A stretch of DNA of 64,000 nucleotides from Intestinimonas butyriciproducens. Its GTDB lineage: Bacteria > Bacillota > Clostridia > Oscillospirales > Butyricicoccaceae. Positions 1 to 64,000 of the stretch are shown piece after piece (the first letter of the stretch is position 1; the number at the start of each line of letters is the position of its first letter). Location of the stretch: the NCBI RefSeq assembly GCF_016901775.1, contig NZ_JACJKW010000006.1:62001-126000 (forward strand). The letters run 5' to 3'. The position numbers were made by a program, and so were the translations under genes. The notes beneath the pieces were generated by a model. The model was not told where the DNA came from. It ran no database searches and worked only from the letters and a program-made list of their open reading frames with translations.

Positions 1-956
1 TGATGCTTGCGGCGGTATGGTTCTATCTCTCCGGAACGATGATTCTGGCCAACGCTCTGATGGTGGTCATCATGTCCTTCCTGGTCTTTGCTCAGATCTC
101 CTCGGCGGGCAGCGGCATGTCCCTGCTGCGTATCGTCAGCAGCTGCATGGCCCATGCCGATGAGACGGACGCCATGCCCCAGCTGGCAGAGACCGGTCGG
201 GCCGGCACGCCCAGGGAGCACAGCATTACCTTCGACCATGTTTCGTTCTCTTATGACCAGCGGCCTATCCTGCGGGATGTATCCTTCGCCATCCCGGACA
301 GAACCACCACCGCCATCGTGGGCCCCAGCGGTTCCGGGAAAACCACACTGTGTAATCTCATCGCCCGGTTCTGGGATGTGGAGAGCGGCGCCGTCCTGGT
401 GGGCGGTCAGAATGTAAAGGACTATACTCTGGAGGACCTGATGGATCAGATCTCCATGGTATTTCAGAAGGTCTATCTCTTTGCCGACACGGTGGAAAAC
501 AACATCAAGTTTGGACGCCCCAATGCCACCCACGAGGAAGTGGTGGCTGCGGCGAAGAAAGCCTGTTGCCACGACTTCATTCTCACCCTGCCCCAAGGCT
601 ATAACACCGTCATCGGCGAGGGTGGTTCCAGCCTTTCCGGCGGCGAGAAGCAGCGCATCTCCATTGCTCGGGCTATCCTGAAGGATGCTCCCATCGTGAT
701 TCTGGATGAAGCCACCGCCAATGTAGACCCGGAGAATGAGGACCGGTTGCAAAAGGCCATTGAAGCCCTGACTCGGAACAAGACCATTCTGATGATCGCT
801 CACCGGCTGAAGACGGTCCGCAACGCCGACCAGATCCTGGTGCTGGACGGCGGACAGATCGTTCAGCGGGGCACCCACAGCCAGCTCATGGCCCAGGAGG
901 GCCTGTATCAAGCGTTCGTATCCGGCCGTAAAGAGTCCGGCCAGTGGAAGCTCTAA
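1..956 (+). CDS. ABC transporter ATP-binding/permease, IrtB/YbtQ-like (5' truncated by window)
   Basis: Only the last part of the membrane domain and the whole nucleotide-binding domain are present; the frame is open to the left edge. Visible motifs are Walker A GPSGSGKTT, signature LSGGEKQRIS, Walker B VILDEATANVD with the catalytic Glu, and the H-loop AHR. The ATPase domain and the Trp-containing C-terminus closely resemble the second ABC protein at 10892-12637, so this is probably the second half of an exporter-fold heterodimer whose partner lies off-window. Proteins of this fold include the ferric-siderophore importers IrtAB and YbtPQ as well as exporters, so direction of transport is unknown. 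A terminator follows at once. Confidence 0.85.
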   Translation, partial: MLAAVWFYLSGTMILANALMVVIMSFLVFAQISSAGSGMSLLRIVSSCMAHADETDAMPQLAETGRAGTPREHSITFDHVSFSYDQRPILRDVSFAIPDRTTTAIVGPSGSGKTTLCNLIARFWDVESGAVLVGGQNVKDYTLEDLMDQISMVFQKVYLFADTVENNIKFGRPNATHEEVVAAAKKACCHDFILTLPQGYNTVIGEGGSSLSGGEKQRISIARAILKDAPIVILDEATANVDPENEDRLQKAIEALTRNKTILMIAHRLKTVRNADQILVLDGGQIVQRGTHSQLMAQEGLYQAFVSGRKESGQWKL

Positions 957-988
957 GAGGAGGAGCGCCTAAACCATCATGAAAAGAG

Positions 989-1030
989 GAGTGCCGCCAC
1001 CGGATACATTCCGGTGGCGGCACTCTTGTT
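989..1030 (+). terminator. Rho-independent terminator
   Basis: A long GC-rich hairpin (GAGTGCCGCCACCGGA paired with its complement across a 4-5 nt loop) is followed by a T-rich tract. It closes the truncated ABC operon and separates it from the methyltransferase operon. Confidence 0.85.
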
Positions 1031-1084
1031 GTGTCCGGGGGATTGCGCTTGAAGGGGCAATTGATACTGAAAATGGAAAATCAC

Positions 1085-1113
1085 TTGACTGGTTAGCATT
1101 TGCTAACTATAAT
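1085..1113 (+). promoter_or_regulatory. Sigma-A promoter with embedded GTTAG-N6-CTAAC operator
   Basis: TTGACT (1085-1090), 17-nt spacer, TATAAT (1108-1113). The spacer contains a perfect 7-bp inverted repeat, GTTAGCATTTGCTAAC (1092-1107), so a bound dimer would block RNA polymerase. Related 16-bp sites occur at 5320, 13794, 18628 and 23573. The geometry and core resemble metal-dependent DtxR/IdeR-family operators (inference). It drives the methyltransferase-ZIP operon. Confidence 0.85.
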
Positions 1114-1148
1114 CAAGCGTAGAGTACCGTGTCTTTTGAGGAGGGCCT

Positions 1149-2006
1149 ATGGAGAAGTACAAAATCGAGAAGGACTCCGTGCAGGAGACGCTCATCATCC
1201 CGCTGTATGGCCGGTGGATCTGCTCGCGGCGGTTCCCCGGACTGTATCAGGATGCCGCGGCGGCCATACTGATGGAGAAGGTGGACTACGACTTCTCCCC
1301 TTTGGAGCGGCGGGCAAACGGTCTGATGCAGACCTTCGGCGCGCTGGAGGTGGCCATGCGCCAGAATGACCTCGCCTGGGAGGTGCGGGACTATCTGAAT
1401 GCCCATCCCAGAGCCGCCGTCATCAATCTGGGCTGCGGCCTGGACAACACCGGGAGGGCCTGTGACAATGGCCGGTGCAGCATCTGGAACATCGACCTGC
1501 CGGATGTGATCGAGCTGCGGGATCGCCTGCTTCCCGCCGGGGAACGGGAGAAAAACCTGTCCTTTGATCTGAAAGACCCGCGCTGGATGGATGCCGTCCG
1601 TGCTGATCCTGATGATGGAGCGGTGCTGTTTGCCGCCGGGGTCTTCTATTACTTCACGACAGAAGAGGTCAAAGCTCTGGTCACAGGCATCGCAAAACGC
1701 TTCCCAGGAGGGCGGCTGGTCTTTGACGCGGCCGGGCAAACGGCTGTCCAGTTGATGCTGAAAACCTGGGTGAAGCAGGCGGGCATCCGGGATGTGGGGG
1801 CCTATTTCTCCGTCAAGGACGCCAAGGGGGAGCTGGAGCCCTGGTCGCCGCTGTTTTCTATTTCCAGCCGGGGCTATATGCTGGGCTATCAATCGCTTCA
1901 TGATCCGGCGGTCCGGCCTATCCACCGGCTGCTGGCGAAGCTGGCCGACGGACCGATGCACCTGCAGATCGTCCGGATCGACTTTACAGAATACAGTCAC
2001 GGTTAG
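1149..2006 (+). CDS. Class I SAM-dependent methyltransferase, leucine-carboxyl-methyltransferase-like (COG3315 type)
   Basis: 285 aa. The SAM-binding motif is NLGCGLDN (about residue 95), followed by an acidic residue in NIDLPDV. The N-terminal QETLIIPLYGRW stretch is typical of the LCMT/PpmO-like methyltransferases that Clostridia carry in several copies. The start is the ATG behind GAGGAGG. It is the first gene of an operon that also encodes a ZIP transporter and three more methyltransferases, directly behind the dyad-controlled promoter. It is paralogous to 4398-5222. The substrate is unknown; O-methylation of a carboxyl or hydroxyl on a small metabolite or chelator is a guess. Confidence 0.8.
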   Translation: MEKYKIEKDSVQETLIIPLYGRWICSRRFPGLYQDAAAAILMEKVDYDFSPLERRANGLMQTFGALEVAMRQNDLAWEVRDYLNAHPRAAVINLGCGLDNTGRACDNGRCSIWNIDLPDVIELRDRLLPAGEREKNLSFDLKDPRWMDAVRADPDDGAVLFAAGVFYYFTTEEVKALVTGIAKRFPGGRLVFDAAGQTAVQLMLKTWVKQAGIRDVGAYFSVKDAKGELEPWSPLFSISSRGYMLGYQSLHDPAVRPIHRLLAKLADGPMHLQIVRIDFTEYSHG

Positions 2007-2019
2007 ATTGGAGGAGAAT

Positions 2020-2805
2020 ATGCCGATTGAGCTATGGCAAGGGCTGCTGATCCCTTTTGCCGGGACGACGCTGGGTGCGGCCTGCGTCTTTTTTATGCGA
2101 AACAATTTGGGTGAGATGGTACAGCGCGCCCTCACCGGCTTTGCGGCGGGGGTCATGGTGGCGGCTTCCATCTGGAGCCTGCTGCTGCCCGCAATGGAGC
2201 AGGCGGCGGACATGGGGCGGTGGTCCTTTGTCCCCGCCGTTGCGGGGTTCTGGCTCGGCATCCTGTTCCTGCTGGGCCTGGATCGGCTGATTCCGCATCT
2301 GCACCGCGGCAACGCGGAGGCCGAGGGCATCAAAAGCAGTCTTGGAAAGACGACCATGCTGACCTTGGCTGTGGCGCTGCACAATATTCCGGAGGGAATG
2401 GCGGTAGGGGCGGTCTATGCCGGGTGGCTCTACGGAGACAGCGGTATCACGCTGGCGGGGGCGCTGGCTCTTTCTCTGGGGATTGCCATTCAAAACTTCC
2501 CGGAGGGCGCGATCATTTCCATGCCCCTGAAAGCGGAGGGGTTCTCCAAATCCCGCTCCTTCCTGTATGGGACGCTGTCCGGCGCAGTGGAGCCAATAGG
2601 CGCCATCCTGACCATCCTGCTGGCGGGGATTTTGGTTCCGGTGCTGCCCTATGCGCTGAGCTTTGCCGCCGGAGCGATGGTCTATGTGGTAGTGGAGGAA
2701 TTGATCCCGGAGATGTCAGTGGGAAAGCACTCCAATATAGGGACTATTCTGTTTGCAGTCGGTTTTACCCTCATGATGACGCTGGATGTGGCGCTGGGTG
2801 CTTGA
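2020..2805 (+). CDS. ZIP family divalent metal transporter
   Basis: 261 aa with about eight hydrophobic segments. The helix-IV metal-site motif HNIPEGMAVG and the paired QNFPEGA are diagnostic of ZIP (GufA/ZupT-like) importers, which bring Zn, Fe or Mn into the cytoplasm. The variable loop between helices III and IV is short and contains HLHRG, a small His cluster. The start is the ATG after GGAGGAGAAT, 14 nt behind the first methyltransferase; the larger in-frame extension upstream overlaps that gene and has no ribosome binding site. Its place in this operon is the best direct evidence that the island handles metal. Confidence 0.88.
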   Translation: MPIELWQGLLIPFAGTTLGAACVFFMRNNLGEMVQRALTGFAAGVMVAASIWSLLLPAMEQAADMGRWSFVPAVAGFWLGILFLLGLDRLIPHLHRGNAEAEGIKSSLGKTTMLTLAVALHNIPEGMAVGAVYAGWLYGDSGITLAGALALSLGIAIQNFPEGAIISMPLKAEGFSKSRSFLYGTLSGAVEPIGAILTILLAGILVPVLPYALSFAAGAMVYVVVEELIPEMSVGKHSNIGTILFAVGFTLMMTLDVALGA

Positions 2806-2823
2806 GTGAGTGAAGGTGAAAAA

Positions 2824-3516
2824 ATGGGACAAGAAGAGCGGATTCAAAACGCCTACCGGGGATTGGGAGGCAAACGGACATTTTATGATGGCATGATCAC
2901 CTGTTCCACCCTGTCAGGCCGGGCGGTGTGCCGCCTGGTATGGGGAATGGGCCGGGCGGAAACCCAGGACTACCTTTCCGCCGCCCTTTCCGGAATACCG
3001 GAGGGGTTTTCCGGAAGACTGCTGGAAGTCCCCGTGGGTACCGGCATACTGACCATGCCCCTCTATCGAAAAATGCCGGAGGCGGAGATCACCTGCCTGG
3101 ATTACTCGCCGGAGATGCTGGAGCGGGCAAAATCCCGGGGCGAGGGACTTGCCCATGTGCGCTTTCAGCAGGGGGATGTGGGGGCGCTGCCTTTTGGGGA
3201 TGGCAGCTTCGACATCGTGCTCTCGCTCAACGGGTTTCATGCGTTTCCGGATAAGGAGGCCGCCTGGCGGGAGATCTTTCGTGTACTGCGGCCAGGCGGA
3301 GTTTTCTGCGGCTGCTTCTATGTGCGGGGGCAAAACCGCCGCACCGACTGGATAATCCGCAGGCTGTATGTGCCAAAGGGCTATTTCACTCCGCCCTTTG
3401 AGACGGCGGAGAGCCTGCGGCATCGTCTGGAGGAAACATTCGGGCCTGCAAAGGTCCGCACCGTTCAGGGCATAGCCTCTTTTGTCTGCCGGAAGGCGAA
3501 GGAGAAACACCCGTAA
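2824..3516 (+). CDS. Class I SAM-dependent methyltransferase (UbiE/Methyltransf_11-like)
   Basis: 230 aa. The motif I region reads LLEVPVGTGILT, where Pro replaces the usual Gly of the family's GxGxG loop. It is followed by the acidic post-I motif CLDYSPEML and the post-motif VLRPGGVF. I chose ATG 2824 (AGGTG a few bases upstream) over an in-frame GTG at 2806 that directly abuts the ZIP stop. The N-terminus (KRTFYDGMI) resembles ubiquinone/menaquinone-type methyltransferases, but the operon gives no quinone context. Substrate unknown. Confidence 0.75.
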   Translation: MGQEERIQNAYRGLGGKRTFYDGMITCSTLSGRAVCRLVWGMGRAETQDYLSAALSGIPEGFSGRLLEVPVGTGILTMPLYRKMPEAEITCLDYSPEMLERAKSRGEGLAHVRFQQGDVGALPFGDGSFDIVLSLNGFHAFPDKEAAWREIFRVLRPGGVFCGCFYVRGQNRRTDWIIRRLYVPKGYFTPPFETAESLRHRLEETFGPAKVRTVQGIASFVCRKAKEKHP

Positions 3517-3557
3517 ACGAATTGTACACAAATATTGAACAACAGGAGGAAAATCAA

Positions 3558-4373
3558 ATGCAGCAAAAGCGTAATCAACAAGCAGAAATCCGTCTCGGCA
3601 GCCACGGCGAAGACTATGGAAGCTGGATGTCCAATCCCGTGTTCTATATTATCGGCGGCATTACGGCTCTGGCCGTGGTTTTAGCCGCACTCTCCTTTTC
3701 GGTGTTCCATATCACGGTTCTCGGCGTTCTGCTCTCAGTTGTTACGGCGGCGCTGGCAGCCCTGCTGGTCTGGATCACATGGATCAGGCGTCAGTATGCC
3801 TTTGGCGGCGGCGGGATCATGGAACAGGTTCACCGGGTCGTTCTCTCTCACCTGGACTATGACGGCCAGGGCAGTCTCCTGGAGGTCGGCTGCGGTTCCG
3901 GGGCGCTGTCGATCCGTGCGGCCCTGACCTGGCCGGAGGCAAAGGTCACTGGCATGGACTACTGGGGAGCTGTTTACAATTACAGCAAGGCCCTCTGTGA
4001 GAAAAACGCCGCCAGCGAGGGCGTGGCCTCCCGGTGTGTGTTCCAGCATGGCGACGCCAATCATCTGGATTTCCCCGATGAGAGTTTTGATGCGGTCATC
4101 AGCAACTATGTCTACCACAATGTCATGGGAGCCGATATGCACAAGCTGCTGCTGGAAAGCCTGCGGGTTCTGAAAAAAGGCGGCGTCTTCGCTCTGAACG
4201 ATGATATGAAACCCAGGCTGTACGGCGATATGGACGCCTTTGCTCAAAAACTGCGGGAGATGGGCTATCAGGATGTCCGGCTCATTGATACCGCGGAAGA
4301 AGCCTTCGGCTCCCACCGCCGGGCTGCCATGATGATGCTGGGCTCTTCCCGGCTGCTTGTGGGCAGAAAGTAA
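3558..4373 (+). CDS. Membrane-anchored SAM-dependent methyltransferase
   Basis: 271 aa. Two adjacent hydrophobic helices (about residues 28-82) precede a class I methyltransferase domain with LLEVGCGSGALS (motif I), GMDYWG (post-I) and VLKKGGVF. The two-helix anchor suggests action at the inner face of the membrane, perhaps on a lipid or on a substrate being transported. The start is ATG 3558 behind GGAGG with 8-nt spacing. It is third of four methyltransferases in the operon. Confidence 0.78.
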   Translation: MQQKRNQQAEIRLGSHGEDYGSWMSNPVFYIIGGITALAVVLAALSFSVFHITVLGVLLSVVTAALAALLVWITWIRRQYAFGGGGIMEQVHRVVLSHLDYDGQGSLLEVGCGSGALSIRAALTWPEAKVTGMDYWGAVYNYSKALCEKNAASEGVASRCVFQHGDANHLDFPDESFDAVISNYVYHNVMGADMHKLLLESLRVLKKGGVFALNDDMKPRLYGDMDAFAQKLREMGYQDVRLIDTAEEAFGSHRRAAMMMLGSSRLLVGRK

Positions 4374-4397
4374 TTCGTCCAAATAGGAGGGTTGACC

Positions 4398-5222
4398 ATG
4401 TCCAAGTTGGGCGTTGTAGAGGACACGCTGTTTGTCCCCATGCTGGGCAGGATCTATGCCAGCGAGCACTGCCCGCAGGTTTTGTACGATGAAAAGACGC
4501 TGGAACTGAAAAAGAAACTGCCTTCCGGCCTGCTTGGGAAGAGCGGCCAGAGCCAGTATACCCTGCTGGCCTCCGCCGCCCGGTCCGCCAATATGGACCG
4601 GTTTATCCGGGCGTTTCTGGAGCGCAGGCCGGACGGTGTGATCGTCCAGCTGGGCTGCGGTCTGGAGACGGCCTATTATCGCTGCGACAATGGAAGGTCG
4701 CGCTGGTATGCCGTGGATCTGCCCCATGTGGTGGAGTACCGGCGGGCGCTGCTGCCGGAGCCGGAGCGGGAGACCTATCTTGCCGGAGACGCCTTTGCTG
4801 AAGACTGGATCAGGCAGATCCGCACCGATGCGCCGGATGCTCCCATTCTGGTCACCGCCGGCGGCCTGTTCCACTATTTTGAGGAAAGCAAGGTTGTGGG
4901 CCTCCTGCGGATGCTCACGGGGTTTGGAGAGATTGAAATCGTCTTTGACACCGTGAGCAAAAGCGGCATGGCCATGATGCGGAAAAAGTACATGAAACAG
5001 GTGGGCCACGGGGACGCGCAGATGTTTTTCTATGTGGATTCCGCATCGGTGCTGGCCGGGAAAATCGGCAGCGGGGTCAGGGTGCTGGCTGAGGAGCCTT
5101 ATTACCGCCATATCCCCCGAACCGGATTGAAGCTGTCCACCAAGGTCAGCATGGCAGTTTCGGACAGATTCTGTATGGTGAAGATGGTGCATCTCTGTCA
5201 CAGCGCTAAATTCCATGACTAA
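4398..5222 (+). CDS. Class I SAM-dependent methyltransferase, LCMT-like; paralog of 1149-2006
   Basis: 274 aa. It shares with the first gene the opening (DTLFVPMLGR), motif I (QLGCGLETA), the RCDNGRS segment and VDLPHVVEYRR, so the two are duplicates that diverged, possibly to methylate different positions of one substrate. ATG 4398 follows AGGAGGG at 6 nt. It is the last gene of the operon; a short GC-rich hairpin follows. Confidence 0.8.
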   Translation: MSKLGVVEDTLFVPMLGRIYASEHCPQVLYDEKTLELKKKLPSGLLGKSGQSQYTLLASAARSANMDRFIRAFLERRPDGVIVQLGCGLETAYYRCDNGRSRWYAVDLPHVVEYRRALLPEPERETYLAGDAFAEDWIRQIRTDAPDAPILVTAGGLFHYFEESKVVGLLRMLTGFGEIEIVFDTVSKSGMAMMRKKYMKQVGHGDAQMFFYVDSASVLAGKIGSGVRVLAEEPYYRHIPRTGLKLSTKVSMAVSDRFCMVKMVHLCHSAKFHD

Positions 5223-5287
5223 ACGGGATAAAGCCGTCCAATCGGAGCGGAAAGAACGGCGATGTACCGCTATACTCAGTAAGGAGG

Positions 5288-5306
5288 GGCGCGCTGAGCG
5301 CCTTTT
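5288..5306 (+). terminator. Short terminator-like hairpin after methyltransferase operon
   Basis: GGCGC-GCTGA-GCGCC followed by TTTTCT. The stem is only 5 bp, so termination may be partial and allow some read-through into the ECF genes. Confidence 0.5.
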
Positions 5307-5319
5307 CTCAGAAATAACG

Positions 5320-5335
5320 GTTAGCATAATCTAAC
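5320..5335 (+). promoter_or_regulatory. GTTAG-N6-CTAAC operator before ECF module 1
   Basis: GTTAGCATAATCTAAC, second copy of the shared dyad, 25 bp before the S-component start. It is followed directly by TATGTT, in the same place where the 1085 promoter has its -10 box; the matching -35 is poor, so activation by an AraC protein is plausible. Confidence 0.7.
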
Positions 5336-5359
5336 TATGTTGAAGGAGAGCGGTACATC

Positions 5360-5959
5360 ATGAACACGCAGAAAAAAGGGATGACGGGAAAGGACATCAT
5401 TACGGTGGGAATTTTCTCCGCCATCTACTTTGTCATCAACTTTGCTTTTATGCTTCTCAGCGGTCTGCATCCCCTGCTTTGGATCTTGATGCCTGGCCTG
5501 ATCGCCGTATTTGCGGGTATCCCATTCCTGATGATGTGTACTAAGGTGCCAAAGACCGGCGCAGTGGTCCTGATGGGCTTTATTACGGCCTTGATCTACT
5601 TTGTTACTGGGCAATTCACGGTGGTGATCCTTATCGCTTTTGCAGTGAGCTGCGCTCTGGCGGAGTTTATCAGAGTTCGGAGTCATTACCGGTCTTTCCG
5701 TGGCAACGCTTTGGCCTACATATTTTTCTCGCTGGGGATGATCGGCTCCCCGCTGCCTGTCTGGATCATGCGGGACAGTTTCCTGTCGCAAATCAGCCAG
5801 CAGGGAATGCCGGAAGCCTATGTCTCTACCTTGGCAGCATTGACCTCCCCGGGTATGATCGTGGTTCTGGTGGGAGCTCCTATTGTAGGAGCAATGCTGG
5901 GTATCCTGCTGGCCAAGGGAATGTTCCGCAAGCACTTTGAGAAGGCGGGGATTTTGTAA
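5360..5959 (+). CDS. ECF transporter S component, MptD/Trep_Strep family
   Basis: 199 aa, about six hydrophobic helices with short loops. The N-terminus (KGMTGKDIITVGIFSAIYFV) and the cytoplasmic C-terminal KHFEKAGI element are shared with the S components at 13867 and 23614 and typify the Trep_Strep (TIGR02185) family. It would be the substrate-binding membrane subunit of an ECF importer formed with the next two genes. The ligand of this family is not settled; haem or chelated metal are candidates. ATG follows GGAGAG, and the gene lies directly behind the second dyad operator. Confidence 0.85.
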   Translation: MNTQKKGMTGKDIITVGIFSAIYFVINFAFMLLSGLHPLLWILMPGLIAVFAGIPFLMMCTKVPKTGAVVLMGFITALIYFVTGQFTVVILIAFAVSCALAEFIRVRSHYRSFRGNALAYIFFSLGMIGSPLPVWIMRDSFLSQISQQGMPEAYVSTLAALTSPGMIVVLVGAPIVGAMLGILLAKGMFRKHFEKAGIL

Positions 5960-5960
5960 C

Positions 5961-6656
5961 ATGGAGGAGGCACGGCGCTGTTTGGTGTTCGACCCCAGGG
6001 TGGGTCTTGCTCTGCTGGTTTTCGCCAATCTGGCAGCCTTTAGTGAACAACCTTTTGGGATGGAAATGATATGGATCGGTTTTCTCCTGCTCCTGATGCT
6101 GCTCCATCGCTGCTTTGCCATGGCGGGGAAAAGCCTCTTGATCTTTGGGGGAATCCTGTGCCTGCAATACTGGATTCTGCCGACTGCGCCGGGATGGGCT
6201 GCTACCAGCTTTTCCATTTTCGCCAACTATGCCCGCCGGATGCTGCCCTGCCTGATGATCGGCTTTCTGATGCTTCGCCGGACGCCTATGCCCTATCTGG
6301 TGGCTGGAATGCGGAAGATCCACTTCCCTCAGCGGCTGATCGTGGCCGTCTCGGTGACGCTGCGGTACTTTCCCGCCATTCGGGAAGAGACAGGCTATAT
6401 CCGGGATGCGATGCGGTTGCGGGGCATCCGGGGATTGGCAAAACTGGAGGGGATCATGGTTCCCCTGATGGTCTCCGCCACCGGCACCGCGGAGGAGCTG
6501 TCCGCGGCGGCAGTAACCCGGGGAATCGAGGACCCGGCGCCTAAGACCAGTTTGGTGGAGCTGCGGGCCTCGCCGGTGGACAGCGCCGCATTTGTCGTGG
6601 GCGTGGGGTTGACCGCTGCCCTTCTGGCGGCCAAATTGGGGGTGTTTCCATGGTAG
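5961..6656 (+). CDS. ECF transporter transmembrane subunit EcfT
   Basis: 231 aa with a hydrophobic N-terminal half, then a cytoplasmic region carrying the coupling elements AMRLRGIRG and AVTRGIE that contact the ATPases. It starts 1 nt after the S-component stop and overlaps the ATPase gene by 7 nt, so S-T-A are translationally coupled. It is paralogous to 14475 and 24213. It is the membrane scaffold that couples ATP hydrolysis to toppling of the S component. Confidence 0.85.
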   Translation: MEEARRCLVFDPRVGLALLVFANLAAFSEQPFGMEMIWIGFLLLLMLLHRCFAMAGKSLLIFGGILCLQYWILPTAPGWAATSFSIFANYARRMLPCLMIGFLMLRRTPMPYLVAGMRKIHFPQRLIVAVSVTLRYFPAIREETGYIRDAMRLRGIRGLAKLEGIMVPLMVSATGTAEELSAAAVTRGIEDPAPKTSLVELRASPVDSAAFVVGVGLTAALLAAKLGVFPW

Positions 6657-8032
6657 AGCTGCAAGATGTGTCCTTTTCCTATACAAAAGATGCGGGCACC
6701 CTCACCCATGTGGATCTGACCATCCGACCGGGCGAGTGTGTCCTGCTCTGCGGCGCTTCCGGCTGCGGAAAGACCACCATCACGAAGTTGGTCAACGGCC
6801 TGATCCCGGCATTTACGGAGGACTGCGCGCTGACCGGACAGGTCCTGCTCCACGGCGCGCCGGTGCGGGAACAACCTCTTTACCAGCTGGCCCGGCAGGT
6901 GGGGTCTGTTTTCCAGAACCCCAAAAGTCAGTTTTTCAACATGGATTCCGACAGTGAGCTGGCCTTTGGCCTGGAAAATCAGGGTGTGGCCCGGGGTGAG
7001 ATCCTCCGTCGGCTGGATGATACCACCGACCACCTGCATCTGAAGCGGTTGAGGGGGCGGAACATCTTCGCCATGTCGGGCGGAGAAAAGCAGCTGCTGG
7101 CCTTTGCCTCGGTCTATGCCATGGGGCCGAAGCTCTACATTCTGGATGAGCCTACGGCCAATTTGGATCGGGAAACCATCGAAAGACTCCATGATCAAAT
7201 CGCATACCTGAAACATCAGGGACACACCATTCTCATTGCGGAGCATCGGCTATACTTTCTGGCGGATCTCATAGATCGGGCCGTCTATCTGCGGGACGGG
7301 GTCGTGGAGCGAAGTTGGAGCGGAGCAGAATTCCGGCGGCTGGCTGAGACAGAGCGGATCGCTCTGGGCCTTCGCACACTCACGCCTACTCAGGTGACTC
7401 TGCCGCCCTCCCGCGCTGCGGGAGAACAGGATGGACTGTCTGTGGAGGGACTGAGCTGCCGGTACAAGCGGGAGCCGCCGGTATTTCAAAACCTTTCCTT
7501 CTCCGCCCGCCCGGGAGAGGTGCTGGCCGTCACGGGTGACAATGGCGTGGGAAAAAGCACCCTTTCCCGCTGCTTGTGCGGCCTGATGCGGGAGAGTGCC
7601 GGAACGATCCGCCTCAACGGCCGCATCCTTGGTGCGAAGCAGCGGCAGCGGATTGCCTACTGCGTCATGCAGGATGTGAACCATCAGCTCTTTTCCGACA
7701 GTGTGTGGGGAGAGTGTCAGTTGGCCATGGAAGGACTCTCTGACCAGCGCATCCAGGAGGTGTTGGAGCGGCTCCATTTGCTTGCGTTCCGGGAAAAGCA
7801 CCCTATGTCTCTCTCCGGCGGCCAGAAACAGCGTTTGGCGGTGGCTACCGCCATGCTGTCCCAAAAGCCGCTGCTGGTATTCGACGAGCCCACCAGTGGT
7901 CTGGACTATGCAAGAATGCAGGAAGTGGCCCGCTGCGCACGGGAACTGGCGGACGAGGGCCGGGTGGTTCTGGTGGTGACACATGACCGCGAATTTCTCC
8001 AGTGCGCCTGTGATCGAGTCCTGGAACTTTGA
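6650..8032 (+). CDS. ECF transporter double ATPase (fused EcfA-EcfA')
   Basis: 460 aa with two ABC ATPase domains in one chain. Domain 1 has Walker A GASGCGKTT, signature MSGGEKQ and Walker B YILDEPTANLD. Domain 2 has Walker A GDNGVGKST, signature LSGGQKQR and Walker B LVFDEPTSGLD. Each domain carries a Q-loop-like VFQNPKSQFF or VMQDVNHQLF, characteristic of ECF ATPases. It energises the S/T pair just upstream. The chain ends about 14 residues after the second H-loop (THD), which is the natural end for comparison with the fused copy at 24899. Confidence 0.9.
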   Translation: MVELQDVSFSYTKDAGTLTHVDLTIRPGECVLLCGASGCGKTTITKLVNGLIPAFTEDCALTGQVLLHGAPVREQPLYQLARQVGSVFQNPKSQFFNMDSDSELAFGLENQGVARGEILRRLDDTTDHLHLKRLRGRNIFAMSGGEKQLLAFASVYAMGPKLYILDEPTANLDRETIERLHDQIAYLKHQGHTILIAEHRLYFLADLIDRAVYLRDGVVERSWSGAEFRRLAETERIALGLRTLTPTQVTLPPSRAAGEQDGLSVEGLSCRYKREPPVFQNLSFSARPGEVLAVTGDNGVGKSTLSRCLCGLMRESAGTIRLNGRILGAKQRQRIAYCVMQDVNHQLFSDSVWGECQLAMEGLSDQRIQEVLERLHLLAFREKHPMSLSGGQKQRLAVATAMLSQKPLLVFDEPTSGLDYARMQEVARCARELADEGRVVLVVTHDREFLQCACDRVLEL

Positions 8033-8050
8033 GAAAGGAGCTGAGCCGCA

Positions 8051-9031
8051 GTGGCATTTTTACAGGACAGCCAACCGGATCTGTGCCTCTTGGCCAAGAG
8101 TGGTGGGTGCAGCGTTTATCAGCTGCGAAATGAGAGCGGCGAGGGAACCATGACCGTCTATGAGGTGTTCTCCGGCGCTACCATCCTGTATAACGATTTC
8201 CACATGGCCTATTGCGACTCCTCTTTTGAAACCCGACAGGATCTCCTCTGCATCGACTATTGCCGGGAGGGCCGGATGGAATACGCTGTGGGCAACGATG
8301 CGTTCTCCTATGTGGAGGCAGGTGACCTGAAAGTGGATCGCCGCCTGAAGCACAAAGGATACTTTTCTCTCCCGTTGTCCCACTATCATGGCATCTCCAT
8401 GTGCTTTGACCTGTCCATGGCACCCGTGGAACTGGCTCGTCTGGCGGGAGACTATCCTTTGGATCTGGCCGCCATTCAGCGGAAATTCTGCCCGGATGCC
8501 CGGCCGCAGGTCATTCACGGAGCACCCTCGGTGGATCACATTTTTCAGGAGCTTTGTGCCGTACCGGAGCGGATCAAAATGCCCTACTTCCGGGTAAAGA
8601 TTCTGGAGCTGCTGCTGTATCTCGACGCCCTGGAATTGGGAAGCGGAACGGAAAAACCGTATTTTTACCGTTCCCAGGTAGAAACGGTAAAGGCCATCCG
8701 CTCCTATCTGGTGGAGCATCTGGAGCAGCATATCACATTGGAGGCTCTGTCCAGACAGTACCAGATCCCTTTGACCACCATGAAGGCCTGCTTCAAAAGT
8801 GTATATGGCAGTCCGGTGAACACCTATATGCGGGCACTGCGGATGGATCGGGCGGCTCTGCTGCTTCGAAAAGAACCGGAGGCCAGCGTTACAGAGATCG
8901 CCGGAGCGGTGGGCTATGACAGCGCAAGCAAATTTGCCGCGGCTTTTCGGGCGGTGAAGGGACAAACTCCGCTGGAATACCGGCGAGGAGGCGGGACCCC
9001 CGTTCTCTCTTTTCCTGACGAAACGGAGTGA
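8051..9031 (+). CDS. AraC-family transcriptional regulator (type A)
   Basis: 326 aa. The N-terminal cupin-like sensor region contains CREGRMEYAVG. A C-terminal double helix-turn-helix spans about 215-315: ITLEALSRQYQIPLTTMK for the first helix pair and EIAGAVGYDSASKFAAAF for the second. The GTG start lies 10 nt after AAAGGAG and 18 nt behind the ATPase, so it is co-transcribed with ECF module 1. It resembles the regulator at 22449 in the sensor part rather than those at 12712 and 17520. It is a likely activator of the ABC pair that follows (9132-12637), whose promoter has a good -10 but no -35. Confidence 0.85.
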   Translation: MAFLQDSQPDLCLLAKSGGCSVYQLRNESGEGTMTVYEVFSGATILYNDFHMAYCDSSFETRQDLLCIDYCREGRMEYAVGNDAFSYVEAGDLKVDRRLKHKGYFSLPLSHYHGISMCFDLSMAPVELARLAGDYPLDLAAIQRKFCPDARPQVIHGAPSVDHIFQELCAVPERIKMPYFRVKILELLLYLDALELGSGTEKPYFYRSQVETVKAIRSYLVEHLEQHITLEALSRQYQIPLTTMKACFKSVYGSPVNTYMRALRMDRAALLLRKEPEASVTEIAGAVGYDSASKFAAAFRAVKGQTPLEYRRGGGTPVLSFPDETE

Positions 9032-9070
9032 TGCCGGCCGGGCGGAGCGGCAAGCATGGGCAAGAACCGA

Positions 9071-9116
9071 TACAATAGGGCATGGTGAGAGACATCTCAC
9101 CATGCCAATTTTTTTT
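9071..9116 (+). terminator. Terminator overlapping a -35-less promoter
   Basis: A 12-bp stem (GGCATGGTGAGA with its exact complement, loop GACA, 9079-9106) is followed by AA and eight T: a strong intrinsic terminator for ECF module 1. A TACAAT -10 box lies at 9071-9076 with no recognisable -35, so transcripts starting near 9083 would lack the first bases of the hairpin and escape it. This layout fits an AraC-activated promoter for the ABC pair. Confidence 0.75.
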
Positions 9117-9131
9117 GAGAGGAGTGGTTTT

Positions 9132-10889
9132 GTGAAACAACGCAGCTGGCTGGCCATCCTGCTCTCTTTTGCCGGTCCCTGCCGGGGAAAGCTGGTCTTG
9201 TCTGTCTTGTGTGCTGTTATCAGCGTAACAGGGGGCTTTGTGCCGTATCTGGGGGTCTATGGGATCCTTCGCCTGTTTATCCGTCAGTCGGCCTCCGGCA
9301 TGGAGCTTCTCCGATGGGCTGGAGTGTGTCTGGTGGGATATACGGTCAAGGTGGCTTTTTATGCCTTTTCCACCATGCTGGCCCATGTGTCCGCCTACAC
9401 CATTCTGGAGGGCCTGCGCCGTCAAGTGGCCCAAAAGCTGATGCACGCTCCCCTGGGGAGTGTGCTGTCGAAGCCCATCGGTTCCCTCAAGAGTACCATT
9501 GTGGATCGGATCGAGGACATTGAGCCGCCGCTGGCCCACATGATCCCGGAACTGAGCTCCAATGTGCTGCTGCCCATCGTGGTGGTAATCGCCCTCTTTG
9601 CCATGGACTGGCGGATGGGCCTTGCCTCCCTTGCCACGATTCCGGCCGCGCTGATCCCCATGGCGGCGGGCCTGCGGACCTACAACGAAAAATATGCCGC
9701 CTATATGGAGGCCAATGCCCAAGTCAACAGCATCATCGTGGAGTATGTGGAGGGCATCGAGGTGGTAAAGGCCTTCAACCAGAGCGGCGCCTCCTATGAG
9801 AAATTCGTCCGGGCAGTGACCAGCTTTCGTGATTTCACGCTGGATTGGTTTCGCTGCACCTGGAAATCCATGAACCTGTGCCTGTCCATCCTGCCTACCA
9901 CGCTGCTGGCTACCCTGCCGGTTGGGATCGCCCTGTATCAGACCGGCGTCCTGGACCCGGCCCGGCTGGCTCTGTGCCTGATGCTGGTGCTGGGTATCGT
10001 GTCCCCGCTGGTGCAGGCGGCGGCCTTCCTCAATGCCATGAAGAGCATGGAATTTGCCGTCCGGAACACTCGGCATCTGCTGGATCTGGAGGAGCTGCCC
10101 GAGGCGTCCGAGCCCGCCCGCCTCTCCGGCAGCGGTATCACTTTGCGGGATGTGTCCTTCTCGTATAGCGGGAAAGAAGAGGACACTGTGCTGCGTCACA
10201 TTGATCTGGAACTTCCCGCCGGCACCTTCACCGCTCTGGTGGGTCCCTCCGGCGGCGGCAAATCTACGGCAGCCCGGCTTATCGCCCGGTTCTGGGATGT
10301 GACGGATGGCTGCATTGCCATAGGCGGTGTGGATATTCGGAATCTCACACTGAAGCAGCTGGCGGATCAGGTCAGTTTCGTGACACAGGACAATTTCCTC
10401 TTTGACTGCTCTCTGAAAGAAAACATTCGATTGGGGAAGCCGGACGCCACGGAGGAGGAAGTTTGGGCGGCTGCCCGGGCTGCTCAGTGTGAGGAGTTTT
10501 TAGGGCGGCTGGAGCATGGATGGGATACCCCAGCGGGTGAAGCGGGCAAGCAGCTCTCCGGTGGGGAGCGGCAGAGGATCGCCATCGCCCGCGCGATTCT
10601 GAAGGACGCCCCCATTGTCATTCTGGACGAGGCCACCGCCTTTACCGATCCGGAGAATGAGGACAAGATCCAGCGTTCCCTGATGGCACTCTCCCATGGG
10701 AAAACGCTGCTGGTTATTGCCCACCGGCTGAGCACGATTCAGAACGCCGACCAGATCGTGGTGCTGGAGAAGGGCCGTATTGTGGACAAAGGCACACAGC
10801 CGGAACTGCTCAGCCGATGCCCACTTTATCAAAAGCTATGGCAGGCCCATGTGGGTGCCCAGAATTGGGCGGTTGGAAAGGAGGCTTGA
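9132..10889 (+). CDS. ABC transporter ATP-binding/permease, IrtA/YbtP-like, first subunit
   Basis: 585 aa. About six transmembrane helices occupy residues 10-300, then an ATPase with Walker A GPSGGGKST, signature LSGGERQRI and Walker B VILDEATAFTD. I use the GTG at 9132 (GGAG at 8 nt); an in-frame ATG at 9102 lies inside the terminator hairpin. It abuts the next ABC gene at 2 nt, so the two form a heterodimer. Relatives act either as exporters or, as in IrtAB and YbtPQ, as siderophore importers despite the exporter fold. The neighbouring ECF module favours uptake, but this is inference. Confidence 0.87.
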   Translation: MKQRSWLAILLSFAGPCRGKLVLSVLCAVISVTGGFVPYLGVYGILRLFIRQSASGMELLRWAGVCLVGYTVKVAFYAFSTMLAHVSAYTILEGLRRQVAQKLMHAPLGSVLSKPIGSLKSTIVDRIEDIEPPLAHMIPELSSNVLLPIVVVIALFAMDWRMGLASLATIPAALIPMAAGLRTYNEKYAAYMEANAQVNSIIVEYVEGIEVVKAFNQSGASYEKFVRAVTSFRDFTLDWFRCTWKSMNLCLSILPTTLLATLPVGIALYQTGVLDPARLALCLMLVLGIVSPLVQAAAFLNAMKSMEFAVRNTRHLLDLEELPEASEPARLSGSGITLRDVSFSYSGKEEDTVLRHIDLELPAGTFTALVGPSGGGKSTAARLIARFWDVTDGCIAIGGVDIRNLTLKQLADQVSFVTQDNFLFDCSLKENIRLGKPDATEEEVWAAARAAQCEEFLGRLEHGWDTPAGEAGKQLSGGERQRIAIARAILKDAPIVILDEATAFTDPENEDKIQRSLMALSHGKTLLVIAHRLSTIQNADQIVVLEKGRIVDKGTQPELLSRCPLYQKLWQAHVGAQNWAVGKEA

Positions 10890-10891
10890 CC

Positions 10892-12637
10892 ATGTTTCGG
10901 AGTATGAATCGGATTTTGCGTTGGACAAAGGGGTACCACAGACGGCTGTATCTCGGAAGCCTCTGTTCGTTTCTTGCCACCTGGGCCGCTGCCGGGCCGG
11001 TGATGCTGGCGGCCTGGGCCCTTGGGCTGGTCATCGAGAGTGCCCAGGAGGGGACGGCGCTGGACGCCAAGCTCCCCTGGCTGTGCCTGGGTGGGATCGT
11101 CCTGCTGATCCTTTTGCGCTTCGTGTGTGCTTACTGGAAAAACCGGCTCCAGGAGAGTATCGGAACAGAGCGGGCGGCACAGCAGAGACTGGAACTGGGC
11201 GACCTGCTCAAACGGGTTTCCCTGGGGTATTTCTCCAAGAATAACCTGGGCGACATTTTGGCTGCTCTGACTACGGAACTGAGTACCCTGGAGCTGCAGA
11301 GCATGAAGATGGTGGATGCAGTCATCAACGGCTATCTGCAGGTTCTGGTCATCGTTTTGTGCATGGCTTTCTTCTGCCCGGAGGCGGCGCTGGTGGCAGT
11401 GGTGGGCGTGCTGCTGTCCGCCTTTGCCCTCCGCGGCATCGGGCGGCAGAGTGCCCGCACCGCTCCGGTGGGACATCGGGCCCAAGAGGCATTGTCCGGG
11501 GCGGCCATTGAGTACATCCACGGCCTGCCCGTGGTCAAATCCTTTGGCCAGGAGGGGGTGTCCTCCCAGCGTTTTTTTGAGGCATGCCGGGCCAATAAGG
11601 ACATCCGGATCAAAAACGAGTTTGGCTTTGTGCCCTGGAACTGCCTGCACCTGTTTTCTCTGAAGGCTGCGGCTGTTGGCCTGGTGCTCACCGCCGGCTG
11701 GCAGACTATGAACGGAACCTTGGAGCTGCCGGTGCTCCTGATGGCTGCCATGTTTTCCTTCACGATCTTCGGCAGTGTGGAGTCCATCAACGACGCCGCC
11801 CATATCCTTTCTGTCACCGACTCGGTGCTGGACCGTCTGGAAGAACTGGAGGGAACGGAACTGCCGGATCAGGATGGGAAAGACATCTCTTTGGAGCGTT
11901 ACGACATCTGCTTCGACCATGTCTCCTTCGGTTACGGAACACGGGAGGTGATCCACAATGTTTCCTTCCAGCTGCCGCAAAACAGCGCCACCGCCATTGT
12001 AGGGCCGTCCGGCAGCGGGAAGAGCACCCTCTGCGCACTGCTGGCCCGGTTTTATGATGTGGATCAGGGACGCATCACCGTGGGCGGCTATGACATCCGG
12101 AAGATGACCTGCGACAGCCTTTTACGCAACATTGCTATGGTATTTCAGAATGTGTATCTGTTCCACGACACCATCCGCAATAACATCCGTTTTGGCCGTC
12201 CGGATGCTGCCGAGGAGGAAGTAATCGCCGCAGCCAAAGCGGCCCGCTGCCATGACTTCATCATGGCGCTGCCCCAAGGGTACGACACCATGGTGGGAGA
12301 AGGCGGCTCCAACCTCTCCGGCGGAGAAAAGCAGCGCATTTCCATTGCCCGGTGTCTTCTGAAAGATGCCCCCATCATCATTCTCGATGAGGCCACCGCC
12401 AGCGTGGACCCGGAGAATGAGCATGAGATCCAGGAGGCGCTCTCTGCTCTGGTGCGGGGAAAGACTATCATCACCATCGCCCACCGTCTGGCTACAATCC
12501 AAAACGCAGACCGGATTTTAGTGGTGGAGGATGGCCGCATTGCTCAGCAGGGCACCCATCAGGAGCTGATGAGCCAGGAGGGAACTTACCGGAACTTTAT
12601 CGAGATCCGACAGCGGGCTGAGGGCTGGCGGATATAA
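10892..12637 (+). CDS. ABC transporter ATP-binding/permease, IrtB/YbtQ-like, second subunit
   Basis: 581 aa. Membrane domain, then ATPase with GPSGSGKST, LSGGEKQRIS and IILDEATASVD; it ends with a Trp near the C-terminus like the truncated protein at the left edge. ATG 10892 lies behind AAGGAGG, right after the first subunit's stop. It forms the heterodimer with 9132-10889 and closes the operon at a perfect palindromic terminator. Confidence 0.87.
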   Translation: MFRSMNRILRWTKGYHRRLYLGSLCSFLATWAAAGPVMLAAWALGLVIESAQEGTALDAKLPWLCLGGIVLLILLRFVCAYWKNRLQESIGTERAAQQRLELGDLLKRVSLGYFSKNNLGDILAALTTELSTLELQSMKMVDAVINGYLQVLVIVLCMAFFCPEAALVAVVGVLLSAFALRGIGRQSARTAPVGHRAQEALSGAAIEYIHGLPVVKSFGQEGVSSQRFFEACRANKDIRIKNEFGFVPWNCLHLFSLKAAAVGLVLTAGWQTMNGTLELPVLLMAAMFSFTIFGSVESINDAAHILSVTDSVLDRLEELEGTELPDQDGKDISLERYDICFDHVSFGYGTREVIHNVSFQLPQNSATAIVGPSGSGKSTLCALLARFYDVDQGRITVGGYDIRKMTCDSLLRNIAMVFQNVYLFHDTIRNNIRFGRPDAAEEEVIAAAKAARCHDFIMALPQGYDTMVGEGGSNLSGGEKQRISIARCLLKDAPIIILDEATASVDPENEHEIQEALSALVRGKTIITIAHRLATIQNADRILVVEDGRIAQQGTHQELMSQEGTYRNFIEIRQRAEGWRI

Positions 12638-12682
12638 AAACAGTATGTGGGGAGGCAGATCTGCCTCCCCACATACTGTTTT
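12637..12682. terminator. Bidirectional terminator, perfect 46-bp palindrome
   Basis: Arms of 23 bp with no loop bases beyond the central AGATCT, beginning with AAAA and ending with TTTT. It ends both the plus-strand ABC operon and the convergent AraC gene. Its first base is the last base of the ABC stop codon. Confidence 0.9.
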
Positions 12683-12711
12683 GGGATGATTCTTTGGATT
12701 TTGGCTTTGTA

Positions 12712-13677
12712 TCACTTTCGCTTTGCCATTTTCCTGTACTCCAGCGGGAGCAAGCCGGTGCTTCTTCGAAACAGTTCCGCAAACCGGCTGGATGTAGAAT
12801 ATCCTATCGTTTGAGCAATCTGACCAATTTGCAGATCGGTATGAGCCAGCAGATATTCTGCCTGACTCATGCGGCGCTGCTGCATATACTCTGTGATCGT
12901 GCAGCCATAGACCTTCTTGAAACTGCTTTTGAGCTTTGTCGTACCCATGCAGGCAATTTGTGCCAGGCGTTCTATGGGCACTTCACCAGCGTAATGATCA
13001 CTCAAATAGGCCGCTACGGTTTGAAGTCGTTCCAAATCCTGAGAAACCAGTTTGTGATCTGAAACTGAACGCTTTTTTTGATATTCAACCACCAGAGAGA
13101 GCGCCTCGGCTACTTTGCTCTCATAATAAAGTTTAGCTGCAATTCCGGTTCCACGGTAGCTCTGTAGTTCCGATAGAAGCCGGTACATTTCCGGGAAATC
13201 TGTTGTTTGGTCGATTTTCTGAAAAGCCTCGATGGGATTCCGATATTCTTCCGGATACTGTTTTTTCAGATAGTCTTCATAATATGCGGGGGTGATCTCG
13301 ATGCCGATGGATCGAACCGGTATATTTTTGTGGACGATTACTTGATATGGCTTGTATCCGCCCACATAGGTCTTGATACATCCGGCTGACAACCGGCGAT
13401 ACGGAGACAACTCTTCACCGGAGATGGAATCGTAACGGGTAATACTGAGACATTCCGGGAGATCAAATTCCAGCATAAAATCCTTATTGAAAGAGAAGTT
13501 GTGTATCTTGATGTCGAACAGATCCCTTTGTCCGTAGGTCCAATAGGAACCTTCGCCAACTTCCGGAGATAGCTTCCAGCAAAGCCCCAGAGGACCATAC
13601 TGATCATTATCTGGTTCCGGTACAAAACCGTGCTTTTTCAGTAATGGGGCATAGTATTGTTCAATGATACCGGTCAT
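12712..13677 (-). CDS. AraC-family transcriptional regulator (type B)
   Basis: 321 aa. The C-terminal two-helix-turn-helix domain has PIERLAQIACMGTTKLK and QIAQTIGYSTSSRFAELF, closing with LLPLEYRKMAKRK. The long N-terminal region has no evident cupin barrel but shares with 17520-18527 the blocks GLCW, WTYGQRDL, IKIHNF, ISGEELSP and SIGIEITPAYY, suggesting a ligand-sensing domain special to this pair. ATG 13677 lies about 13 nt after GGGAGG; an upstream TTG is less likely. It is divergent from ECF module 2. Confidence 0.85.
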   Translation of the reverse strand: MTGIIEQYYAPLLKKHGFVPEPDNDQYGPLGLCWKLSPEVGEGSYWTYGQRDLFDIKIHNFSFNKDFMLEFDLPECLSITRYDSISGEELSPYRRLSAGCIKTYVGGYKPYQVIVHKNIPVRSIGIEITPAYYEDYLKKQYPEEYRNPIEAFQKIDQTTDFPEMYRLLSELQSYRGTGIAAKLYYESKVAEALSLVVEYQKKRSVSDHKLVSQDLERLQTVAAYLSDHYAGEVPIERLAQIACMGTTKLKSSFKKVYGCTITEYMQQRRMSQAEYLLAHTDLQIGQIAQTIGYSTSSRFAELFRRSTGLLPLEYRKMAKRK

Positions 13678-13866
13678 TACAATAGATACGCCTCCCTTGT
13701 TTTGCAATGATTAGACGAATTTTTGAAATGATAGGACGAACCTCGCTCCAAACGATTGAAAGTAGGTTGTGCATGGTGTAATTATATATAACGATTAGCC
13801 ACATCTAACCAAAGGATAGCATGCCTATCCCATAAAGTCAACGCATTACAAAATAGGAGGATCAAC
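13678..13866. promoter_or_regulatory. Divergent control region with GTTAG-type operator
   Basis: Between the type B AraC gene and ECF module 2. It contains the dyad ATTAGCCACATCTAAC (13794-13809), differing from the consensus at its first base, and an A/T-rich stretch (ATTATATATAAC) upstream that could hold a -10 box. A TTGAAA-N17-TAATTA candidate lies at 13756-13784. I see no open frame here. Confidence 0.6.
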
Positions 13867-14478
13867 ATGAACAACCGAATCAATCCCGCAAAAAAGGGCC
13901 TCACTATCAAAGATCTTGTGACAACCGGCATTTTCAGCGCAATTTTCTTGGTGTTTACCATGATCGGCGGTATTTTCTTTGCACCAAACCCGGTTTTGAC
14001 ATTCTATATGCCGATGGGTGCAGCATTGCTGTGCGGCCCTGTATATCTTCTGATGATCGCCAAAGTGCAGAAGCGGTGGAGCGTCACCATTCTTGGTATC
14101 GTTATGGGGATCATCTGGTTTGTTACCGGAATGCACTGGGCCTTTTCTTTAGGCTATATCGGAATGGGAATGATCGCCGATCTGGTGGCTGGCGCGGGAG
14201 ATTACCGCAATAAGGCGGTCAATCTGCTGTCCTATATGCTGATGTCGCTGGGCGGCGTTTACACCTATGTGGTGTTTTTTATTGATCCGCAAGGCTGGGC
14301 CAGCACGATGCTGGAAAACGGCACGGAACAGTCCTATATTGACACAATGAGCGCGTCTGCTCCTTCCTGGCTGTTGGCTGTTATCATTATCGGAACGCTG
14401 GCGATTGCTGCGTTCAGTGGTTGGATCGGTGGGAAGCTGCTGAAAAAGCAGTTTGAAAAGGCTGGGATCACCGCATGA
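13867..14478 (+). CDS. ECF transporter S component, MptD/Trep_Strep family
   Basis: 203 aa polytopic protein. It shares with the S components at 5360 and 23614 the N-terminal KGLTIKDLVTTGIFSAIF and the C-terminal KKQFEKAGI. ATG follows GGAGG at 6 nt; its last codons overlap the EcfT start (ATGA). The middle helices differ from those of the other two copies, so the three modules may accept different ligands. It is the substrate-capture subunit of ECF module 2. Confidence 0.85.
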   Translation: MNNRINPAKKGLTIKDLVTTGIFSAIFLVFTMIGGIFFAPNPVLTFYMPMGAALLCGPVYLLMIAKVQKRWSVTILGIVMGIIWFVTGMHWAFSLGYIGMGMIADLVAGAGDYRNKAVNLLSYMLMSLGGVYTYVVFFIDPQGWASTMLENGTEQSYIDTMSASAPSWLLAVIIIGTLAIAAFSGWIGGKLLKKQFEKAGITA

Positions 14479-15200
14479 TTGGCGGAGCGTTATTCAGGCG
14501 CAGACTGTGGCTGGACCCCAGAACGAAGATATTATTGCTCCTGTTGTGTATCCTTTCTGCCATGATGGCTCCATCCTTATTCTATGAACTGGGTCTTGTG
14601 GTGCTGATCGGGCTGCTCGGCATTTGCTTTGGAAAGTGGAAGTATGCCTGGAAAGGAGTGCTGTTCTACGCGCTGATCGTTCTGCTCACCTTCTGGATTT
14701 TGGATACCATGACCGGAACTTGGCGCACCATGTTTATCGCTTTTTTAGGGTTGTTCCATAAGGTCTACCCCTGCGGGATGCTGTCCGGCATTGTCATCTC
14801 CACTACAAAGGTCAGCGAATTTCTCTCGGCGATGAATCGCATCCATGCACCCCAAAAGCTGGTAATCCCCTTGGCGGTCATGCTGCGTTATATCCCTACC
14901 ATTCAGGAGGATTGGCGGTTTATCAAGGATGCGATGCGGATGCGGGACGTCTCGCCTTCGCTTAAAGGGCTCCTGACACATCCCGGAATAACGGTGGAGT
15001 GTATCTATGTTCCGTTGATGATGGCGGCATCCAAAGCGGCGGATGAACTGTCCATCGCTTCCATCACCCGCGGCATTGAAAACCCAAAGCCTCGAACTTG
15101 TCTGGTGCAGATCCATATTGGTTTGATGGACATTGCGGCAGTCTTTTGCTTTGCAGGCGCACTGGCTGTGGGGCTTTATGGAAAGGGGGTGCTGGGATGA
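14475..15200 (+). CDS. ECF transporter transmembrane subunit EcfT
   Basis: 241 aa. Opening WLDPRTKILLLLL is typical of EcfT/CbiQ proteins; the coupling motifs are DAMRMRD and SITRGIENPKP. ATGA overlaps link it both to the S gene before it and to the double ATPase after it. Member of module 2. Confidence 0.85.
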   Translation: MIGGALFRRRLWLDPRTKILLLLLCILSAMMAPSLFYELGLVVLIGLLGICFGKWKYAWKGVLFYALIVLLTFWILDTMTGTWRTMFIAFLGLFHKVYPCGMLSGIVISTTKVSEFLSAMNRIHAPQKLVIPLAVMLRYIPTIQEDWRFIKDAMRMRDVSPSLKGLLTHPGITVECIYVPLMMAASKAADELSIASITRGIENPKPRTCLVQIHIGLMDIAAVFCFAGALAVGLYGKGVLG

Positions 15201-16717
15201 TTGAGTTAAAGCATGTATCATTTACTTATCAAGGACAAACAGGAGACGGACTGCAAGACATCAACCTGACCATAGAGGACGGAGAATGTGTGCTGTTCTG
15301 TGGCCGGAGCGGCTGCGGAAAGACCACCATCACGAGGCTTGTAAACGGCTTGATCCCGCAATTCTACGCAGGAGAACTGGCGGGCAGCGTACTGGTGGAT
15401 GGTCAGGAAGTCCGTGATCTTCCTATGCACCAGATTGCCGCAAAGGTTGGATCGGTGTTTCAAAATCCAAGGACACAGTTTTTCAATGTGGATACAGACA
15501 GCGAGATCGCTTTTGGTATTGAGAATCAAGCACTTCCAGTTTGCCAGCTGAGAGAACGCGTGGATCGTACATCGGCAGAACTGCACATTGAAAACCTCCG
15601 TAATCGCAACATCTTCGAGTTATCCGGTGGAGAAAAGCAAAAGATAGCGTTTGCCTCGGTCTATGCGATGAATCCTCAAATATATCTTTTGGATGAACCG
15701 TCCTCCAATTTAGATATGCGTTCCATTCAAGAATTGGGAGAACATCTCAGGCTGATCAAATCACAGGGAAAAACCATATTGATTGCAGAACATAGGTTGT
15801 ACTATTTGATGGATCTGGTGGACCGGATTGTGTATTTGGAACATGGGAAAATCATGCAGGTCTTTACGCCGGAAGCATTTCGGCAGCTGTCGGAGGATAC
15901 CCGGGAACAAATGGGCCTTCGAGCGATTGATTTGCATCGTGTTCTCCCGCCGCGGGACCATTCCCTTGCGCCTGTTCCAGATCCTATCCTGGAACTTAAC
16001 AATGTAGCCCTTCACTATAAGAAGAGAACCGTTTTGCACAACATCAGCCTTACAGCAGCAAAGGGAGAGGTAATTGGTGTCGTTGGCCACAATGGGGCCG
16101 GAAAAACGACCTTTTCCCGTGCTTTGTGCGGGCTTCACAAGGCCTGTGATTGTCAATTCTTTTGGAACGGTCTTTCCTTGGATCACAAAGATCGCCTGCG
16201 GCATTCCTATATGGTCATGCAGGATGTGAACTACGAGCTTTTTGCGGATAGTGTGGAGTCAGAATGTACATTCGGTATCCGCAATCCGAAACAGACGCTC
16301 GTTGACGCAACACTGGAAGAGTTGGCCCTGGCCCCATTCAGAGACCGCCACCCCAATACCCTGTCCGGAGGTCAAAAGCAGCGGGTGGCGGTAGCGGTCA
16401 GCATGATTTGTGGGAAAGACCTGCTGGTGTTTGACGAGCCGACCAGCGGGCTGGATTTTGATAGCATGACACAGGTTGCGGGTCTGATCCGGCGGCTGTC
16501 TGATATGGGAAAAGTCATCTTTATTGTCACTCATGATTTTGAATTTGTCAGTCGTACCTGTTCCCGCATCCTCCACTTTGATGAAGGAGAAATGCCCGAC
16601 GATGTGCCTGTTACCATGGACGTTCTCCCTACATTGAGAGAATTGTTCTCCATTTCACAAAGCAGGCCGGGACGGATAGAACACCGGAAAAGCCGATTCT
16701 GTTCTGCCGATTGCTGA
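15197..16717 (+). CDS. ECF transporter double ATPase (fused EcfA-EcfA')
   Basis: 506 aa with two ATPase domains: Walker A GRSGCGKTT and GHNGAGKTT, signatures LSGGEKQK and LSGGQKQR, Walker B YLLDEPSSNLD and LVFDEPTSGLD. The chain runs about 45 residues past the second THD motif into a low-conservation tail, longer than the copy at 6650. The start overlaps the EcfT stop. Codon use is slightly more A/T-rich than in module 1, which suggests an older or separately acquired copy. Confidence 0.9.
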   Translation: MIELKHVSFTYQGQTGDGLQDINLTIEDGECVLFCGRSGCGKTTITRLVNGLIPQFYAGELAGSVLVDGQEVRDLPMHQIAAKVGSVFQNPRTQFFNVDTDSEIAFGIENQALPVCQLRERVDRTSAELHIENLRNRNIFELSGGEKQKIAFASVYAMNPQIYLLDEPSSNLDMRSIQELGEHLRLIKSQGKTILIAEHRLYYLMDLVDRIVYLEHGKIMQVFTPEAFRQLSEDTREQMGLRAIDLHRVLPPRDHSLAPVPDPILELNNVALHYKKRTVLHNISLTAAKGEVIGVVGHNGAGKTTFSRALCGLHKACDCQFFWNGLSLDHKDRLRHSYMVMQDVNYELFADSVESECTFGIRNPKQTLVDATLEELALAPFRDRHPNTLSGGQKQRVAVAVSMICGKDLLVFDEPTSGLDFDSMTQVAGLIRRLSDMGKVIFIVTHDFEFVSRTCSRILHFDEGEMPDDVPVTMDVLPTLRELFSISQSRPGRIEHRKSRFCSADC

Positions 16718-16723
16718 CGATTG

Positions 16724-16757
16724 AAAAAGCCGCATGGTGGAATGTTCCCCATGCGGC
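16724..16757. terminator. Bidirectional terminator
   Basis: AAAAA-GCCGCATGG / CCATGCGGC hairpin with an 11-nt loop. On the minus strand it is followed by TTTTT and ends the hydrolase gene; on the plus strand it follows ECF module 2 with a weaker T tract. Confidence 0.75.
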
Positions 16758-16770
16758 CTCTTGGGTTCTA

Positions 16771-17523
16771 TTAGTGAAGTTCCCTGGCGAGGTATTCCTC
16801 CAATACCTTGGAATACTGCTCTCCCAGAACGGCGGGATATTGGCAGTGAACATAGCCTTCCCGGATTGTAAAGGAAGCAGACGGATAGTGCTTTGAGACA
16901 ACCCTGCGCGCGGTCTTGGCGTTGATGTCCTCACTGCCATACTCAAAAAACAGGTGAGCTTCCAACTCCTTTGGATAGTTGGGAAAGGTGCAGTCCGAAC
17001 AGGCGGCAGCGATGGCTTGCAAAGTTTCCGGACGAATTTGTTCAAAGGTGTGCCCCATGATAAGGCCGAGCGTCTCCCCATAGATTTTTGTCATCCGCTG
17101 TGCAGACAAACCGGGATGTTGCTGTGCTTTCCGATGTTTTGACAGAAACATACGGGTCGCCATCATCCGTAGAAAAGCAGCATTGGAATGGAGGGGGCAT
17201 CCCTCTAAGACTGCGGTGTGAACTTTGAATGTGGGCATGGCAATCAACTGCATCGCCACCACGGCACCGATGGATGCACCAAACACTAACTTCAGATCAA
17301 TCCATCCCTGCGTTGTCAGCCAGCCGGCCAGCGTTGCTGCCTCTTGTTGGGCGCTTTGAAAGATCCCAGTATCTGTTCCATGGCCTGTCAGATCCGGCGC
17401 GATCACACAATGACTGTTCCGCAGTTCGCCCAGCAGAGGCAGCATACTTTTCCCGTCCAGAAGCATGGGGTGCAGAACAACGATTTTGGGATTAGATGGA
17501 TCTCCAAAATACTGTATTTTCAT
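16771..17523 (-). CDS. Alpha/beta hydrolase
   Basis: 250 aa. Nucleophile elbow GASIG (about residue 92), HPMLLDG oxyanion region near residue 18 and PDLTGHG typical of the fold; a late DI/GYVH segment (EGYVHCQYP) supplies the likely catalytic His. ATG 17523 overlaps the stop of the AraC gene before it (ATGA), so both are translated together. Esterases of this fold sit in many siderophore loci and release metal by cleaving the chelator. That role is possible here, but no substrate can be read from sequence. Confidence 0.8.
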   Translation of the reverse strand: MKIQYFGDPSNPKIVVLHPMLLDGKSMLPLLGELRNSHCVIAPDLTGHGTDTGIFQSAQQEAATLAGWLTTQGWIDLKLVFGASIGAVVAMQLIAMPTFKVHTAVLEGCPLHSNAAFLRMMATRMFLSKHRKAQQHPGLSAQRMTKIYGETLGLIMGHTFEQIRPETLQAIAAACSDCTFPNYPKELEAHLFFEYGSEDINAKTARRVVSKHYPSASFTIREGYVHCQYPAVLGEQYSKVLEEYLARELH

Positions 17524-18527
17524 AAAGAATCTTTCCTTTCCATATCGTTTACCTCCGTGAAGGAACTCCAGCATGCTCTGCGGTATTCTGCAGGGGAGCG
17601 TCCGGTGTTTCGCCGGAAGATCTCTGCGAAACGGCTGGGATTCTGATACCCAACAATGGCCGCCACCTGGCTCACCGGCAGGTCGGTTTCCCGCAGCAGC
17701 CGCCCAGCCTGCTCCGTGCGCTGCCCCTGAATGTACTGGGTAATCGTGCAGCCATACCGGACATGGAAGGCGTCCTTCAGCTTGGAAATACTCATGCAGC
17801 CAATACGGCTGAGACGTTCCAGCGACAGTTCATCCGCACAGTGGGCCGTGATGAAGGCTGCCACATCGGCCAGCCGTACCATATCCTCCCCGCTGACAGA
17901 ACGGCGGCTCCCGCGCTTCAGGTGCCGCTCTGCCACCAGCGCCACCGCCTCCGCCACCTTCCCATCATAAAACAAACGGGCGGGAAGCCCCTCCCCCCGG
18001 TAGTCGCGCACCTGTTTCAAGAGCTGCACCATTTTCGGGAAGTGTTCTGTCTGATCCAGCGTTTGAAAAGACTCCAGCAGGCTTTGATACTCCTGGGGAA
18101 ACTGGCGGCGCAGATAATCCCGGTAGTAAGCCGGGGTGATCTCCACGCCAATGGAAACGATGGGGATCTGCCTGTGGATGAGCGCCCGGTATGGTTCCCG
18201 ACCTCCGATAAAACTTTTGACACAGCCTGGAACAAGACGGCGGCAGGGGGAGAACTCCTCCCCGGAAATGGATTCATACCAGGTGACACTGAGACTCTCC
18301 GGCCAATGGAACTCCAGCAGCTGATCCTCATGGAAAAAGAAATCATGAATTTTGATGGTGTAGAGATCCTGCTGCCCGTAGGTCCAGAAAAAACCGCCGC
18401 CCTGCCGGGAGCTATGACGCCAGCACAGCCCCATGGAGCCGTAACGCCGGTTCTCCCGATCTGGAATAAACCCGTGTTCCTCCATCGCCTGGCCATATTG
18501 CTGCTCCAAGTCTTTATTTGCCGCCAT
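17520..18527 (-). CDS. AraC-family transcriptional regulator (type B)
   Basis: 335 aa, close paralog of 12712-13677: the N-terminal blocks GLCW, WTYGQQDL, IKIHDF, SISGEEFSP and SIGVEITPAYY recur in order. C-terminal helix-turn-helices are LERLSRIGCMSISKLK and QVAAIVGYQNPSRFAEIF. It has a short basic/acidic tail after RSPAEYRRA. ATG follows GAGGTGGTGACAGATT. It is divergent from the ABC pair 18697-22162, which it probably controls, and translationally coupled to the hydrolase. Confidence 0.87.
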   Translation of the reverse strand: MAANKDLEQQYGQAMEEHGFIPDRENRRYGSMGLCWRHSSRQGGGFFWTYGQQDLYTIKIHDFFFHEDQLLEFHWPESLSVTWYESISGEEFSPCRRLVPGCVKSFIGGREPYRALIHRQIPIVSIGVEITPAYYRDYLRRQFPQEYQSLLESFQTLDQTEHFPKMVQLLKQVRDYRGEGLPARLFYDGKVAEAVALVAERHLKRGSRRSVSGEDMVRLADVAAFITAHCADELSLERLSRIGCMSISKLKDAFHVRYGCTITQYIQGQRTEQAGRLLRETDLPVSQVAAIVGYQNPSRFAEIFRRNTGRSPAEYRRACWSSFTEVNDMERKDSL

Positions 18528-18627
18528 AATCTGTCACCACCTCGATCAGCCACATCTCCACCCCAATCAGCCGGAACCGCGCCCAAAGCCTTGCGATACC
18601 GCTGTTTTGCCGGTAGGATGGATGTTG

Positions 18628-18649
18628 GTTAGTATCTGCTAACTAAAAT
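18628..18649 (+). promoter_or_regulatory. GTTAG-N6-CTAAC operator and -10 box before ABC pair
   Basis: GTTAGTATCTGCTAAC (18628-18643) is followed directly by TAAAAT, the same operator-to--10 spacing as in the 1085 promoter. The -35 position (GATGTT) is poor, consistent with need for an activator. It lies in the 169-bp gap between the AraC gene (18527) and the ABC pair (18697). Confidence 0.75.
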
Positions 18650-18696
18650 ATCACTTCCCGGCGCTCTCGTCAAGCCGGGGGAAGGAGGAACAGACG

Positions 18697-20460
18697 ATGA
18701 AAGAAAAACGGCCATCACCGGTGATGCGGCTGCTGCAGTGGGCCGGGCCGGAGCGGAAATGGCTGATCCTGTCCGTTTTGTGTGCCTTTGGCAGCGGTAT
18801 TCTGGTCATCACATCGTATATCGGCATTTACCGGCTGATGGATGCGGTGCTCTCCGGTGCCTGTACCAAAGCAGTGATCGCCGACTGCGCTTTGCTGGTC
18901 ACGGCGGGCACCGTGGGAAGGCTGGTGCTGCTGGGTACTTCGGGCGTGCTGTCTCACAAGGGAGCCTATGGGGCGCTGTTTCGAGTGCGGTGCATGGTAA
19001 CGGAGCATCTTGCCAAAGTGTCTCTTGGAGCCTTGGACGAGCGGAGCACAGGCGCGGTCAAGACCGTTCTCAATGAGGACATCGAGAAGTTGGAACTGTT
19101 TCTGGCCCACAACCTGCCGGAATTTGTGGCCTATCTCACAGGACCGGTTGTGATTTTCCTGTATCTGCTCTCCGTCAATGCCCCTCTGGCCCTGGTCTCC
19201 CTGATCCCGCTGCCCCTGGCCGGCATTGTGATGGCGGTCATCTTCCGAAGAATGAAGGGGGTCTTGTCCGATGTCAACCGCTCCCTGGTAGGCTTTAATT
19301 CCGTGATGATTGAGTACATCTCCGGTATGCGGCTGATCAAAGCGTATAACATGGGCAGCCGCTCCTTCCAGAAGTTTTCCCATGCCATTGAGGAGGAGAA
19401 CCGGATCTGGAACCTGGTCACACACAAGACGGCTCCGCCCTATGCCGCCTTTCTGCTGCTGGTGGAGTGCGGAATGGTGCTGATGGTTCCAGTAGGCGGC
19501 CTGCTTTTCCTCCGGGGAAGCGTTACCGGCAGCGTATTTCTGCTTTTTGCCTATGTGGGCGGGATGTATCTCACCGAGATCCTGCCCCTGCAAAAACTGG
19601 CCACCACCTTTGCTCAGGCGCTTTCCGGCGTGAAAAAGGTGGAGGAGATCCTGGATCTGCCCACCTTTTCCGGCGGCGCGGCCTTTCCGGAGACCTGTGG
19701 CATTACTTTGGATCATGTCTCCTTTTCCTACGATGGAAAGACCGATGTGCTCAGGGATTGCTCCCTCACTGTGGCGCAGGGGGAAAAGGTTGCGCTGGTG
19801 GGGGTGTCCGGTGCAGGCAAAAGCACCGTGATCCAGCTGATGGCCCGCTCTTACGATGCGACCCAGGGAACGGTCCGCATTGGCGGCAGAGATGTGCGGG
19901 AGTTGGACTACGAAGACCTGCTGGACCATATCTCCCTGGTGTTCCAAAAGACCTTTCTGACCCGGGGCAGCGTGCTGGAAAACATCCGCATGAACTCGGG
20001 AGCAACATTGGAGCAGGTGCGCGAGGCTGCCAGGCTGGCGCAGATCGATGATTTCATCCAATCGCTGCCCCAGGGCTATGAAACCAAGGTGGGTACTTTC
20101 GGCTCCCGTTTCTCCGGTGGGGAGCGGCAGCGCATTGCCATCGCCCGGGCCATTTTGAAAAACGCCCCCATTCTGATCCTGGATGAAGCCACCTCAGCGG
20201 CTGATCCGGAAAACCAGGTGGAGATCGACCGGGCCATTGAAAACCTGTGCCGGGGCAAGACAGTCGTGATCGTGGCCCACCGGCTGGGCGCCATCAAGCT
20301 GTGCGACAAGGTGGCAGTGGTGGAGAACAACACCATTACCTGCTGTGGTACCCATGAAGAGGTGCTGGAGAAAAATGAATACTACCGCAGGGCTTGGGCG
20401 GATTACCGGGCTGCCCGTGCCATTGCCTATTCCGTAGAAGGGGGTGTGCAGCATGCGTGA
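18697..20460 (+). CDS. ABC transporter ATP-binding/permease, IrtA/YbtP-like, first subunit
   Basis: 587 aa. Six-helix membrane domain, then ATPase with GVSGAGKST, FSGGERQRI and LILDEATSAAD. ATG lies 8 nt after GGAGGAA. Its last 8 bases overlap the partner gene. Sequence differs clearly from 9132-10889, so this pair is an old duplicate or a separate acquisition, not a recent copy. Confidence 0.87.
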   Translation: MKEKRPSPVMRLLQWAGPERKWLILSVLCAFGSGILVITSYIGIYRLMDAVLSGACTKAVIADCALLVTAGTVGRLVLLGTSGVLSHKGAYGALFRVRCMVTEHLAKVSLGALDERSTGAVKTVLNEDIEKLELFLAHNLPEFVAYLTGPVVIFLYLLSVNAPLALVSLIPLPLAGIVMAVIFRRMKGVLSDVNRSLVGFNSVMIEYISGMRLIKAYNMGSRSFQKFSHAIEEENRIWNLVTHKTAPPYAAFLLLVECGMVLMVPVGGLLFLRGSVTGSVFLLFAYVGGMYLTEILPLQKLATTFAQALSGVKKVEEILDLPTFSGGAAFPETCGITLDHVSFSYDGKTDVLRDCSLTVAQGEKVALVGVSGAGKSTVIQLMARSYDATQGTVRIGGRDVRELDYEDLLDHISLVFQKTFLTRGSVLENIRMNSGATLEQVREAARLAQIDDFIQSLPQGYETKVGTFGSRFSGGERQRIAIARAILKNAPILILDEATSAADPENQVEIDRAIENLCRGKTVVIVAHRLGAIKLCDKVAVVENNTITCCGTHEEVLEKNEYYRRAWADYRAARAIAYSVEGGVQHA

Positions 20461-22162
20461 GGCAAATGTGTTCCGTAAAAATCGGGCCTTCTATTTCGGT
20501 GTGATCCTCACGGTAGTGGAAGGGCTGCTGTCCGGGTGCAGCTACTTGTCCATTTATATGGTTCTGTCCGGGCTGTCTGAGGATAACCTGAGCGCGCAGC
20601 GGCTCGGGCTGCTGACTGCATTTCTTGCGGGCATCTTCCTGATTCGACTGGTCATTTACGCCGCCGGTTACACGCAGGTTCAACTGGGCGGAGCTGCTGT
20701 TTCCAAAGGGCTGCGGCTTCGGCTGGGTGACAAGCTCAAACAGATCCCTCTTTCCCGCTTCACCCAGGGACAGGTGGGAGAGTATGTGAATACCATGACC
20801 AGCGATGTGGGCAGATACGAGAAGATCCTGACCCACTCCAGCGGCAACATCACCAAAAACGCGGTGCTGGCCGCCATGCTGGTAGGCTTTGTATGCAAGG
20901 TGTATCTGCCGGCGGGGCTGATTCTTTTCTTGGTGGTAGCGGGGCTGATCCCAAATCTGTGGCTTTCCTTCCGCGTTGTTGCCAAATACGGCGTGGCCAA
21001 GCATGAGGTCAGCGCCGAGACGGTCAGCAGCATCGTGGAGTACATCGACGGTATCCAGACCTTCCGTGCCTATCATATGGGTGGTGTCCAGAATCAGGCC
21101 ACTACCGAGGCGATGCGGAGGTTCAGTCGGGTGTGTTATCTGTACGAGGCAAAGGGCATCCCTATTGGCTTCGGGTATAACATTCTCAGCTGGTGCAGTG
21201 TACCGGCCATCATGGCACTGGCAGCCGGTCCCTGGGCAGCCGGTACGCTGAGCAATGTGGATTATCTCATGGTCTCCATGCTGCCCATTCTGCTGACCAA
21301 GCTTACCACTGCCATTTCCATCGATCTCTTTGAATGGAAGCACCTGATGGTCTCCAAGAACAATATCCTCCAGGTGATGGCGGAACCGGAGGAGAGAGGT
21401 TCCATGGCGCCCTTCCATCCTGCTGAGCAGAACATCACCTTCCGCTCGGTCTCCTTCTCCTATGTGCCGGGAGAGCCGGTGCTGAAGGAGCTGTCCTTTA
21501 CGGCGCCGGCAGGAAAGCTCACCGCCATTGTAGGAGACTCCGGCTGCGGCAAATCCACCATTCTCAATCTGATCGCCAAATACTACGAACCGCAGAGCGG
21601 CGACATCTCCATCGGAGGGCAGTCCATTGAGACCGTGGCGGCAGAACGGGTGCTGGAGCAGATCTCCATGGTGGATCAGCAGGTGTTCCTCTTTGACGAT
21701 ACAGTTCGGGAGAATATCCGCCATGCCCGCCCCTCGGCCACAGACCGTGAGGTGGAGGCCGCCTGCCGTGCAGCTGGATGTGACGGCTTCATACAGAAGC
21801 TGGAGCATGGCTATGACACCCCTATTGGGGAAAACGGAAACTTTCTCTCCGGCGGGGAGCGTCAGCGTCTGTCCATCGCCCGGGCTATTTTGAAAAACAG
21901 CCCCATCCTGCTGTTAGATGAAGCCACTGCCTCTCTGGACATTGAAAACGAGCTGGCGGTCAAGCGGGCGATCCTGGGGCTTTTGTCTGAGCGGAAGACA
22001 GTAGTCATGATTGCACATACCCTGTCTATCGTCCGAAATGCGGATCAGATCCTGGTGGTAGCAGACGGGAACATTGCAGAGTCCGGCACTCATGAGGAGC
22101 TGCTGGCCAGAGGTGGAAAATATGCCGCTATGTGGGCAGCTGAGCAAAGACTGTCCAATTAA
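20453..22162 (+). CDS. ABC transporter ATP-binding/permease, IrtB/YbtQ-like, second subunit
   Basis: 569 aa. Membrane domain with VEYIDGIQTFRAYHMGG (the coupling-helix region), ATPase with GDSGCGKST, LSGGERQRLS and LLLDEATASLD. ATG 20453 follows GGGGGTG and overlaps the first subunit's stop. It completes the heterodimer. No obvious terminator follows; the next gene is convergent. Confidence 0.87.
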   Translation: MREANVFRKNRAFYFGVILTVVEGLLSGCSYLSIYMVLSGLSEDNLSAQRLGLLTAFLAGIFLIRLVIYAAGYTQVQLGGAAVSKGLRLRLGDKLKQIPLSRFTQGQVGEYVNTMTSDVGRYEKILTHSSGNITKNAVLAAMLVGFVCKVYLPAGLILFLVVAGLIPNLWLSFRVVAKYGVAKHEVSAETVSSIVEYIDGIQTFRAYHMGGVQNQATTEAMRRFSRVCYLYEAKGIPIGFGYNILSWCSVPAIMALAAGPWAAGTLSNVDYLMVSMLPILLTKLTTAISIDLFEWKHLMVSKNNILQVMAEPEERGSMAPFHPAEQNITFRSVSFSYVPGEPVLKELSFTAPAGKLTAIVGDSGCGKSTILNLIAKYYEPQSGDISIGGQSIETVAAERVLEQISMVDQQVFLFDDTVRENIRHARPSATDREVEAACRAAGCDGFIQKLEHGYDTPIGENGNFLSGGERQRLSIARAILKNSPILLLDEATASLDIENELAVKRAILGLLSERKTVVMIAHTLSIVRNADQILVVADGNIAESGTHEELLARGGKYAAMWAAEQRLSN

Positions 22163-22217
22163 GTGGAGATGCTTCCCCGGCACTGACAACGATCCCTTCT
22201 TCTCCTATTGTCATAAT

Positions 22218-22448
22218 TCAGAATTCCGGAATCACGCCATTATAGCGATCCGCCTTTTCCAGAAGCGGCCCTCTGGCGCCCATGGTAAAGGCAATGTCGC
22301 TGCTGCGGATGGATAAGAGCCGTAGCCCTGGGGTAATGCGAAGAAAATCCATCAGCGGATTCGTCAGATGAACCTGCCCGTCTGCTGTCACAGAGAGCCA
22401 GCAGTGGTAGCGTCCTTTGCAAAAAGAGCCACGCCTTGTACATGGACT
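22218..22448 (-). pseudogene. In-frame tail after the AraC amber stop; possible AbrB-like fragment
   Basis: Directly after the TAG that ends the AraC gene at 22449, the same frame stays open for 76 codons with no convincing start. The product contains WLSVTADGQVHLTNPLMDF, then LLSIRSSDIAFTMGARG and PLLEKA, a pattern that reminds me of SpoVT/AbrB-like swapped-hairpin domains (recognition from memory, weak). It is either a gene fragment or the C-terminal domain of a longer regulator cut off by a nonsense mutation or reached by readthrough. Confidence 0.45.
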
Positions 22449-23423
22449 CTAATTGTCATCAGCAATCGAAAGGTGTGCCCTGCGGCGATACTCCAGCGGC
22501 GGGCAGCCGAAGTGCCGAACAAAAACTGCGGCAAATTTGCTCTGATTTTCGTAGCCTACCTGTGCTGCGATCTCCGCCACTCGTAATTCACTGCTCTGCA
22601 GCAATTCTGCTGCCCGGCGCATCCTCACCTCTCGTAAAAATGTGGAGAGGTTTTCTCCAAACACACCGCGGAAGTAATTCTTAAGACTGGTTTCGGCCAC
22701 CTGGAACCGCTCCGCCAGTTCCCGCGCTGTATGGTTCTGGCTCAGGTCTGCGCACAGAATGTTCCGTGTCTCCCTAGCGATGGCCACTTGGGAGCTGGTA
22801 AAATAGCGGACTGTGGGACTGGTTTCAAGAGGCTGGCGTTCTACCTTCCAAAGCAGCTGGGCGGAGAGAAGTTTCAGCAGTCCCACTTCCTCCGAATCTC
22901 GAAGCTGCCACAGGTCATCCAGCAATGTCTGTACACAGGCAGGCGTGGGTCCCAAATAGAGTCGGCGGAAGGTATGCAGGTGCTCCATGATCCCCTCTGG
23001 GCTTACTTCCCCCTCCTGAAACAGTGGATAGGGACGATGGGCCAACAGATCCAGATCCAAAAACAACTCGATACCCTCATAGAGACCGCTGGGGTAGCGA
23101 TACTCCTCCTGCGCCTGCTGGGTTCCTACGGCCATGTGTCCTTGAGAGAGAAAGGCAAACTGTCCATCCTCCAGCACCACCTCACAGCGCCCCTTCTGGC
23201 AGAAGTTCAGCAGCAGGATGTTGGCTGCCTCGTTCTGCGCCAGAGGCCAGACCTGGGTATAGATCCGGTTGAAGGAAAGAATTGCGCCCTCCCACAAAGA
23301 AAACAGTCGCAGGCTTCCGTTCTCTGAACCACAGCGGGTCATCACCGTAGCCTTGCCATTGGCTCGAACCTTCACATCGCCTGGGAAACGGCTGGCATCA
23401 AAAAGTTGCGTTATATTGGACAT
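22449..23423 (-). CDS. AraC-family transcriptional regulator (type A)
   Basis: 324 aa. The cupin-like sensor part contains FCQKGRCEVVLEDG and a glycine turn near residue 95, like the regulator at 8051. C-terminal helix-turn-helices are ARELAERFQVAETSLK and EIAAQVGYENQSKFAAVF, ending CPPLEYRRRA. ATG follows GGAGG at 8 nt. It is divergent from ECF module 3, separated by a region with the shared operator. See the entry on the open frame beyond its TAG stop. Confidence 0.87.
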   Translation of the reverse strand: MSNITQLFDASRFPGDVKVRANGKATVMTRCGSENGSLRLFSLWEGAILSFNRIYTQVWPLAQNEAANILLLNFCQKGRCEVVLEDGQFAFLSQGHMAVGTQQAQEEYRYPSGLYEGIELFLDLDLLAHRPYPLFQEGEVSPEGIMEHLHTFRRLYLGPTPACVQTLLDDLWQLRDSEEVGLLKLLSAQLLWKVERQPLETSPTVRYFTSSQVAIARETRNILCADLSQNHTARELAERFQVAETSLKNYFRGVFGENLSTFLREVRMRRAAELLQSSELRVAEIAAQVGYENQSKFAAVFVRHFGCPPLEYRRRAHLSIADDN

Positions 23424-23572
23424 GAGCAGCGCCTCCGTTACTTGATCTGGCTTTGATTGTACCGGACCGGCGACGAGCCGTCAATGAATGCTCTGAATCT
23501 GAGTGCTGTTTGGAGCCAAAACGCCTGTATGGAGTTGGTGGCAGACAAGCAGCTATGTTATCCTGTCTTATG

Positions 23573-23588
23573 GTTAGCAATGTCTAAC
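23573..23588 (+). promoter_or_regulatory. GTTAG-N6-CTAAC operator before ECF module 3
   Basis: GTTAGCAATGTCTAAC, fifth copy of the dyad, 26 bp before the S-component start. No strong promoter boxes stand out; a weak TTGGTG-N17-TTATCC pair lies just upstream (23535-23563). Confidence 0.7.
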
Positions 23589-23613
23589 GATTACTGACAG
23601 GAGGAAATGAAAT

Positions 23614-24216
23614 ATGTCTCAATCATTGGAACAGGGAAAACGCAAACTGACTGCCAAAGATGCCATCACCGCCGGCGCACTGGGGGCGGTATGCATAGCA
23701 ATCCGCTTTCTTTTTATGCTGGTGGGCGGTGTCAGCCCCTATGTATGGTTTGCTACCCACTTTATTGATGCCATTCTGATCGGACCGGTGTTCATGCTGA
23801 TGGTGGCCAAAGTGCGGAAAAACGGCCCCTTTCTTCTCACCAGCCTGATCACCGGCGTGGTGCTGGTGGCTGCTACCTGGATGTTCCCCATCACGGGACT
23901 GGTGGGAGGAATTCTGTGTGAGCTGTGCCTGCGGGCTGGACAGTTCCGGAAGAAAGGCTGGCTGATGCTGGGCTTCTTCTGCTTCAATCTGGGCTTTATC
24001 GGTGACTTTCTGCCCCTCTGGTTTACCAAAGAGAGCTATTTGGAGTATGCCGCCCAGATGATGGACGCTGGCTATATGGCCACCATGGAGGGCCTGCTGA
24101 CCTGGCCGGTGTTCGGGGTCATTGTACTGAGCATTCTGGTGGGTTCTGTTCTGGGGGCCTTGCTGGGTATGAAGCTCATGCGTAAGCATTTTGTCAAGGC
24201 CGGGCTGGCCCAATGA
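23614..24216 (+). CDS. ECF transporter S component, MptD/Trep_Strep family
   Basis: 200 aa, about six helices. It shares KLTAKDAITAGALGAVCIA at the N-terminus and RKHFVKAGL at the C-terminus with the other two S components. ATG follows GGAGGAAATGAAAT; ATGA overlap with EcfT. Substrate-binding subunit of module 3; ligand unknown. Confidence 0.85.
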   Translation: MSQSLEQGKRKLTAKDAITAGALGAVCIAIRFLFMLVGGVSPYVWFATHFIDAILIGPVFMLMVAKVRKNGPFLLTSLITGVVLVAATWMFPITGLVGGILCELCLRAGQFRKKGWLMLGFFCFNLGFIGDFLPLWFTKESYLEYAAQMMDAGYMATMEGLLTWPVFGVIVLSILVGSVLGALLGMKLMRKHFVKAGLAQ

Positions 24217-24902
24217 GGAAGAATATTCGCCCTTCTTTTCTTGATCCTCGAACCAAGATCCTGATCTGGCTGTTGGCCAATGTGGTGGTGTTCACCTGGA
24301 GCCCTGCGGTTTTCCAGCTCAGTGTCATGGTAGCCTATTTGATTCTCTTTCTGGTAGAACGGAAAGGTACCATGCTGGCAGGGCTGCTGGCGACATATCT
24401 GGCTATCCTGGCGATACAATACTGGCTGTTACCGCTGCTGCCCGGCTCTTTGGCTACGGTCTTTGCTACGGTGACCTACTTCATTCTGGTGTTCCCCTGC
24501 ATTGCCGGCGGTGCCTATCTGATTGCCACCACCAGCGTCAGCCAGTTCATGGCTGCTTTGGAGAGGATGGGCGCTCCCCGGAGTTTTTCTATTACCCTTG
24601 CGGTGACGCTGCGCTTTTTGCCTGCACTTCGGCAGGATTTGCGCCATATCCGGGATGCCATGGCCCTTCGAAATATCCGTGGCTTTGAGGAGAAACTGGA
24701 GTGCATTTATGTACCAATGCTCATGGGGGCAGCCCAGACAGCAGAAGAACTCAGCGAGTCCGCCACCGCTCGGGGCATCGAATTCCCAGGAAAGATGTCC
24801 TCCTGGCGGCCCATCGGATTTCACATCCAGGATGTGGTGGTCACACTACTGTTTCTGGCCCTCTGCGTGGGCGGGATCTGCTGCAAGGGGGTGTTGCCAT
24901 GA
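24213..24902 (+). CDS. ECF transporter transmembrane subunit EcfT
   Basis: 229 aa. It opens with FLDPRTKILIWLLANV; coupling elements are DAMALRNIRG and ATARGIEFPGK. The start overlaps the S gene and its stop overlaps the ATPase start, so module 3 keeps the same coupled S-T-A order as modules 1 and 2. Confidence 0.85.
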   Translation: MRKNIRPSFLDPRTKILIWLLANVVVFTWSPAVFQLSVMVAYLILFLVERKGTMLAGLLATYLAILAIQYWLLPLLPGSLATVFATVTYFILVFPCIAGGAYLIATTSVSQFMAALERMGAPRSFSITLAVTLRFLPALRQDLRHIRDAMALRNIRGFEEKLECIYVPMLMGAAQTAEELSESATARGIEFPGKMSSWRPIGFHIQDVVVTLLFLALCVGGICCKGVLP

Positions 24903-26887
24903 TTATCTTTGACCATGTGACCTATGCTTATGAGGGCAAGGAGACGCCAAGCCTTCGGGACTGCACCTTTTCTGTGAAACCGGGGGAACTTATCCTGCTC
25001 ACCGGTGAGAGCGGCTGCGGCAAGACCACAATCATCAAGCTCGTCAATGGCCTGCTTCAGCATACTGGAGGTGGGACGCTGGCGGGAACTGTTATGGTTG
25101 GCGGCCAGGATGTGGCACAGACCCCGCTGTGGGAATTGGCGCGGACGGTGGGCTCGGTGTTTCAGAACCCCAAGTCCCAGTTCTTCAATCTGGACACCAC
25201 CAGCGAGGTACTTTTTGGGCTGGAGAGTCGTGGAGCGTCCCACGATGAAATGGCACAGGCTCTGGAATCCGCCGCCCAAGTCTGCGGAGTGGGGCCGCTG
25301 CTGGAGCGGAGCATTTTTGCTCTGTCCGGTGGAGAGAAACAGCGCATTGCCTGCGCCAGCGCCTGGGCCATGGGGCCGGAGCTGTTTGTACTGGACGAGC
25401 CTTCCTCCAATCTGGATGGGGAGGGTATCCGCCAGCTCCGGGAGATTCTGAAACAGCTGAAAAAGGCCAGGAAGACCGTGCTGATGGCAGAACACCGCCT
25501 TTGGTACGCTGCCGATCTTGCTGATCGGGTGTTCTATCTGCGGAGCGGGCAGCTGGAACGGGAATATTACGGGAAAGATTTTCTCGCTCTGCCCGAGGAG
25601 GAACGCCGCTCCATGGGACTGCGAAGCATTGCGGAGATACCGGTGTCCGCACCTGGGTCAAGCACAGCGGCGGGAGCGGACGGCTTGACGGTGCGGGAGC
25701 TGCGGGCGGCCTATCACGGTGCGACTGTATGGGAGGGCGTATCCTTCCATGCGCCCAGAGGGCAAATTACCGCAATTACCGGCCAAAACGGGGCAGGCAA
25801 GACCACCCTGGCCCGGTGTCTGTGCGGTTTGATGAAGGAACAAAGCGGTACAATTTTTTGGGACGGAAAGCCTCTGCGCCGAACGGAAAGAAGGCGGAAG
25901 GCGTTTCTGATCATGCAGGATGTGAACCTCCAGCTTTTTGGAGACAGCGTGCTGGCGGAAGTCCGGCTGGGAAATACGGCCACAGAGCAGGAGGCTTTGA
26001 CAACCTTGGGCCGAATGGATCTGGCTCAGTATGCGGATACTCACCCCATGGCCCTATCCGGCGGGCAGAAGCAGAGACTGGCCGTTGCTGACGGCTGTCT
26101 CAGCGGAAAGGAACTGCTGATCTTTGATGAGCCTACCAGCGGACTTGACTATGGCCACATGCTGGAGGTGAGCCGACGCCTCCGGGAGTTGGCGGAGCAG
26201 GGGCTATGTGTGGTGGTTATCACCCATGACGGAGAATTCCTGCGGGAGAGTGGGGCTTGGATGGTGGATTGGTTGCCAAAAGAAAAGAGGCGTGGTACGC
26301 TCCGTGGATGTGGCTCGGCACATGGATGCTTTATGTTGTGTATAAAGTGCGGTGCCTCTCTTCCCGAAGGGGCAAACTTCTGCCATATGTGTGGAAAAAA
26401 GCAAATCCCACAAAAAAGAAAACCTCTCAAGCGGCCCAATGGCTCCGGTACCGTCTATAAACTTTCCGGCCATCGCAAACGCCCTTGGGTGGCCGCCAAA
26501 AATAGAGTTATTATTGGATATTATGAGAAAAAAACCGATGCTTTGCAGGCATCGGAAAGGCTGTCCGGGGTTTCTCTCTCAGATCGGTTCAATATGACTT
26601 TTGCTGAAGTTTATGCCCAATGGAGCCCCGAACATTTCAAGACCATTGGCCCCAAAGGGGTGGAAGCCTATGAAAACTCCTTTCAGATTTTTTCTTCCCT
26701 TCACGATACCAAATTCCGTGATCTCAGAACTTCCGATTTCCAGGAGATCTTCTTTTCTCATTGGAAAAATCCCACACCACTCTCTCCAAATACAAGCAGC
26801 TTCTCACACAGATGTATTCTTTTGCAATCCGGGAAGAAATTGCAACTACGAATTTTGCCAAATTCATTTCTCTTCCCGATCAAGTAA
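24899..26887 (+). CDS. ECF double ATPase fused in frame to the integrase N-terminus
   Basis: 662 aa as read. Residues 1 to about 460 are a complete double ATPase: Walker A GESGCGKTT and GQNGAGKTT, signatures LSGGEKQR and LSGGQKQR, Walker B FVLDEPSSNLD and LIFDEPTSGLD. Where the two paralogs stop shortly after the second THD motif, this one has no stop and runs through a basic stretch into the zinc-ribbon and N-terminal domain of the adjoining integrase, ending at its first frameshift. The ATPase should still work, with a foreign tail of about 185 residues. The junction (about 26270-26333) looks like a deletion scar, or it marks the inner edge of the island. Confidence 0.75.
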   Translation: MIIFDHVTYAYEGKETPSLRDCTFSVKPGELILLTGESGCGKTTIIKLVNGLLQHTGGGTLAGTVMVGGQDVAQTPLWELARTVGSVFQNPKSQFFNLDTTSEVLFGLESRGASHDEMAQALESAAQVCGVGPLLERSIFALSGGEKQRIACASAWAMGPELFVLDEPSSNLDGEGIRQLREILKQLKKARKTVLMAEHRLWYAADLADRVFYLRSGQLEREYYGKDFLALPEEERRSMGLRSIAEIPVSAPGSSTAAGADGLTVRELRAAYHGATVWEGVSFHAPRGQITAITGQNGAGKTTLARCLCGLMKEQSGTIFWDGKPLRRTERRRKAFLIMQDVNLQLFGDSVLAEVRLGNTATEQEALTTLGRMDLAQYADTHPMALSGGQKQRLAVADGCLSGKELLIFDEPTSGLDYGHMLEVSRRLRELAEQGLCVVVITHDGEFLRESGAWMVDWLPKEKRRGTLRGCGSAHGCFMLCIKCGASLPEGANFCHMCGKKQIPQKRKPLKRPNGSGTVYKLSGHRKRPWVAAKNRVIIGYYEKKTDALQASERLSGVSLSDRFNMTFAEVYAQWSPEHFKTIGPKGVEAYENSFQIFSSLHDTKFRDLRTSDFQEIFFSHWKNPTPLSPNTSSFSHRCILLQSGKKLQLRILPNSFLFPIK

Positions 26888-27440
26888 AGAAGGAAAAAGA
26901 GATCTTTTCCCAAGCTGATATTGAAAAACTGAAAAAAGAAGGAAGCGATGCTGCCAAAATAATTCTCATGCTGATTGGAACCGGTATGAGAATCGGTGAG
27001 CTGTTTTCTCTTCCTCTGTCCGGCTATCACCAGACTTATGTGATCGGCGGATCAAAAACCGATGCCGGCCGAAACCGCATCATTCCCATTCGCCCGGAGG
27101 CCCGGGACTATTTTGCCCACTTTGCGGCCATTGCCACAGGCCCCCTGCTTCTCTCCGGCTACTCCGGCCAGCGGGTGGCCGATAACTTCCGAAACAGAGA
27201 ATATTATCCGCTGTTGAAAAAACTCAAAATCAAAAAAAATCCCCTCATTCCACCCGGCACACCTATGCCACCCGGGCTATCAAAGAGGGCTTATCTCCCG
27301 AAATGCTTCAAGCAATCCTGGGCCATTCCGACTACTCCACAACGGTTAATTTTTACAACCATTTTGACCCAGAATCCCTCGTTCATGCAGTAGATTCTTT
27401 TGCCGTTACTAACAAGTTACTATCAAATTCAAAAGATTAA
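26333..27440 (+). pseudogene. Tyrosine recombinase (phage-type integrase), two frameshifts
   Basis: The N-terminus has a CxxC...CxxC zinc ribbon (CIKCG, CHMCG), then a GSGTVYKLSGHRK arm-type DNA-binding segment and a core-binding region. The frame shifts near 26760 and again at an A8 run (27232-27239). The catalytic domain follows: GTGMRIGEL with the first Arg in frame two; HSTRHTYAT and the tyrosine in TTVNFYNH only in frame three, ending at TAA 27438. All catalytic parts exist but in three frames, so it is inactive unless the shifts are sequencing errors. It points toward the tRNA-Lys 3' end. Confidence 0.85.
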
Positions 27441-27448
27441 AACAACAA

Positions 27449-27484
27449 AAAAACCCTGCAACCATTGAGGTTGCAGGGTTTTTG
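27449..27484. terminator. Bidirectional terminator between integrase and tRNA-Lys
   Basis: AAAAACCCTGCAACC / GGTTGCAGGGTTTTT hairpin with a 5-nt loop. It closes the minus-strand tRNA cluster (T tract on that strand) and also faces the integrase remnant. Confidence 0.85.
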
Positions 27485-27485
27485 C

Positions 27486-27561
27486 TGGTGACCCATCGGC
27501 GGCTCGAACGCCGGACACCCTCCTTAAAAGGGAGGTGCTCTGCCTACTGAGCTAATGGGTC
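27486..27561 (-). tRNA. tRNA-Lys (TTT), candidate island attachment site
   Basis: A 76-nt cloverleaf with encoded CCA; acceptor GACCCAT/ATGGGTC, anticodon loop CTTTTAA giving TTT. Last gene of the tRNA cluster. Its 3' end abuts the island's integrase, so this end probably serves as attB/attR. The matching repeat should lie left of this window. Confidence 0.95.
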
Positions 27562-27565
27562 ATAT

Positions 27566-27640
27566 TGGCTGGGATGGCAGGATTTGAACCTACGAATGCG
27601 GGAGTCAAAGTCCCGTGCCTTACCCCTTGGCGACATCCCA
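27566..27640 (-). tRNA. tRNA-Gln (TTG)
   Basis: 75 nt with encoded CCA; acceptor TGGGATG/CATCCCA, anticodon loop CTTTGAC giving TTG. Confidence 0.95.
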
Positions 27641-27693
27641 GTATAAACCTTTGCGATGTGCCTTTCGGGATGGTACGGAAAAGAAAAAAGATA

Positions 27694-27771
27694 TGGGGTG
27701 GATGACCGGATTCGAACCGGCGACCCCCAGAGCCACAATCTGGTGCTCTAACCAACTGAGCCACACCCACC
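27694..27771 (-). tRNA. tRNA-His (GTG)
   Basis: Encoded CCA, anticodon loop TTGTGGC giving GTG. The extra 5' G (position -1) pairs with discriminator C, as expected for tRNA-His. Confidence 0.95.
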
Positions 27772-27779
27772 ATATATCC

Positions 27780-27856
27780 TGGCGTGCCCGGAGGGACTCG
27801 AACCCCCAACCTACTGCTTAGAAGGCAGTTGCTCTATCCTGCTGAGCTACGGGCAC
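27780..27856 (-). tRNA. tRNA-Arg (TCT)
   Basis: 77 nt with encoded CCA; acceptor GTGCCCG/CGGGCAC, anticodon loop CTTCTAA giving TCT. Confidence 0.95.
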
Positions 27857-27883
27857 ATACGATAGCGGCCATAGCCACCCGAA

Positions 27884-27957
<74 letters not shown>

Positions 27958-27975
27958 AAAGTAATCAGCTTAACG

Positions 27976-28004
27976 AGTATATCATGTTCTCCGAGATTTG
28001 TCAA
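27976..28004 (-). promoter_or_regulatory. Strong sigma-A promoter of the tRNA cluster
   Basis: TTGACA (28004-27999), 17-nt spacer, TATACT (27981-27976) on the minus strand, about 12 bp upstream of the likely tRNA-Gly leader start. Confidence 0.9.
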
Positions 28005-28017
28005 GGTCTTTTTCATG

Positions 28018-28047
28018 CCCCGGCCCGGTTTTTTTGCCGGGCCGGGG
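28018..28047 (-). terminator. Terminator of the ClpE-like gene
   Basis: An 11-bp stem, CCCCGGCCCGG with its exact complement, around a loop of eight bases. It follows the stop codon of the Clp gene by about 10 nt. Confidence 0.75.
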
Positions 28048-28057
28048 ACTTTTGTGG

Positions 28058-30388
28058 CTAATGACACTCCATGAGGATCTGCTCCCCATCGGAGGAAAGG
28101 GAGATGCTGGTGATGGGATTTTGGTAAGCGCTGATGATGGCGCTGGCTGCCCGATCTTCGATCTCCTTTTGAATGAACCGGCGGAGATTTCTCGCTCCGT
28201 ACTTTATAGAATACGACTTTTTCACCAAAAAGTCAACCAGTAAATCATCAAATTTCAAATCAATGCCGTTGCCCTGCAAAGTATCTTTCAGGTCTCCCAG
28301 CATGATCCCGGCAATGGCGGCGAAATCCTTCTCGGTCAATTGGTTGAATGCCACCACCTGGTCGATCCGGTTGATGAATTCCGGCCGCATGATCTCCTGC
28401 AGGGCCTTCATGGCCTTTTCCTGGCTCTGCTGGGTTACCGTGCCGCCAAAGCCCATGGCCCCCTGGTTCCGGTCAGAACCTGCATTGGAGGTCATGATGA
28501 TGACGGTGTTTTCAAAAGACACCTTCCGGCCCTGGGCATCGGTGGCCACCCCATCGTCCAGGATCTGCAGCAGCACATTGAGCACATCGGGATGGGCCTT
28601 TTCGATCTCGTCGAAGAGCACCACCGAATAGGGTCTCCGGCGGATCTTCTCGGTGAGCTGTCCGGCCTCGTCATAGCCCACATATCCCGGAGGGGCGCCA
28701 ATCAGTTTGGACACACTGTGCTTTTCCATGTATTCGCTCATATCCAGGCGAATGAGGGCGTCCGGCGTATCAAACAAATCGGCGGCCAGGCATTTGACCA
28801 GCTCGGTTTTACCCACGCCAGTGGGGCCTACAAAGATAAAAGACACCGGTTTCCGTTTGGGCGATACCCCCGCCCGGCTGCGGCGGATGGCAGCGGCCAC
28901 CGCCCGGATGGCCTCATCCTGGCCGATGACCCTTTTGCCCAGCCGCTCTTCCAGAGAGATCAGCTTTTCAAACTCCTGGCGTTTCACCTTGCTGGCAGGG
29001 ATCTTGGTCCAGAGCTCAATGACCTGGGCCAGATCATCCACTGTCAATTGAGGGGTGGGATTGTCCCCCAACTCTGTCAGCCGCTGATCGATCTGAAGCA
29101 GCCGGCTGCGCAGATAGGCCAGGCGCTGATACGCCCCGGTCTCCTCCGGATCCTGCATCAGTTCTTCCTGCTCTTCCTGAAGAGTGCTCTGCTCTTCTTC
29201 CAGCTGGGCTTTTTCATTGATGTCTTTGTTTTTCAGGTTGATCTCCGAACAGGCTTCGTCAATCAGGTCGATGGCCTTATCGGGCAAAAACCGGTCGTTG
29301 ATATACCGCTCCGACAGATAAACCGCCTGCCGGGCCGCTTCATCGCCGATCTTCACCCCGTGAAATTCTTCATAATAGGGACGGATTCCTTTGATGATCT
29401 CCACCGTCTGTTCCAAAGAAGGTTCGGCAATGGTCACCGGCTGGAACCGGCGCTCCAGAGCGGAATCCTTTTCGATGTGCTGCCGGTATTCCTTGAAGGT
29501 GGTAGCGCCGATCACCTGGACCTCTCCCCGGGACAAAGCAGGCTTGAGAATGTTGGCAGCGTTCATAGAGCCTTCGGCATCCCCTGCCCCCACCAGATTG
29601 TGCACCTCATCGATGACCAGAATGATGTTGCCCAGGCGCTTGACCTCATCGATCAGTCCCTTCATCCGGCTTTCAAACTGGCCCCGGAACTGAGTGCCTG
29701 CCACCATGGCTGTCATATCCAGCAGCCAGACTTCCTTGTCCTGAAGCTTATAGGGCACTTCTCCCTGGGCAATCTTCTGGGCCAGTCCCTCGGCCACGGC
29801 GGTTTTGCCCACGCCAGGCTCACCGATGAGACAGGGGTTGTTCTTCTGCCGCCGGTTGAGAATCTGAATAACCCGTTCGATTTCGCTCTCTCTTCCGATC
29901 ACCCGGTCCAGCCCTCCGTCCCGGGCCTTCTGGGTGAGATCGGCGGCGTAATTGCTGAGGAATTTTTTCTTTTTCTCCCGCTTCTTGCCCCGGGGCTTTT
30001 CCGGCTTATCCGGCTCTTCTTCCTGCTTGGCGCTGCTCTCCTGGGAGCGCATGGAAAAGAAAGGAATCACCGGCACCTGAGAGGAATTTTCCTCGTCCGG
30101 CTCCTCCTCTCCTTCCCCTTCCTCCTCCGTCCCGGTGGGCATCTGGAAGGAGCTGAACAGCCCCTGCATCAGCTCTTCCGGGTTGGTGTTCTCCAGTTCT
30201 TTGGATACATTTTCAATGTCGCTGTCGGTGATGCCGAACCGCTCGATCATGTCGGTCACCGGTTTGATGTTCAGCTCCTTGGCGCATTTGAGGCAAAGGC
30301 CCTCGTTGTGGGCCTTGCCGTCCTCCAGCCGGGTGATATAGATAACGGCCACATTCTTTTTGCACCTGGAACAAAGAGGCATATTCAT
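28058..30388 (-). CDS. AAA+ Clp ATPase with N-terminal zinc finger (ClpE-like)
   Basis: 776 aa. An N-terminal CxxC...CxxC zinc finger (CSRC ... CLKC, residues 7-33) replaces the usual Clp N-domain, as in ClpE. Two AAA+ modules follow: Walker [10 protein letters not shown] (about 190) and GPTGVGKTE (about 520), separated by a coiled-coil middle region rich in Glu/Gln (about 395-435). An acidic, low-complexity stretch lies around residues 85-110. Unfoldase partner of ClpP in stress proteolysis. It is the last gene of the ecf-truA-cvpA operon. The ATG is kept although the ribosome binding site (GGATGG) is distant and weak. Confidence 0.88.
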
Positions 30389-30490
30389 GGCGTTTTTATT
30401 CCATCCATTTCTCCACCCGGTCTTGGTTTGCTCCTTCCGGCCGCCGGGCGGACCGGCCTGGAAGGGGAATCAATCCCAAAAGATCTACCC

Positions 30491-31123
30491 TTACGGGAAG
30501 ATCTGATAGACAAAAGAAGCTACTTTGCTTTCTGCCAGCGACTCCTGGGCAAAAAAGCCGCCCACTCCCTCCGGAGCAAAGGTGCGCAGCCCCAGGCACA
30601 AAAGGGCGATCATCACAGCTCCGCCCAAAGCGCCCAGGCACAGCCCGGCCCCATGGTTCACGGTGCGGAAAAGGGGGAGCGTGCCTCCCACTACCCGCAC
30701 CAGCAGCCACAGCACCAGCTTACACAGCGCAAAACCCACCAAGAAGGCGATCACAGGGGCCAGGCTCTGGCTCACCGTCTGTATGGCGGCCTCCAGCACT
30801 TCCCCGCCGCCGTTTTCCACCTGGCTGTGCACCGCTTCCATCAGGCTTTCCGGAGCGTGCACAGCGCTGAGAAGGTTGCGGATGCTTTCCTCTACCGTGG
30901 TTCCGGCCGCTTCCAGCTGCCCTTCTGCCGCCTTCTCCAGGACTTTCCCCACCAAAGGCTGCAAAAGTTCCGCAATGGGGGAGGTGAGCACCGGCACCAG
31001 CATCCGCGCGCCCACATAGGACAAAAGGCTGCCCACAAGCCCCATCAGCGCTCCCAGGATGCCCTTGCGGGCGCCCCAGAAACACATGAGCAAAAAGAGC
31101 ACCAAAAAAATCAAATCGATCAT
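30491..31123 (-). CDS. CvpA family membrane protein
   Basis: 210 aa with four predicted helices: N-terminal LIFLVLFLLMCFWGARKG, GLVGSLLSYVGARM, and two near the C-terminus (LAPVIAFLVGFALCKLVLW, LGALGGAVMIALLCLG). The GARKG turn after helix 1 and the late glycine-rich helix fit CvpA/colicin V production proteins, whose cellular role is poorly defined. ATG follows AAAGGAC. It lies 103 nt upstream of the Clp gene, in the same direction. Confidence 0.8.
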   Translation of the reverse strand: MIDLIFLVLFLLMCFWGARKGILGALMGLVGSLLSYVGARMLVPVLTSPIAELLQPLVGKVLEKAAEGQLEAAGTTVEESIRNLLSAVHAPESLMEAVHSQVENGGGEVLEAAIQTVSQSLAPVIAFLVGFALCKLVLWLLVRVVGGTLPLFRTVNHGAGLCLGALGGAVMIALLCLGLRTFAPEGVGGFFAQESLAESKVASFVYQIFP

Positions 31124-31142
31124 GGACTGTCCTTTCGCCGGG

Positions 31143-32366
31143 TCACTCCCGGTCTATCTGTTCTCCGGCGTCCTTATCCAAAAGCTCCGCCCGGTCGGCA
31201 TAGATGAGCATCACATCCCCGTCCCTGCGCTGGATCACATCCCGGGCGGTGATCTCCTGCACCTGGCGGGCCGATGCGCCGGGAATGATGGATGTGCACA
31301 CCAGGGAATCCCGCAGCAAAATGGCGATGTGATCCCCGGTGGCGGAAAGGGAGCGCACGGCCGAAGAATACCGGGCTTCAAACACCGTCTGGCCGTTCTC
31401 CCCCACCATCACCACCTGGGTGCGTTCCTGCTGGTCGCCGGTCTCCAGCGCCACCACAGGCCGCTGGCCCATCTTGTGGCTGAAGGTGACCAAAGACCCT
31501 TCCGGATAGGAAAAGACGCCTCGCTCCTGTCCCTGGTCGTCGTAGGAATACACTCCCTGGTCGGTGACGATCATCAGAGAGTCATCTTCATAATATTCCA
31601 TGGAATAAACCGTCATGCTTCCCAAAGGCAGGTCAAACAGCGGCTGCTCCTGATGAATGGAAAAGACCCGGATCATGGATACCCGTTTGCCGTTTTCCTC
31701 ACTCATGCACAAGGCAGCCAGATGCTGGGAATCCGGCGAGACACAGGACAGCAGGATATAATATTCCGAAGTATTCCAGCGGAAACGCTCCTTCTGCTGA
31801 TTGTCGTAGAGAGTCACCGCAGCCCGGTAGCCCTGCTCGTCGGTGACCACGCTGAAGGCGCCGTTCTGGTTCACCGAAGCCGAAATGATCTCCGACTCCA
31901 GTTCCTTCTGCCACAGGGCAGTATAGCGGTTTGTGAGGCACAAACCATGGCCGCCCCGGTCATAGGCCAGCATATTGTCCTCCACCACGCTGAGGGCCGG
32001 AGAGGAATATTGCAGGGGAATGCTCAGTTCTTCTTTGCCCTGGGTGCTGACAAAGCTGAGGGTGTCGCCCCCCAGCACCACAAGGCCATTGCCAAACTCG
32101 TCATACACGCTTTCGATGCCGTCTTCAAAGGTATAACCGGCAAAATCCGCATCCCCCGAAGCCCACACAGCGGAAAAATAGGACGCCATCCGCCGCAGGC
32201 TGCTGAGGGTAAGCTGTTCATGGTAATTCCAGACGCAATAGACCATGGAACACAAAAGCCCCAAAAGCGCCAGGCTTTTGAACAGGCCGCAGATCTGTCC
32301 CCGCCGGTCCTGACGGAATTTGGTAATGTTATTTTTCTCGGGCGGCATTTTTTCACGCTCTGCCAT
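31143..32366 (-). CDS. DUF5711-like membrane-anchored beta-propeller protein
   Basis: 407 aa. A cytoplasmic N-terminus, one transmembrane helix (about 28-47, SLALLGLLCSMVYCVW), then a long extracytoplasmic region of repeated beta strands with recurring xxAYDRGGHGLCL, VTDEQGYRA and YSYDDQGQE motifs, as in a PQQ/WD-like propeller. ATG 32366 lies 6 nt after GGAGG and the gene overlaps the truA stop. I recall this arrangement from the DUF5711 family, whose function is unknown. Confidence 0.7.
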   Translation of the reverse strand: MAEREKMPPEKNNITKFRQDRRGQICGLFKSLALLGLLCSMVYCVWNYHEQLTLSSLRRMASYFSAVWASGDADFAGYTFEDGIESVYDEFGNGLVVLGGDTLSFVSTQGKEELSIPLQYSSPALSVVEDNMLAYDRGGHGLCLTNRYTALWQKELESEIISASVNQNGAFSVVTDEQGYRAAVTLYDNQQKERFRWNTSEYYILLSCVSPDSQHLAALCMSEENGKRVSMIRVFSIHQEQPLFDLPLGSMTVYSMEYYEDDSLMIVTDQGVYSYDDQGQERGVFSYPEGSLVTFSHKMGQRPVVALETGDQQERTQVVMVGENGQTVFEARYSSAVRSLSATGDHIAILLRDSLVCTSIIPGASARQVQEITARDVIQRRDGDVMLIYADRAELLDKDAGEQIDRE

Positions 32367-33129
32367 CCAGTTCCTCCATCCCATAGGTCAGCGCCGTCAT
32401 ATAAAGGCCGCAGGCCGGAGCCGTGGGGCCTGCCTGCTCCCTGTCCCGAGAAGCCAGAATCTCCGAGATCTGCCGGGGCTCAATTTTGTGCAGCCCGCAG
32501 TAGAGCAGCGTTCCCGAAATGGCTCGGGCCATGTTGTAGAGGAATCCGTCGGCGCACACACGGATCGAAATCAGATCCCCCTCTTTCTCCGTGCAGCAAT
32601 AATACATGGTGCGCACCGTGCTTCGCACCGGTGTTCCCTCACTGCGCACGGCGGCAAAATCCTGTTTCCCCTCAAAATAGGGCGCCGCTTCCGCCATAGC
32701 ATCATAATCCAGACGGGAGGGGCAGAAGTAGGCCCGGTTGTGATAAAAGGGATCCCGCACCCGGCTGTTGTGAATCAGATAGGTATATTCTTTTTTCTGA
32801 CATTGAAAGCGGGCGTCAAAATCCCAGGGCACTTCCACCGCCCGGCTCACCGAAATATCCGGCGGCAGATAGGCGCTGATAGCCAAAGGCAGTTTATCCA
32901 GCGGAATACTGGTGGCCATACGGGCATTGGCCACATAGATTCTGGCGTGGACACCGGCGTCGGTGCGTCCCACGCCGGACAGGCTGACCTGGCAGCCTGT
33001 GGCCTTGCCGATGGCCTGCTGGAGCACCTGCTGCACGGTGATGGCGTTGTTCTGGTATTGCCAGCCGTGATAGGCGGTGCCCAGATAAGCCAGGCGGAAG
33101 GCGATATTTCTCTCTTTGATCTCTTTCAT
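32353..33129 (-). CDS. truA: tRNA pseudouridine synthase A
   Basis: 258 aa. Catalytic motif GRTDAGVHA with the active-site Asp (about 54), the N-terminal YLGTAYHGWQ and the C-terminal FLYNMARAISG are all typical. It converts U38-40 in the anticodon stem-loop of tRNAs. The ATG overlaps the ecfT stop (ATGA), a common clostridial order ecfA1-ecfA2-ecfT-truA. Confidence 0.95.
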   Translation of the reverse strand: MKEIKERNIAFRLAYLGTAYHGWQYQNNAITVQQVLQQAIGKATGCQVSLSGVGRTDAGVHARIYVANARMATSIPLDKLPLAISAYLPPDISVSRAVEVPWDFDARFQCQKKEYTYLIHNSRVRDPFYHNRAYFCPSRLDYDAMAEAAPYFEGKQDFAAVRSEGTPVRSTVRTMYYCCTEKEGDLISIRVCADGFLYNMARAISGTLLYCGLHKIEPRQISEILASRDREQAGPTAPACGLYMTALTYGMEELDGRA

Positions 33130-33929
33130 GGCAGCATCCTTGTCAAAACAAATACACAAGCAAAAAACACACAGGTCACGGCATAGGCCGCTCCATCATT
33201 TTTCCCCATTTTCAGCTCTTTCAGCCGGGTACGGCCGCTGCCGCCCCGGTAAAGACGGCATTCCATGGCCACCGAAAGCTCATCGGCCCGGCGGAACGCC
33301 GACACAAACAAAGGCACCAGCACCGGCACCAACGCCTTGGCCCGCTTGAGCAGGTTGCCGCTTTCAAAATCGGCACCCCGGGCCTTCTGGGCATTCATGA
33401 TCTTCTCGGTCTCCTCGATCAGGGTGGGAATAAACCGCAGGGCGATGGTCATCATCATGGCAAACTCATGCACCGGCAGATGAATCCGGCTGAGGGGACG
33501 GAACAGATTCTCAATGGCGTCGGTCAGGGCCACCGGCGAGGTGGTATAGGTCAGAAGAGAAGTGGAGGCCACCAGCAGCATGATGCGCACCACCATGTAA
33601 ACGGCAGTCTCAAGGCCTTCTCTGGTGATATGGAAAATCCAGAACTCCCACAAAATCTGTCCCGGGGTGTAAAGCATATTCAAAAGAGCGGTAAACACCG
33701 CCAGAAAGGCAATGGGCTTCAGGCTTTTGAGCAGCATCCGAAAACGGATATGGCTGAGAAGAGTGACTCCAATGACTCCCGCGGCGCAGAGCACATAGGC
33801 CCAGAATCCGTGGGCCAGAAAAAGCACAATGATAAAGGCAAAGCTGAGGATCAGCTTTGTGCGGGCATCCAGATGGTGCACCGGGCTTTCCACCGGGAAA
33901 TACTGGCCCAGGGTGATGTCTTTCAGCAT
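33126..33929 (-). CDS. ecfT: Housekeeping ECF transporter transmembrane subunit
   Basis: 267 aa. N-terminus LGQYFPVESPVHHLDARTK is the standard EcfT opening; coupling motifs are NAQKARGADFE and AMECRLYRGG. ATG 33929 lies 6 nt after GGAGGG and overlaps the end of ecfA2. It forms the shared ECF module serving vitamin S components encoded elsewhere, in contrast to the dedicated modules of the island. Confidence 0.93.
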   Translation of the reverse strand: MLKDITLGQYFPVESPVHHLDARTKLILSFAFIIVLFLAHGFWAYVLCAAGVIGVTLLSHIRFRMLLKSLKPIAFLAVFTALLNMLYTPGQILWEFWIFHITREGLETAVYMVVRIMLLVASTSLLTYTTSPVALTDAIENLFRPLSRIHLPVHEFAMMMTIALRFIPTLIEETEKIMNAQKARGADFESGNLLKRAKALVPVLVPLFVSAFRRADELSVAMECRLYRGGSGRTRLKELKMGKNDGAAYAVTCVFFACVFVLTRMLP

Positions 33930-34789
33930 GATATGCCCTCCTTTTTGCACCGGAGGATCTCCTGAGCGGCCTGCTCCACGGTGTAGACCCCTTCCCGCAC
34001 CGGCGCGCCCATCTCCCGCAGCTTCAAAAAGACCCGGGTGATCTGAGGCACATCCAGTCCGGCTTCCAGCAATTCTCCCGCCCGGGAGAAAATCTCCGGC
34101 GGCGTGCCGTCCATAAACACATGGCTGTCCCGCATCACCACGATGCGGCTGGCCAGGCGGGCGGCATCCTCCATGCTGTGGGTGACAAAAATCACTGTGG
34201 TGCCGTGTTTTTCATGATATTCGGTGATAAAGCGGAAAATATCGTCCCTTCCCCGAGGGTCCAGCCCGGCCGCCGGCTCGTCCAGCACCAGCACTTCCGG
34301 CTCCATGGCCAGCACACCGGCCAGCGCCACCCGGCGCTTTTGTCCGCCGGACAGGTCAAAGGGGGATTTTTGCAGCATATCCTCTCCCATGCCGCAGGCG
34401 GCCAGGGATTCCACCACCCGCCGGCGCACTTCTTCCGGCTCCAGGCCCATGTTCCGGGGACCAAAGGACACATCGGCCTCGATGGTCTCTTCAAAAAGCT
34501 GGTGCTCCGGATACTGGAACACCAGCCCTACCTGAAACCGGGCTTTGCGGGTCACTTCCTTGCTCTCCCAGATATCCCGGCCATGGAGAAACACCTGGCC
34601 CCGGGTGGGCTTCAAAAGAGCGTTGAAATGCTGGATCAAAGTGGATTTCCCCGAGCCTGTATGGCCGATGAGGGCCAGAAATTCCCCTTTGTTTACCGAC
34701 AGGTTCACATTGTCCACCGCCGTCTTTTCAAAGGGGGTGCCGGGGCTATATACATAAGTGAGCCCTTGGGCTCGCAAAATTTCTTCCAC
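33923..34789 (-). CDS. ecfA2: Energy-coupling factor ATPase EcfA2
   Basis: 288 aa. Walker A GHTGSGKST, ECF-type Q-loop VFQYPEHQLFEE, signature LSGGQKRRVA, Walker B VLDEPAAGLD and H-loop THS. GTG start after GGAGGACTGACCT. Pairs with EcfA1 to drive EcfT. Confidence 0.93.
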   Translation of the reverse strand: MEEILRAQGLTYVYSPGTPFEKTAVDNVNLSVNKGEFLALIGHTGSGKSTLIQHFNALLKPTRGQVFLHGRDIWESKEVTRKARFQVGLVFQYPEHQLFEETIEADVSFGPRNMGLEPEEVRRRVVESLAACGMGEDMLQKSPFDLSGGQKRRVALAGVLAMEPEVLVLDEPAAGLDPRGRDDIFRFITEYHEKHGTTVIFVTHSMEDAARLASRIVVMRDSHVFMDGTPPEIFSRAGELLEAGLDVPQITRVFLKLREMGAPVREGVYTVEQAAQEILRCKKEGISC

Positions 34790-34792
34790 AGG

Positions 34793-35641
34793 TCAGTCCT
34801 CCAAAAAGGCCATCAGTCTTTGGGCGCACTCTTCCACCGTCAGCGCGTCGATGGGCAGGGAGCAGCCCTTCCGGTTCAGCTCCTCCAGCACTTCCACCGT
34901 CTGGGGAACTCCCAGGCCGGTCCGGTGCATCTTGTCCACCTGGGCAAAGATCTTCCGGGGCGGGCCGTCGCCCACCACATGACCGTCCTCCATCACCACC
35001 ACCCGGTCGGCCTGGGCGGCCTCGTCCATATGGTGGGTGATGAGCAGCACAGTGATTCCCTTTTCCCGGTTGAGACGGCGGATGGTGTTCATCACCTCAG
35101 CCCGTCCTCCCGGGTCCAGCATGGCAGTGGGCTCGTCCAGCACCAGCACCTGCGGCTCCATGGCCAGCACACCGGCAATGGCCACCCGCTGTTTCTGCCC
35201 GCCGGAGAGCATGTGAGGAGCACTGCGCTTGAAGTTCTCCATACCTACGGCCCGAAGAGCCGCATCCACCCGGCGGCGGATCTCCTGGGAGGGCAGTCCC
35301 AGATTCTCCGGAGCAAAGGCCACATCCTCTTCCACCACGGTGGCCACGATCTGGTTGTCCGGATTCTGGAACACCATCCCTGCCTTTTCCCGGATATCAA
35401 AGAGTTTGTCTTCTTCCCGGGTGTCCATGCCGGCCACCCGCACCTGGCCTTGGGTGGGCAGTAAAATGGCGTTGATGTGCTTGGCCAGGGTGGATTTTCC
35501 TGAACCGTTGTGGCCCAGCACCGCCACAAAGCTCCCCTGCGCTATTTCCAGGTTCACCCCGTCCAGGGCCAGCAGGTCGGGCTGATCCTCCCTGTTCCGG
35601 TATTCAAAGGAAAGGTCTTTGACCTGAATGATCTGTTCCAC
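34793..35641 (-). CDS. ecfA1: Energy-coupling factor ATPase EcfA1
   Basis: 282 aa. Walker A GHNGSGKST, VFQNPDNQIVA Q-loop, signature LSGGQKQRVA, Walker B VLDEPTAMLD, H-loop THH. GTG start 10 nt after GGAGG. Three nucleotides separate its stop from ecfA2. First ATPase of the general ECF module. Confidence 0.93.
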   Translation of the reverse strand: MEQIIQVKDLSFEYRNREDQPDLLALDGVNLEIAQGSFVAVLGHNGSGKSTLAKHINAILLPTQGQVRVAGMDTREEDKLFDIREKAGMVFQNPDNQIVATVVEEDVAFAPENLGLPSQEIRRRVDAALRAVGMENFKRSAPHMLSGGQKQRVAIAGVLAMEPQVLVLDEPTAMLDPGGRAEVMNTIRRLNREKGITVLLITHHMDEAAQADRVVVMEDGHVVGDGPPRKIFAQVDKMHRTGLGVPQTVEVLEELNRKGCSLPIDALTVEECAQRLMAFLED

Positions 35642-35666
35642 TGAAAAAAGTCCTCCTTATCCGGCC

Positions 35667-36533
35667 TTACCGGGCGATCCAGCGGCTGGTATGGCCGCAG
35701 GGCAGACCCAAACCGGTCTGGGTCACCGGCAGCAACAGCTCGCCGCCCTCCACTTCCCCGCCGTAGCGGCGGGCCATGGTCATGCCCAGCAGATAGACGG
35801 GCACCGAAGGGGAAATGCCGGTGGTATAGGAGTTGATGATGACAAACAAGGGATCGTCGGTGAGCACTTCCATGCACAGCTGAAGGAAGGGCGCAATGCT
35901 CTCTTCAAACTTCCAGATCTCCCCGGAAGGGCCCCGGCCGTAGGAGGGCGGGTCCATGATGATGGCATCGTATTTCCGGCCCCGGCGGATTTCCCGCTGG
36001 ATAAATTTTTTGCAGTCGTCCACAATATAGCGGATGGGAGCCTCGCCCAGGCCGGACAGACGGGCATTTTCCCTGGCCCAGGCCACCATGCCCTTGGATG
36101 CGTCCACATGGCAGACGCTGGCTCCCGCCGAGGCGGCAGCCAGGGTGGCTCCTCCGGTATAAGCAAACAGATTGAGCACATTCACCGGCTTTTTCTTTTT
36201 CCTCTCCGCCACCTGGCGGCGGATAAAATCCCAGTTGGCCGCCTGCTCGGGAAAGACACCGGTATGCTTGAAACTCATGGGCTTGATCTGAAAAGTCAGA
36301 TCTTTATAGTGAATGCGCCAGCTCTCCGGCAGATGGAAAATCTCCCACCGGCCGCCGCCCTTGTCCGAGCGGTGATAGACAGCATCGGGCTTTTCCCACA
36401 GGGGATGCCCGCCTCTGTCCCAGATGGCCTGGGGGTCGGGACGGATCAGGATATGCTCCCCCCATCGTTCCAGTCGTTCTCCACCGCCGCAATCCAGCAG
36501 TTCATATTCCTTCCAGCCATCGGCAGACCACAT
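35667..36533 (-). CDS. RlmI-like class I SAM-dependent RNA methyltransferase
   Basis: 288 aa. Motif I VLNLFAYTGGATLAAA, post-I HVDASKGMV, catalytic-region MDPPSYGRG and the substrate loop NSYTTG place it in the Methyltrans_SAM group with RlmI/YccW-type 23S rRNA cytosine methyltransferases. It lacks the N-terminal PUA domain of RlmI. I prefer ATG 36533 (AGAGGA at 8 nt) over 36566. It is the first gene of the minus-strand operon. Confidence 0.8.
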   Translation of the reverse strand: MWSADGWKEYELLDCGGGERLERWGEHILIRPDPQAIWDRGGHPLWEKPDAVYHRSDKGGGRWEIFHLPESWRIHYKDLTFQIKPMSFKHTGVFPEQAANWDFIRRQVAERKKKKPVNVLNLFAYTGGATLAAASAGASVCHVDASKGMVAWARENARLSGLGEAPIRYIVDDCKKFIQREIRRGRKYDAIIMDPPSYGRGPSGEIWKFEESIAPFLQLCMEVLTDDPLFVIINSYTTGISPSVPVYLLGMTMARRYGGEVEGGELLLPVTQTGLGLPCGHTSRWIAR

Positions 36534-36640
36534 AACTCTGTTCCTCTCGATTCCAGTTTTCTCCATTTTCTCCCGGCGTTCTTCCGCCGGGAATATCCAT
36601 TCTTTCCCTATAAAAAGACGGATGTTCCCATAATCAATTT

Positions 36641-36669
36641 ATTTTACCACCCGGAGCGGGCTTCGTCAA
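36641..36669 (-). promoter_or_regulatory. Sigma-A promoter for the methyltransferase-ecf-truA-clp operon
   Basis: TTGACG (36669-36664), 17-nt spacer, TAAAAT (36646-36641) on the minus strand. Confidence 0.8.
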
Positions 36670-36694
36670 TGAACGGACTGTAAAGACCCCCGAA

Positions 36695-36726
36695 AAGAAA
36701 AGCCGGGACGCTGCCTGCGCCCCGGC
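36695..36726 (-). terminator. Terminator of pduL
   Basis: GCCGGG...CCCGGC hairpin with inner CGC/GCG pairing, followed on the minus strand by TTTTCTTTT. Confidence 0.75.
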
Positions 36727-36743
36727 CCTTTTTGTTTCGGTTG

Positions 36744-37310
36744 TTAGCGGATGATTTCGCCTTCCACCTCACCGGAAATACCGGCGGCATTGGCTTCATC
36801 GGTGTCGATGTGCATACGCAGCAGGAACTTGTCGGACACACGCACCACGGTCTCGTTAAAGACGACGGAACGCTCGCCGGAAGTCTTGACGCTGACCACA
36901 TCCTTGTCCTTCAGACCCAGCTGCTCGGCATCGGCGGGAGTCATGTGGATGTGACGCTTGGCAGCGATGACGCCGCAGGGAATGGTGACTTCGCCGGCAG
37001 GACCAACCAGCTTGACGCTGGGGGAGCCTTCGATGTCGCCGCTTTCACGGACGGGAACCTGGATGCCCAGAGCGCGGGCATCGGTGAAGGAAACTTCCAC
37101 CTGGGAAGCGCTTCTTTCCGGCCCCAGGATGCTCATGTTCAGGGAACCCTTGGGTCCTTCCACCTTGACTTTCTCGTTGCAGGCAAACTGGCCGGGCTGA
37201 CTCAGGTCCTTTTTGGGGGTCAGCTGATAGCCGGCGCCAAAGAGGGTGTCCAGATCCTGGCGGCTCAGATGCAGATGTCTTGCAGAGGTTTCGATGATCA
37301 CATTGGCCAT
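36744..37310 (-). CDS. pduL: Phosphate acyltransferase PduL (phosphotransacetylase)
   Basis: 188 aa, full length without the N-terminal encapsulation peptide that shell-targeted PduL carries. Zinc-ligand histidines appear in SARHLHLS, AAKRHIHMTP and MHIDTDE. It swaps CoA and phosphate on acetyl or propionyl groups, feeding acetate kinase for ATP. No microcompartment genes are nearby, so this is probably the housekeeping Pta of this anaerobe. ATG after GGAGATAGAGAACA. Confidence 0.92.
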   Translation of the reverse strand: MANVIIETSARHLHLSRQDLDTLFGAGYQLTPKKDLSQPGQFACNEKVKVEGPKGSLNMSILGPERSASQVEVSFTDARALGIQVPVRESGDIEGSPSVKLVGPAGEVTIPCGVIAAKRHIHMTPADAEQLGLKDKDVVSVKTSGERSVVFNETVVRVSDKFLLRMHIDTDEANAAGISGEVEGEIIR

Positions 37311-37369
37311 TGTTCTCTATCTCCTTTGTTCTTTGTTCCATGGGGACAAATTGTTTGTTTCCTCTCTAT

Positions 37370-37398
37370 AATTTAACACATCCCCGCCGGTTGCGCAA
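37370..37398 (-). promoter_or_regulatory. Sigma-A promoter of pduL
   Basis: TTGCGC (37398-37393), 17-nt spacer, TAAATT (37375-37370) on the minus strand, about 60 bp upstream of the ATG. Confidence 0.7.
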
Positions 37399-37492
37399 CG
37401 GCGAGGGGAAAAATATTTGTTCCCCGGGGGTGTTTTTTCGCCTTGCTTTGTGATTTTTCTCTTTTTTACCCATAGTTGTGACAAAATGCACC

Positions 37493-37521
37493 TTTACAAA
37501 GGGTATTCATCGGATTATACT
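37493..37521 (+). promoter_or_regulatory. Sigma-A promoter of the XRE regulator
   Basis: TTTACA (37493-37498), 17-nt spacer, TATACT (37516-37521). It is 62 bp upstream of the ATG. Confidence 0.75.
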
Positions 37522-37583
37522 ATAAGCAAGTATCTTTACTTCTTTACACATTCTACAAATTCATTCGTGAGGTTAGAGGCCAC

Positions 37584-38276
37584 ATGGTTACCGATTTCCC
37601 CCGGACGCTGTCGCTTTTGCGGCAGGAGAAAAAACTCAGCCAAAAAAAGGCAGCCGAGGCACTGGGCATTTCCCAGGCGCTGCTGTCTCATTATGAAAAC
37701 GGCGTACGGGAGCCGGGACTGAGCTTTGTGGTCCGGGCTGCCGATTTCTATGGCGTTTCCTGCGACTATCTGCTGGGCCGTACCATGTCCCGGGAAGGGG
37801 CCGCCATCTCGGTGGAAGAGCTGGGGGACCTTTCGGAGGAAAAGGGCAATGTGCTGCGGGGCAGTGTTTCTGCCATGCTCCAAAAGAAGCTGCTGGTCAA
37901 TTCCTCCGGCATTCTGCTGGACATTCTGGGCAAGGTAGGCCACAAGGGCCTCATCGGCGATGTTTCCGCCTATCTGTCCGTTGCCGTCTACAAGGCCTAT
38001 CGCTATGTGTATATGATCTCGGGGAAATATTCCGACACCATGTTCCCGGTGCCCGCCCATCTGTTTTCCGATCTGTGCGATGCCGAAATGAAAATGCGGG
38101 AATACCGCCTGCGTGCTCTGGCTTCCTCCAATCAGGACAGCCGTCAGCCGCTGGAGTTCCCCGATCTGTCCATCGACGGCCTGAGCCAGGAATATCCCAA
38201 TCTGGCCCCCGCTTTGCTGTCGGTGCTCCACAATGTGTCCGAGTCCCTGGAAAAGATGGCTCCTGACCAGGAGTAG
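37584..38276 (+). CDS. XRE-family helix-turn-helix regulator
   Basis: 230 aa. An HTH_3 domain spans about 7-65 (SQKKAAEALGISQALLSHYENG, with the recognition helix at QALLSHYE) and is followed by DYLLGRT, the usual end of such domains. The remaining 160 residues are mostly helical and not recognised; they may sense a ligand or dimerise. The ATG lies 4-5 nt after AGAGG. Lone gene between pduL and the tRNA pair, target unknown. Confidence 0.8.
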   Translation: MVTDFPRTLSLLRQEKKLSQKKAAEALGISQALLSHYENGVREPGLSFVVRAADFYGVSCDYLLGRTMSREGAAISVEELGDLSEEKGNVLRGSVSAMLQKKLLVNSSGILLDILGKVGHKGLIGDVSAYLSVAVYKAYRYVYMISGKYSDTMFPVPAHLFSDLCDAEMKMREYRLRALASSNQDSRQPLEFPDLSIDGLSQEYPNLAPALLSVLHNVSESLEKMAPDQE

Positions 38277-38313
38277 AAGCAAAAAAATTCTCAAACTTTT
38301 TTACAAAAACCTC

Positions 38314-38342
38314 TTGCCAAGCTGAAAAAACTGTGGTATATT
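38314..38342 (+). promoter_or_regulatory. Sigma-A promoter of tRNA-Thr/tRNA-Tyr
   Basis: TTGCCA (38314-38319), 17-nt spacer, TATATT (38337-38342); the first tRNA starts 30 bp downstream. Confidence 0.85.
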
Positions 38343-38372
38343 ATATCTCGCGCCAGATGTGGTGGCAAACAA

Positions 38373-38448
38373 GCTGGTGTAGCTCAGCTGGTAGAGCAGC
38401 TGATTTGTAATCAGCAGGTCGGGGGTTCGAATCCGTCCACCAGCTCCA
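38373..38448 (+). tRNA. tRNA-Thr (TGT)
   Basis: 76 nt with encoded CCA; acceptor GCTGGTG/CACCAGC, anticodon loop TTTGTAA giving TGT. Confidence 0.95.
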
Positions 38449-38457
38449 ATTTCATAT

Positions 38458-38542
38458 GGGAGAGTTCCCGAGTGGCCAAAGGGGGCAGACTGTAAATCTG
38501 TTGCGTTTCGCTTCGATGGTTCGAATCCGTCCTCTCCCACCA
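38458..38542 (+). tRNA. tRNA-Tyr (GTA)
   Basis: 85 nt with a long variable arm and encoded CCA; acceptor GGGAGAG/CTCTCCC, anticodon loop CTGTAAA giving GTA. Confidence 0.95.
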
Positions 38543-38574
38543 ATGCCCGGATGCAATAGCGTCTGGGCATTTTT
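38543..38574 (+). terminator. Terminator of the tRNA-Thr/Tyr unit
   Basis: ATGCCCGGATGC / GCGTCTGGGCAT hairpin with one wobble pair and a 4-nt loop, followed by TTTT. It begins right at the tRNA-Tyr CCA. Confidence 0.85.
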
Positions 38575-38635
38575 AATTGTATTTTCCCCTTAACCAGGGG
38601 TTATTTTTTTGCCCTTTTTCTGTCGCACCCCTCCG

Positions 38636-38664
38636 TTGCGTCTCCGATGCCCCTCTGTTATGAT
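38636..38664 (+). promoter_or_regulatory. Sigma-A promoter of the XRE-TPR gene
   Basis: TTGCGT (38636-38641), 17-nt spacer, TATGAT (38659-38664), 21 bp before the ATG. Confidence 0.75.
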
Positions 38665-38685
38665 GGAGCCAAAGGAGGGAGCTTT

Positions 38686-39759
38686 ATGAAAATCAACGAA
38701 ATCATCCGCACCCGCCGCACAGCCCAGGGACTGACGCAAGAGGCCCTGGCCCAGCTTCTGGGGATCTCCGCTCCGGCGGTAAACAAATGGGAAAAAGGGC
38801 TGAATTATCCCGATATCACCCTGCTTCCCGCCCTGGCCCGGATACTGGGCGTGGATCTGAACACCTTGCTTTCCTTCCAGGAGGACCTGACGCCGGAAGA
38901 AATCGGCCGCTTCTCGGAACAAGTCACCATGGTGGCCCAGGAACAGAGCTGTGCCGCTGCATTCCAGCTGGCCCGGGAAAAGATGCAGGAATTTCCCTCC
39001 TGTGATCTTCTGACCTACACCATGGCTCCATTGCTGGAGGGGATTCTGAATCTTTTCCCACCAAAGAAAGAAGAAGCCGAACCCTTCCACCAGGAGGTTT
39101 TACAGCTTTATGAGCGGGCTGCAAACAGCCATGATCCCCAGATCGGCCAATGGGCCTGCGCGCTTCTGGCCGGCCGCTATATTGCTCAGGGTCAGCTGGA
39201 GCAGGCCAGACCTTTGCTGAAGCAGCTTCCCCAGTCCCACAAAAACAAGCAGCTTCTCCAGGCCTCCCTGGCCCGGAAGGAAGGGGATATCGCCGCTGCA
39301 TGGACGCTGCTGGAGCAGGAGCTGTGGATCCGGGGAAACGGCGTTCTGGAGGTGCTGAGCCACCTGATGGATCTGGCCGCAGAAGAAAAGGACCTGGATC
39401 GGGCCGAAGCCTTTGCCGCCGCTTCCCAAGGTACTGCGGAGGCTCTCCACCTTCCTGCCGCTTCCCGTCTTTCTCTTCCTTTCCAGCTGGCCCTTCTGCA
39501 AAAGGATGGCCCCCGTGTCCTTGCTTTGCTGGAGGAAATCTTCCAGAGCATACACCGCCCTGCTCCCTTTGCCGCCTCCCCCCTCTACTGTCACTTGCCG
39601 GAAAAGGAAGGAGCCGGCAAGGGCCAGCAGATGATGCTGCGCATGATGGTAAAGGGAGTGGAAGAAGATCCGGAATGTGCTTTTCTCCGGGCTTTACCCC
39701 AGTATGCCCTTTGGATGAAAAAATGGCAGAAAAGCGCATTTCAGGAATCCAACCAATAA
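38686..39759 (+). CDS. XRE-family regulator with helical-repeat C-terminus
   Basis: 357 aa. HTH_3 domain at about 5-60 (LTQEALAQLLGISAPAVNKWEKG), followed by some 290 residues of helix-turn-helix pairs with TPR-like spacing (for example WACALLAGRYIAQGQLEQARPLLKQL in two parts). The overall plan recalls peptide-responsive RRNPP regulators, but no signal-peptide gene is visible next to it. ATG 38686 follows AAAGGAGGG; the longer frame upstream is not used. Confidence 0.75.
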   Translation: MKINEIIRTRRTAQGLTQEALAQLLGISAPAVNKWEKGLNYPDITLLPALARILGVDLNTLLSFQEDLTPEEIGRFSEQVTMVAQEQSCAAAFQLAREKMQEFPSCDLLTYTMAPLLEGILNLFPPKKEEAEPFHQEVLQLYERAANSHDPQIGQWACALLAGRYIAQGQLEQARPLLKQLPQSHKNKQLLQASLARKEGDIAAAWTLLEQELWIRGNGVLEVLSHLMDLAAEEKDLDRAEAFAAASQGTAEALHLPAASRLSLPFQLALLQKDGPRVLALLEEIFQSIHRPAPFAASPLYCHLPEKEGAGKGQQMMLRMMVKGVEEDPECAFLRALPQYALWMKKWQKSAFQESNQ

Positions 39760-39761
39760 CC

Positions 39762-39999
39762 AAAAGGCCCGCTCCGGGGAGCGGGCTTCAGCCTGTCGAG
39801 AAACCTTTGTCGCATGAGAGGCCCTTTCGCTCTATCCCTCATCAATCTGCAAAAACCGGCGACCTGTGCGTCGGTTTTTGCACCTCTCAAGGGACAAGTG
39901 TGCGCCAAAGGCGTGCATGCAGGCCCTTGCAAAAACTCGAAAAAGTGGCAAAGCCACTTTTTCGACACGCCCAGGCCCGCTCCGGGGAGCGGGCCTTTT
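39762..39999. repeat. Intergenic element flanked by duplicated terminator hairpins (MITE-like?)
   Basis: A near-identical block, GGCCCGCTCCGGGGAGCGGGC, occurs at 39766-39786 and 39974-39994, each a terminator-type hairpin (the second followed by TTTT). Inside lie imperfect inverted ends TGTCGAGAAA (about 39793) and the complement of TGTCGAAAAA (about 39957-39966), and several nested hairpins including AAAACCGGCGAC...GTCGGTTTT and AAAAAGTGGC/GCCACTTTTT. No convincing ORF. It ends the two convergent genes and may be a dispersed repeat. Confidence 0.6.
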
Positions 40000-40003
40000 G
40001 GTG

Positions 40004-40636
40004 CTATATTTCCTCCATCAGCTCCACAAGCTGGGCAAAGTGATCGATGGCAGTATCATAATCTTTGGTATCTCCAAAACCATAGCGGGCAAACACAAAG
40101 GGAATGCCTGCCTGCCGGGCCGCATGGGAATCCCCCTGGGTATCCCCCACATACACCGGCTGTTTCAGTCCGTTGCGGCGGATGATGAGCTTATTGTTCT
40201 CCCCCTTGGAAAGGCCGGTGGCCCCGAAGCACTCAATGTCCTTGAAATATTTTTCCAGACCCATGGAGCGGAAAAAGCACTGGATATACCCATCCTCACA
40301 GTTGCTGACGATGAAGAGGGGGAACTTGCGGCTGAGGACCTGCAAGGTCTCCTCCACCTGGGGATAGAGCGTTCCGCCCCGTTTTTCCAACACCTGATGC
40401 TCCACCTGGCAGCATTCTTCCAGCAGCCGCTGCTGCTCCGATTCCGGGCACATAGGGAACATCCGCCGGGCGATCTCATCCATAGGCAAGCCCATATAGC
40501 CCTGAAGTTCCGAATACTCCAAAGGCCCCCGCAGATCGGGATGGGCTGCGATCACCTGATTCCAGGCCGTCAGGATCCCCTCCACTGCGTCCCACAAAGT
40601 GCCGTCCAGATCAAAAAGAATGCCGTCTGTCTTCAT
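40004..40636 (-). CDS. HAD-superfamily hydrolase (phosphoglycolate phosphatase-like)
   Basis: 210 aa. HAD motif I FDLDGTLWD (about 7-15), motif II VSNCEDG, motif III with the conserved Lys near SKGENNKL, and motif IV VGDTQGD. A helical cap follows motif I, so it belongs to subfamily I with Gph/PGMB-like phosphatases. ATG 40636 follows GAGGAGAACAAG. The substrate is not determinable from sequence. Confidence 0.82.
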   Translation of the reverse strand: MKTDGILFDLDGTLWDAVEGILTAWNQVIAAHPDLRGPLEYSELQGYMGLPMDEIARRMFPMCPESEQQRLLEECCQVEHQVLEKRGGTLYPQVEETLQVLSRKFPLFIVSNCEDGYIQCFFRSMGLEKYFKDIECFGATGLSKGENNKLIIRRNGLKQPVYVGDTQGDSHAARQAGIPFVFARYGFGDTKDYDTAIDHFAQLVELMEEI

Positions 40637-40715
40637 CTTGTTCTCCTCTGTCTCTTTCCTGTATTTTTCCTTTTGCATCATACCTTTTTCAAAGGAGAAA
40701 ATCAATCCCCTTTTC

Positions 40716-41354
40716 CTACCCCAACAAGCGGAAAAAGGCCAAAAGCAGAAGGAGCAGGCCGCTGCACCAGCCCATTTCCCCTTCTCCCCGTTTCCCCATC
40801 CGCCGGCCCAGGAAATGCCCCAGCCCCAGCAGGATCAAAGTAGCCAGCAGGGAAAAAAGGAACAGCAGACGGGGGTCCATGCCCCCCAAGCCGGCTCCCA
40901 CCCCGGCGGCCGCCCCATCCAGAGACAGGGCAGCCCCCAACAAAAGACCTTCTCTGGGAGATAAGCTGCGGGAGCCGTCGGCATCGGCCCGGGAAGGGTC
41001 AGCATACAGGCATAGGATACACCGAAAACTCCACAGACGAAACCGCATTTCTCCTCTTCCGCCCCATTTGCGCACCCAGCGTTTGAGCATGCTGTCACAG
41101 ATTTTGCAAAAACCCAAAGCCGCCAGCAAAAAGGCGCACAGCCACTGGAGGCCTCCAGCCAAAGGCTGCCACAGCGCTCCGGCCCAGGCCCCTGCGGCCA
41201 GCACACCGCTGCAGCACAAAGCCACCACCAACGCGCTCTTTCCCGGCAAGCGGATCTCCCCCGCTCCATAAGCCAGGCTGGCAAAAAAAGCGTCCAGAGA
41301 CAGGGCCAGCACCAAGGTTCCGGCTTCCAGCCCCTGACGAACAAGTCCAGGCAA
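40716..41354 (-). CDS. ytaF: YtaF/MntP-like sporulation membrane protein
   Basis: About 212 aa with six predicted helices in two mirrored halves. Each half begins with a LDA/LDG helix motif (ALSLDAFFASLAYG and AALSLDGAAAGVG), which is the signature of the MntP/YtaF family and includes the acidic residues that line the manganese site of MntP. The start is uncertain: no ATG is available and TTG codons follow AAAGGGG, so I took the TTG at 41354. Confidence 0.75.
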   Translation of the reverse strand: MPGLVRQGLEAGTLVLALSLDAFFASLAYGAGEIRLPGKSALVVALCCSGVLAAGAWAGALWQPLAGGLQWLCAFLLAALGFCKICDSMLKRWVRKWGGRGEMRFRLWSFRCILCLYADPSRADADGSRSLSPREGLLLGAALSLDGAAAGVGAGLGGMDPRLLFLFSLLATLILLGLGHFLGRRMGKRGEGEMGWCSGLLLLLLAFFRLLG

Positions 41355-41425
41355 AGGCAAAAACCCCTTTCCGGTTTTTGCTTTATCCTATGCCCTCCCT
41401 TTCCAAAGGGTCCCTGCCCCTTGTC

Positions 41426-42079
41426 CTAATCCTCCTGCTCTTTGGCCTGCTGGGCATACTGCTCTGCCAAAGCCGCAAATTCCTCCATACGCCCATTCTC
41501 CCGGATGGTCTGGGGACAGTTTTTTCCGCTGAAATCGTAATGCTCTTTCACCTGATCGGCCGAGAGATCATAGGCGTTCATCAGCCAACCGGTGAGCCGG
41601 GCGGCGTTGTCAAAAGTTTTTTCAAAATCCCCATCTGCATTGACGCACAGCTCCACACCGATGCCGTGGAGGTTGCCATCCCCTTCGGCGCCGTCTCCTG
41701 CATGATAGGCCACTTCATCATCGGGGATGCTGTGCCACACCTCGGCGTCATCCACCGTATAGTGCCATCCTGTGGTTCCTTCGCCCCCTTTGGCCTCCAA
41801 CTGGCCATGGGCGGCTGCATCGGCCCCGGCGGCGATGTTCCCCGTTTCGTGAATAACGATGTACCGGATCTCTCTTTTAGTTCCCGGCCGGTTCTGTGCC
41901 CCTTCCGGAGCCAGCTGGGTGTACACCGGCACCCCCAGTACATCCTCCGGATACAGTCCCTCCGTGGGTGCGCTCAGCAGTTTCCAGGCCCCGAATGCCA
42001 CTCCGGCTACCAGGACAACCCCCAGCAGCAGACCGCAGCCTTTTCCCTTTCTTCTTTTCCGCCGTCTTTTCTGAGCCAT
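41426..42079 (-). CDS. Membrane-anchored N-acetylmuramoyl-L-alanine amidase (Amidase_2)
   Basis: 217 aa. A very basic cytoplasmic tip (RRRKRRKGKG), one transmembrane anchor (about 13-32), then an Amidase_2 domain: VIHETGN (first zinc His), WHYTVDD, WHSIPDDEVAYHAGDG (further ligands and active-site Glu/His region). It cleaves the amide between muramic acid and the stem peptide; the CwlA-like type is often used in sporulation or lysis. ATG 42079 lies 7 nt after GGAGG. Confidence 0.88.
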   Translation of the reverse strand: MAQKRRRKRRKGKGCGLLLGVVLVAGVAFGAWKLLSAPTEGLYPEDVLGVPVYTQLAPEGAQNRPGTKREIRYIVIHETGNIAAGADAAAHGQLEAKGGEGTTGWHYTVDDAEVWHSIPDDEVAYHAGDGAEGDGNLHGIGVELCVNADGDFEKTFDNAARLTGWLMNAYDLSADQVKEHYDFSGKNCPQTIRENGRMEEFAALAEQYAQQAKEQED

Positions 42080-42195
42080 CTCCATCCCTCCTTTTCCCCG
42101 GACAACGCCAAAGCGGCCTGTCCCGCTGCTTCTATCATACAGTGGGGCAGGCCGCCGAATCTTAAATTTTCTCTTAATCTTTCCTCAGTCTTTTC

Positions 42196-43326
42196 TTACT
42201 TTGTGAGGAAAGCATCCACCGCGCGGAAAAGCGCCTCGGCCTCCTGGTGCAGTTTTGCGGTGCTGTTGATCATTTCCACATCTTCCGGGTTATCCATAAA
42301 GGCAAACTCCGAAATGACTGCTGTGACATTGACGCCGGCCGCCGCCCGGAGCAGACCGTAATAATCTCCGGTTTTAGTGCTGTTATAGCGGTAGATGATG
42401 GGCCGGACCTTCTGGCCCAGCTTGGCATATTCCTCACCGATCAGTTCTGCCAGTTCGGTGGAAGGGCCGCCGTTTTTGTCGGCCACCTGAGCCAGCACTT
42501 CGGCGCCGGTGGCATTATGGGCTTCGGTGGCATTGTGATGGACGCTGATGACCAGATCGGGCTTGACCTCCCGGATCATGTTCATCCGGTTGGTGAGGGA
42601 CAGCGTTTCTCCTTCGCCCCGGGTAAAGATCACCTGATAGCCGGCCTGCCGGAGAAGCGACCCCAGATGCTCCGCCACCACATAGTTGACCTCACTTTCC
42701 ACAAGGCCCATTTCCTTGTTCACCGTGCCGCTTTCCGAACCGCCGTGGCCCGGATCCACCATCACCACGATATCGCTCCGGTCCACCGTTGTATCAGGAG
42801 GCGTTACCGGTGTGGTATTCAGCGGGGCACATTCGATGAGAACCCGCCGCTGGGCATCGTCATACTGCACGCTGAAATCCAGAGCATCCCCCAGATCCCG
42901 CAGTTTGAAATATGTATAACCTTCAATGTTATAGGCCGTCATCTGCGCCCGGACCCCATCGATATAAACGGCCGCCTGGCTGCTCACCGCCTGTTTGATG
43001 GTGGTGCTGCCCTGAGGAGGGCTCAGCTCAGTACCCAGGGGGGTATAGCGCTGGCCGGTGCTGATATAAATGGAATTGGTATCGTTGCTGTATTGGATCT
43101 CAAAGGATTTGTCCCCGCCGCTGAGGGCCTGGGCCACATCCCGCAATTTGAAATAGTTATTGTCGTTGATGTTATAAGCTTCCACACCAATGGTCTTGTC
43201 ATAAACCAGCACCGGCATGTTATTCAGTTGAGCTTTCTGCGCCGCAGCCAGCCCCACACACCCCAGCAAGGCGAAAAGCAAAGCAGCCAGCAGAAAACCT
43301 CCTGCGATTCTTCCTTTCTTTCTCAT
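42196..43326 (-). CDS. Secreted N-acetylmuramoyl-L-alanine amidase (Amidase_3) with copper-amine-oxidase-like stalk domains
   Basis: 376 aa. A signal peptide (MRKKGRIAGGFLLAALLF, then an Ala-rich cleavage region) is followed by two repeats of the YNINDNNYFKLRDVAQAL / YNIEGYTYFKLRDLGDAL type, which match the CAO N1-like wall-associated domain. The Amidase_3 domain has MVDPGHGGSESG (zinc His), ESEVNYVV (zinc Glu), SVHHNA and a late ISEFAFMDNP (catalytic Glu). ATG 43326 follows GGAGGAGACC. Confidence 0.9.
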   Translation of the reverse strand: MRKKGRIAGGFLLAALLFALLGCVGLAAAQKAQLNNMPVLVYDKTIGVEAYNINDNNYFKLRDVAQALSGGDKSFEIQYSNDTNSIYISTGQRYTPLGTELSPPQGSTTIKQAVSSQAAVYIDGVRAQMTAYNIEGYTYFKLRDLGDALDFSVQYDDAQRRVLIECAPLNTTPVTPPDTTVDRSDIVVMVDPGHGGSESGTVNKEMGLVESEVNYVVAEHLGSLLRQAGYQVIFTRGEGETLSLTNRMNMIREVKPDLVISVHHNATEAHNATGAEVLAQVADKNGGPSTELAELIGEEYAKLGQKVRPIIYRYNSTKTGDYYGLLRAAAGVNVTAVISEFAFMDNPEDVEMINSTAKLHQEAEALFRAVDAFLTK

Positions 43327-43428
43327 GGTCTCCTCCAAAAAAATCAGGCATGGCTTCCCACCATGCCAGGCGCGAAAAAATGTATCTGCGGCCTGTTTCA
43401 CGCCGCAGCGCTTTTGCAAATCGATGTT

Positions 43429-43458
43429 ATTATACCATTTTTCATCCTCTTTCGTCTA
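43429..43458 (-). promoter_or_regulatory. Promoter of the Amidase_3 gene
   Basis: TAGACG-N18-TATAAT on the minus strand (-10 at 43434-43429), about 103 bp upstream of the ATG. Confidence 0.6.
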
Positions 43459-43764
43459 CCATATAAGCCATTATTTTTTGAAAAAAGCCATTTTTACCCA
43501 CCAAAAGTTCTGTTCTTTCAGTTTTCAGCAAATTTTTTGGTTATTTTGACAGATAATTTACAGTGGTAATGTACCGAAAAAAGAGGTATGATAAAAATAG
43601 AAAATTGTTTCCTTTTCTGCACTTTCCTGGACCGCGGAAAGTTCTCCCTCCCTATCTTTCCGCTATGGTCCGCTTTTCTCCCCGCCCGCCCCTTTGCGGG
43701 GCGGGTGCTTTTCCCAAAAAGGTCCGGTGCCCCATGGCCCCGGACCTTTTGCATATATGATTGA
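43459..43764. other. Intergenic region with terminators, no gene seen
   Basis: Holds the terminator of the asparaginase gene on the minus strand: AAAGGTCCGG...CCGGACCTTTTT (43719-43751). A second hairpin follows (CCCGCCCC/GGGGCGGG, about 43685-43705). A TTGACA at 43547 on the plus strand has no good -10. I see no coding frame with a ribosome binding site. Confidence 0.65.
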
Positions 43765-44766
43765 TTATGCCTTGTGCAAAGTGAACTCGGGGCGCATGCT
43801 CCCCACTTCTTCCTGCTTGTGGTTGCGCATTTTGGGTGTGTGGGTATCGGCAAATTCCGCCAGATCTTCCTGGGAGATGATCCCCAGCTGGCGAAGCACT
43901 TCCACCACCACCGCATTACGGGCCTGACCATTGCCGCTGTCGATTTTCACAGCAATGCCAATGCCTTCCTTTTTGTCTCCCACAATATAATAGCCATCGG
44001 CTCCCGATTTGCAGAAGAGGCGATCATATTTTTCCATCAGCTGGGCATCGATCCGGCCGGTGCCCGACATGATCAGGGGATATTTTCCCATGGCAGCTGT
44101 AATGCGGGCCGCTTCCGCTCCCATCTTTTCTCCCAGGCTCTCGGGATGGGCCATACGGGCGATGCCATAGGCAAACTGCCGCAAGGGCAGAGCGTGCACC
44201 GGCACACCGCAGCCATCGGTACCCATGATGATCTTCCCGGGATCATACTCACAGATCTCTCCGATCATATGAAGGATCCGCTGCTGCACTGGATGCTCCG
44301 GCTTATAATAGGTATTCAGATCCTCCCCCATGGCCGCGGCGGTGACCAGCATTCCCGAATGTTTGCCGCTGCAGTTGCAATGGATCTGGCTGGGACTTTC
44401 TCCGGCCGCCTTCATCCGGTCGGCTTCCGGCTCATACAAGGGATAATGGATGCCGCACTGGAGAACGCTCTCTGTCAGCCCGGCCTTGCCCAGCGCCCGG
44501 CGCACCGCCTGGACATGCATGGGTTCCCCGTTGTGGGAAGCACAGAACAAAGCGATGTCCTGATCGTCCAGACCGTATTTTTCCACAGCGCCGCTTTCCA
44601 GCACGCACATGGCCTGCATGGGCTTTGCCGAAGAACGGGCATAACAGACTCTCTCCGGATCGCCGCAGGAATAAAGCAGCTTACCGGTATAATCCACCAC
44701 AGCGATATGGCCGGTGTGCATCATATCCTGCAACGGCCCACGATAGGTATTGACCAAAACTTCCAC
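43765..44766 (-). CDS. L-asparaginase II family protein
   Basis: 333 aa, one domain. Motifs SSAKPMQA, ASHNGEPMHV, HCNCSGKHSGML and MGTDGCGVPVHAL identify the Asparaginase_II (Rhizobium-type) family, unrelated in fold to classical AnsA/AnsB. It hydrolyses asparagine to aspartate and ammonia. GTG start 6 nt after GAGGG. Own promoter just upstream. Confidence 0.9.
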   Translation of the reverse strand: MEVLVNTYRGPLQDMMHTGHIAVVDYTGKLLYSCGDPERVCYARSSAKPMQAMCVLESGAVEKYGLDDQDIALFCASHNGEPMHVQAVRRALGKAGLTESVLQCGIHYPLYEPEADRMKAAGESPSQIHCNCSGKHSGMLVTAAAMGEDLNTYYKPEHPVQQRILHMIGEICEYDPGKIIMGTDGCGVPVHALPLRQFAYGIARMAHPESLGEKMGAEAARITAAMGKYPLIMSGTGRIDAQLMEKYDRLFCKSGADGYYIVGDKKEGIGIAVKIDSGNGQARNAVVVEVLRQLGIISQEDLAEFADTHTPKMRNHKQEEVGSMRPEFTLHKA

Positions 44767-44818
44767 AATAATCCCTCACTTCTGCAAGAATCCCGGCACT
44801 GTTTCACCGGATAGTTAC

Positions 44819-44847
44819 AGTATAGCATCCCGTCTCTTTTTTGCCAA
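44819..44847 (-). promoter_or_regulatory. Sigma-A promoter of the asparaginase gene
   Basis: TTGGCA (44847-44842), 17-nt spacer, TATACT (44824-44819) on the minus strand. Confidence 0.8.
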
Positions 44848-44851
44848 GGCT

Positions 44852-46219
44852 TCACCCCAGAAAACGGCGGATGAGCTTTTCTTTTTTCGGTGTGTAGGGG
44901 TGATAGCGCAGTGGGTTTTCCACCTTTCCCCGGGACAGCACACTGCGGTAATGGGTAAAGGTGTCAAAACTCTTCTGGCCATGGTACGCACCCATGCCGC
45001 TTTCCCCCACTCCCCCAAAGGGCAGATGGCTGCTGGCCAGGTGGACCAGGGTGTCGTTCCAGCAGCCGCCGCCGAATTGCAGCCGGTCCATCACCTGCCC
45101 TGCCGTCTTCCGGCTGCGGGTAAACAGATAGAGAGCCAGGGGATGGGGACGCTCTGCCACAAAGGCCAGAGCCTGGGAGAAAGTGTCGTATCCCAACACC
45201 GGCAGAATAGGCCCGAAGATTTCCTCCTGCATCACCGGCGAGTGTGCTGTCACCCCCGTGAGAATGGTGGGCTCGATGCGCAAAGTCCGCTCATCTCCCC
45301 GCCCTCCGGTTTCCGCCCTCTCCCCTTCCAGCAGTCCCATCAACCGGCGATAGTGCTTTCCATTGACAATACGGGGATACTCCGGATTGTTCAGCGGCGT
45401 GGGCCCCAGCTGCATCAGCAGCTGTTTTTTCATTTCTTCCACCAGCGCCGGAACCTTTTCTTTGGGGGCCAGCACATAATCAGGAGCCACACAGGTCTGG
45501 CCGCAGTTGACCAATTTGCCGAAAACGATCCGCCGGGCCGTCAAAGAAAGATCGGCGTCCTCCGCCACGATACAGGGACTTTTTCCTCCCAGTTCCAGCG
45601 TTACCGGCGTCAGATGCCGGGCCGCCTTTTCCAGCACCAACTTTCCCACCTGGGTGCCGCCGGTAAAAAAGATATAGTCAAGCCGCTGTTCCAGCAGTGC
45701 CTGGTTTTCCATCCTCCCGCCGGTGATCACCTGCACATGGCCCGCTTCAAACACTTCTGATACCATGGCCGCCAATGTTTCCGCTGTTTTGGGCGCATAG
45801 GCCGAGGGCTTGAGCACCACGCAATTCCCTGCCGCCACTGCCCCCACCAGAGGCCCCAGGCTGAGCAGCACCGGATAATTCCAGGGCGCCATCACCAGCA
45901 CCACACCGTAGGGGTGAGGCCATCGAAGGCTTTTTCCGGGCGCCTGTGTCAGAGGGGTGGGCACCCGTTTGACCGCCATATTCTGCCTCAGATGCTTTTT
46001 CTGCCAACGGAGCTCTTCCCGCACCTGACCCAGTTCGGTCATATAGGCTTCCATGGACGCTTTCCCCAGATCCTCGGCCAAAGCCTGTTCCAGGCGGCTG
46101 CCCCATTTTTTCAGTCCCTGCTCCAACCTCTCCAGACTCTTCCGTCGGGCTTCAAAGCTTTGCGTCCTCCCCTCCCCATAGTACCGACCCATTCCTCCTA
46201 ACATTTCTGTATAATTCAT
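44852..46219 (-). CDS. NAD(P)-dependent aldehyde dehydrogenase, class 3 type
   Basis: 455 aa, the short length of class 3/fatty-aldehyde ALDHs (YwdH-like). Catalytic Cys in NCGQTCVAPDY (about 237), general-base Glu in LELGGKSP, cofactor region APWNYPVLLSLGPL and FTGGTQVG. The hydrophobic membrane tail of eukaryotic FALDH is absent. It oxidises aldehydes to acids; the physiological aldehyde is unknown. ATG after GGAGACAGAA. Confidence 0.9.
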   Translation of the reverse strand: MNYTEMLGGMGRYYGEGRTQSFEARRKSLERLEQGLKKWGSRLEQALAEDLGKASMEAYMTELGQVREELRWQKKHLRQNMAVKRVPTPLTQAPGKSLRWPHPYGVVLVMAPWNYPVLLSLGPLVGAVAAGNCVVLKPSAYAPKTAETLAAMVSEVFEAGHVQVITGGRMENQALLEQRLDYIFFTGGTQVGKLVLEKAARHLTPVTLELGGKSPCIVAEDADLSLTARRIVFGKLVNCGQTCVAPDYVLAPKEKVPALVEEMKKQLLMQLGPTPLNNPEYPRIVNGKHYRRLMGLLEGERAETGGRGDERTLRIEPTILTGVTAHSPVMQEEIFGPILPVLGYDTFSQALAFVAERPHPLALYLFTRSRKTAGQVMDRLQFGGGCWNDTLVHLASSHLPFGGVGESGMGAYHGQKSFDTFTHYRSVLSRGKVENPLRYHPYTPKKEKLIRRFLG

Positions 46220-46374
46220 TTCTGTCTCCTTTTTGAAATTTTCTATACTTATAGTATATCATATTATTTTCTAAACAAATAGAAAGAAATATCTTCTTTT
46301 TTTGCACCAATGCGGCAATTTCACCAAAAGCTGCATCCCATTCTTGGCAAGTGCCACGAAGTTTTCACCTTCTC

Positions 46375-46403
46375 TTGATTTTGCCCCTTGAAAAGCCCAT
46401 AAT
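46375..46403 (+). promoter_or_regulatory. Sigma-A promoter of the M20 peptidase gene
   Basis: TTGATT (46375-46380), 17-nt spacer, CATAAT (46398-46403), in the divergent gap with the aldehyde dehydrogenase gene. Confidence 0.7.
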
Positions 46404-46441
46404 AAAACCCGGAAACAAATTTTCTACCGATTGGAGTGTCA

Positions 46442-47686
46442 ATGATGAGTTATCAAGTATCTTCCAATATCCAGGAAACGCTGGACAAACTGCTGGCCCT
46501 GCCCCAGGTGCAGAAAGCCCTGGAATTTGCCCAGCAGGATGCTGACCAGACTCTGGAAAACCAGATCGAACTGTGCAAAATCGAAGCTCCCACTTTCCAT
46601 GAGGAAAAAAAGGCGGCCCGCTATGCCGAGATGTATAAAGAACTGGGCCTTGAGAATGTACATATTGACCGCCATGGCAATGTGGAAGGCCTGCGGCCCG
46701 GTAAGGGCGGCGGCAAAAAAGTGCTGATGGAAGGACATATGGACACTGTTTTCCCCATCGGCACCAATCCCCAGCCCCGCAAGGAAGGCACCCGGGTTTA
46801 TGCTCCCGGCATCGTGGATGATACCCGGGGCATGGTAGTGCCTCTGTCCGTGATCCGGGCCCTGGACGCCGCCGGCATCCAGACCAAGGGTGATCTGGTC
46901 TTTGTGGGCACCGTGGAAGAAGAAGGCATCGGTTCCTTCGGCGGCATGCTCAAATGGCTGGACGACAATCAGGTAGACGCCAGCATCAGCATCGACGGCC
47001 CCAGCGCCGAAGGCATCGTTTACGAAGCCACTGGCCACATGACCTGCGAAGCCACTTTCCACGGCATCGGCGGCCATGCCCACGGCGCATTCGGCAAAGT
47101 GGCCAATCCCCTCAACGCCGCAGCCCGGGCCGTGGCCAAGATCGCCGAGTTCCAGGTTCCGGAAGATCCCAAAACCTCTTTCTGCGTTTCCAATTTCCAT
47201 GCGGGCAACGATGCCGGCATCCATGCCATCGTCCCCGAAGCCACCATCAAGTTCAACCTTCGCTCTGACTCCCAGCAGGTGCTGGAAGATCTGTACCAGC
47301 GGATCCTGAACGCCTTGCAGGAAGCCTGCGATGAAGAAACCGCCCGTTGGGGCAAAGACACCATCACCGTGACCCACAAACGCTATTGCAATGTGCCGGC
47401 CGGTACCCAGGATGTCCATTCTCCCATTGTGGAAGCCACCTACGCCATCATCGAAAAATTGGGCTATGAGCCCCAGTTCTTCCATGGCGGCTCCACCAAC
47501 TGCAACATGGCCATTGGCAAGAACATCCCTGCCGTGTGCCTGGGCATGGGCGGTGTGGATTGCGGCGCTCACACCCTGCAGGAATTCTTTGAAACCACCG
47601 ATGCCTATAAGGGCGTACAGCAGGCTTTGCTTCTGGCCCTGCTCCTGGCCGGTGTAGACGGTGTCACCGACTCCATCCTGGCCTGA
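46442..47686 (+). CDS. M20 family zinc metallopeptidase
   Basis: 414 aa. Zinc-site motifs MEGHMDTVFP (His-x-Asp), PGIVDDTRG (bridging Asp) and TVEEEGIGSFGG (catalytic Glu pair); the dimerisation domain contains HGIGGHAHGAF with the conserved His; a late CGAHTLQE gives the last ligand. Related to PepT/ArgE-type exopeptidases and amidohydrolases; the exact substrate is open. ATG 46442 or 46445 (GGAG at 5 or 8 nt); the in-frame GTG at 46436 overlaps the binding site. Confidence 0.88.
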   Translation: MMSYQVSSNIQETLDKLLALPQVQKALEFAQQDADQTLENQIELCKIEAPTFHEEKKAARYAEMYKELGLENVHIDRHGNVEGLRPGKGGGKKVLMEGHMDTVFPIGTNPQPRKEGTRVYAPGIVDDTRGMVVPLSVIRALDAAGIQTKGDLVFVGTVEEEGIGSFGGMLKWLDDNQVDASISIDGPSAEGIVYEATGHMTCEATFHGIGGHAHGAFGKVANPLNAAARAVAKIAEFQVPEDPKTSFCVSNFHAGNDAGIHAIVPEATIKFNLRSDSQQVLEDLYQRILNALQEACDEETARWGKDTITVTHKRYCNVPAGTQDVHSPIVEATYAIIEKLGYEPQFFHGGSTNCNMAIGKNIPAVCLGMGGVDCGAHTLQEFFETTDAYKGVQQALLLALLLAGVDGVTDSILA

Positions 47687-47716
47687 TCGAGAAAAATAAT
47701 ATCATATAGGAGAAAA

Positions 47717-47755
47717 AGCCCTGTGAAGGCCGCTCAGAGCCTTTCACAGGGCTTT
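47717..47755. terminator. Bidirectional terminator
   Basis: AAAAAGCCCTGTGAA...TTCACAGGGCTTTT hairpin. It serves both the M20 peptidase gene and the convergent small gene at 47756. Confidence 0.85.
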
Positions 47756-48088
47756 TCATATCCCGAAATGGATTACATAGCATCCCTTTTCCCAGGCGCT
47801 ATGGAAAACGCGCCAGAGGGGGTACATGGTTTCCTGCCAGGGCAATCCGTCCAGCAGCTTTTGCACAGATGCCGGAGGAATAAGGGTGATGCCGGTGCAG
47901 GCCAGTCCCTGGGCAGGCTGCTTCAGGCTATGCCAAAAACAAGGGATGCTTCCAAACTGCTCCCACAAATCATCCACCTGATCATCTTCTATGGCCGCCA
48001 TTTCTTCGCAAAGGGAAAGATCGTATTTTTCATACATTTCTTCCAAAGCCGGGGCTCTTTTCATCACGCCAAATTCATGGAAAGTCAA
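47756..48088 (-). CDS. Small unknown protein, TTG start
   Basis: 110 aa, acidic N-terminal half (EEMYEKYDLSLCEEMAAIEDD) and aromatic C-terminal half rich in Trp; four Cys without a metal-site pattern; no signal peptide. The TTG at 48088 is 6 nt after GGGAG and the frame is closed just upstream, so TTG is the likely start; ATG 48064 lacks a binding site. A clear promoter (48195-48222) and terminators on both sides support a real, single-gene unit. I do not recognise the family. Confidence 0.65.
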   Translation of the reverse strand: MTFHEFGVMKRAPALEEMYEKYDLSLCEEMAAIEDDQVDDLWEQFGSIPCFWHSLKQPAQGLACTGITLIPPASVQKLLDGLPWQETMYPLWRVFHSAWEKGCYVIHFGI

Positions 48089-48194
48089 AATTTTCTCCCT
48101 TCAATCTGTCCAGTTTTCCAGGTGGAACCCTGACAAAGGAAAGGTCCCTGTAAAAGGCACACGGCGGACCTCATAAACCGTTCCCACCTCTTTT

Positions 48195-48222
48195 ATCATA
48201 CATCAAACCTTTCTTGTGTCAA
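48195..48222 (-). promoter_or_regulatory. Sigma-A promoter of the small unknown gene
   Basis: TTGACA (48222-48217), 16-nt spacer, TATGAT (48200-48195) on the minus strand, leaving a leader of about 100 nt. Confidence 0.8.
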
Positions 48223-48232
48223 GGAAGCAAAA

Positions 48233-48266
48233 AAATAACCCGTGAGACCTTTCTCACAGGTTATTT
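48233..48266 (-). terminator. Terminator of the gdpP-ftsH operon
   Basis: AATAACCTGTGAGA...TCTCACGGGTTATT hairpin followed by a T tract on the minus strand, just after ftsH. Confidence 0.85.
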
Positions 48267-48275
48267 TGATTGGGT

Positions 48276-50231
48276 TTAGATGTGATCGGTGGGTTTTCCT
48301 TCCGGCGGAATCTCTTCCGCATGAGAGGAAGTATTCAGCACCTCTTCCGGCTGATGAGTATAGCGGGCATTATAGTCCACTTCCACCACTTTTTCCGGCG
48401 CCTGGGCTTCTTCTCCATTGAACACCTTTTCAAAGGCTTCACCGCTCATGGTCTCATGCTCCAGCAGATAGGCGGCCACCCGATCCAGGATGTCCATATG
48501 CTCCCGCAGCATCTGTTCGCAGCGGCGATAGGCCTCGTCGATGATCCGCTTCACTTCCTCATCGATGAGGGAAGCCACTTCTTCGGAGTAGTTTTTGGAG
48601 GCGGCAAAATCACGGCCCAGGAACACTTCATCGTGATCGCTGCCAAAGGCGATGGGGCCCAGCTTGTCGCTCATGCCATAACGGGTGACCATGCGGCGGG
48701 CGATGTCAGAAGCCCGCTCGATGTCGTTGGACGCGCCGGTAGAAATATCGTCCATCACCAGCTTTTCGGCGACCCGGCCACCCAGCAGAGTGACCAGCTC
48801 GTCTTCCATCTCATTTTTGGAAGAATAGTACTTATCCTCTTTGGGCAGGCTCAGGGTAAAGCCGCCAGCCCGGCCACGGGGCACGATGGAGATCTGATGC
48901 ACCGGATCCTGAGAAGGCATCAACCGGGTCACAATGGCGTGACCTGCCTCGTGATAGGCCGTGAGCTTCTTTTCCTTTTCGGAATAGACCCGGCTCTTCT
49001 TTTCGTTGCCCATGATCACTTTCAGGAACGCATCGTCGATCTCCCGGTTGCCGATCTTCTCCTTGGAACGGCGGGCAGCCAGCAAAGCTGCTTCGTTCAG
49101 CAGATTTTCCAGATCGGCGCCGGTAAATCCAGCGGTGGTTTTGGCAATGGCGTCAAAGTCCACATCCTCTTCAAAGGGCTTTTTCCGGGAGTGAACCTGC
49201 ATGATGGCCTTACGGCCCTTCACATCGGGTACGCCAATATAAACCTGCCGGTCAAAGCGTCCCGGACGCAGCAGGGCACTGTCCAGAATGTCGGGACGGT
49301 TGGTGGCCGCCAGGATAATGACTCCTTCATTGGCCCCGAAGCCGTCCATCTCCACCAGCAGCTGATTGAGGGTCTGTTCTCTTTCGTCGTGGCCGCCGCC
49401 CAGACCGGCTCCTCTCTGACGGCCCACAGCGTCGATCTCATCGATAAAGACGATGGAAGGCGCATGGCGCTTGGCCTGGTCAAACAGGTCACGCACACGG
49501 GAGGCGCCCACGCCCACATACAGTTCCACAAAGTCCGAACCGGAAATGGAGAAGAAGGGTACGCCTGCTTCTCCGGCCACCGCTTTGGCGATCAGTGTTT
49601 TACCAGTGCCCGGAGGGCCCACCAGCAAAACGCCTTTGGGAATACGGGCGCCCAGCTGCAGGAATTTTTTAGGAGCCTTCAAAAACTCCACCACTTCCTG
49701 CAGGTCGCTTTTTTCCTCATCGGCCCCGGCCACATCCTGGAAAGTCACCTTCTGGTCTTCGCTGTTCACCATCTTGGCCCGGGACTTGCCGAAGTTCATG
49801 GCAGATTTTCCACTGCCGTCCTGCTTGTTCATCATATAATACCAGAACAGGCCGAAGAGAACAATAATGATCAGATAGGGCAAAAAGGCCGTCCACCAAG
49901 GCATGGTCATCTTTTCCGCAAAGTCCTGGGTCAGCGTTCCCGCTGCCCGCTGCTGACGGATGGTCTCGCCCAGATCATAATAGAAAATATCCAGCGAGGG
50001 GATCTGATAAGTGAATTTGGAACCGTCCCGCATGGTCATGGTCAGTTCGTTCTCATCGATGATGAAACTGGCCACATCCTGGTTTTCAAAAGCCTGGGTC
50101 ACATCGGAATAGGTCAGCTGAGCCTCGCTGCGGGGCTCCATCAAAAAGCCAATGGTTCCAATGAGCACCACCAGCAAGAGCAGATACAGGCCAATGCCCT
50201 TCATTTTGCCGTTATTCAACGAATCATTCAC
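48276..50231 (-). CDS. ftsH: ATP-dependent zinc metalloprotease FtsH
   Basis: About 651 aa. Two transmembrane helices ([19 protein letters not shown] near the start, [21 protein letters not shown] around 115) flank the periplasmic domain. AAA module: [13 protein letters not shown], second region of homology [19 protein letters not shown]; protease site HEAGH. Membrane-bound hexamer that degrades misfolded membrane and regulatory proteins. The start is uncertain: GTG 50231 is only 1 nt from AAAGG; a TTG four codons later is an alternative. Confidence 0.93.
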
Positions 50232-50251
50232 ACCTTTCGTGAGGCGGAGCT

Positions 50252-50800
50252 TTACGCCTGATACACCTCGGGTTTCAAGATACACAGATCGGGCAGGTTG
50301 CGGTATTTTTCCGCATAGTCCAGGCCATAGCCTACCAAGAAAGCGTCCGGCACCTGGAAGCCGCAATAATCGATGTCCACATGGGCCTGACGGCGGGCCG
50401 GTTTGTCCAGAAGGGTCACCAGGCGCAAAGAGGCCGGTTCCCGTTCTTTCAGCATCACCAGCAAACGACTGAGAGTTACGCCGCTGTCCACGATGTCCTC
50501 AACTACTATAACATGCCTGTTCTGGATAATTGTGTCTAAATCTTTAATAATTTTCACCTTTCCGCTGGTCTGTGTGCCCCTTCCATAGCTGGACACCGCC
50601 ATGAAATCCACCGAACAGGGAATGGTGATCGCCCGGCACAGATCGCCCATGAACACAAAGGCTCCCTTGAGCACGCTGACCAGAATAGGGTCTTTCCCTT
50701 CATATTCCCGGGACAGGATCTCTCCCAGCTCCTGTACCTTTTCGGCGATCTGTTCTTTGGTCAGCAGAACCTCTGCCACATCATCCCGCATATTTGCCAT
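50252..50800 (-). CDS. hprT: Internal translation start for stand-alone HprT
   Basis: ATG 50800 is preceded at 9 nt by GAGGAGG, a near-perfect ribosome binding site lying inside the fused frame. The resulting 182-aa product has the normal length of hypoxanthine-guanine phosphoribosyltransferase. Sequence cannot tell whether the cell makes the fusion, free HprT or both. Confidence 0.7.
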   Translation of the reverse strand: MANMRDDVAEVLLTKEQIAEKVQELGEILSREYEGKDPILVSVLKGAFVFMGDLCRAITIPCSVDFMAVSSYGRGTQTSGKVKIIKDLDTIIQNRHVIVVEDIVDSGVTLSRLLVMLKEREPASLRLVTLLDKPARRQAHVDIDYCGFQVPDAFLVGYGLDYAEKYRNLPDLCILKPEVYQA

Positions 50801-52147
50801 GATCTTTTTCCTCCTCACAACCACCGTCCAGCCGGGGTCTTTTTCTCTCTCTTTTCTTTCGCTCCGCACCGGGCCGCCGCACACCAGCACCGGCCCCTCT
50901 TCGTCGCACACCAGAGGAATCCCTTCCCGCAGATGTGCGGGGATCTTCTCATCGATCATCCATTTTTTAATGCTTTTGTGCCCGTTTTTCAGCCGGATCA
51001 CATCCCCCGTCCTGCGGGGGCGCAGCTGTACCGGCTCTTGGAGGGCCTGGAAAAAATAGGCTTTTTCTCCAGATCCGGCTTCTCTTTTTCCCCGGTGCAG
51101 AGTGACCCGAAAGCCACCTTCTTCCACCGTTTCCCCTTCCTTCAAAAAGCGCGGAGGAAAAGTACGGGACTCCTGCTTTTCTTCCTTTTTGCGGCACACC
51201 AGCTGTTCGTAGACCCGTCGGGCCTCCACCCCTCCCGGCAGACTGTACGCCGCCGAAGGGCCTTTTTGACAAAGTCCCCACATTCCCTGGCGATGTTTTT
51301 CCGAAAGGATCCCCTCTCCACCGCCCTGGCGGTAGAGCATGGCAAGCACCCGAAAGGCCAGAGCATCCGGCGCTTTTGCCAAAGCCTCAGCGTCTATCGA
51401 CCCGGGAGCAGAGGAATGCTCTATCAAAAACCGGGCGGCGCAGCTTTCCAAAAACTCCTCGTCTTTCCGGGCCCGCTCTCCGGCCTGGCTGATGTGCTCT
51501 TCCGCCTGGGAATTGATGGTCTTCAGCAAGGGGAGCACACAGTGACGCAGCCGGTTGCGGGCATAGACTTCTTCCCCATTGGAGGGGTCACTGCAATAGG
51601 GTATGTGGTTTTCTTCCAGATATTTTTCAATCTCTTCCCGGGGAACCCTCAAAAGAGGGCGGATCAGATCCCCTTCCGATGCCGGGATTCCTCCCAGGCC
51701 CCGGGCACCTGTCCCCCGGCACAAATGAAACAAAATGGTCTCCGCATTGTCCATCCGATGATGGCCGGTGGCGATTTTCCGGCAACCGGTTTCCCTGGCC
51801 ACCCGGCGGAGAAAGGCATAGCGCAGCACCCGGGCCCCTTCCTCTGTGCCGCAGCCTTCCCGGCGGCAATATTCCAGGGTGTCTCCCTCTTCGATCCAAA
51901 GGGGGATCTTCCGCTGCCGGCAGAATGTTTCTGCTAAAAGCCGCTCCCTGGGAGCATCCTGCGGCCGCAGTCCGTGGATAAAATGGGCCGCCTCCACCTG
52001 AATGCCCAGCCGGGGCGCCAGCCGATGGAGCAAATGGGTCAGCGCCATGGAATCTCCGCCGCCGGAGAGGGCACAGAGCACCTTGTCTCCCGGCGCCGTC
52101 ATGGCCTTTTCCTGCATAAAGGCCAGCACTTTGTCCTCAAGATTCAT
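50252..52147 (-). CDS. tilS/hprT: TilS-HprT fusion: tRNA(Ile)-lysidine synthase / hypoxanthine phosphoribosyltransferase
   Basis: 631 aa with no stop between the parts. TilS part (1-449): PP-loop SGGGDSMAL, HFIHGLRPQ, GHHRMDNAETILFHL, then TilS middle and C-terminal domains (LRPRRTGDVI). It makes lysidine at C34 of tRNA-Ile(CAU). HprT part (450-631): LVSVLKGAFVFMGDL and the PRPP motif VIVVEDIVDSG. ATG overlaps the dnaB end by 11 nt. The bifunctional TilS/HprT form is known from Listeria. An internal GGAGG and ATG at the junction (50800) may also give free HprT. Confidence 0.9.
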   Translation of the reverse strand: MNLEDKVLAFMQEKAMTAPGDKVLCALSGGGDSMALTHLLHRLAPRLGIQVEAAHFIHGLRPQDAPRERLLAETFCRQRKIPLWIEEGDTLEYCRREGCGTEEGARVLRYAFLRRVARETGCRKIATGHHRMDNAETILFHLCRGTGARGLGGIPASEGDLIRPLLRVPREEIEKYLEENHIPYCSDPSNGEEVYARNRLRHCVLPLLKTINSQAEEHISQAGERARKDEEFLESCAARFLIEHSSAPGSIDAEALAKAPDALAFRVLAMLYRQGGGEGILSEKHRQGMWGLCQKGPSAAYSLPGGVEARRVYEQLVCRKKEEKQESRTFPPRFLKEGETVEEGGFRVTLHRGKREAGSGEKAYFFQALQEPVQLRPRRTGDVIRLKNGHKSIKKWMIDEKIPAHLREGIPLVCDEEGPVLVCGGPVRSERKEREKDPGWTVVVRRKKIMANMRDDVAEVLLTKEQIAEKVQELGEILSREYEGKDPILVSVLKGAFVFMGDLCRAITIPCSVDFMAVSSYGRGTQTSGKVKIIKDLDTIIQNRHVIVVEDIVDSGVTLSRLLVMLKEREPASLRLVTLLDKPARRQAHVDIDYCGFQVPDAFLVGYGLDYAEKYRNLPDLCILKPEVYQA

Positions 52148-53468
52148 GATGGGTTTTGTCCTGGCCGGAGAAACGGGTATACTGTCCCAGCCATTGCAGC
52201 TCGATGGTACACACCTCGCCGTGACGGTTCTTGGCGATGATGCACTCCACCACATTTTTCTTTTCGGTGTCCGGGTTATAGTAATCGTCCCTGTACAGGA
52301 AAATAACGATGTCGGCGTCCTGTTCGATGGCTCCCGATTCCCGCAGGTCGGAAAGCATAGGCCGCTTGTTGGGCCGCTGCTCCGGGCCGCGGGACAGCTG
52401 GGACAGGCAGACCACCGGCACATTCAGTTCCCGGGCCATCACCTTCATGGAACGGGAGATCTCCGAGATCTGCTGCACCCGGTTTTCCGAGCTTTTGGAG
52501 CCCTGCATCAACTGGAGATAGTCGATGACCACCAGCCCCAACCGGCTTCCCATCCGGCGGCACTTGGCCTTGATCTCCGACACCGTGATGGCCGAACTGT
52601 CCTCAATATAGATATTGGTTTTGGAAAGGAGGGCAGAGGCATGGGCGATTTTATCCCAGTCGTTGTCGTCCAGGGTGCCCATGCGCAATTTCCGGCTGTC
52701 CACCAGTGCCTCGCTGGAGATCATCCGGGTGGTCAGCTGCATATCGCTCATTTCCAGCTGGAAAATGGCCACATCCTTCCCCGATTTCTGGGCCGCCGAC
52801 AACACCAGATTCAGAGCGAAACTGGTTTTGCCCATGCCCGGACGGGCGGCAATGAGAATCAGGTCCGATTTGTTCAGTCCGCCCAGGGCGTTGTCCAGAT
52901 CGGCAAAACCGGTGGGAATACCCGGCAATTTTCCGGGGTTAGCCGCCAGTTCATCCAGCTGATCATACACATCCTTGATCACCGACTTGATGTGCCGCAG
53001 GCCGTTGATCTCCCGCCCCTGACGAATGGCATAAATCTTCTGCTCGGCCAGCTCCGCAATGGTGCTGGCCGTCTCCTGTTCGCTGCGGGTCAGATCAAAG
53101 ATCTCATTGCAGATCTGCTGAAGATCCCGCAGCATCTTCTTTTCCCGGACGATCTTGGCATAATCCTCCACATTGGTGGAGGTGGGTGTCACATCGATCA
53201 GTTGCAGAAAATAGGCCCTGTCGGCTTTGTCCTTATAGCCCAGGGCCTTCATTTCCTCCAGTACTGTCACCGGGTCAATGCGCTTTCCCCCGGTGAACAT
53301 GCTGCTGATGGTATCGAAGATCATCCGATTTGTTTCCATATAAAAATCATCGGGCTGGAGCAGCTCCACCACCTTGGGCACACAAGTGGGATCAAACAAA
53401 ATCGCTCCGATGACCGCCTGCTCGGCCTCCACACTATGAGGAGTCTGCCGGGCCAACAGCTCATCCAT
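52137..53468 (-). CDS. dnaB: Replicative DNA helicase DnaB
   Basis: 443 aa. N-terminal domain with PHSVEAEQAVIGAIL (about 8-22), linker, RecA-like motor with Walker A ARPGMGKTSFALN, Walker B VVIDYLQLM and the H4-type QISEISRSMK segment; no intein. Hexameric 5'-3' helicase of the replisome. ATG 53468 lies 8 nt after GGGAG; 20 nt behind rplI. Confidence 0.95.
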   Translation of the reverse strand: MDELLARQTPHSVEAEQAVIGAILFDPTCVPKVVELLQPDDFYMETNRMIFDTISSMFTGGKRIDPVTVLEEMKALGYKDKADRAYFLQLIDVTPTSTNVEDYAKIVREKKMLRDLQQICNEIFDLTRSEQETASTIAELAEQKIYAIRQGREINGLRHIKSVIKDVYDQLDELAANPGKLPGIPTGFADLDNALGGLNKSDLILIAARPGMGKTSFALNLVLSAAQKSGKDVAIFQLEMSDMQLTTRMISSEALVDSRKLRMGTLDDNDWDKIAHASALLSKTNIYIEDSSAITVSEIKAKCRRMGSRLGLVVIDYLQLMQGSKSSENRVQQISEISRSMKVMARELNVPVVCLSQLSRGPEQRPNKRPMLSDLRESGAIEQDADIVIFLYRDDYYNPDTEKKNVVECIIAKNRHGEVCTIELQWLGQYTRFSGQDKTHHES

Positions 53469-53488
53469 GGTCAAAACTCCCTACTACA

Positions 53489-53938
53489 TCAGTTCTGCTC
53501 TTCCACGACCACTTTCACTGTGCCCACCACTTCCGGGTAAAGCTTGACTTTCACTTGATAGGTGCCAAAATTCTTGATGGTCTCTTCCAGCACGATCTTG
53601 TTTTTCTGAATTTCCACCTTGTGCTGGCGCTGCATCTCCTCGGCGATCTCCTTGGCGGTGACGCTGCCGAACAGTCTGCCGCCGGCGCCCGATTTGGCCT
53701 TGATGTGTACCGGCATATCCTTCAGCTCTTCTGCCAGCTTCTGGGCCGCTTCTTTTTCCAGCTTCATCCGGCGGGCAGCTGCCTCGTCGGCGATTTTCTT
53801 GGCGTTGAGCACATCGGCCGTGGCCGGGGCCGCCAGCTTCCGAGGCATGAGAAAGTTGCGGGCATAGCCGTCGCTGGCCTCAATGATATCGCCCTTTTTT
53901 CCCTGTCCCTTTACATCCTGCAGCAAAATCAATTTCAT
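53489..53938 (-). CDS. rplI: 50S ribosomal protein L9
   Basis: 149 aa, normal length. N-terminal [17 protein letters not shown] and the [12 protein letters not shown] stretch are diagnostic; central helix and C-terminal domain follow. ATG 53938 lies 9 nt after GGGAG; ATG 53944 is too near the site. Confidence 0.96.
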
Positions 53939-54017
53939 TCTCATTCACTCCCATCTCCGCGCGTACACAGGATGGAAGAGTCCCGCGCGGCAGGCTCTTC
54001 CCGCTCTGCTTCAAAAA

Positions 54018-56051
54018 TCAGGCCGACGGGGCGTTGGAACTGTTTTCCCCATCTTCCTGGTCTCCGGCAAGATATTCCTCAATGGCCGCCCGCAGCCGGG
54101 CTGCCACCTCTCCCACATCGGCGTCCTGGAACTGAGCGCCCGCCATGGTCAGGCTGCCGCCGCCTCCCAGTTTCTCCAGCACCACCTGCACATTCATCTT
54201 CCCATAGGAACGGGCCGAAATGGCCACATCGTTCTCATGCTCCCGGAAGACCACAAAGGATGCCTTGATGTCGTTGATGTTGATCAGCTCGTCGGCGGCC
54301 TGGGATGCGGTGGCCCGTTCGGTGTCTTCCTCCATCACCGAAATGGAAACCCCCGGATAGGGCTGCTCGGCGTTGCTGATGATCTGGTATTTCTTGATGT
54401 AGGAATCGAAATTGTTGTTGAACAGGCGGCGGACTTCCACTGTATCGGCGCCGCACTGCTTCAGATAGGCGGCGGCCTCAAAGGTACGCACGCCGGTTTT
54501 GACGGTAAAGCTCTTGGTGTCCAGGAAAATACCGGACAAAAGCGCCTCTGCCTCTTCCTTTTTCAGATCCTGGGAACTGGTCAGAATGTACTGCAAAAGC
54601 TCTGTGACCAGCTCACTGGTGGAGCTGGCATAGGGCTCATGGAGACTGATGACATAGTTTTCAATATAACTGGCCGCCCGCCGGTGATGGTCGATGACCG
54701 CCACCCGCTGGATGGTCTGAAGCACTTCGGGATAGTCCACAAAATCCGGCCGGTTGGTATCCACCACAATGAGCAGCGAATTGGAATCGGCGATGAAGAT
54801 GGCATCGTCCGGCTTGATGAAGGACTCCCGGTATTCCTCCAGCCCGGCCAATTTGTCAATCAGGTCCTTGGCCGAGGTACGCTCGCTGTTGACGATAAAA
54901 TAAGGCTTCTTGCCGCACTTGCGCACGGCGGCACAGATGCCGGCCGCAGCACCTACCGCATCCAGATCGGAAAGCTGGTGACCCATAATAAACACATAGG
55001 AAGAATCCCTGATATACTGGCGCAGGGAATTGGCCACCACACGGGATTTGACCTTGGTGCGTTTTTCCACTTCCTTGGCATGGCCGCCATAGAACTCAAA
55101 GGCATATTTGCTCTTGATGACTACCTGGTCGCCGCCCCGGGCCAAAGCGGTATCCGCTGCCAGACGGGCATATTGGTACAGCTCGTTCAGATCGGTATCG
55201 CCCTTGCCGATGCCCATGGAAATGGTGGCGCTGATACCGGTACTGCTTTTGATTTCCCGCACTTTGTCCAGCAGATCAAACTTCCGCTCCACAAATTCCA
55301 GCAGATCCTTCTGCTCAAACAAAAACAGGTATTTGTCCCGGTCCAGCCGCCGCACCACACCGTGCACCGGCTCGGCCCAGTTGCTGATCTCCTCATCCAC
55401 CTGGGCAGTGAGTTTGGATTTCTCGCTTTCTGAAACCCCTTTGATCAGTTCCTCATAGCTGTCCAGCACCAAAATGGCCAGCACCGGGCGGGTGCGTTCG
55501 TATTTGGTGCGCAGCTCGCTGTAATCGGTCACATCCACCCAGTACATGGTGACCAGCAATGCGCTGGAAGCGTCCTTCCCCGAGCGGACGATGTTGCCGT
55601 ATACATCAAACTTCCGGCCATTCACCGCCACTTCATAGGGACATTTGCTCCGCCCTTCCATGATCCAGCGGGTATCAAAGCCTTCGATCACATCGGTGAT
55701 ATGCAGATTGAACATCCGCTCATGGGCGCCGGTGATCTCATAAAAGCTGTCGTTGCTCCACACCACTTCCCCGGTATCCATGCGGAGGATGGCGGTGGGC
55801 AGCGGAAAATTCATCAGGGAATTTTTCGATGCGTCATCCACCTGAAACAAAAGTGTTTCCACAGTGCGGCGAATATCGGCCCGCCGCCGCTTGGCCCGGG
55901 CCCGATAAACGATATAAAGCACCACCACAACGGCCAGCTCACCCAAAGCCAGCCAGATGTTGGTGAAGGCCGATATGGCGCAAAACACCAGAAGCAGTGC
56001 AAAGGCCAGCCGGGTTCCCGACTCCATCATGCGGGCAATCAATTTCTCCAT
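54018..56051 (-). CDS. gdpP: Cyclic-di-AMP phosphodiesterase GdpP (DHH-DHHA1)
   Basis: 677 aa. Two N-terminal helices, a PAS-like domain (about 75-150), a degenerate GGDEF domain (about 170-300) and the DHH domain with GHQLSDLDAVGAAAG and VIDHHRR; the DHHA1 domain ends with GGGGSLTMAGAQ. It degrades c-di-AMP and so controls osmolyte transport and wall stress. First gene of gdpP-rplI-dnaB-tilS/hprT-ftsH. Confidence 0.94.
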   Translation of the reverse strand: MEKLIARMMESGTRLAFALLLVFCAISAFTNIWLALGELAVVVVLYIVYRARAKRRRADIRRTVETLLFQVDDASKNSLMNFPLPTAILRMDTGEVVWSNDSFYEITGAHERMFNLHITDVIEGFDTRWIMEGRSKCPYEVAVNGRKFDVYGNIVRSGKDASSALLVTMYWVDVTDYSELRTKYERTRPVLAILVLDSYEELIKGVSESEKSKLTAQVDEEISNWAEPVHGVVRRLDRDKYLFLFEQKDLLEFVERKFDLLDKVREIKSSTGISATISMGIGKGDTDLNELYQYARLAADTALARGGDQVVIKSKYAFEFYGGHAKEVEKRTKVKSRVVANSLRQYIRDSSYVFIMGHQLSDLDAVGAAAGICAAVRKCGKKPYFIVNSERTSAKDLIDKLAGLEEYRESFIKPDDAIFIADSNSLLIVVDTNRPDFVDYPEVLQTIQRVAVIDHHRRAASYIENYVISLHEPYASSTSELVTELLQYILTSSQDLKKEEAEALLSGIFLDTKSFTVKTGVRTFEAAAYLKQCGADTVEVRRLFNNNFDSYIKKYQIISNAEQPYPGVSISVMEEDTERATASQAADELININDIKASFVVFREHENDVAISARSYGKMNVQVVLEKLGGGGSLTMAGAQFQDADVGEVAARLRAAIEEYLAGDQEDGENSSNAPSA

Positions 56052-56110
56052 GGGGAGCCTCCCTTTCCCTTCTCCGGGGCCTGCCGCCCCAAAGACGAAT
56101 AATTAAAAAT

Positions 56111-56139
56111 AGTATACCAAAAAAGCCCTCATCATGCAA
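56111..56139 (-). promoter_or_regulatory. Sigma-A promoter of the gdpP operon
   Basis: TTGCAT (56139-56134), 17-nt spacer, TATACT (56116-56111) on the minus strand. Confidence 0.82.
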
Positions 56140-56196
56140 GGCATCTTGCCCGCAGGAAGGAGCCTTCTTCTGGAAATGCAAACGCCGGGGAAAGGA

Positions 56197-56226
56197 AAAG
56201 AGACGGGATCGCTCCCGTCTCTTTTT
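56197..56226 (-). terminator. Terminator of the rplJL unit
   Basis: AAAAAGAGACGGGA / TCCCGTCTCTTTT hairpin with a 4-nt loop directly after rplL. Confidence 0.85.
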
Positions 56227-56245
56227 AATACGATGGAAAAACAGC

Positions 56246-56626
56246 TTACTTCAGCTCGACCTTGGCGCCGGCTTCTTCCAGCTTCTTCTTCATCTCTTCG
56301 GCTTCGTCCTTGCCAACGCCTTCCTTGATGGCCTTGGGAGCGTTGTCCACCAGCTCCTTGGCTTCCTTCAGGCCCAGGCCGGTGATCTCCTTGACGATCT
56401 TGATGACGCCCATCTTGGAAGCGCCAACTTCAGCCAGAACCACGTCGAACTCGGTCTTCTCGTCAGCGGCAGCACCAGCAGCAGCGCCAGCAGCAGGAGC
56501 AGCGGCAACAGCGGCAGCGGCGGAAACGCCAAACTCTTCTTCCAGGGCATGTACCAGTTCGCTCAGCTCCAGAACGGAGAGAACTTTCACTTCTTCAATC
56601 AGCTGTGCAATCTTTTCGCTTGCCAT
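56246..56626 (-). CDS. rplL: 50S ribosomal protein L7/L12
   Basis: 126 aa. N-terminal dimer domain ([20 protein letters not shown]), Ala-rich hinge ([15 protein letters not shown]), C-terminal factor-binding domain with [10 protein letters not shown]-like and [15 protein letters not shown] after GGAGGTACACTATA. Confidence 0.97.
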
Positions 56627-56662
56627 TATAGTGTACCTCCAATTAGTTTTTAATGAAAATAA

Positions 56663-57205
56663 TTAAGCCTGTGCTTCGGCTTCGGCAGCGGGAGCAGCCT
56701 CTCCGCCTTCGCTCTTCTTGTCGGCCACGGCCTGCAGGACCCGGGCCAGGGCGGCCACAGGAGCCATCATGGTGCCCAGCACGGTGGACAGCAGGATATC
56801 CTTCGGCGGGATAGCAGCCAGGGATTCAACGGTGGCAATGTCCACCACTTTGCCCTCCAGGAAGCCGGCCTTGATGTTGAAATACTTGTCGTGGCTCTTG
56901 GCAAACTCAGCCAGCAGACGGGCAGGAGCAGTGGGATCGTCCATGCTCACAGCCATGGCAGTTGTGCCATGGAGCACGCCGTCCAGCTCTTCAAAGCCGA
57001 TCTGGTTGGCAGCAAAGCGCACCAGAGTGTTTTTCACGACGGTATATTCCACATTGGCTTTTCTCAGCTCACTGCGCAGCTTGGTATCTTCCTCAACAGT
57101 GATGCCTTTATAGTCCACCAGCACACCGGATGTGGCGTTCTTCATCTTTTCAGCGAGCTGGGCCACCACGGCCTGCTTCTCGCTCAGAACCTTTGCGTTC
57201 GGCAC
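56663..57205 (-). CDS. rplJ: 50S ribosomal protein L10
   Basis: 180 aa. The start is GTG 57205 (MPNAKVLSEKQ), 8 nt after GGAGG, rather than an in-frame GTG three codons upstream that overlaps the site. VDYKGITVEED and VVKNTLVRFA are typical. It carries the L7/L12 stalk and represses its own mRNA through the leader just upstream. Confidence 0.96.
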   Translation of the reverse strand: MPNAKVLSEKQAVVAQLAEKMKNATSGVLVDYKGITVEEDTKLRSELRKANVEYTVVKNTLVRFAANQIGFEELDGVLHGTTAMAVSMDDPTAPARLLAEFAKSHDKYFNIKAGFLEGKVVDIATVESLAAIPPKDILLSTVLGTMMAPVAALARVLQAVADKKSEGGEAAPAAEAEAQA

Positions 57206-57224
57206 TGTTTTCACCTCCGTTTAG

Positions 57225-57355
57225 AATAAGTGCCCTCACATCCAAAGGACATGAGGGCACAGTAAATCCATAATGTAAATGGAAAAATGCATCCTCGGCA
57301 GGCGGCACAGAGCCGTTGGGAACCGCAGTTCACCTGCTGTCTTTGGAATGAGCGC
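57225..57355 (-). ncRNA. L10 leader (autoregulatory 5' element of rplJL)
   Basis: The minus-strand leader has CCAAAGACAGCAGGTG, then GGTTCCCAACGGCT and GCCTGCCGAGGATG, the conserved core of the L10-binding leader. It is followed by a long hairpin (GTGCCCTCATGTCC / GATGTGAGGGCAC) and TTATT, which looks like the attenuator. Confidence 0.85.
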
Positions 57356-57359
57356 TATT

Positions 57360-57388
57360 ATTTTATCAACAAACCAATAGTTTGTCAA
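57360..57388 (-). promoter_or_regulatory. Sigma-A promoter of rplJL
   Basis: TTGACA (57388-57383), 17-nt spacer, TAAAAT (57365-57360) on the minus strand, just before the L10 leader. Confidence 0.85.
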
Positions 57389-57409
57389 GAAAGAACAGAA
57401 AAAATCAGA

Positions 57410-58105
57410 TTAGTCGGTCAGACGAGCCTGATTGATCTTGACGCCGGGGCCCATGGTGGCAGCCACCACGCAGGAGCGGATGTACTGGCCTTTGGCAGCG
57501 GCGGGCTTTGCCTTGACAATGGCGCCCAGCAGGGCGTTGAAGTTCTCGGTCAGCTTTTCAGTGCCGAAGGAGACCTTGCCCAGGGGGCAGTGGATGATGT
57601 TGGTCTTGTCCAGGCGGTACTCGATACGGCCGGCCTTGGACTCGTTGATGGCCTTGGTCACATCCATGGTGACGGTGCCGGCCTTGGGGTTGGGCATCAG
57701 GCCCTTAGGGCCCAGCACTTTACCCAGACGGCCAACCACGCCCATCATGTCGGGAGTGGCGATGACCACATCGAAATCAAAGAAGTTCTCACCGGTGATG
57801 CGGGCCACCAGATCTTCAGCGCCCACATAATCGGCTCCGGCGGCTTCGGCCTCCTTGGCCTTGTCGCCCTTGGCGAACACCAGCACACGGACTTTCTTGC
57901 CAGTGCCGTGAGGCAGCACGATGGCGCCTCTCACCTGCTGATCAGCATGACGGGAGTCAACACCCAGCTTCACATGGACTTCCACAGTCTCGTCAAACTT
58001 GGCCTTGGCCGTCTTTATCACGGTATCCAGCGCTTCGGCGGGATCGTACAGCTTGGCGCGATCCACCAGCTTGGCGCTTTCTACATATTTCTTACCTCTG
58101 CGCAC
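57410..58105 (-). CDS. rplA: 50S ribosomal protein L1
   Basis: 231 aa, normal length. MRRGKKYVE opening, [27 protein letters not shown] and a C-terminal MGPGVKI. GTG start 8 nt after GGAGG. L1 is also the usual repressor of rplKA; the GC-rich hairpin in the spacer to rplK (58140-58175) could belong to that control. Confidence 0.97.
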
Positions 58106-58177
58106 TTTTTAATCCTCCTAGTTTGTGGTATTTCGGAATCATCCTCCCACGCCGCGGATCTTCCGCGGGGGCGTCTC

Positions 58178-58603
58178 TTACTCTTCGATGGTGACGCCCA
58201 TAGAACGCGCTGTACCGGCGATCATGCTCATGGCGCTTTCCACGCTGGAAGCATTCAGATCGGGCATTTTCAGCTCGGCGATCTTGCGCAGTTCTTCCTT
58301 CGGCAGCTTGGCCACCTTGTTCTTGTTGGGTTCGCCGCTGCCGCTCTCCAGCTTGCAGGCCTTCTTGATCAGAACGGCTGCAGGGGGAGTCTTTGTGATA
58401 AACGAGAAAGAACGGTCGGCATACACAGTGATAACAACAGGGATCACCAGATCGCCGTCATTCTTTGTACGCTCGTTGAATTCCTTTGTAAACGCCATGA
58501 TGTTGACGCCGTGCTGACCCAGGGCGGGGCCTACCGGGGGAGCCGGAGTTGCCTTGCCTGCGGGGATCTGCAGTTTAATCAAACCTACTACTTTCTGTGC
58601 CAC
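58178..58603 (-). CDS. rplK: 50S ribosomal protein L11
   Basis: 141 aa. [19 protein letters not shown] (the proline-rich thiopeptide-binding region) and [10 protein letters not shown] at the end. GTG start 9 nt after GGAGGT. Confidence 0.97.
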
Positions 58604-58681
58604 TTTCGTTGCACCTCCTTAGCAAAAATGTGGTAAAATTGGACGCTTGGGCGCCCTCCCACCCGGAAACGAACCTTCATC

Positions 58682-58712
58682 TCCGGTATCAAAAACCAGC
58701 CAGTTGGTTTTT
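58682..58712 (-). terminator. Hairpin between nusG and rplK
   Basis: CAAAAACCAACTGGCTGGTTTTTG stem-loop with a T tract directly after nusG; probably a partial terminator or processing site within the operon. Confidence 0.5.
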
Positions 58713-58716
58713 GGAG

Positions 58717-59241
58717 CTATTTTTCCATGGAAGCCACCTGGTTGAACTTCAGTTCCACCGGTGTCTCCCTTCCCAGCATGGAGACCATAACGGTCACCAG
58801 CTGATCCTGCAGCGCAATCTCCTTGACGATGCCAACGAACCCTTCCAAAGGCCCGTCGATGATCTTGACGCTGTCGCCCACCTGATAGGAAAGCCGGACT
58901 TCCCGCTTTTCCACGCCCAGGGCTGCCACCTCGTCCTCGGTGAGGGGAACGGGCTTGGAGCCGGGACCCACAAAGCTTGTGACGCCGCGGGTATTGCGCA
59001 CCACATACCAGCTTTCATCGGTCATGAGCATTTTGATGAGCACATAGCCGGGGAACATCTTCCGCTCCACTTCTTTTTTGCCTGTGTCCCGGATTTCAGT
59101 CACCGTTTCCATAGGCACGCGGATATCGAAGATCAGATGGCCCAGCTTGCGGTTTTCCACTGTTTTTTGAATCGTGGCGGCCACTTTGTTTTCGTAGCCG
59201 GAGTATGTGTGGATCACATACCACTTGGCATTTTCAGACAT
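58717..59241 (-). CDS. nusG: Transcription termination/antitermination factor NusG
   Basis: 174 aa. NGN domain with WYVIHTYSGYE and FPGYVLIKM, then the KOW domain with VGDSVKIIDGPLEGFVG. Start ATG after GGGAG. Acts on elongating RNA polymerase. Confidence 0.97.
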   Translation of the reverse strand: MSENAKWYVIHTYSGYENKVAATIQKTVENRKLGHLIFDIRVPMETVTEIRDTGKKEVERKMFPGYVLIKMLMTDESWYVVRNTRGVTSFVGPGSKPVPLTEDEVAALGVEKREVRLSYQVGDSVKIIDGPLEGFVGIVKEIALQDQLVTVMVSMLGRETPVELKFNQVASMEK

Positions 59242-59271
59242 AAGACGCTCCCACCTGCCGAACCAATGGAT

Positions 59272-59544
59272 TTACAGGATGCCTACCAGCAGATCGCGGA
59301 TGGTGGCAAAAGCGATGTCCAGCACCCACACAAAAACACCTACCAGCAGAATGCATACAAGGACTACCAGGGTGTTGTTGACCACCTGTTTGCCGGTGGG
59401 CCAGACCACCTTTTTCCCTTCGCTCACCAGCTCGCGGAACCATTTGGCGATCCGCTTGCCAGCGCGGGAGAAAACATTGCCTTGTTTCTGCTTTTTCTTG
59501 CCGGCGTTCTTCTGGGTGTCCAGGTTCTTGTTTTCTTCAGCCAT
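59272..59544 (-). CDS. secE: Preprotein translocase subunit SecE
   Basis: 90 aa. A polar, Lys-rich N-terminus (about 30 aa) precedes the conserved amphipathic KWFRELVSEGKKVVWPTGKQ and a single transmembrane helix. Third subunit of SecYEG. ATG follows GGAGGTGCAGCTTC. Confidence 0.95.
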   Translation of the reverse strand: MAEENKNLDTQKNAGKKKQKQGNVFSRAGKRIAKWFRELVSEGKKVVWPTGKQVVNNTLVVLVCILLVGVFVWVLDIAFATIRDLLVGIL

Positions 59545-59571
59545 GAAGCTGCACCTCCATCCTTTTGCGGC

Positions 59572-59721
59572 CTATCTGGTTTCCCGGTGTAAGGTGTGCT
59601 TCTTGCAGAAGGGGCAATACTTCTTCATCTCCAGACGATCCGGATCGTTCTTCTTGTTCTTTTTCGAATCGTAGTTTCTCTGCTTGCATTCCGTACACGC
59701 CAGTGTTACCTTAACGCGCAT
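59572..59721 (-). CDS. rpmG: 50S ribosomal protein L33
   Basis: 49 aa, zinc-binding form: CTEC (10-13) and CPFC (36-39). ATG 59721 lies 7 nt after GGAGGT; the longer frame upstream is not coding. Confidence 0.95.
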
Positions 59722-59806
59722 TTGCGGCACCTCCTTAAATAAATTGCCTCCCTTTTCGGGGTTTACGCCTGCAAGGCATAAAAAAAAGACCCCGACAGGT
59801 GTTTCT

Positions 59807-59835
59807 ATATTACCATGCCATGCAGAAAAGGTCAA
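59807..59835 (-). promoter_or_regulatory. Proximal sigma-A promoter of rpmG-secE-nusG-rplKA
   Basis: TTGACC (59835-59830), 17-nt spacer, TAATAT (59812-59807) on the minus strand. Confidence 0.8.
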
Positions 59836-59871
59836 GCTTTTTTTCTGCTTTTGTCTTCTTCTCCAGAGACA

Positions 59872-60000
59872 GCAAAAGCGCACGGGGGGAAGCCGTGCGC
59901 TTTTGCCTGAAAAGGGAAGATGTTGGTAATGATAGACCGGTGGTTTGCGTCCCGGGCTTTCATTGCTTTAGAGTATACTCTAAGCCCCTCTTTTTGTCAA
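59872..60000 (-). promoter_or_regulatory. Distal strong promoter, short leader and large hairpin upstream of rpmG
   Basis: TTGACA (60000-59995), 17-nt spacer, TATACT (59977-59972), then about 65 nt without an ORF and a hairpin GCAAAAGCGCACGG / CCGTGCGCTTTTGC (59872-59907). The leader contains GGGACGCAAA and CCGGTCTA, which recall fragments of a GEMM (c-di-GMP) riboswitch core, but the rest of that fold is not evident. It is either an upstream promoter of the ribosomal operon or a small RNA gene. Confidence 0.55.
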
Positions 60001-60179
60001 TCCGGTTCTTTAAAATTTTATATTTATTTCAATATTTTAAATTTTTAACCTTCTTTGTTCATTGTGTTATACATGACACGATTCACCTGGAAACCGGGGA
60101 AGGCTTATGGTATGATAGGATTGATTTCAGCCGTTTCCCTTTTTCGGGGAGACGGGAACAACAAGGAGGCATTTCTGCT
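60001..60179. other. A/T-rich intergenic region, no gene seen
   Basis: Between the divergent rpmG and ruvX units. It holds a TATGAT (60113-60118) that could be the ruvX -10 box without a clear -35. Nothing else recognised. Confidence 0.5.
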
Positions 60180-60599
60180 ATGATCATGGCCCTGGACCTG
60201 GGGGATACCCGTACCGGCGTGGCTTTTTCCGACGCCACCGAACTGTTGGCCGGGCGGGCTTACAGCATCACCGAATATCACAAGGACCGGCTGCTGGAGA
60301 CCCTGTGCCAGACCATCGCCCAGGAAAAGCCCCGGCTCATCCTGGTGGGGCTGCCCACCAACATGGACGGCACCCAGGGGGAACGGGCTCTGGGCAGCCG
60401 TGAATTTGCCCGCCGCCTGGAAGAAAAATGCCAGGTGCCGGTGAAACTGTGGGACGAGCGGATGACTTCGGTAATGGCCAACCGCATTCTCAGCGATGCA
60501 GGGAAAAAGCGGAAAAAGCAGCGCCAACGGGTGGATGCCGTGGCCGCTTCCCTCATTCTGCAAAGTTATCTGGACGCAGGCCCGTCCCGGGAAAATTAG
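60180..60599 (+). CDS. ruvX: Putative pre-16S rRNA nuclease / Holliday junction resolvase-like YqgF
   Basis: 139 aa, normal length. RNase H-like core: MALDLGDTRTGVAFSD (first Asp), ILVGLPTNMDGTQG, WDERMTSVMA (Glu) and QRVDAVAASLILQ (last Asp). ATG 60180 after GGAGG. Convergent with, and overlapping by 4 nt, the TauE-like gene. Confidence 0.92.
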   Translation: MIMALDLGDTRTGVAFSDATELLAGRAYSITEYHKDRLLETLCQTIAQEKPRLILVGLPTNMDGTQGERALGSREFARRLEEKCQVPVKLWDERMTSVMANRILSDAGKKRKKQRQRVDAVAASLILQSYLDAGPSREN

Positions 60600-60955
60600 T
60601 CCTTTTTCTCTTTCCCCAGCAGCTGCCGCACTCCTACCGCCGTCATCAGAAGTCCGAACAGGCGGCGAAGCAGCTGGGGATCGATCCGTCCGGCCAGAAA
60701 AGCTCCTGCCAGGCAACCGGGTATGCCAAAACACAGGGCGATGACCCCTCCCTTTTTCTCCACCAGCCCGTGGCGCAGATGAAAAAAGAGGGAAGGGCCT
60801 GCGGCAGCCACATAATAGAGCAGATTGATCCCCTGGGCCGTCAGCTGTTCCATTTGCCTTATCTGAATCAGATAGAGCAGCAGCAGAGAGCCTCCTCCTA
60901 CCCCGGCGCCGGTGAGCGCCCCGGCGGCAAAAGCCGCCAGCAGATCCAGCAGCAT
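60596..60955 (-). CDS. Half-size TauE/SafE (TSUP) permease, second of pair
   Basis: 119 aa, about four helices, half of a normal TSUP protein. It has the family turn GALTGAGVGGGSLLLLYL and the late GIPGCLAGAFLAGRI. It lies 12 nt behind the other half-size gene, so the two probably assemble as a heterodimer. TSUP proteins move sulfite, sulfoacetate or similar anions; substrate unknown. Confidence 0.8.
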   Translation of the reverse strand: MLLDLLAAFAAGALTGAGVGGGSLLLLYLIQIRQMEQLTAQGINLLYYVAAAGPSLFFHLRHGLVEKKGGVIALCFGIPGCLAGAFLAGRIDPQLLRRLFGLLMTAVGVRQLLGKEKKD

Positions 60956-60967
60956 TCTTTTCCCTCC

Positions 60968-61327
60968 CTATCCCAGCAAACTGCGCACTCCCCCGTAGAG
61001 CATCAGCAGTGCGAACCCTTTCCGCAGCATCCCGGGAGATATTTTCCGGTAAAGCAGGCCGCACAGCAGGCCTCCCCCGGCGCCGCCTGCCAGAAAGGGC
61101 AGGGCCGCCATGATATCCAGCCCCTGTCTTCCATAGAAAAAGGCCGACAGGGCGCATAAGGGCAGCAAAAGAAAGATGGAAGTGGCCAGTGCCCGCTCCG
61201 GCGGCAGCTTCAGCGGTCCCATAAACATAGGGGCCGCCGCCATTCCCCCGCCGCTGCCCAGAAATCCGCTGAGCAGCCCGGCCAGCAGCCCGGTAAGGGC
61301 ATAAAGTATTTTTTCTTTTCTTTCCAT
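60968..61327 (-). CDS. Half-size TauE/SafE (TSUP) permease, first of pair
   Basis: 119 aa with GLLSGFLGSGGGMAAAP, the same family turn as its neighbour, and GGLLCGLLYRKI. ATG 61327 after GGGGGAGAAGC. Possibly a natural split of an ancestral eight-helix permease; both halves have their own starts and are intact. Confidence 0.8.
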   Translation of the reverse strand: MERKEKILYALTGLLAGLLSGFLGSGGGMAAAPMFMGPLKLPPERALATSIFLLLPLCALSAFFYGRQGLDIMAALPFLAGGAGGGLLCGLLYRKISPGMLRKGFALLMLYGGVRSLLG

Positions 61328-61632
61328 GCTTCTCCCCCTTTCCGTACATTTATTATGGAATGGCCTGGGAGCCAATATGCAATGTGCTGAAAATTCAAAA
61401 AGAAAACTGGTAAATTTGATAAATCCGTGGTATACTGTTTATCAGTACCGCTCCCTTTTTTGGAGCATTTCCTTTGTCCCGCCGGAAGAAAATCAGGGGC
61501 AAAGCTGTTTTGACCGACCGGCGCCTTTTGGGCCGGCCTTCTTTCTTATGACTTTTTTGCGGTGCCTTACAGTGTATGTACGGCCGCATGGAACATAAAA
61601 AAATCTTTAATTTACGATGGAGTAGTGATCAA
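61328..61632 (+). promoter_or_regulatory. Long leader of the RNase J gene
   Basis: A TATACT -10 (61431-61436) with weak -35 TGGTAA at 17 nt leads to a leader of about 190 nt. It contains a CCGGC...GCCGG hairpin followed by CCTTCTTTCTT (about 61520-61548), terminator-like but with an interrupted T tract. No convincing upstream ORF. Confidence 0.5.
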
Positions 61633-63591
61633 ATGTCTGAACAACTGAAGAAAGAAACCGGTCTTTCGCAGCCTGCGGGCAGCGAAGGGCCTAAAAAGTC
61701 TGCCGCGAAAAAATCTTTTTTCCGCTCGAGAAGCGGTGAAAAGAAAAAATCCGCAGCAAAATCCGCCCAGCCGGCCGGACAGAAAAAGTCTGCTGCCAAG
61801 AAGGCGCCTGCCAAAGAAAAAGCCAGCCGGACATCTTCCAAAGCGGTCATTGATACGGCAGCCGATGCCATTGATTCGGTGAAAAAGCCGGTGGAAAAGC
61901 CCAAAAAAAACCAGGAATCCCGAAGCCGCAGCACCAAAAACAAACTGCGGGTCATCCCTTTGGGCGGCCTGAACGAAATCGGCAAAAACATGACCGCCTT
62001 TGAATATGGCAACGACATCGTGGTCATCGACTGCGGCATGACCTTCCCCGACGATGAGATGCTGGGAGTGGATCTGGTCATTCCCGACATCACCTATCTG
62101 AAAAAGAACGCCGACCGGGTGCGGGCATTCCTGATCACCCATGCCCACGAAGACCATATCGGCGCTCTGCCCTATGTGCTGCGGGATGTGAACGCCCCCA
62201 TTTACTGCACCACCCTCACCGCCGGCATGATCCGGCTGAAGCTTTCCGAACACCGGAATCTGAAAAAGGTGAAGATCTATGAAAAGCCCGCCGGTTCCAC
62301 CTTTAAAGCGGGCAGTTTTGAAGTGGAGTTCATCCGCATCAACCATTCCATCCCCGATGCTGTCTCCATTGCACTGAAAACTCCGGTGGGTACGGTTATC
62401 GACACCGGCGACTTCAAAATCGATACCACTCCCATCTCCGGTGAAATGATCGACCTGACCCGTTTCGGCGAACTGGGCAAAAAAGGCGTCCTTCTCCTCA
62501 TGGCCGACTCCACCAATGCCGAACGCCCCGGCTTTGCCATGAGCGAAAGCAGTGTGGGCAAGGCTCTGGAAGCCCAGTTCAAAGGCACCGACAAGCGCAT
62601 TATCGTGGCCACCTTTGCTTCCAATGTCCACCGGGTACAGCAGATCATCAATGCCGCCGTGAAATATGGCCGCAAAGTGGCCCTCTCCGGCCGAAGCATG
62701 GAAAATATGCTGAAAGTCACCACCGAGCTGGGATATGTGAACATCCCCGCAGGCACACTGATCGACATCAGCATGACCCGGAAATACACCGATGACCAGC
62801 TGTGCATCATCACCACCGGCAGCCAGGGCGAGCCTATGAGCGCTCTGTACCGCATGGCCTATGGTTCCCACCGGCAGATCGAAGTGGGGCCCCATGACAA
62901 GATCCTCCTTTCGGCCAGCCCCATCCCCGGCAATGAAAAATCGGTCTATTCCCTCATCAATGAGCTGACCCGCCGTGGGGCTGAGGTGGTCTATGACAAA
63001 CTGGCCCATCTCCATGTTTCCGGCCACGCCTGCCAGGAAGAACTGAAGATGATCATGGCTCTGACCAAGCCTCGCTTCTTTATGCCTGTCCACGGCGAAT
63101 ACCGCCACCTCCAGATCAATGCCGGTCTGGCCCGCTCTGCCGGCATCCCCTCCAAAAACATCTTCATCTCCCAGGTGGGCAAAGTGCTGGAGCTGACCCG
63201 GGACAGCGCCCATTTCAACGGCACTGTGCCTTGCGGGCGGGTGCTGGTGGACGGCAGCGGCGTGGGCGATGTGGGCCAGACGGTGCTGCGGGACCGGAAG
63301 CATCTGTCGGAAGACGGTCTGATCGTGGCGGTTGTCACCATCGACGGCGCCAGCAACCAGGTGGTAGCCGGACCCGATATCGTCTCCCGTGGCTTTGTTT
63401 ATGTCAAAGACGCGGAAGAACTGACTGACGGCATGCGCCAGGCTGCCTCTGCCGCCCTTTCCGAGTGTTCCCGCAACGGTGTGCGGGACTGGAACGGCCT
63501 GAAAACCACTCTTCGGGATTGCCTGTCCGACTATGTATTCAAAAAAACCAAACGCAGTCCCATGATCCTTCCGGTGATCATGGAAGTATAA
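61633..63591 (+). CDS. rnj: Ribonuclease J
   Basis: 652 aa. Metallo-beta-lactamase motif HAHEDHIGALPY, then DSTNAERPG, beta-CASP region with GRSMENM, TTGSQGEP and SGHACQEEL, and the C-terminal domain. Unusual is an N-terminal extension of about 95 residues rich in Lys, Ala and Ser with repeated KKSAAKK blocks, before the normal start NKLRVIPLGGLNEIG. It degrades and matures mRNA with 5'-exo and endo activity. ATG 61633 lies 10 nt after GGAG. Confidence 0.93.
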   Translation: MSEQLKKETGLSQPAGSEGPKKSAAKKSFFRSRSGEKKKSAAKSAQPAGQKKSAAKKAPAKEKASRTSSKAVIDTAADAIDSVKKPVEKPKKNQESRSRSTKNKLRVIPLGGLNEIGKNMTAFEYGNDIVVIDCGMTFPDDEMLGVDLVIPDITYLKKNADRVRAFLITHAHEDHIGALPYVLRDVNAPIYCTTLTAGMIRLKLSEHRNLKKVKIYEKPAGSTFKAGSFEVEFIRINHSIPDAVSIALKTPVGTVIDTGDFKIDTTPISGEMIDLTRFGELGKKGVLLLMADSTNAERPGFAMSESSVGKALEAQFKGTDKRIIVATFASNVHRVQQIINAAVKYGRKVALSGRSMENMLKVTTELGYVNIPAGTLIDISMTRKYTDDQLCIITTGSQGEPMSALYRMAYGSHRQIEVGPHDKILLSASPIPGNEKSVYSLINELTRRGAEVVYDKLAHLHVSGHACQEELKMIMALTKPRFFMPVHGEYRHLQINAGLARSAGIPSKNIFISQVGKVLELTRDSAHFNGTVPCGRVLVDGSGVGDVGQTVLRDRKHLSEDGLIVAVVTIDGASNQVVAGPDIVSRGFVYVKDAEELTDGMRQAASAALSECSRNGVRDWNGLKTTLRDCLSDYVFKKTKRSPMILPVIMEV

Positions 63592-63649
63592 CTGCTCTCT
63601 TTGTCCCCGGCGGATGCACCGCCGGGGATTTTCCAATGGAGGCTCTTAT

Positions 63650-63958
63650 ATGACATTTCGCCAGCAAGTTTATGATCTGGTACGACAGATCCCGCCCGGC
63701 CGGGTGGCCACCTATGGATTGATCGCCTTTTTGTGTGGCTCCCCCCGCGGCGGCCGCATTGTGGGAGCCGCTATGGCCCATTGTCCTTATGAAGATGTCC
63801 CCTGTCATCGGGTGGTAAACCGGCGGGGAGAAATGGCTCCGGGAAACGCTTTTGGAGAACCGGGCCGTCAAAGAAAACTTTTGGAAAAAGAGGGAATTGT
63901 CTTTCGTCCCGACGGTCGGGTGGAACTGTCGGTTTTTGGCTGGGCCGGTCCGGAATAA
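63650..63958 (+). CDS. Small MGMT-family DNA methyltransferase-like protein
   Basis: 102 aa, only the DNA-binding/active-site domain of O6-alkylguanine-DNA alkyltransferase: helix-turn-helix IPPGRVATYGLIA, then PCHRVVNRRGEM with the acceptor Cys present. Length and lack of an N-terminal domain resemble alkyltransferase-like (ATL) proteins, but those usually have Trp in place of this Cys, so direct repair is possible. ATG 63650 after GGAGG. Confidence 0.85.
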   Translation: MTFRQQVYDLVRQIPPGRVATYGLIAFLCGSPRGGRIVGAAMAHCPYEDVPCHRVVNRRGEMAPGNAFGEPGRQRKLLEKEGIVFRPDGRVELSVFGWAGPE

Positions 63959-64000
63959 GCACTTTTCTTCCGGACACACTAACAGGGATCCTTCAAAAGA

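Follow-up and report, generated by a model that had tools for sequence, protein, structure and literature searches.

Positions 39789–39972 of the window, by which we mean the whole 64,000-nucleotide stretch of Intestinimonas butyriciproducens DNA that was analysed, are best read as a MITE with IS1182-family ends, which a transposase supplied in trans would have joined to the feet of a terminator stem-loop; judging from the sequence, we put the probability of this reading at about 0.88. The element proper measures 184 bp and has no gene of its own, its boundaries having been set by comparing the copies in its own genome and by the IS1182 ends. The first-pass annotation had taken the stretch 39762–39999, which lies between convergent genes ending at 39759 (+ strand) and 40004 (− strand), for an element bounded by identical terminator hairpins. 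The hairpins are indeed identical over 22 bp, but they are not parts of the element: they are duplicated target DNA. The locus is organised as follows.

38647–39759, + strand: upstream gene for an HTH-domain-like protein (read from its translation), ending 5 nt 5' of the left hairpin
39765–39788, no strand assigned: left copy of the terminator hairpin (target-site duplication), with 39765–39786 identical to 39973–39994
39789–39972, + strand: mobile element, MITE-like, 184 bp, delimited by own-copy comparison and IS1182 ends
39789–39807, + strand: left terminal sequence CAGCCTGTCGAGAAACCTT, 17/19 identical to an IS1182-family IS end
about 39849–39881, + strand: hairpin A, 12-bp stem and 9-nt loop GACCTGTGC (39861–39869), matched by covariance model R1
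39888–39929, + strand: hairpin B, outer stem CAAGGG/CCCTTG enclosing an inner stem-loop, from covariation and the anchored helix B test in relatives
39937–39965, + strand: hairpin C, subterminal (TCGAAAAAGTGGC...GCCACTTTTTCGA), a stem-loop in the sequence with covariation
39954–39972, − strand: right terminal sequence, inverted and imperfect, GGGCGTGTCGAAAAAGTGG, at most 14/19 identical to an IS end
39973–39996, no strand assigned: right copy of the terminator hairpin, running on into TTTGG, from the palindrome and the repeat comparison
40004–40705, − strand: convergent gene for a HAD-like phosphatase (read from its translation), with 65% identity to its best match in G001, the only other genome of the genus

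The duplicated block, initially estimated at about 21 bp with hairpins at both ends, is an exact repeat of 22 bp: AGGCCCGCTCCGGGGAGCGGGC occurs at 39765–39786 and at 39973–39994 with 22/22 bp identical and a start-to-start spacing of 208. Together with the next two bases it forms a 24-bp palindrome, in which the left copy carries one substitution. Rejoining the window flanks with one hairpin yields a hairpin with a 16-bp stem and A- and T-tract arms (−34.9 kcal/mol). The inverted ends (TGTCGAGAAA / TTTTTCGACA) are present and imperfect, as described, agreeing at 11 of 19 positions around a common TGTCGA-AAA; a scan of the window alone for TTTTTCGACA returned eight matches at one mismatch (shuffle mean 3.3) and did not single out the element. 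Two of the internal stem-loops that had been noticed lie at about 39849–39881 and at 39937–39965, and none of 200 dinucleotide shuffles folds as well as the stretch on either strand (z of −9.8 and −7.7). By eye, a hairpin similar to hairpin C is found just inside the left end of L151, an autonomous relative described below. The convergent gene setting was read correctly, and the absence of an ORF holds in that no gene belongs to the element: frames of at least 60 aa do traverse the stretch (e.g. 39741–39968, minus strand, 75 aa), each listed one entering the hairpins or genes on its flanks. Genes for a Thr and a Tyr tRNA are located at window positions 38373–38542, upstream of the HTH gene, and a five-tRNA cluster at 27486–27957.

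The element is dispersed through its own genome (2,584,430 bases in 74 contigs). A search with 39755–40005, in which 40 of 102 candidates were scored, returned the window copy and at least 39 other full places at 78–91% identity, plus short hairpin matches. A pattern for the most conserved part matched 72 places (the reversed control pattern, none), and an HMM run over the extracted loci recognised at least 73 copies (E below 1e-17), 61 of them near full length; because the HMM scanned only extracted loci, 73 is a lower bound. The locus is therefore not the single-copy, unstructured site conserved among relatives that would have spoken against a mobile repeat, and a single-copy conserved RNA was rejected on the same copy number together with the one congener, G001, which has no comparable copy and holds a different element with a similar right-end hairpin (L032). 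Within the family, DNA similarity gave matches in seven of 87 genomes, own included, some of them short. No match at E≤1e-5 was obtained among 72,556 plasmid and 50,697 phage records, and a plasmid- or phage-borne element was rejected on this ground. With gene orientation called by codon usage, 71 copies divide into 26 with converging flanking genes, 22 whose two neighbours are antisense to the element, 12 whose neighbours are both sense and six with divergent genes, the remaining five being not fully called. A second size class of about 209 bp accounts for 16 of the 61 aligned own copies (e.g. L088, L092, L085), with some 20 extra bp in hairpin B (GCCGATTGRCCGC...GCGGCCAATCGGC) that are able to self-pair.

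What is duplicated around these copies is a terminator-like hairpin that differs from locus to locus. Direct repeats of alignment score at least 28 were found near the element ends in 46 of 71 copies (two of the 73, at contig edges, were left out), versus 9 of 4970 mismatched pairs combining the left flank of one copy with the right flank of another. The repeats are 16–43 bp long (median 26) and usually lie within a few bases of the element ends; 27 of the 46 pairs are identical and 35 are strongly palindromic, compared to 90 of 2300 shuffled sequences. Differences inside the pairs amount to 35 mismatches and six gaps over 1220 columns, and at L013 one stem pair differs between the hairpin copies by a compensatory change. 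An A-tract lies to the left of 26 of the 46 duplications and a T-tract to the right of 24, with both present at 14. The bases just outside the duplications show no excess of complementarity (2.87 of 6 within a copy vs 2.80 between copies, permutation p 0.40). The other 25 copies have no repeat of score at least 28; by eye, several have kept just one of the two hairpins, and weaker repeats are visible in a few. In copies whose 3' half was unmatched by the HMM, the right end was placed by a motif.

Orthologous sites lacking the element are found in G001, for which the comparison covered 20 stretches of 20 kb and the located HAD match. Five copies have strong syntenic flanks there (L007, L084, L086, L087, L109), and the four sites inspected, namely L007, L084, L086 and the HAD side of the window locus, contain no element. 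One terminator hairpin is present in G001 at the L007 site, the L086 site and the HAD side, its sequence differing from our own because G001 is another species. At L084, 3' of an rplQ-like gene, our own genome has two terminators; the first is shared with G001, and the element, present in our own genome only, sits in the second. G001 has two hairpins at this site, one of them in common with ours. Weak tblastx co-hits in further G001 stretches (L020, L068, L091, L101) were judged not syntenic and dropped.

The same duplication accompanies autonomous relatives. G047, a genome of the same family, carries a 1571-bp insertion sequence (L151:1272–2842) whose 492-aa product is an IS1182-family transposase (NF033551, 403.5 bits against a cut-off of 270), whose ends are CAGTCTGTCGAAAAAGTCC and, inverted, CAGCCTGTCGAGAAACCCG, and which is flanked on both sides by an exact 30-bp terminator-like hairpin repeat. 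The left end of our element is identical to IS ends at 17 of 19 positions, the best of 20,000 random 19-mers from the window reaching 14; the right end scores 14/19, equal to that best, and alone is not significant. Searching the 394 genomes of the order with the L151 protein gave relatives in 42 (E≤1e-20). Thirty IS loci were extracted, several being fragments or distant, and 14 had two recognisable ends and flanks. Ten of the 14 lie between whole-hairpin repeats of 26–39 bp (L161, which is L151, and L162, L164, L165, L167, L168, L171, L172, L173 and L180; the L171 repeat has two differences). Three (L163, L166, L170) abut a hairpin at either end, both complete but unlike each other, consistent with recombination between copies, and one, L184, is shortened to about 1.0 kb between its ends and has a hairpin on the left only. 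In a survey of the family for DUF772, an exact long repeat was seen at L151 alone of 30 loci, many of them fragments, and the hairpin duplication therefore belongs to a subgroup. G355 contains an autonomous IS (L162) as well as a hairpin-A MITE (L270) whose ends are of the same type and which has the internal module and a duplicated hairpin. Across the 394 genomes, hairpin A co-occurs with the transposase in 15, compared to 7.1 expected (p 0.0015, uncorrected for kinship). The early proposal of a MITE-like repeat inserted at a terminator and duplicating it is thus upheld by the 73 copies, the locus-specific hairpin pairs, the four element-free sites and the IS1182-type ends.

We postulate that an IS1182-type transposase, probably supplied in trans, recognises a bidirectional intrinsic terminator by its stem-loop, which is probably extruded as a cruciform. 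Our own genome yielded no IS1182 transposase, with no match to the L151 protein at E≤1e-20 and an empty PF05598 search (0/1), which is why we invoke mobilisation in trans; a resident transposase would not be needed had the parent been lost, but its absence counts against the reading. Each element end would be joined to the 5' foot of the stem-loop on one of the two strands, after which repair of the gaps would leave a full copy of the hairpin on either side of the element. The length of the duplication tracks that of the hairpin, so that both strands are probably cut at these feet; conversely, such cuts and the ensuing repair would explain why the duplications follow hairpin length and palindromy (16–43 bp) and not a fixed base count. 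A minus-strand half-terminator (left hairpin and A-tract) and a plus-strand one (right hairpin and T-tract) would both survive, so that insertion is likely to be nearly harmless or neutral. The element would end up inside the 3' ends of converging transcripts. The internal A–B hairpin module is a separate conserved cargo that, we think, acts as RNA.

In ISfinder, IS1182 elements are entered with direct repeats that are long and variable, and the duplication as such may therefore be known to curators. In the literature, largely outside subscription journals, we found no report of whole-terminator duplication by IS1182 elements as an observed outcome, nor of the GACMTGYGC hairpin module. Group IIC introns insert at intrinsic terminator stem-loops and are not known to leave a target duplication, whereas here the target DNA is duplicated and the ends are those of a DNA transposon; such an intron was rejected on the duplicated target and the lack of an Rfam intron match.

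The nearest published system is IS1272/TnSha1 of staphylococci. The available text of Furi et al. 2016 (PMC4923244) describes targeting of hairpins, with five of seven sites confirmed as terminators, and partial deletion without duplication; that of Wan et al. 2017 (PMC5678879) describes removal of the stem-loop under a structure-dependent model and draws duplication of a whole stem-loop as a hypothetical pathway b. Both mention IS1182 elements that target palindromes, citing Siguier et al. As far as these accounts go, IS1272/TnSha1 shares its transposase family with the autonomous relatives here (NF033551) and targets terminator or other stem-loops without primary-sequence preference, but its stem-loop is deleted or replaced without duplication (PMC4923244, PMC5678879), while ours is duplicated whole. 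An IS1272-type stem-loop-replacing element was rejected for our locus, where the window copy has a hairpin on both sides and direct repeats occur at 46/71 copies. The elements described here are therefore natural cases of the pathway b branch. If this is true, a pathway so far only drawn occurs in nature, and its duplications are whole hairpins of any length.

Several small repeats resemble our element in part. MITEPye1 of Paracoccus yeei is, in the portion of its description available (PMC11578231), a 159-bp, ORF-less, intergenic element with IS1182-type terminal inverted repeats and a strong fold; it is present at 1–3 copies per chromosome with 4-bp direct repeats, whereas our element has at least 73 copies and hairpin-long repeats, and a terminator target is not mentioned in that portion. 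The published IS1182-family cases with 4-bp repeats that we met in such partial accounts are MITEPye1 (PMC11578231) and ISCaa15. MITEs with IS1182 ends are thus known from MITEPye1 (PMC11578231, same portion), and the structured module inside ours is possibly new. The BrickBuilt MITE of Porphyromonas gingivalis (PMC4596501) is likewise multi-copy and intergenic with end repeats that vary in length, but, by its description as available, is without an IS1182 link or whole-terminator duplication. SPRITE, RUP and BOX of Streptococcus pneumoniae are small dispersed intergenic repeats, SPRITE being terminator-like, and the parts of their descriptions at hand (PMC3049150, PMC10969869) mention neither whole-terminator duplication nor IS1182 ends. 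Across dozens of insertions, then, the duplicated target is a complete nucleic-acid structure and not a fixed number of base pairs; natural ISs make cruciform recognition by an IS1182 transposase testable, and a repeat can spread through a genome at terminators while leaving these unbroken, because both half-terminators would survive.

The interior of the element is structured and conserved in pairing. In 61 own copies, entered without a structure filter (set A1), helices A, B and C are 95.7% paired, and 17 of 32 pairs have changed on both sides, compared to a shuffle mean of 5.6 and none of 500 shuffles as high; the covariation anticipated for a structured RNA is thus present in all three helices. 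The loop of hairpin A fits GACMTGYGC in 52 of these copies. Over 17 elements (set A2, six of them own copies) hairpin A is 97.1% paired with double changes at 10 of 12 pairs, although loop and pairing are partly built into this figure, because the non-own sequences had been preselected for the loop motif and for pairing at no fewer than 9 of 12 positions. Unfiltered, the loop appears on one strand in 16 of 17 BLAST-found relatives and 25 of 26 model-found loci. With a model of hairpin A alone, matches at E≤0.01 are found in 67 of the 394 genomes of the order, and at E≤0.001 in 61; the 67 span 32 of 169 genera and often have many copies. A sample of 398 genomes from across the phylum gave three at E≤0.001, two of them from this order. 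None of the 22 IS loci examined contained hairpin A. Many elements have a short linker, often of 6 nt, after hairpin A and then helix B; 12 distinct B helices from a limited genome set, their strands fixed by position and motif and not by pairing, are 94.8% paired versus 67.0% when shuffled (maximum 83.3%). Read on the + strand, helix A contains 56 G–U and three A–C cells, which suggests a + strand RNA, but a single column pair accounts for 46 of the 56, and these may stem from one event. Rfam gave no match at the element (36000–44000, E up to 1) or at the module in 10 related loci (E up to 0.5), and a known Rfam RNA family was rejected for want of any curated covariance model matching either. 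We lean towards the module acting as RNA over its serving as single-stranded DNA used in transposition. The shared hairpin, seen in 67/394 genomes of the order and unmatched in Rfam, is a candidate for a class of structured RNA.

The original choice between a MITE-like repeat and a structured RNA proves partly a false one, since a covarying structured module lies inside a MITE-like element. We give an even chance to both holding at once in a fuller form, with a subgroup of IS1182 elements and their MITEs cutting at cruciform feet and the A–B module forming an unnamed class of structured RNA, or of functional single-stranded DNA, in Oscillospirales-like bacteria; this module comprises the 12-bp hairpin with its near-invariant GACMTGYGC loop, the linker and a helix that closes a conserved internal loop, and would then be cargo of several different small elements and of fixed loci, perhaps for transposition or host interaction. 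That the RNA comes first, as a putative sRNA or 3'-UTR regulator built from hairpins A and B and selected by the host, with the transposon ends as its vehicle or its past, is possible but rather unlikely. The double changes in helices A, B and C (17/32 pairs in 61 own copies; shuffle mean 5.6) are what it predicts, as is the pairing of hairpin A over 17 elements (10/12 pairs), most of which were picked through the loop and pairing filter; the GACMTGYGC loop (52/61 own copies, 25/26 model-found loci), the anchored helix B (94.8% paired vs 67.0%), the concentration of hairpin A in the order (67/394 vs 3/398 for the phylum sample) and the five Agathobaculum loci at which it adjoins an infB-like 3' end and no hairpin is duplicated also agree with it. 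Single-stranded DNA could be served by hairpin structure equally well, however, B is missing from three elements (by eye), and the own-genome copies show no clear orientation preference relative to neighbouring genes.

This lack of a clear orientation preference also weighs against a SINE-like retrotransposition, target-primed at the cruciform with an RNA copy set between nicks at the stem feet, as a transcript-derived insertion might be expected to show a bias. Duplications of variable length around an internal RNA-like module, and the 56-to-3 ratio of G–U to A–C cells in helix A on the + strand (46/56 in one column pair), would suit such a route, yet the element has defined inverted ends in common with DNA transposons that make the same duplication, and we regard it as very improbable. 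Mobilisation by a transposase other than the IS1182 type, the ends being alike through convergence on a terminator-targeting end, has a little more to recommend it, in that our own genome yielded no IS1182 transposase and the right end has diverged; it is nonetheless improbable given the 17/19 left end, the same unusual whole-hairpin duplication at IS1182 elements and the roughly twofold excess of hairpin A in transposase-bearing genomes (15 vs 7.1 of 394, uncorrected for kinship). Practically negligible is the notion of two ordinary terminators, alike by chance or local duplication with unrelated DNA between them: converging genes would each need one, but the DNA between is a 73-copy repeat, the hairpin pairs match locus by locus, and in G001 a single hairpin, without the element, follows the HAD match. 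Independent but similar terminators were rejected on the locus-specific pairs and that single hairpin. Insertion of an IS1182-type MITE at the stem-loop remains the reading we prefer.

Scanning named genomes, a set from which own records may be missing, for the hairpin A pattern gave 34 stretches from Agathobaculum, Butyricicoccus pullicaecorum and unclassified Clostridia and Oscillospiraceae MAGs, which makes Butyricicoccaceae, in the order Oscillospirales, the probable family of the window. Repeats containing a whole hairpin occur in all five stretches of G004 and in one of two of G390; G231 and G406 have no hairpin-only repeat in 11 stretches (12 were taken, one without a row), and the G003 stretch is without such a repeat. 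Two hairpin-A elements of G406 (L286, L287) lie between direct repeats of 37 and 86 bp that resemble the 3' ends of neighbouring genes, the 86-bp one including a terminator-like hairpin, perhaps by another route to gene-end duplication. At L251 (G406:C9), a hairpin-A element has a tRNA gene on one side and, on the other, a repeat of about 44 bp of this tRNA sequence, with a match to Gut-1 RNA (45.5 bits, gathering 50) 0.4 kb away. At the five Agathobaculum loci (L207, L210, L214, L220, L224), hairpin A and a B-like hairpin adjoin the infB-like 3' end without a duplicated hairpin, and by eye an rbfA-like start lies on the other side in three; this module is a fixed copy, possibly exapted by the host. 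At L195, L206 and L212, again by eye, a C-type hairpin follows hairpin A directly, without B. Lastly, L267 (G221:C35) and L269 (G186:C78) are tandem arrays that look alike, both made up of three hairpin-A-bearing units of 183 bp, in genomes assigned to different families of the order, a possible case of recent transfer or of MAG contamination.
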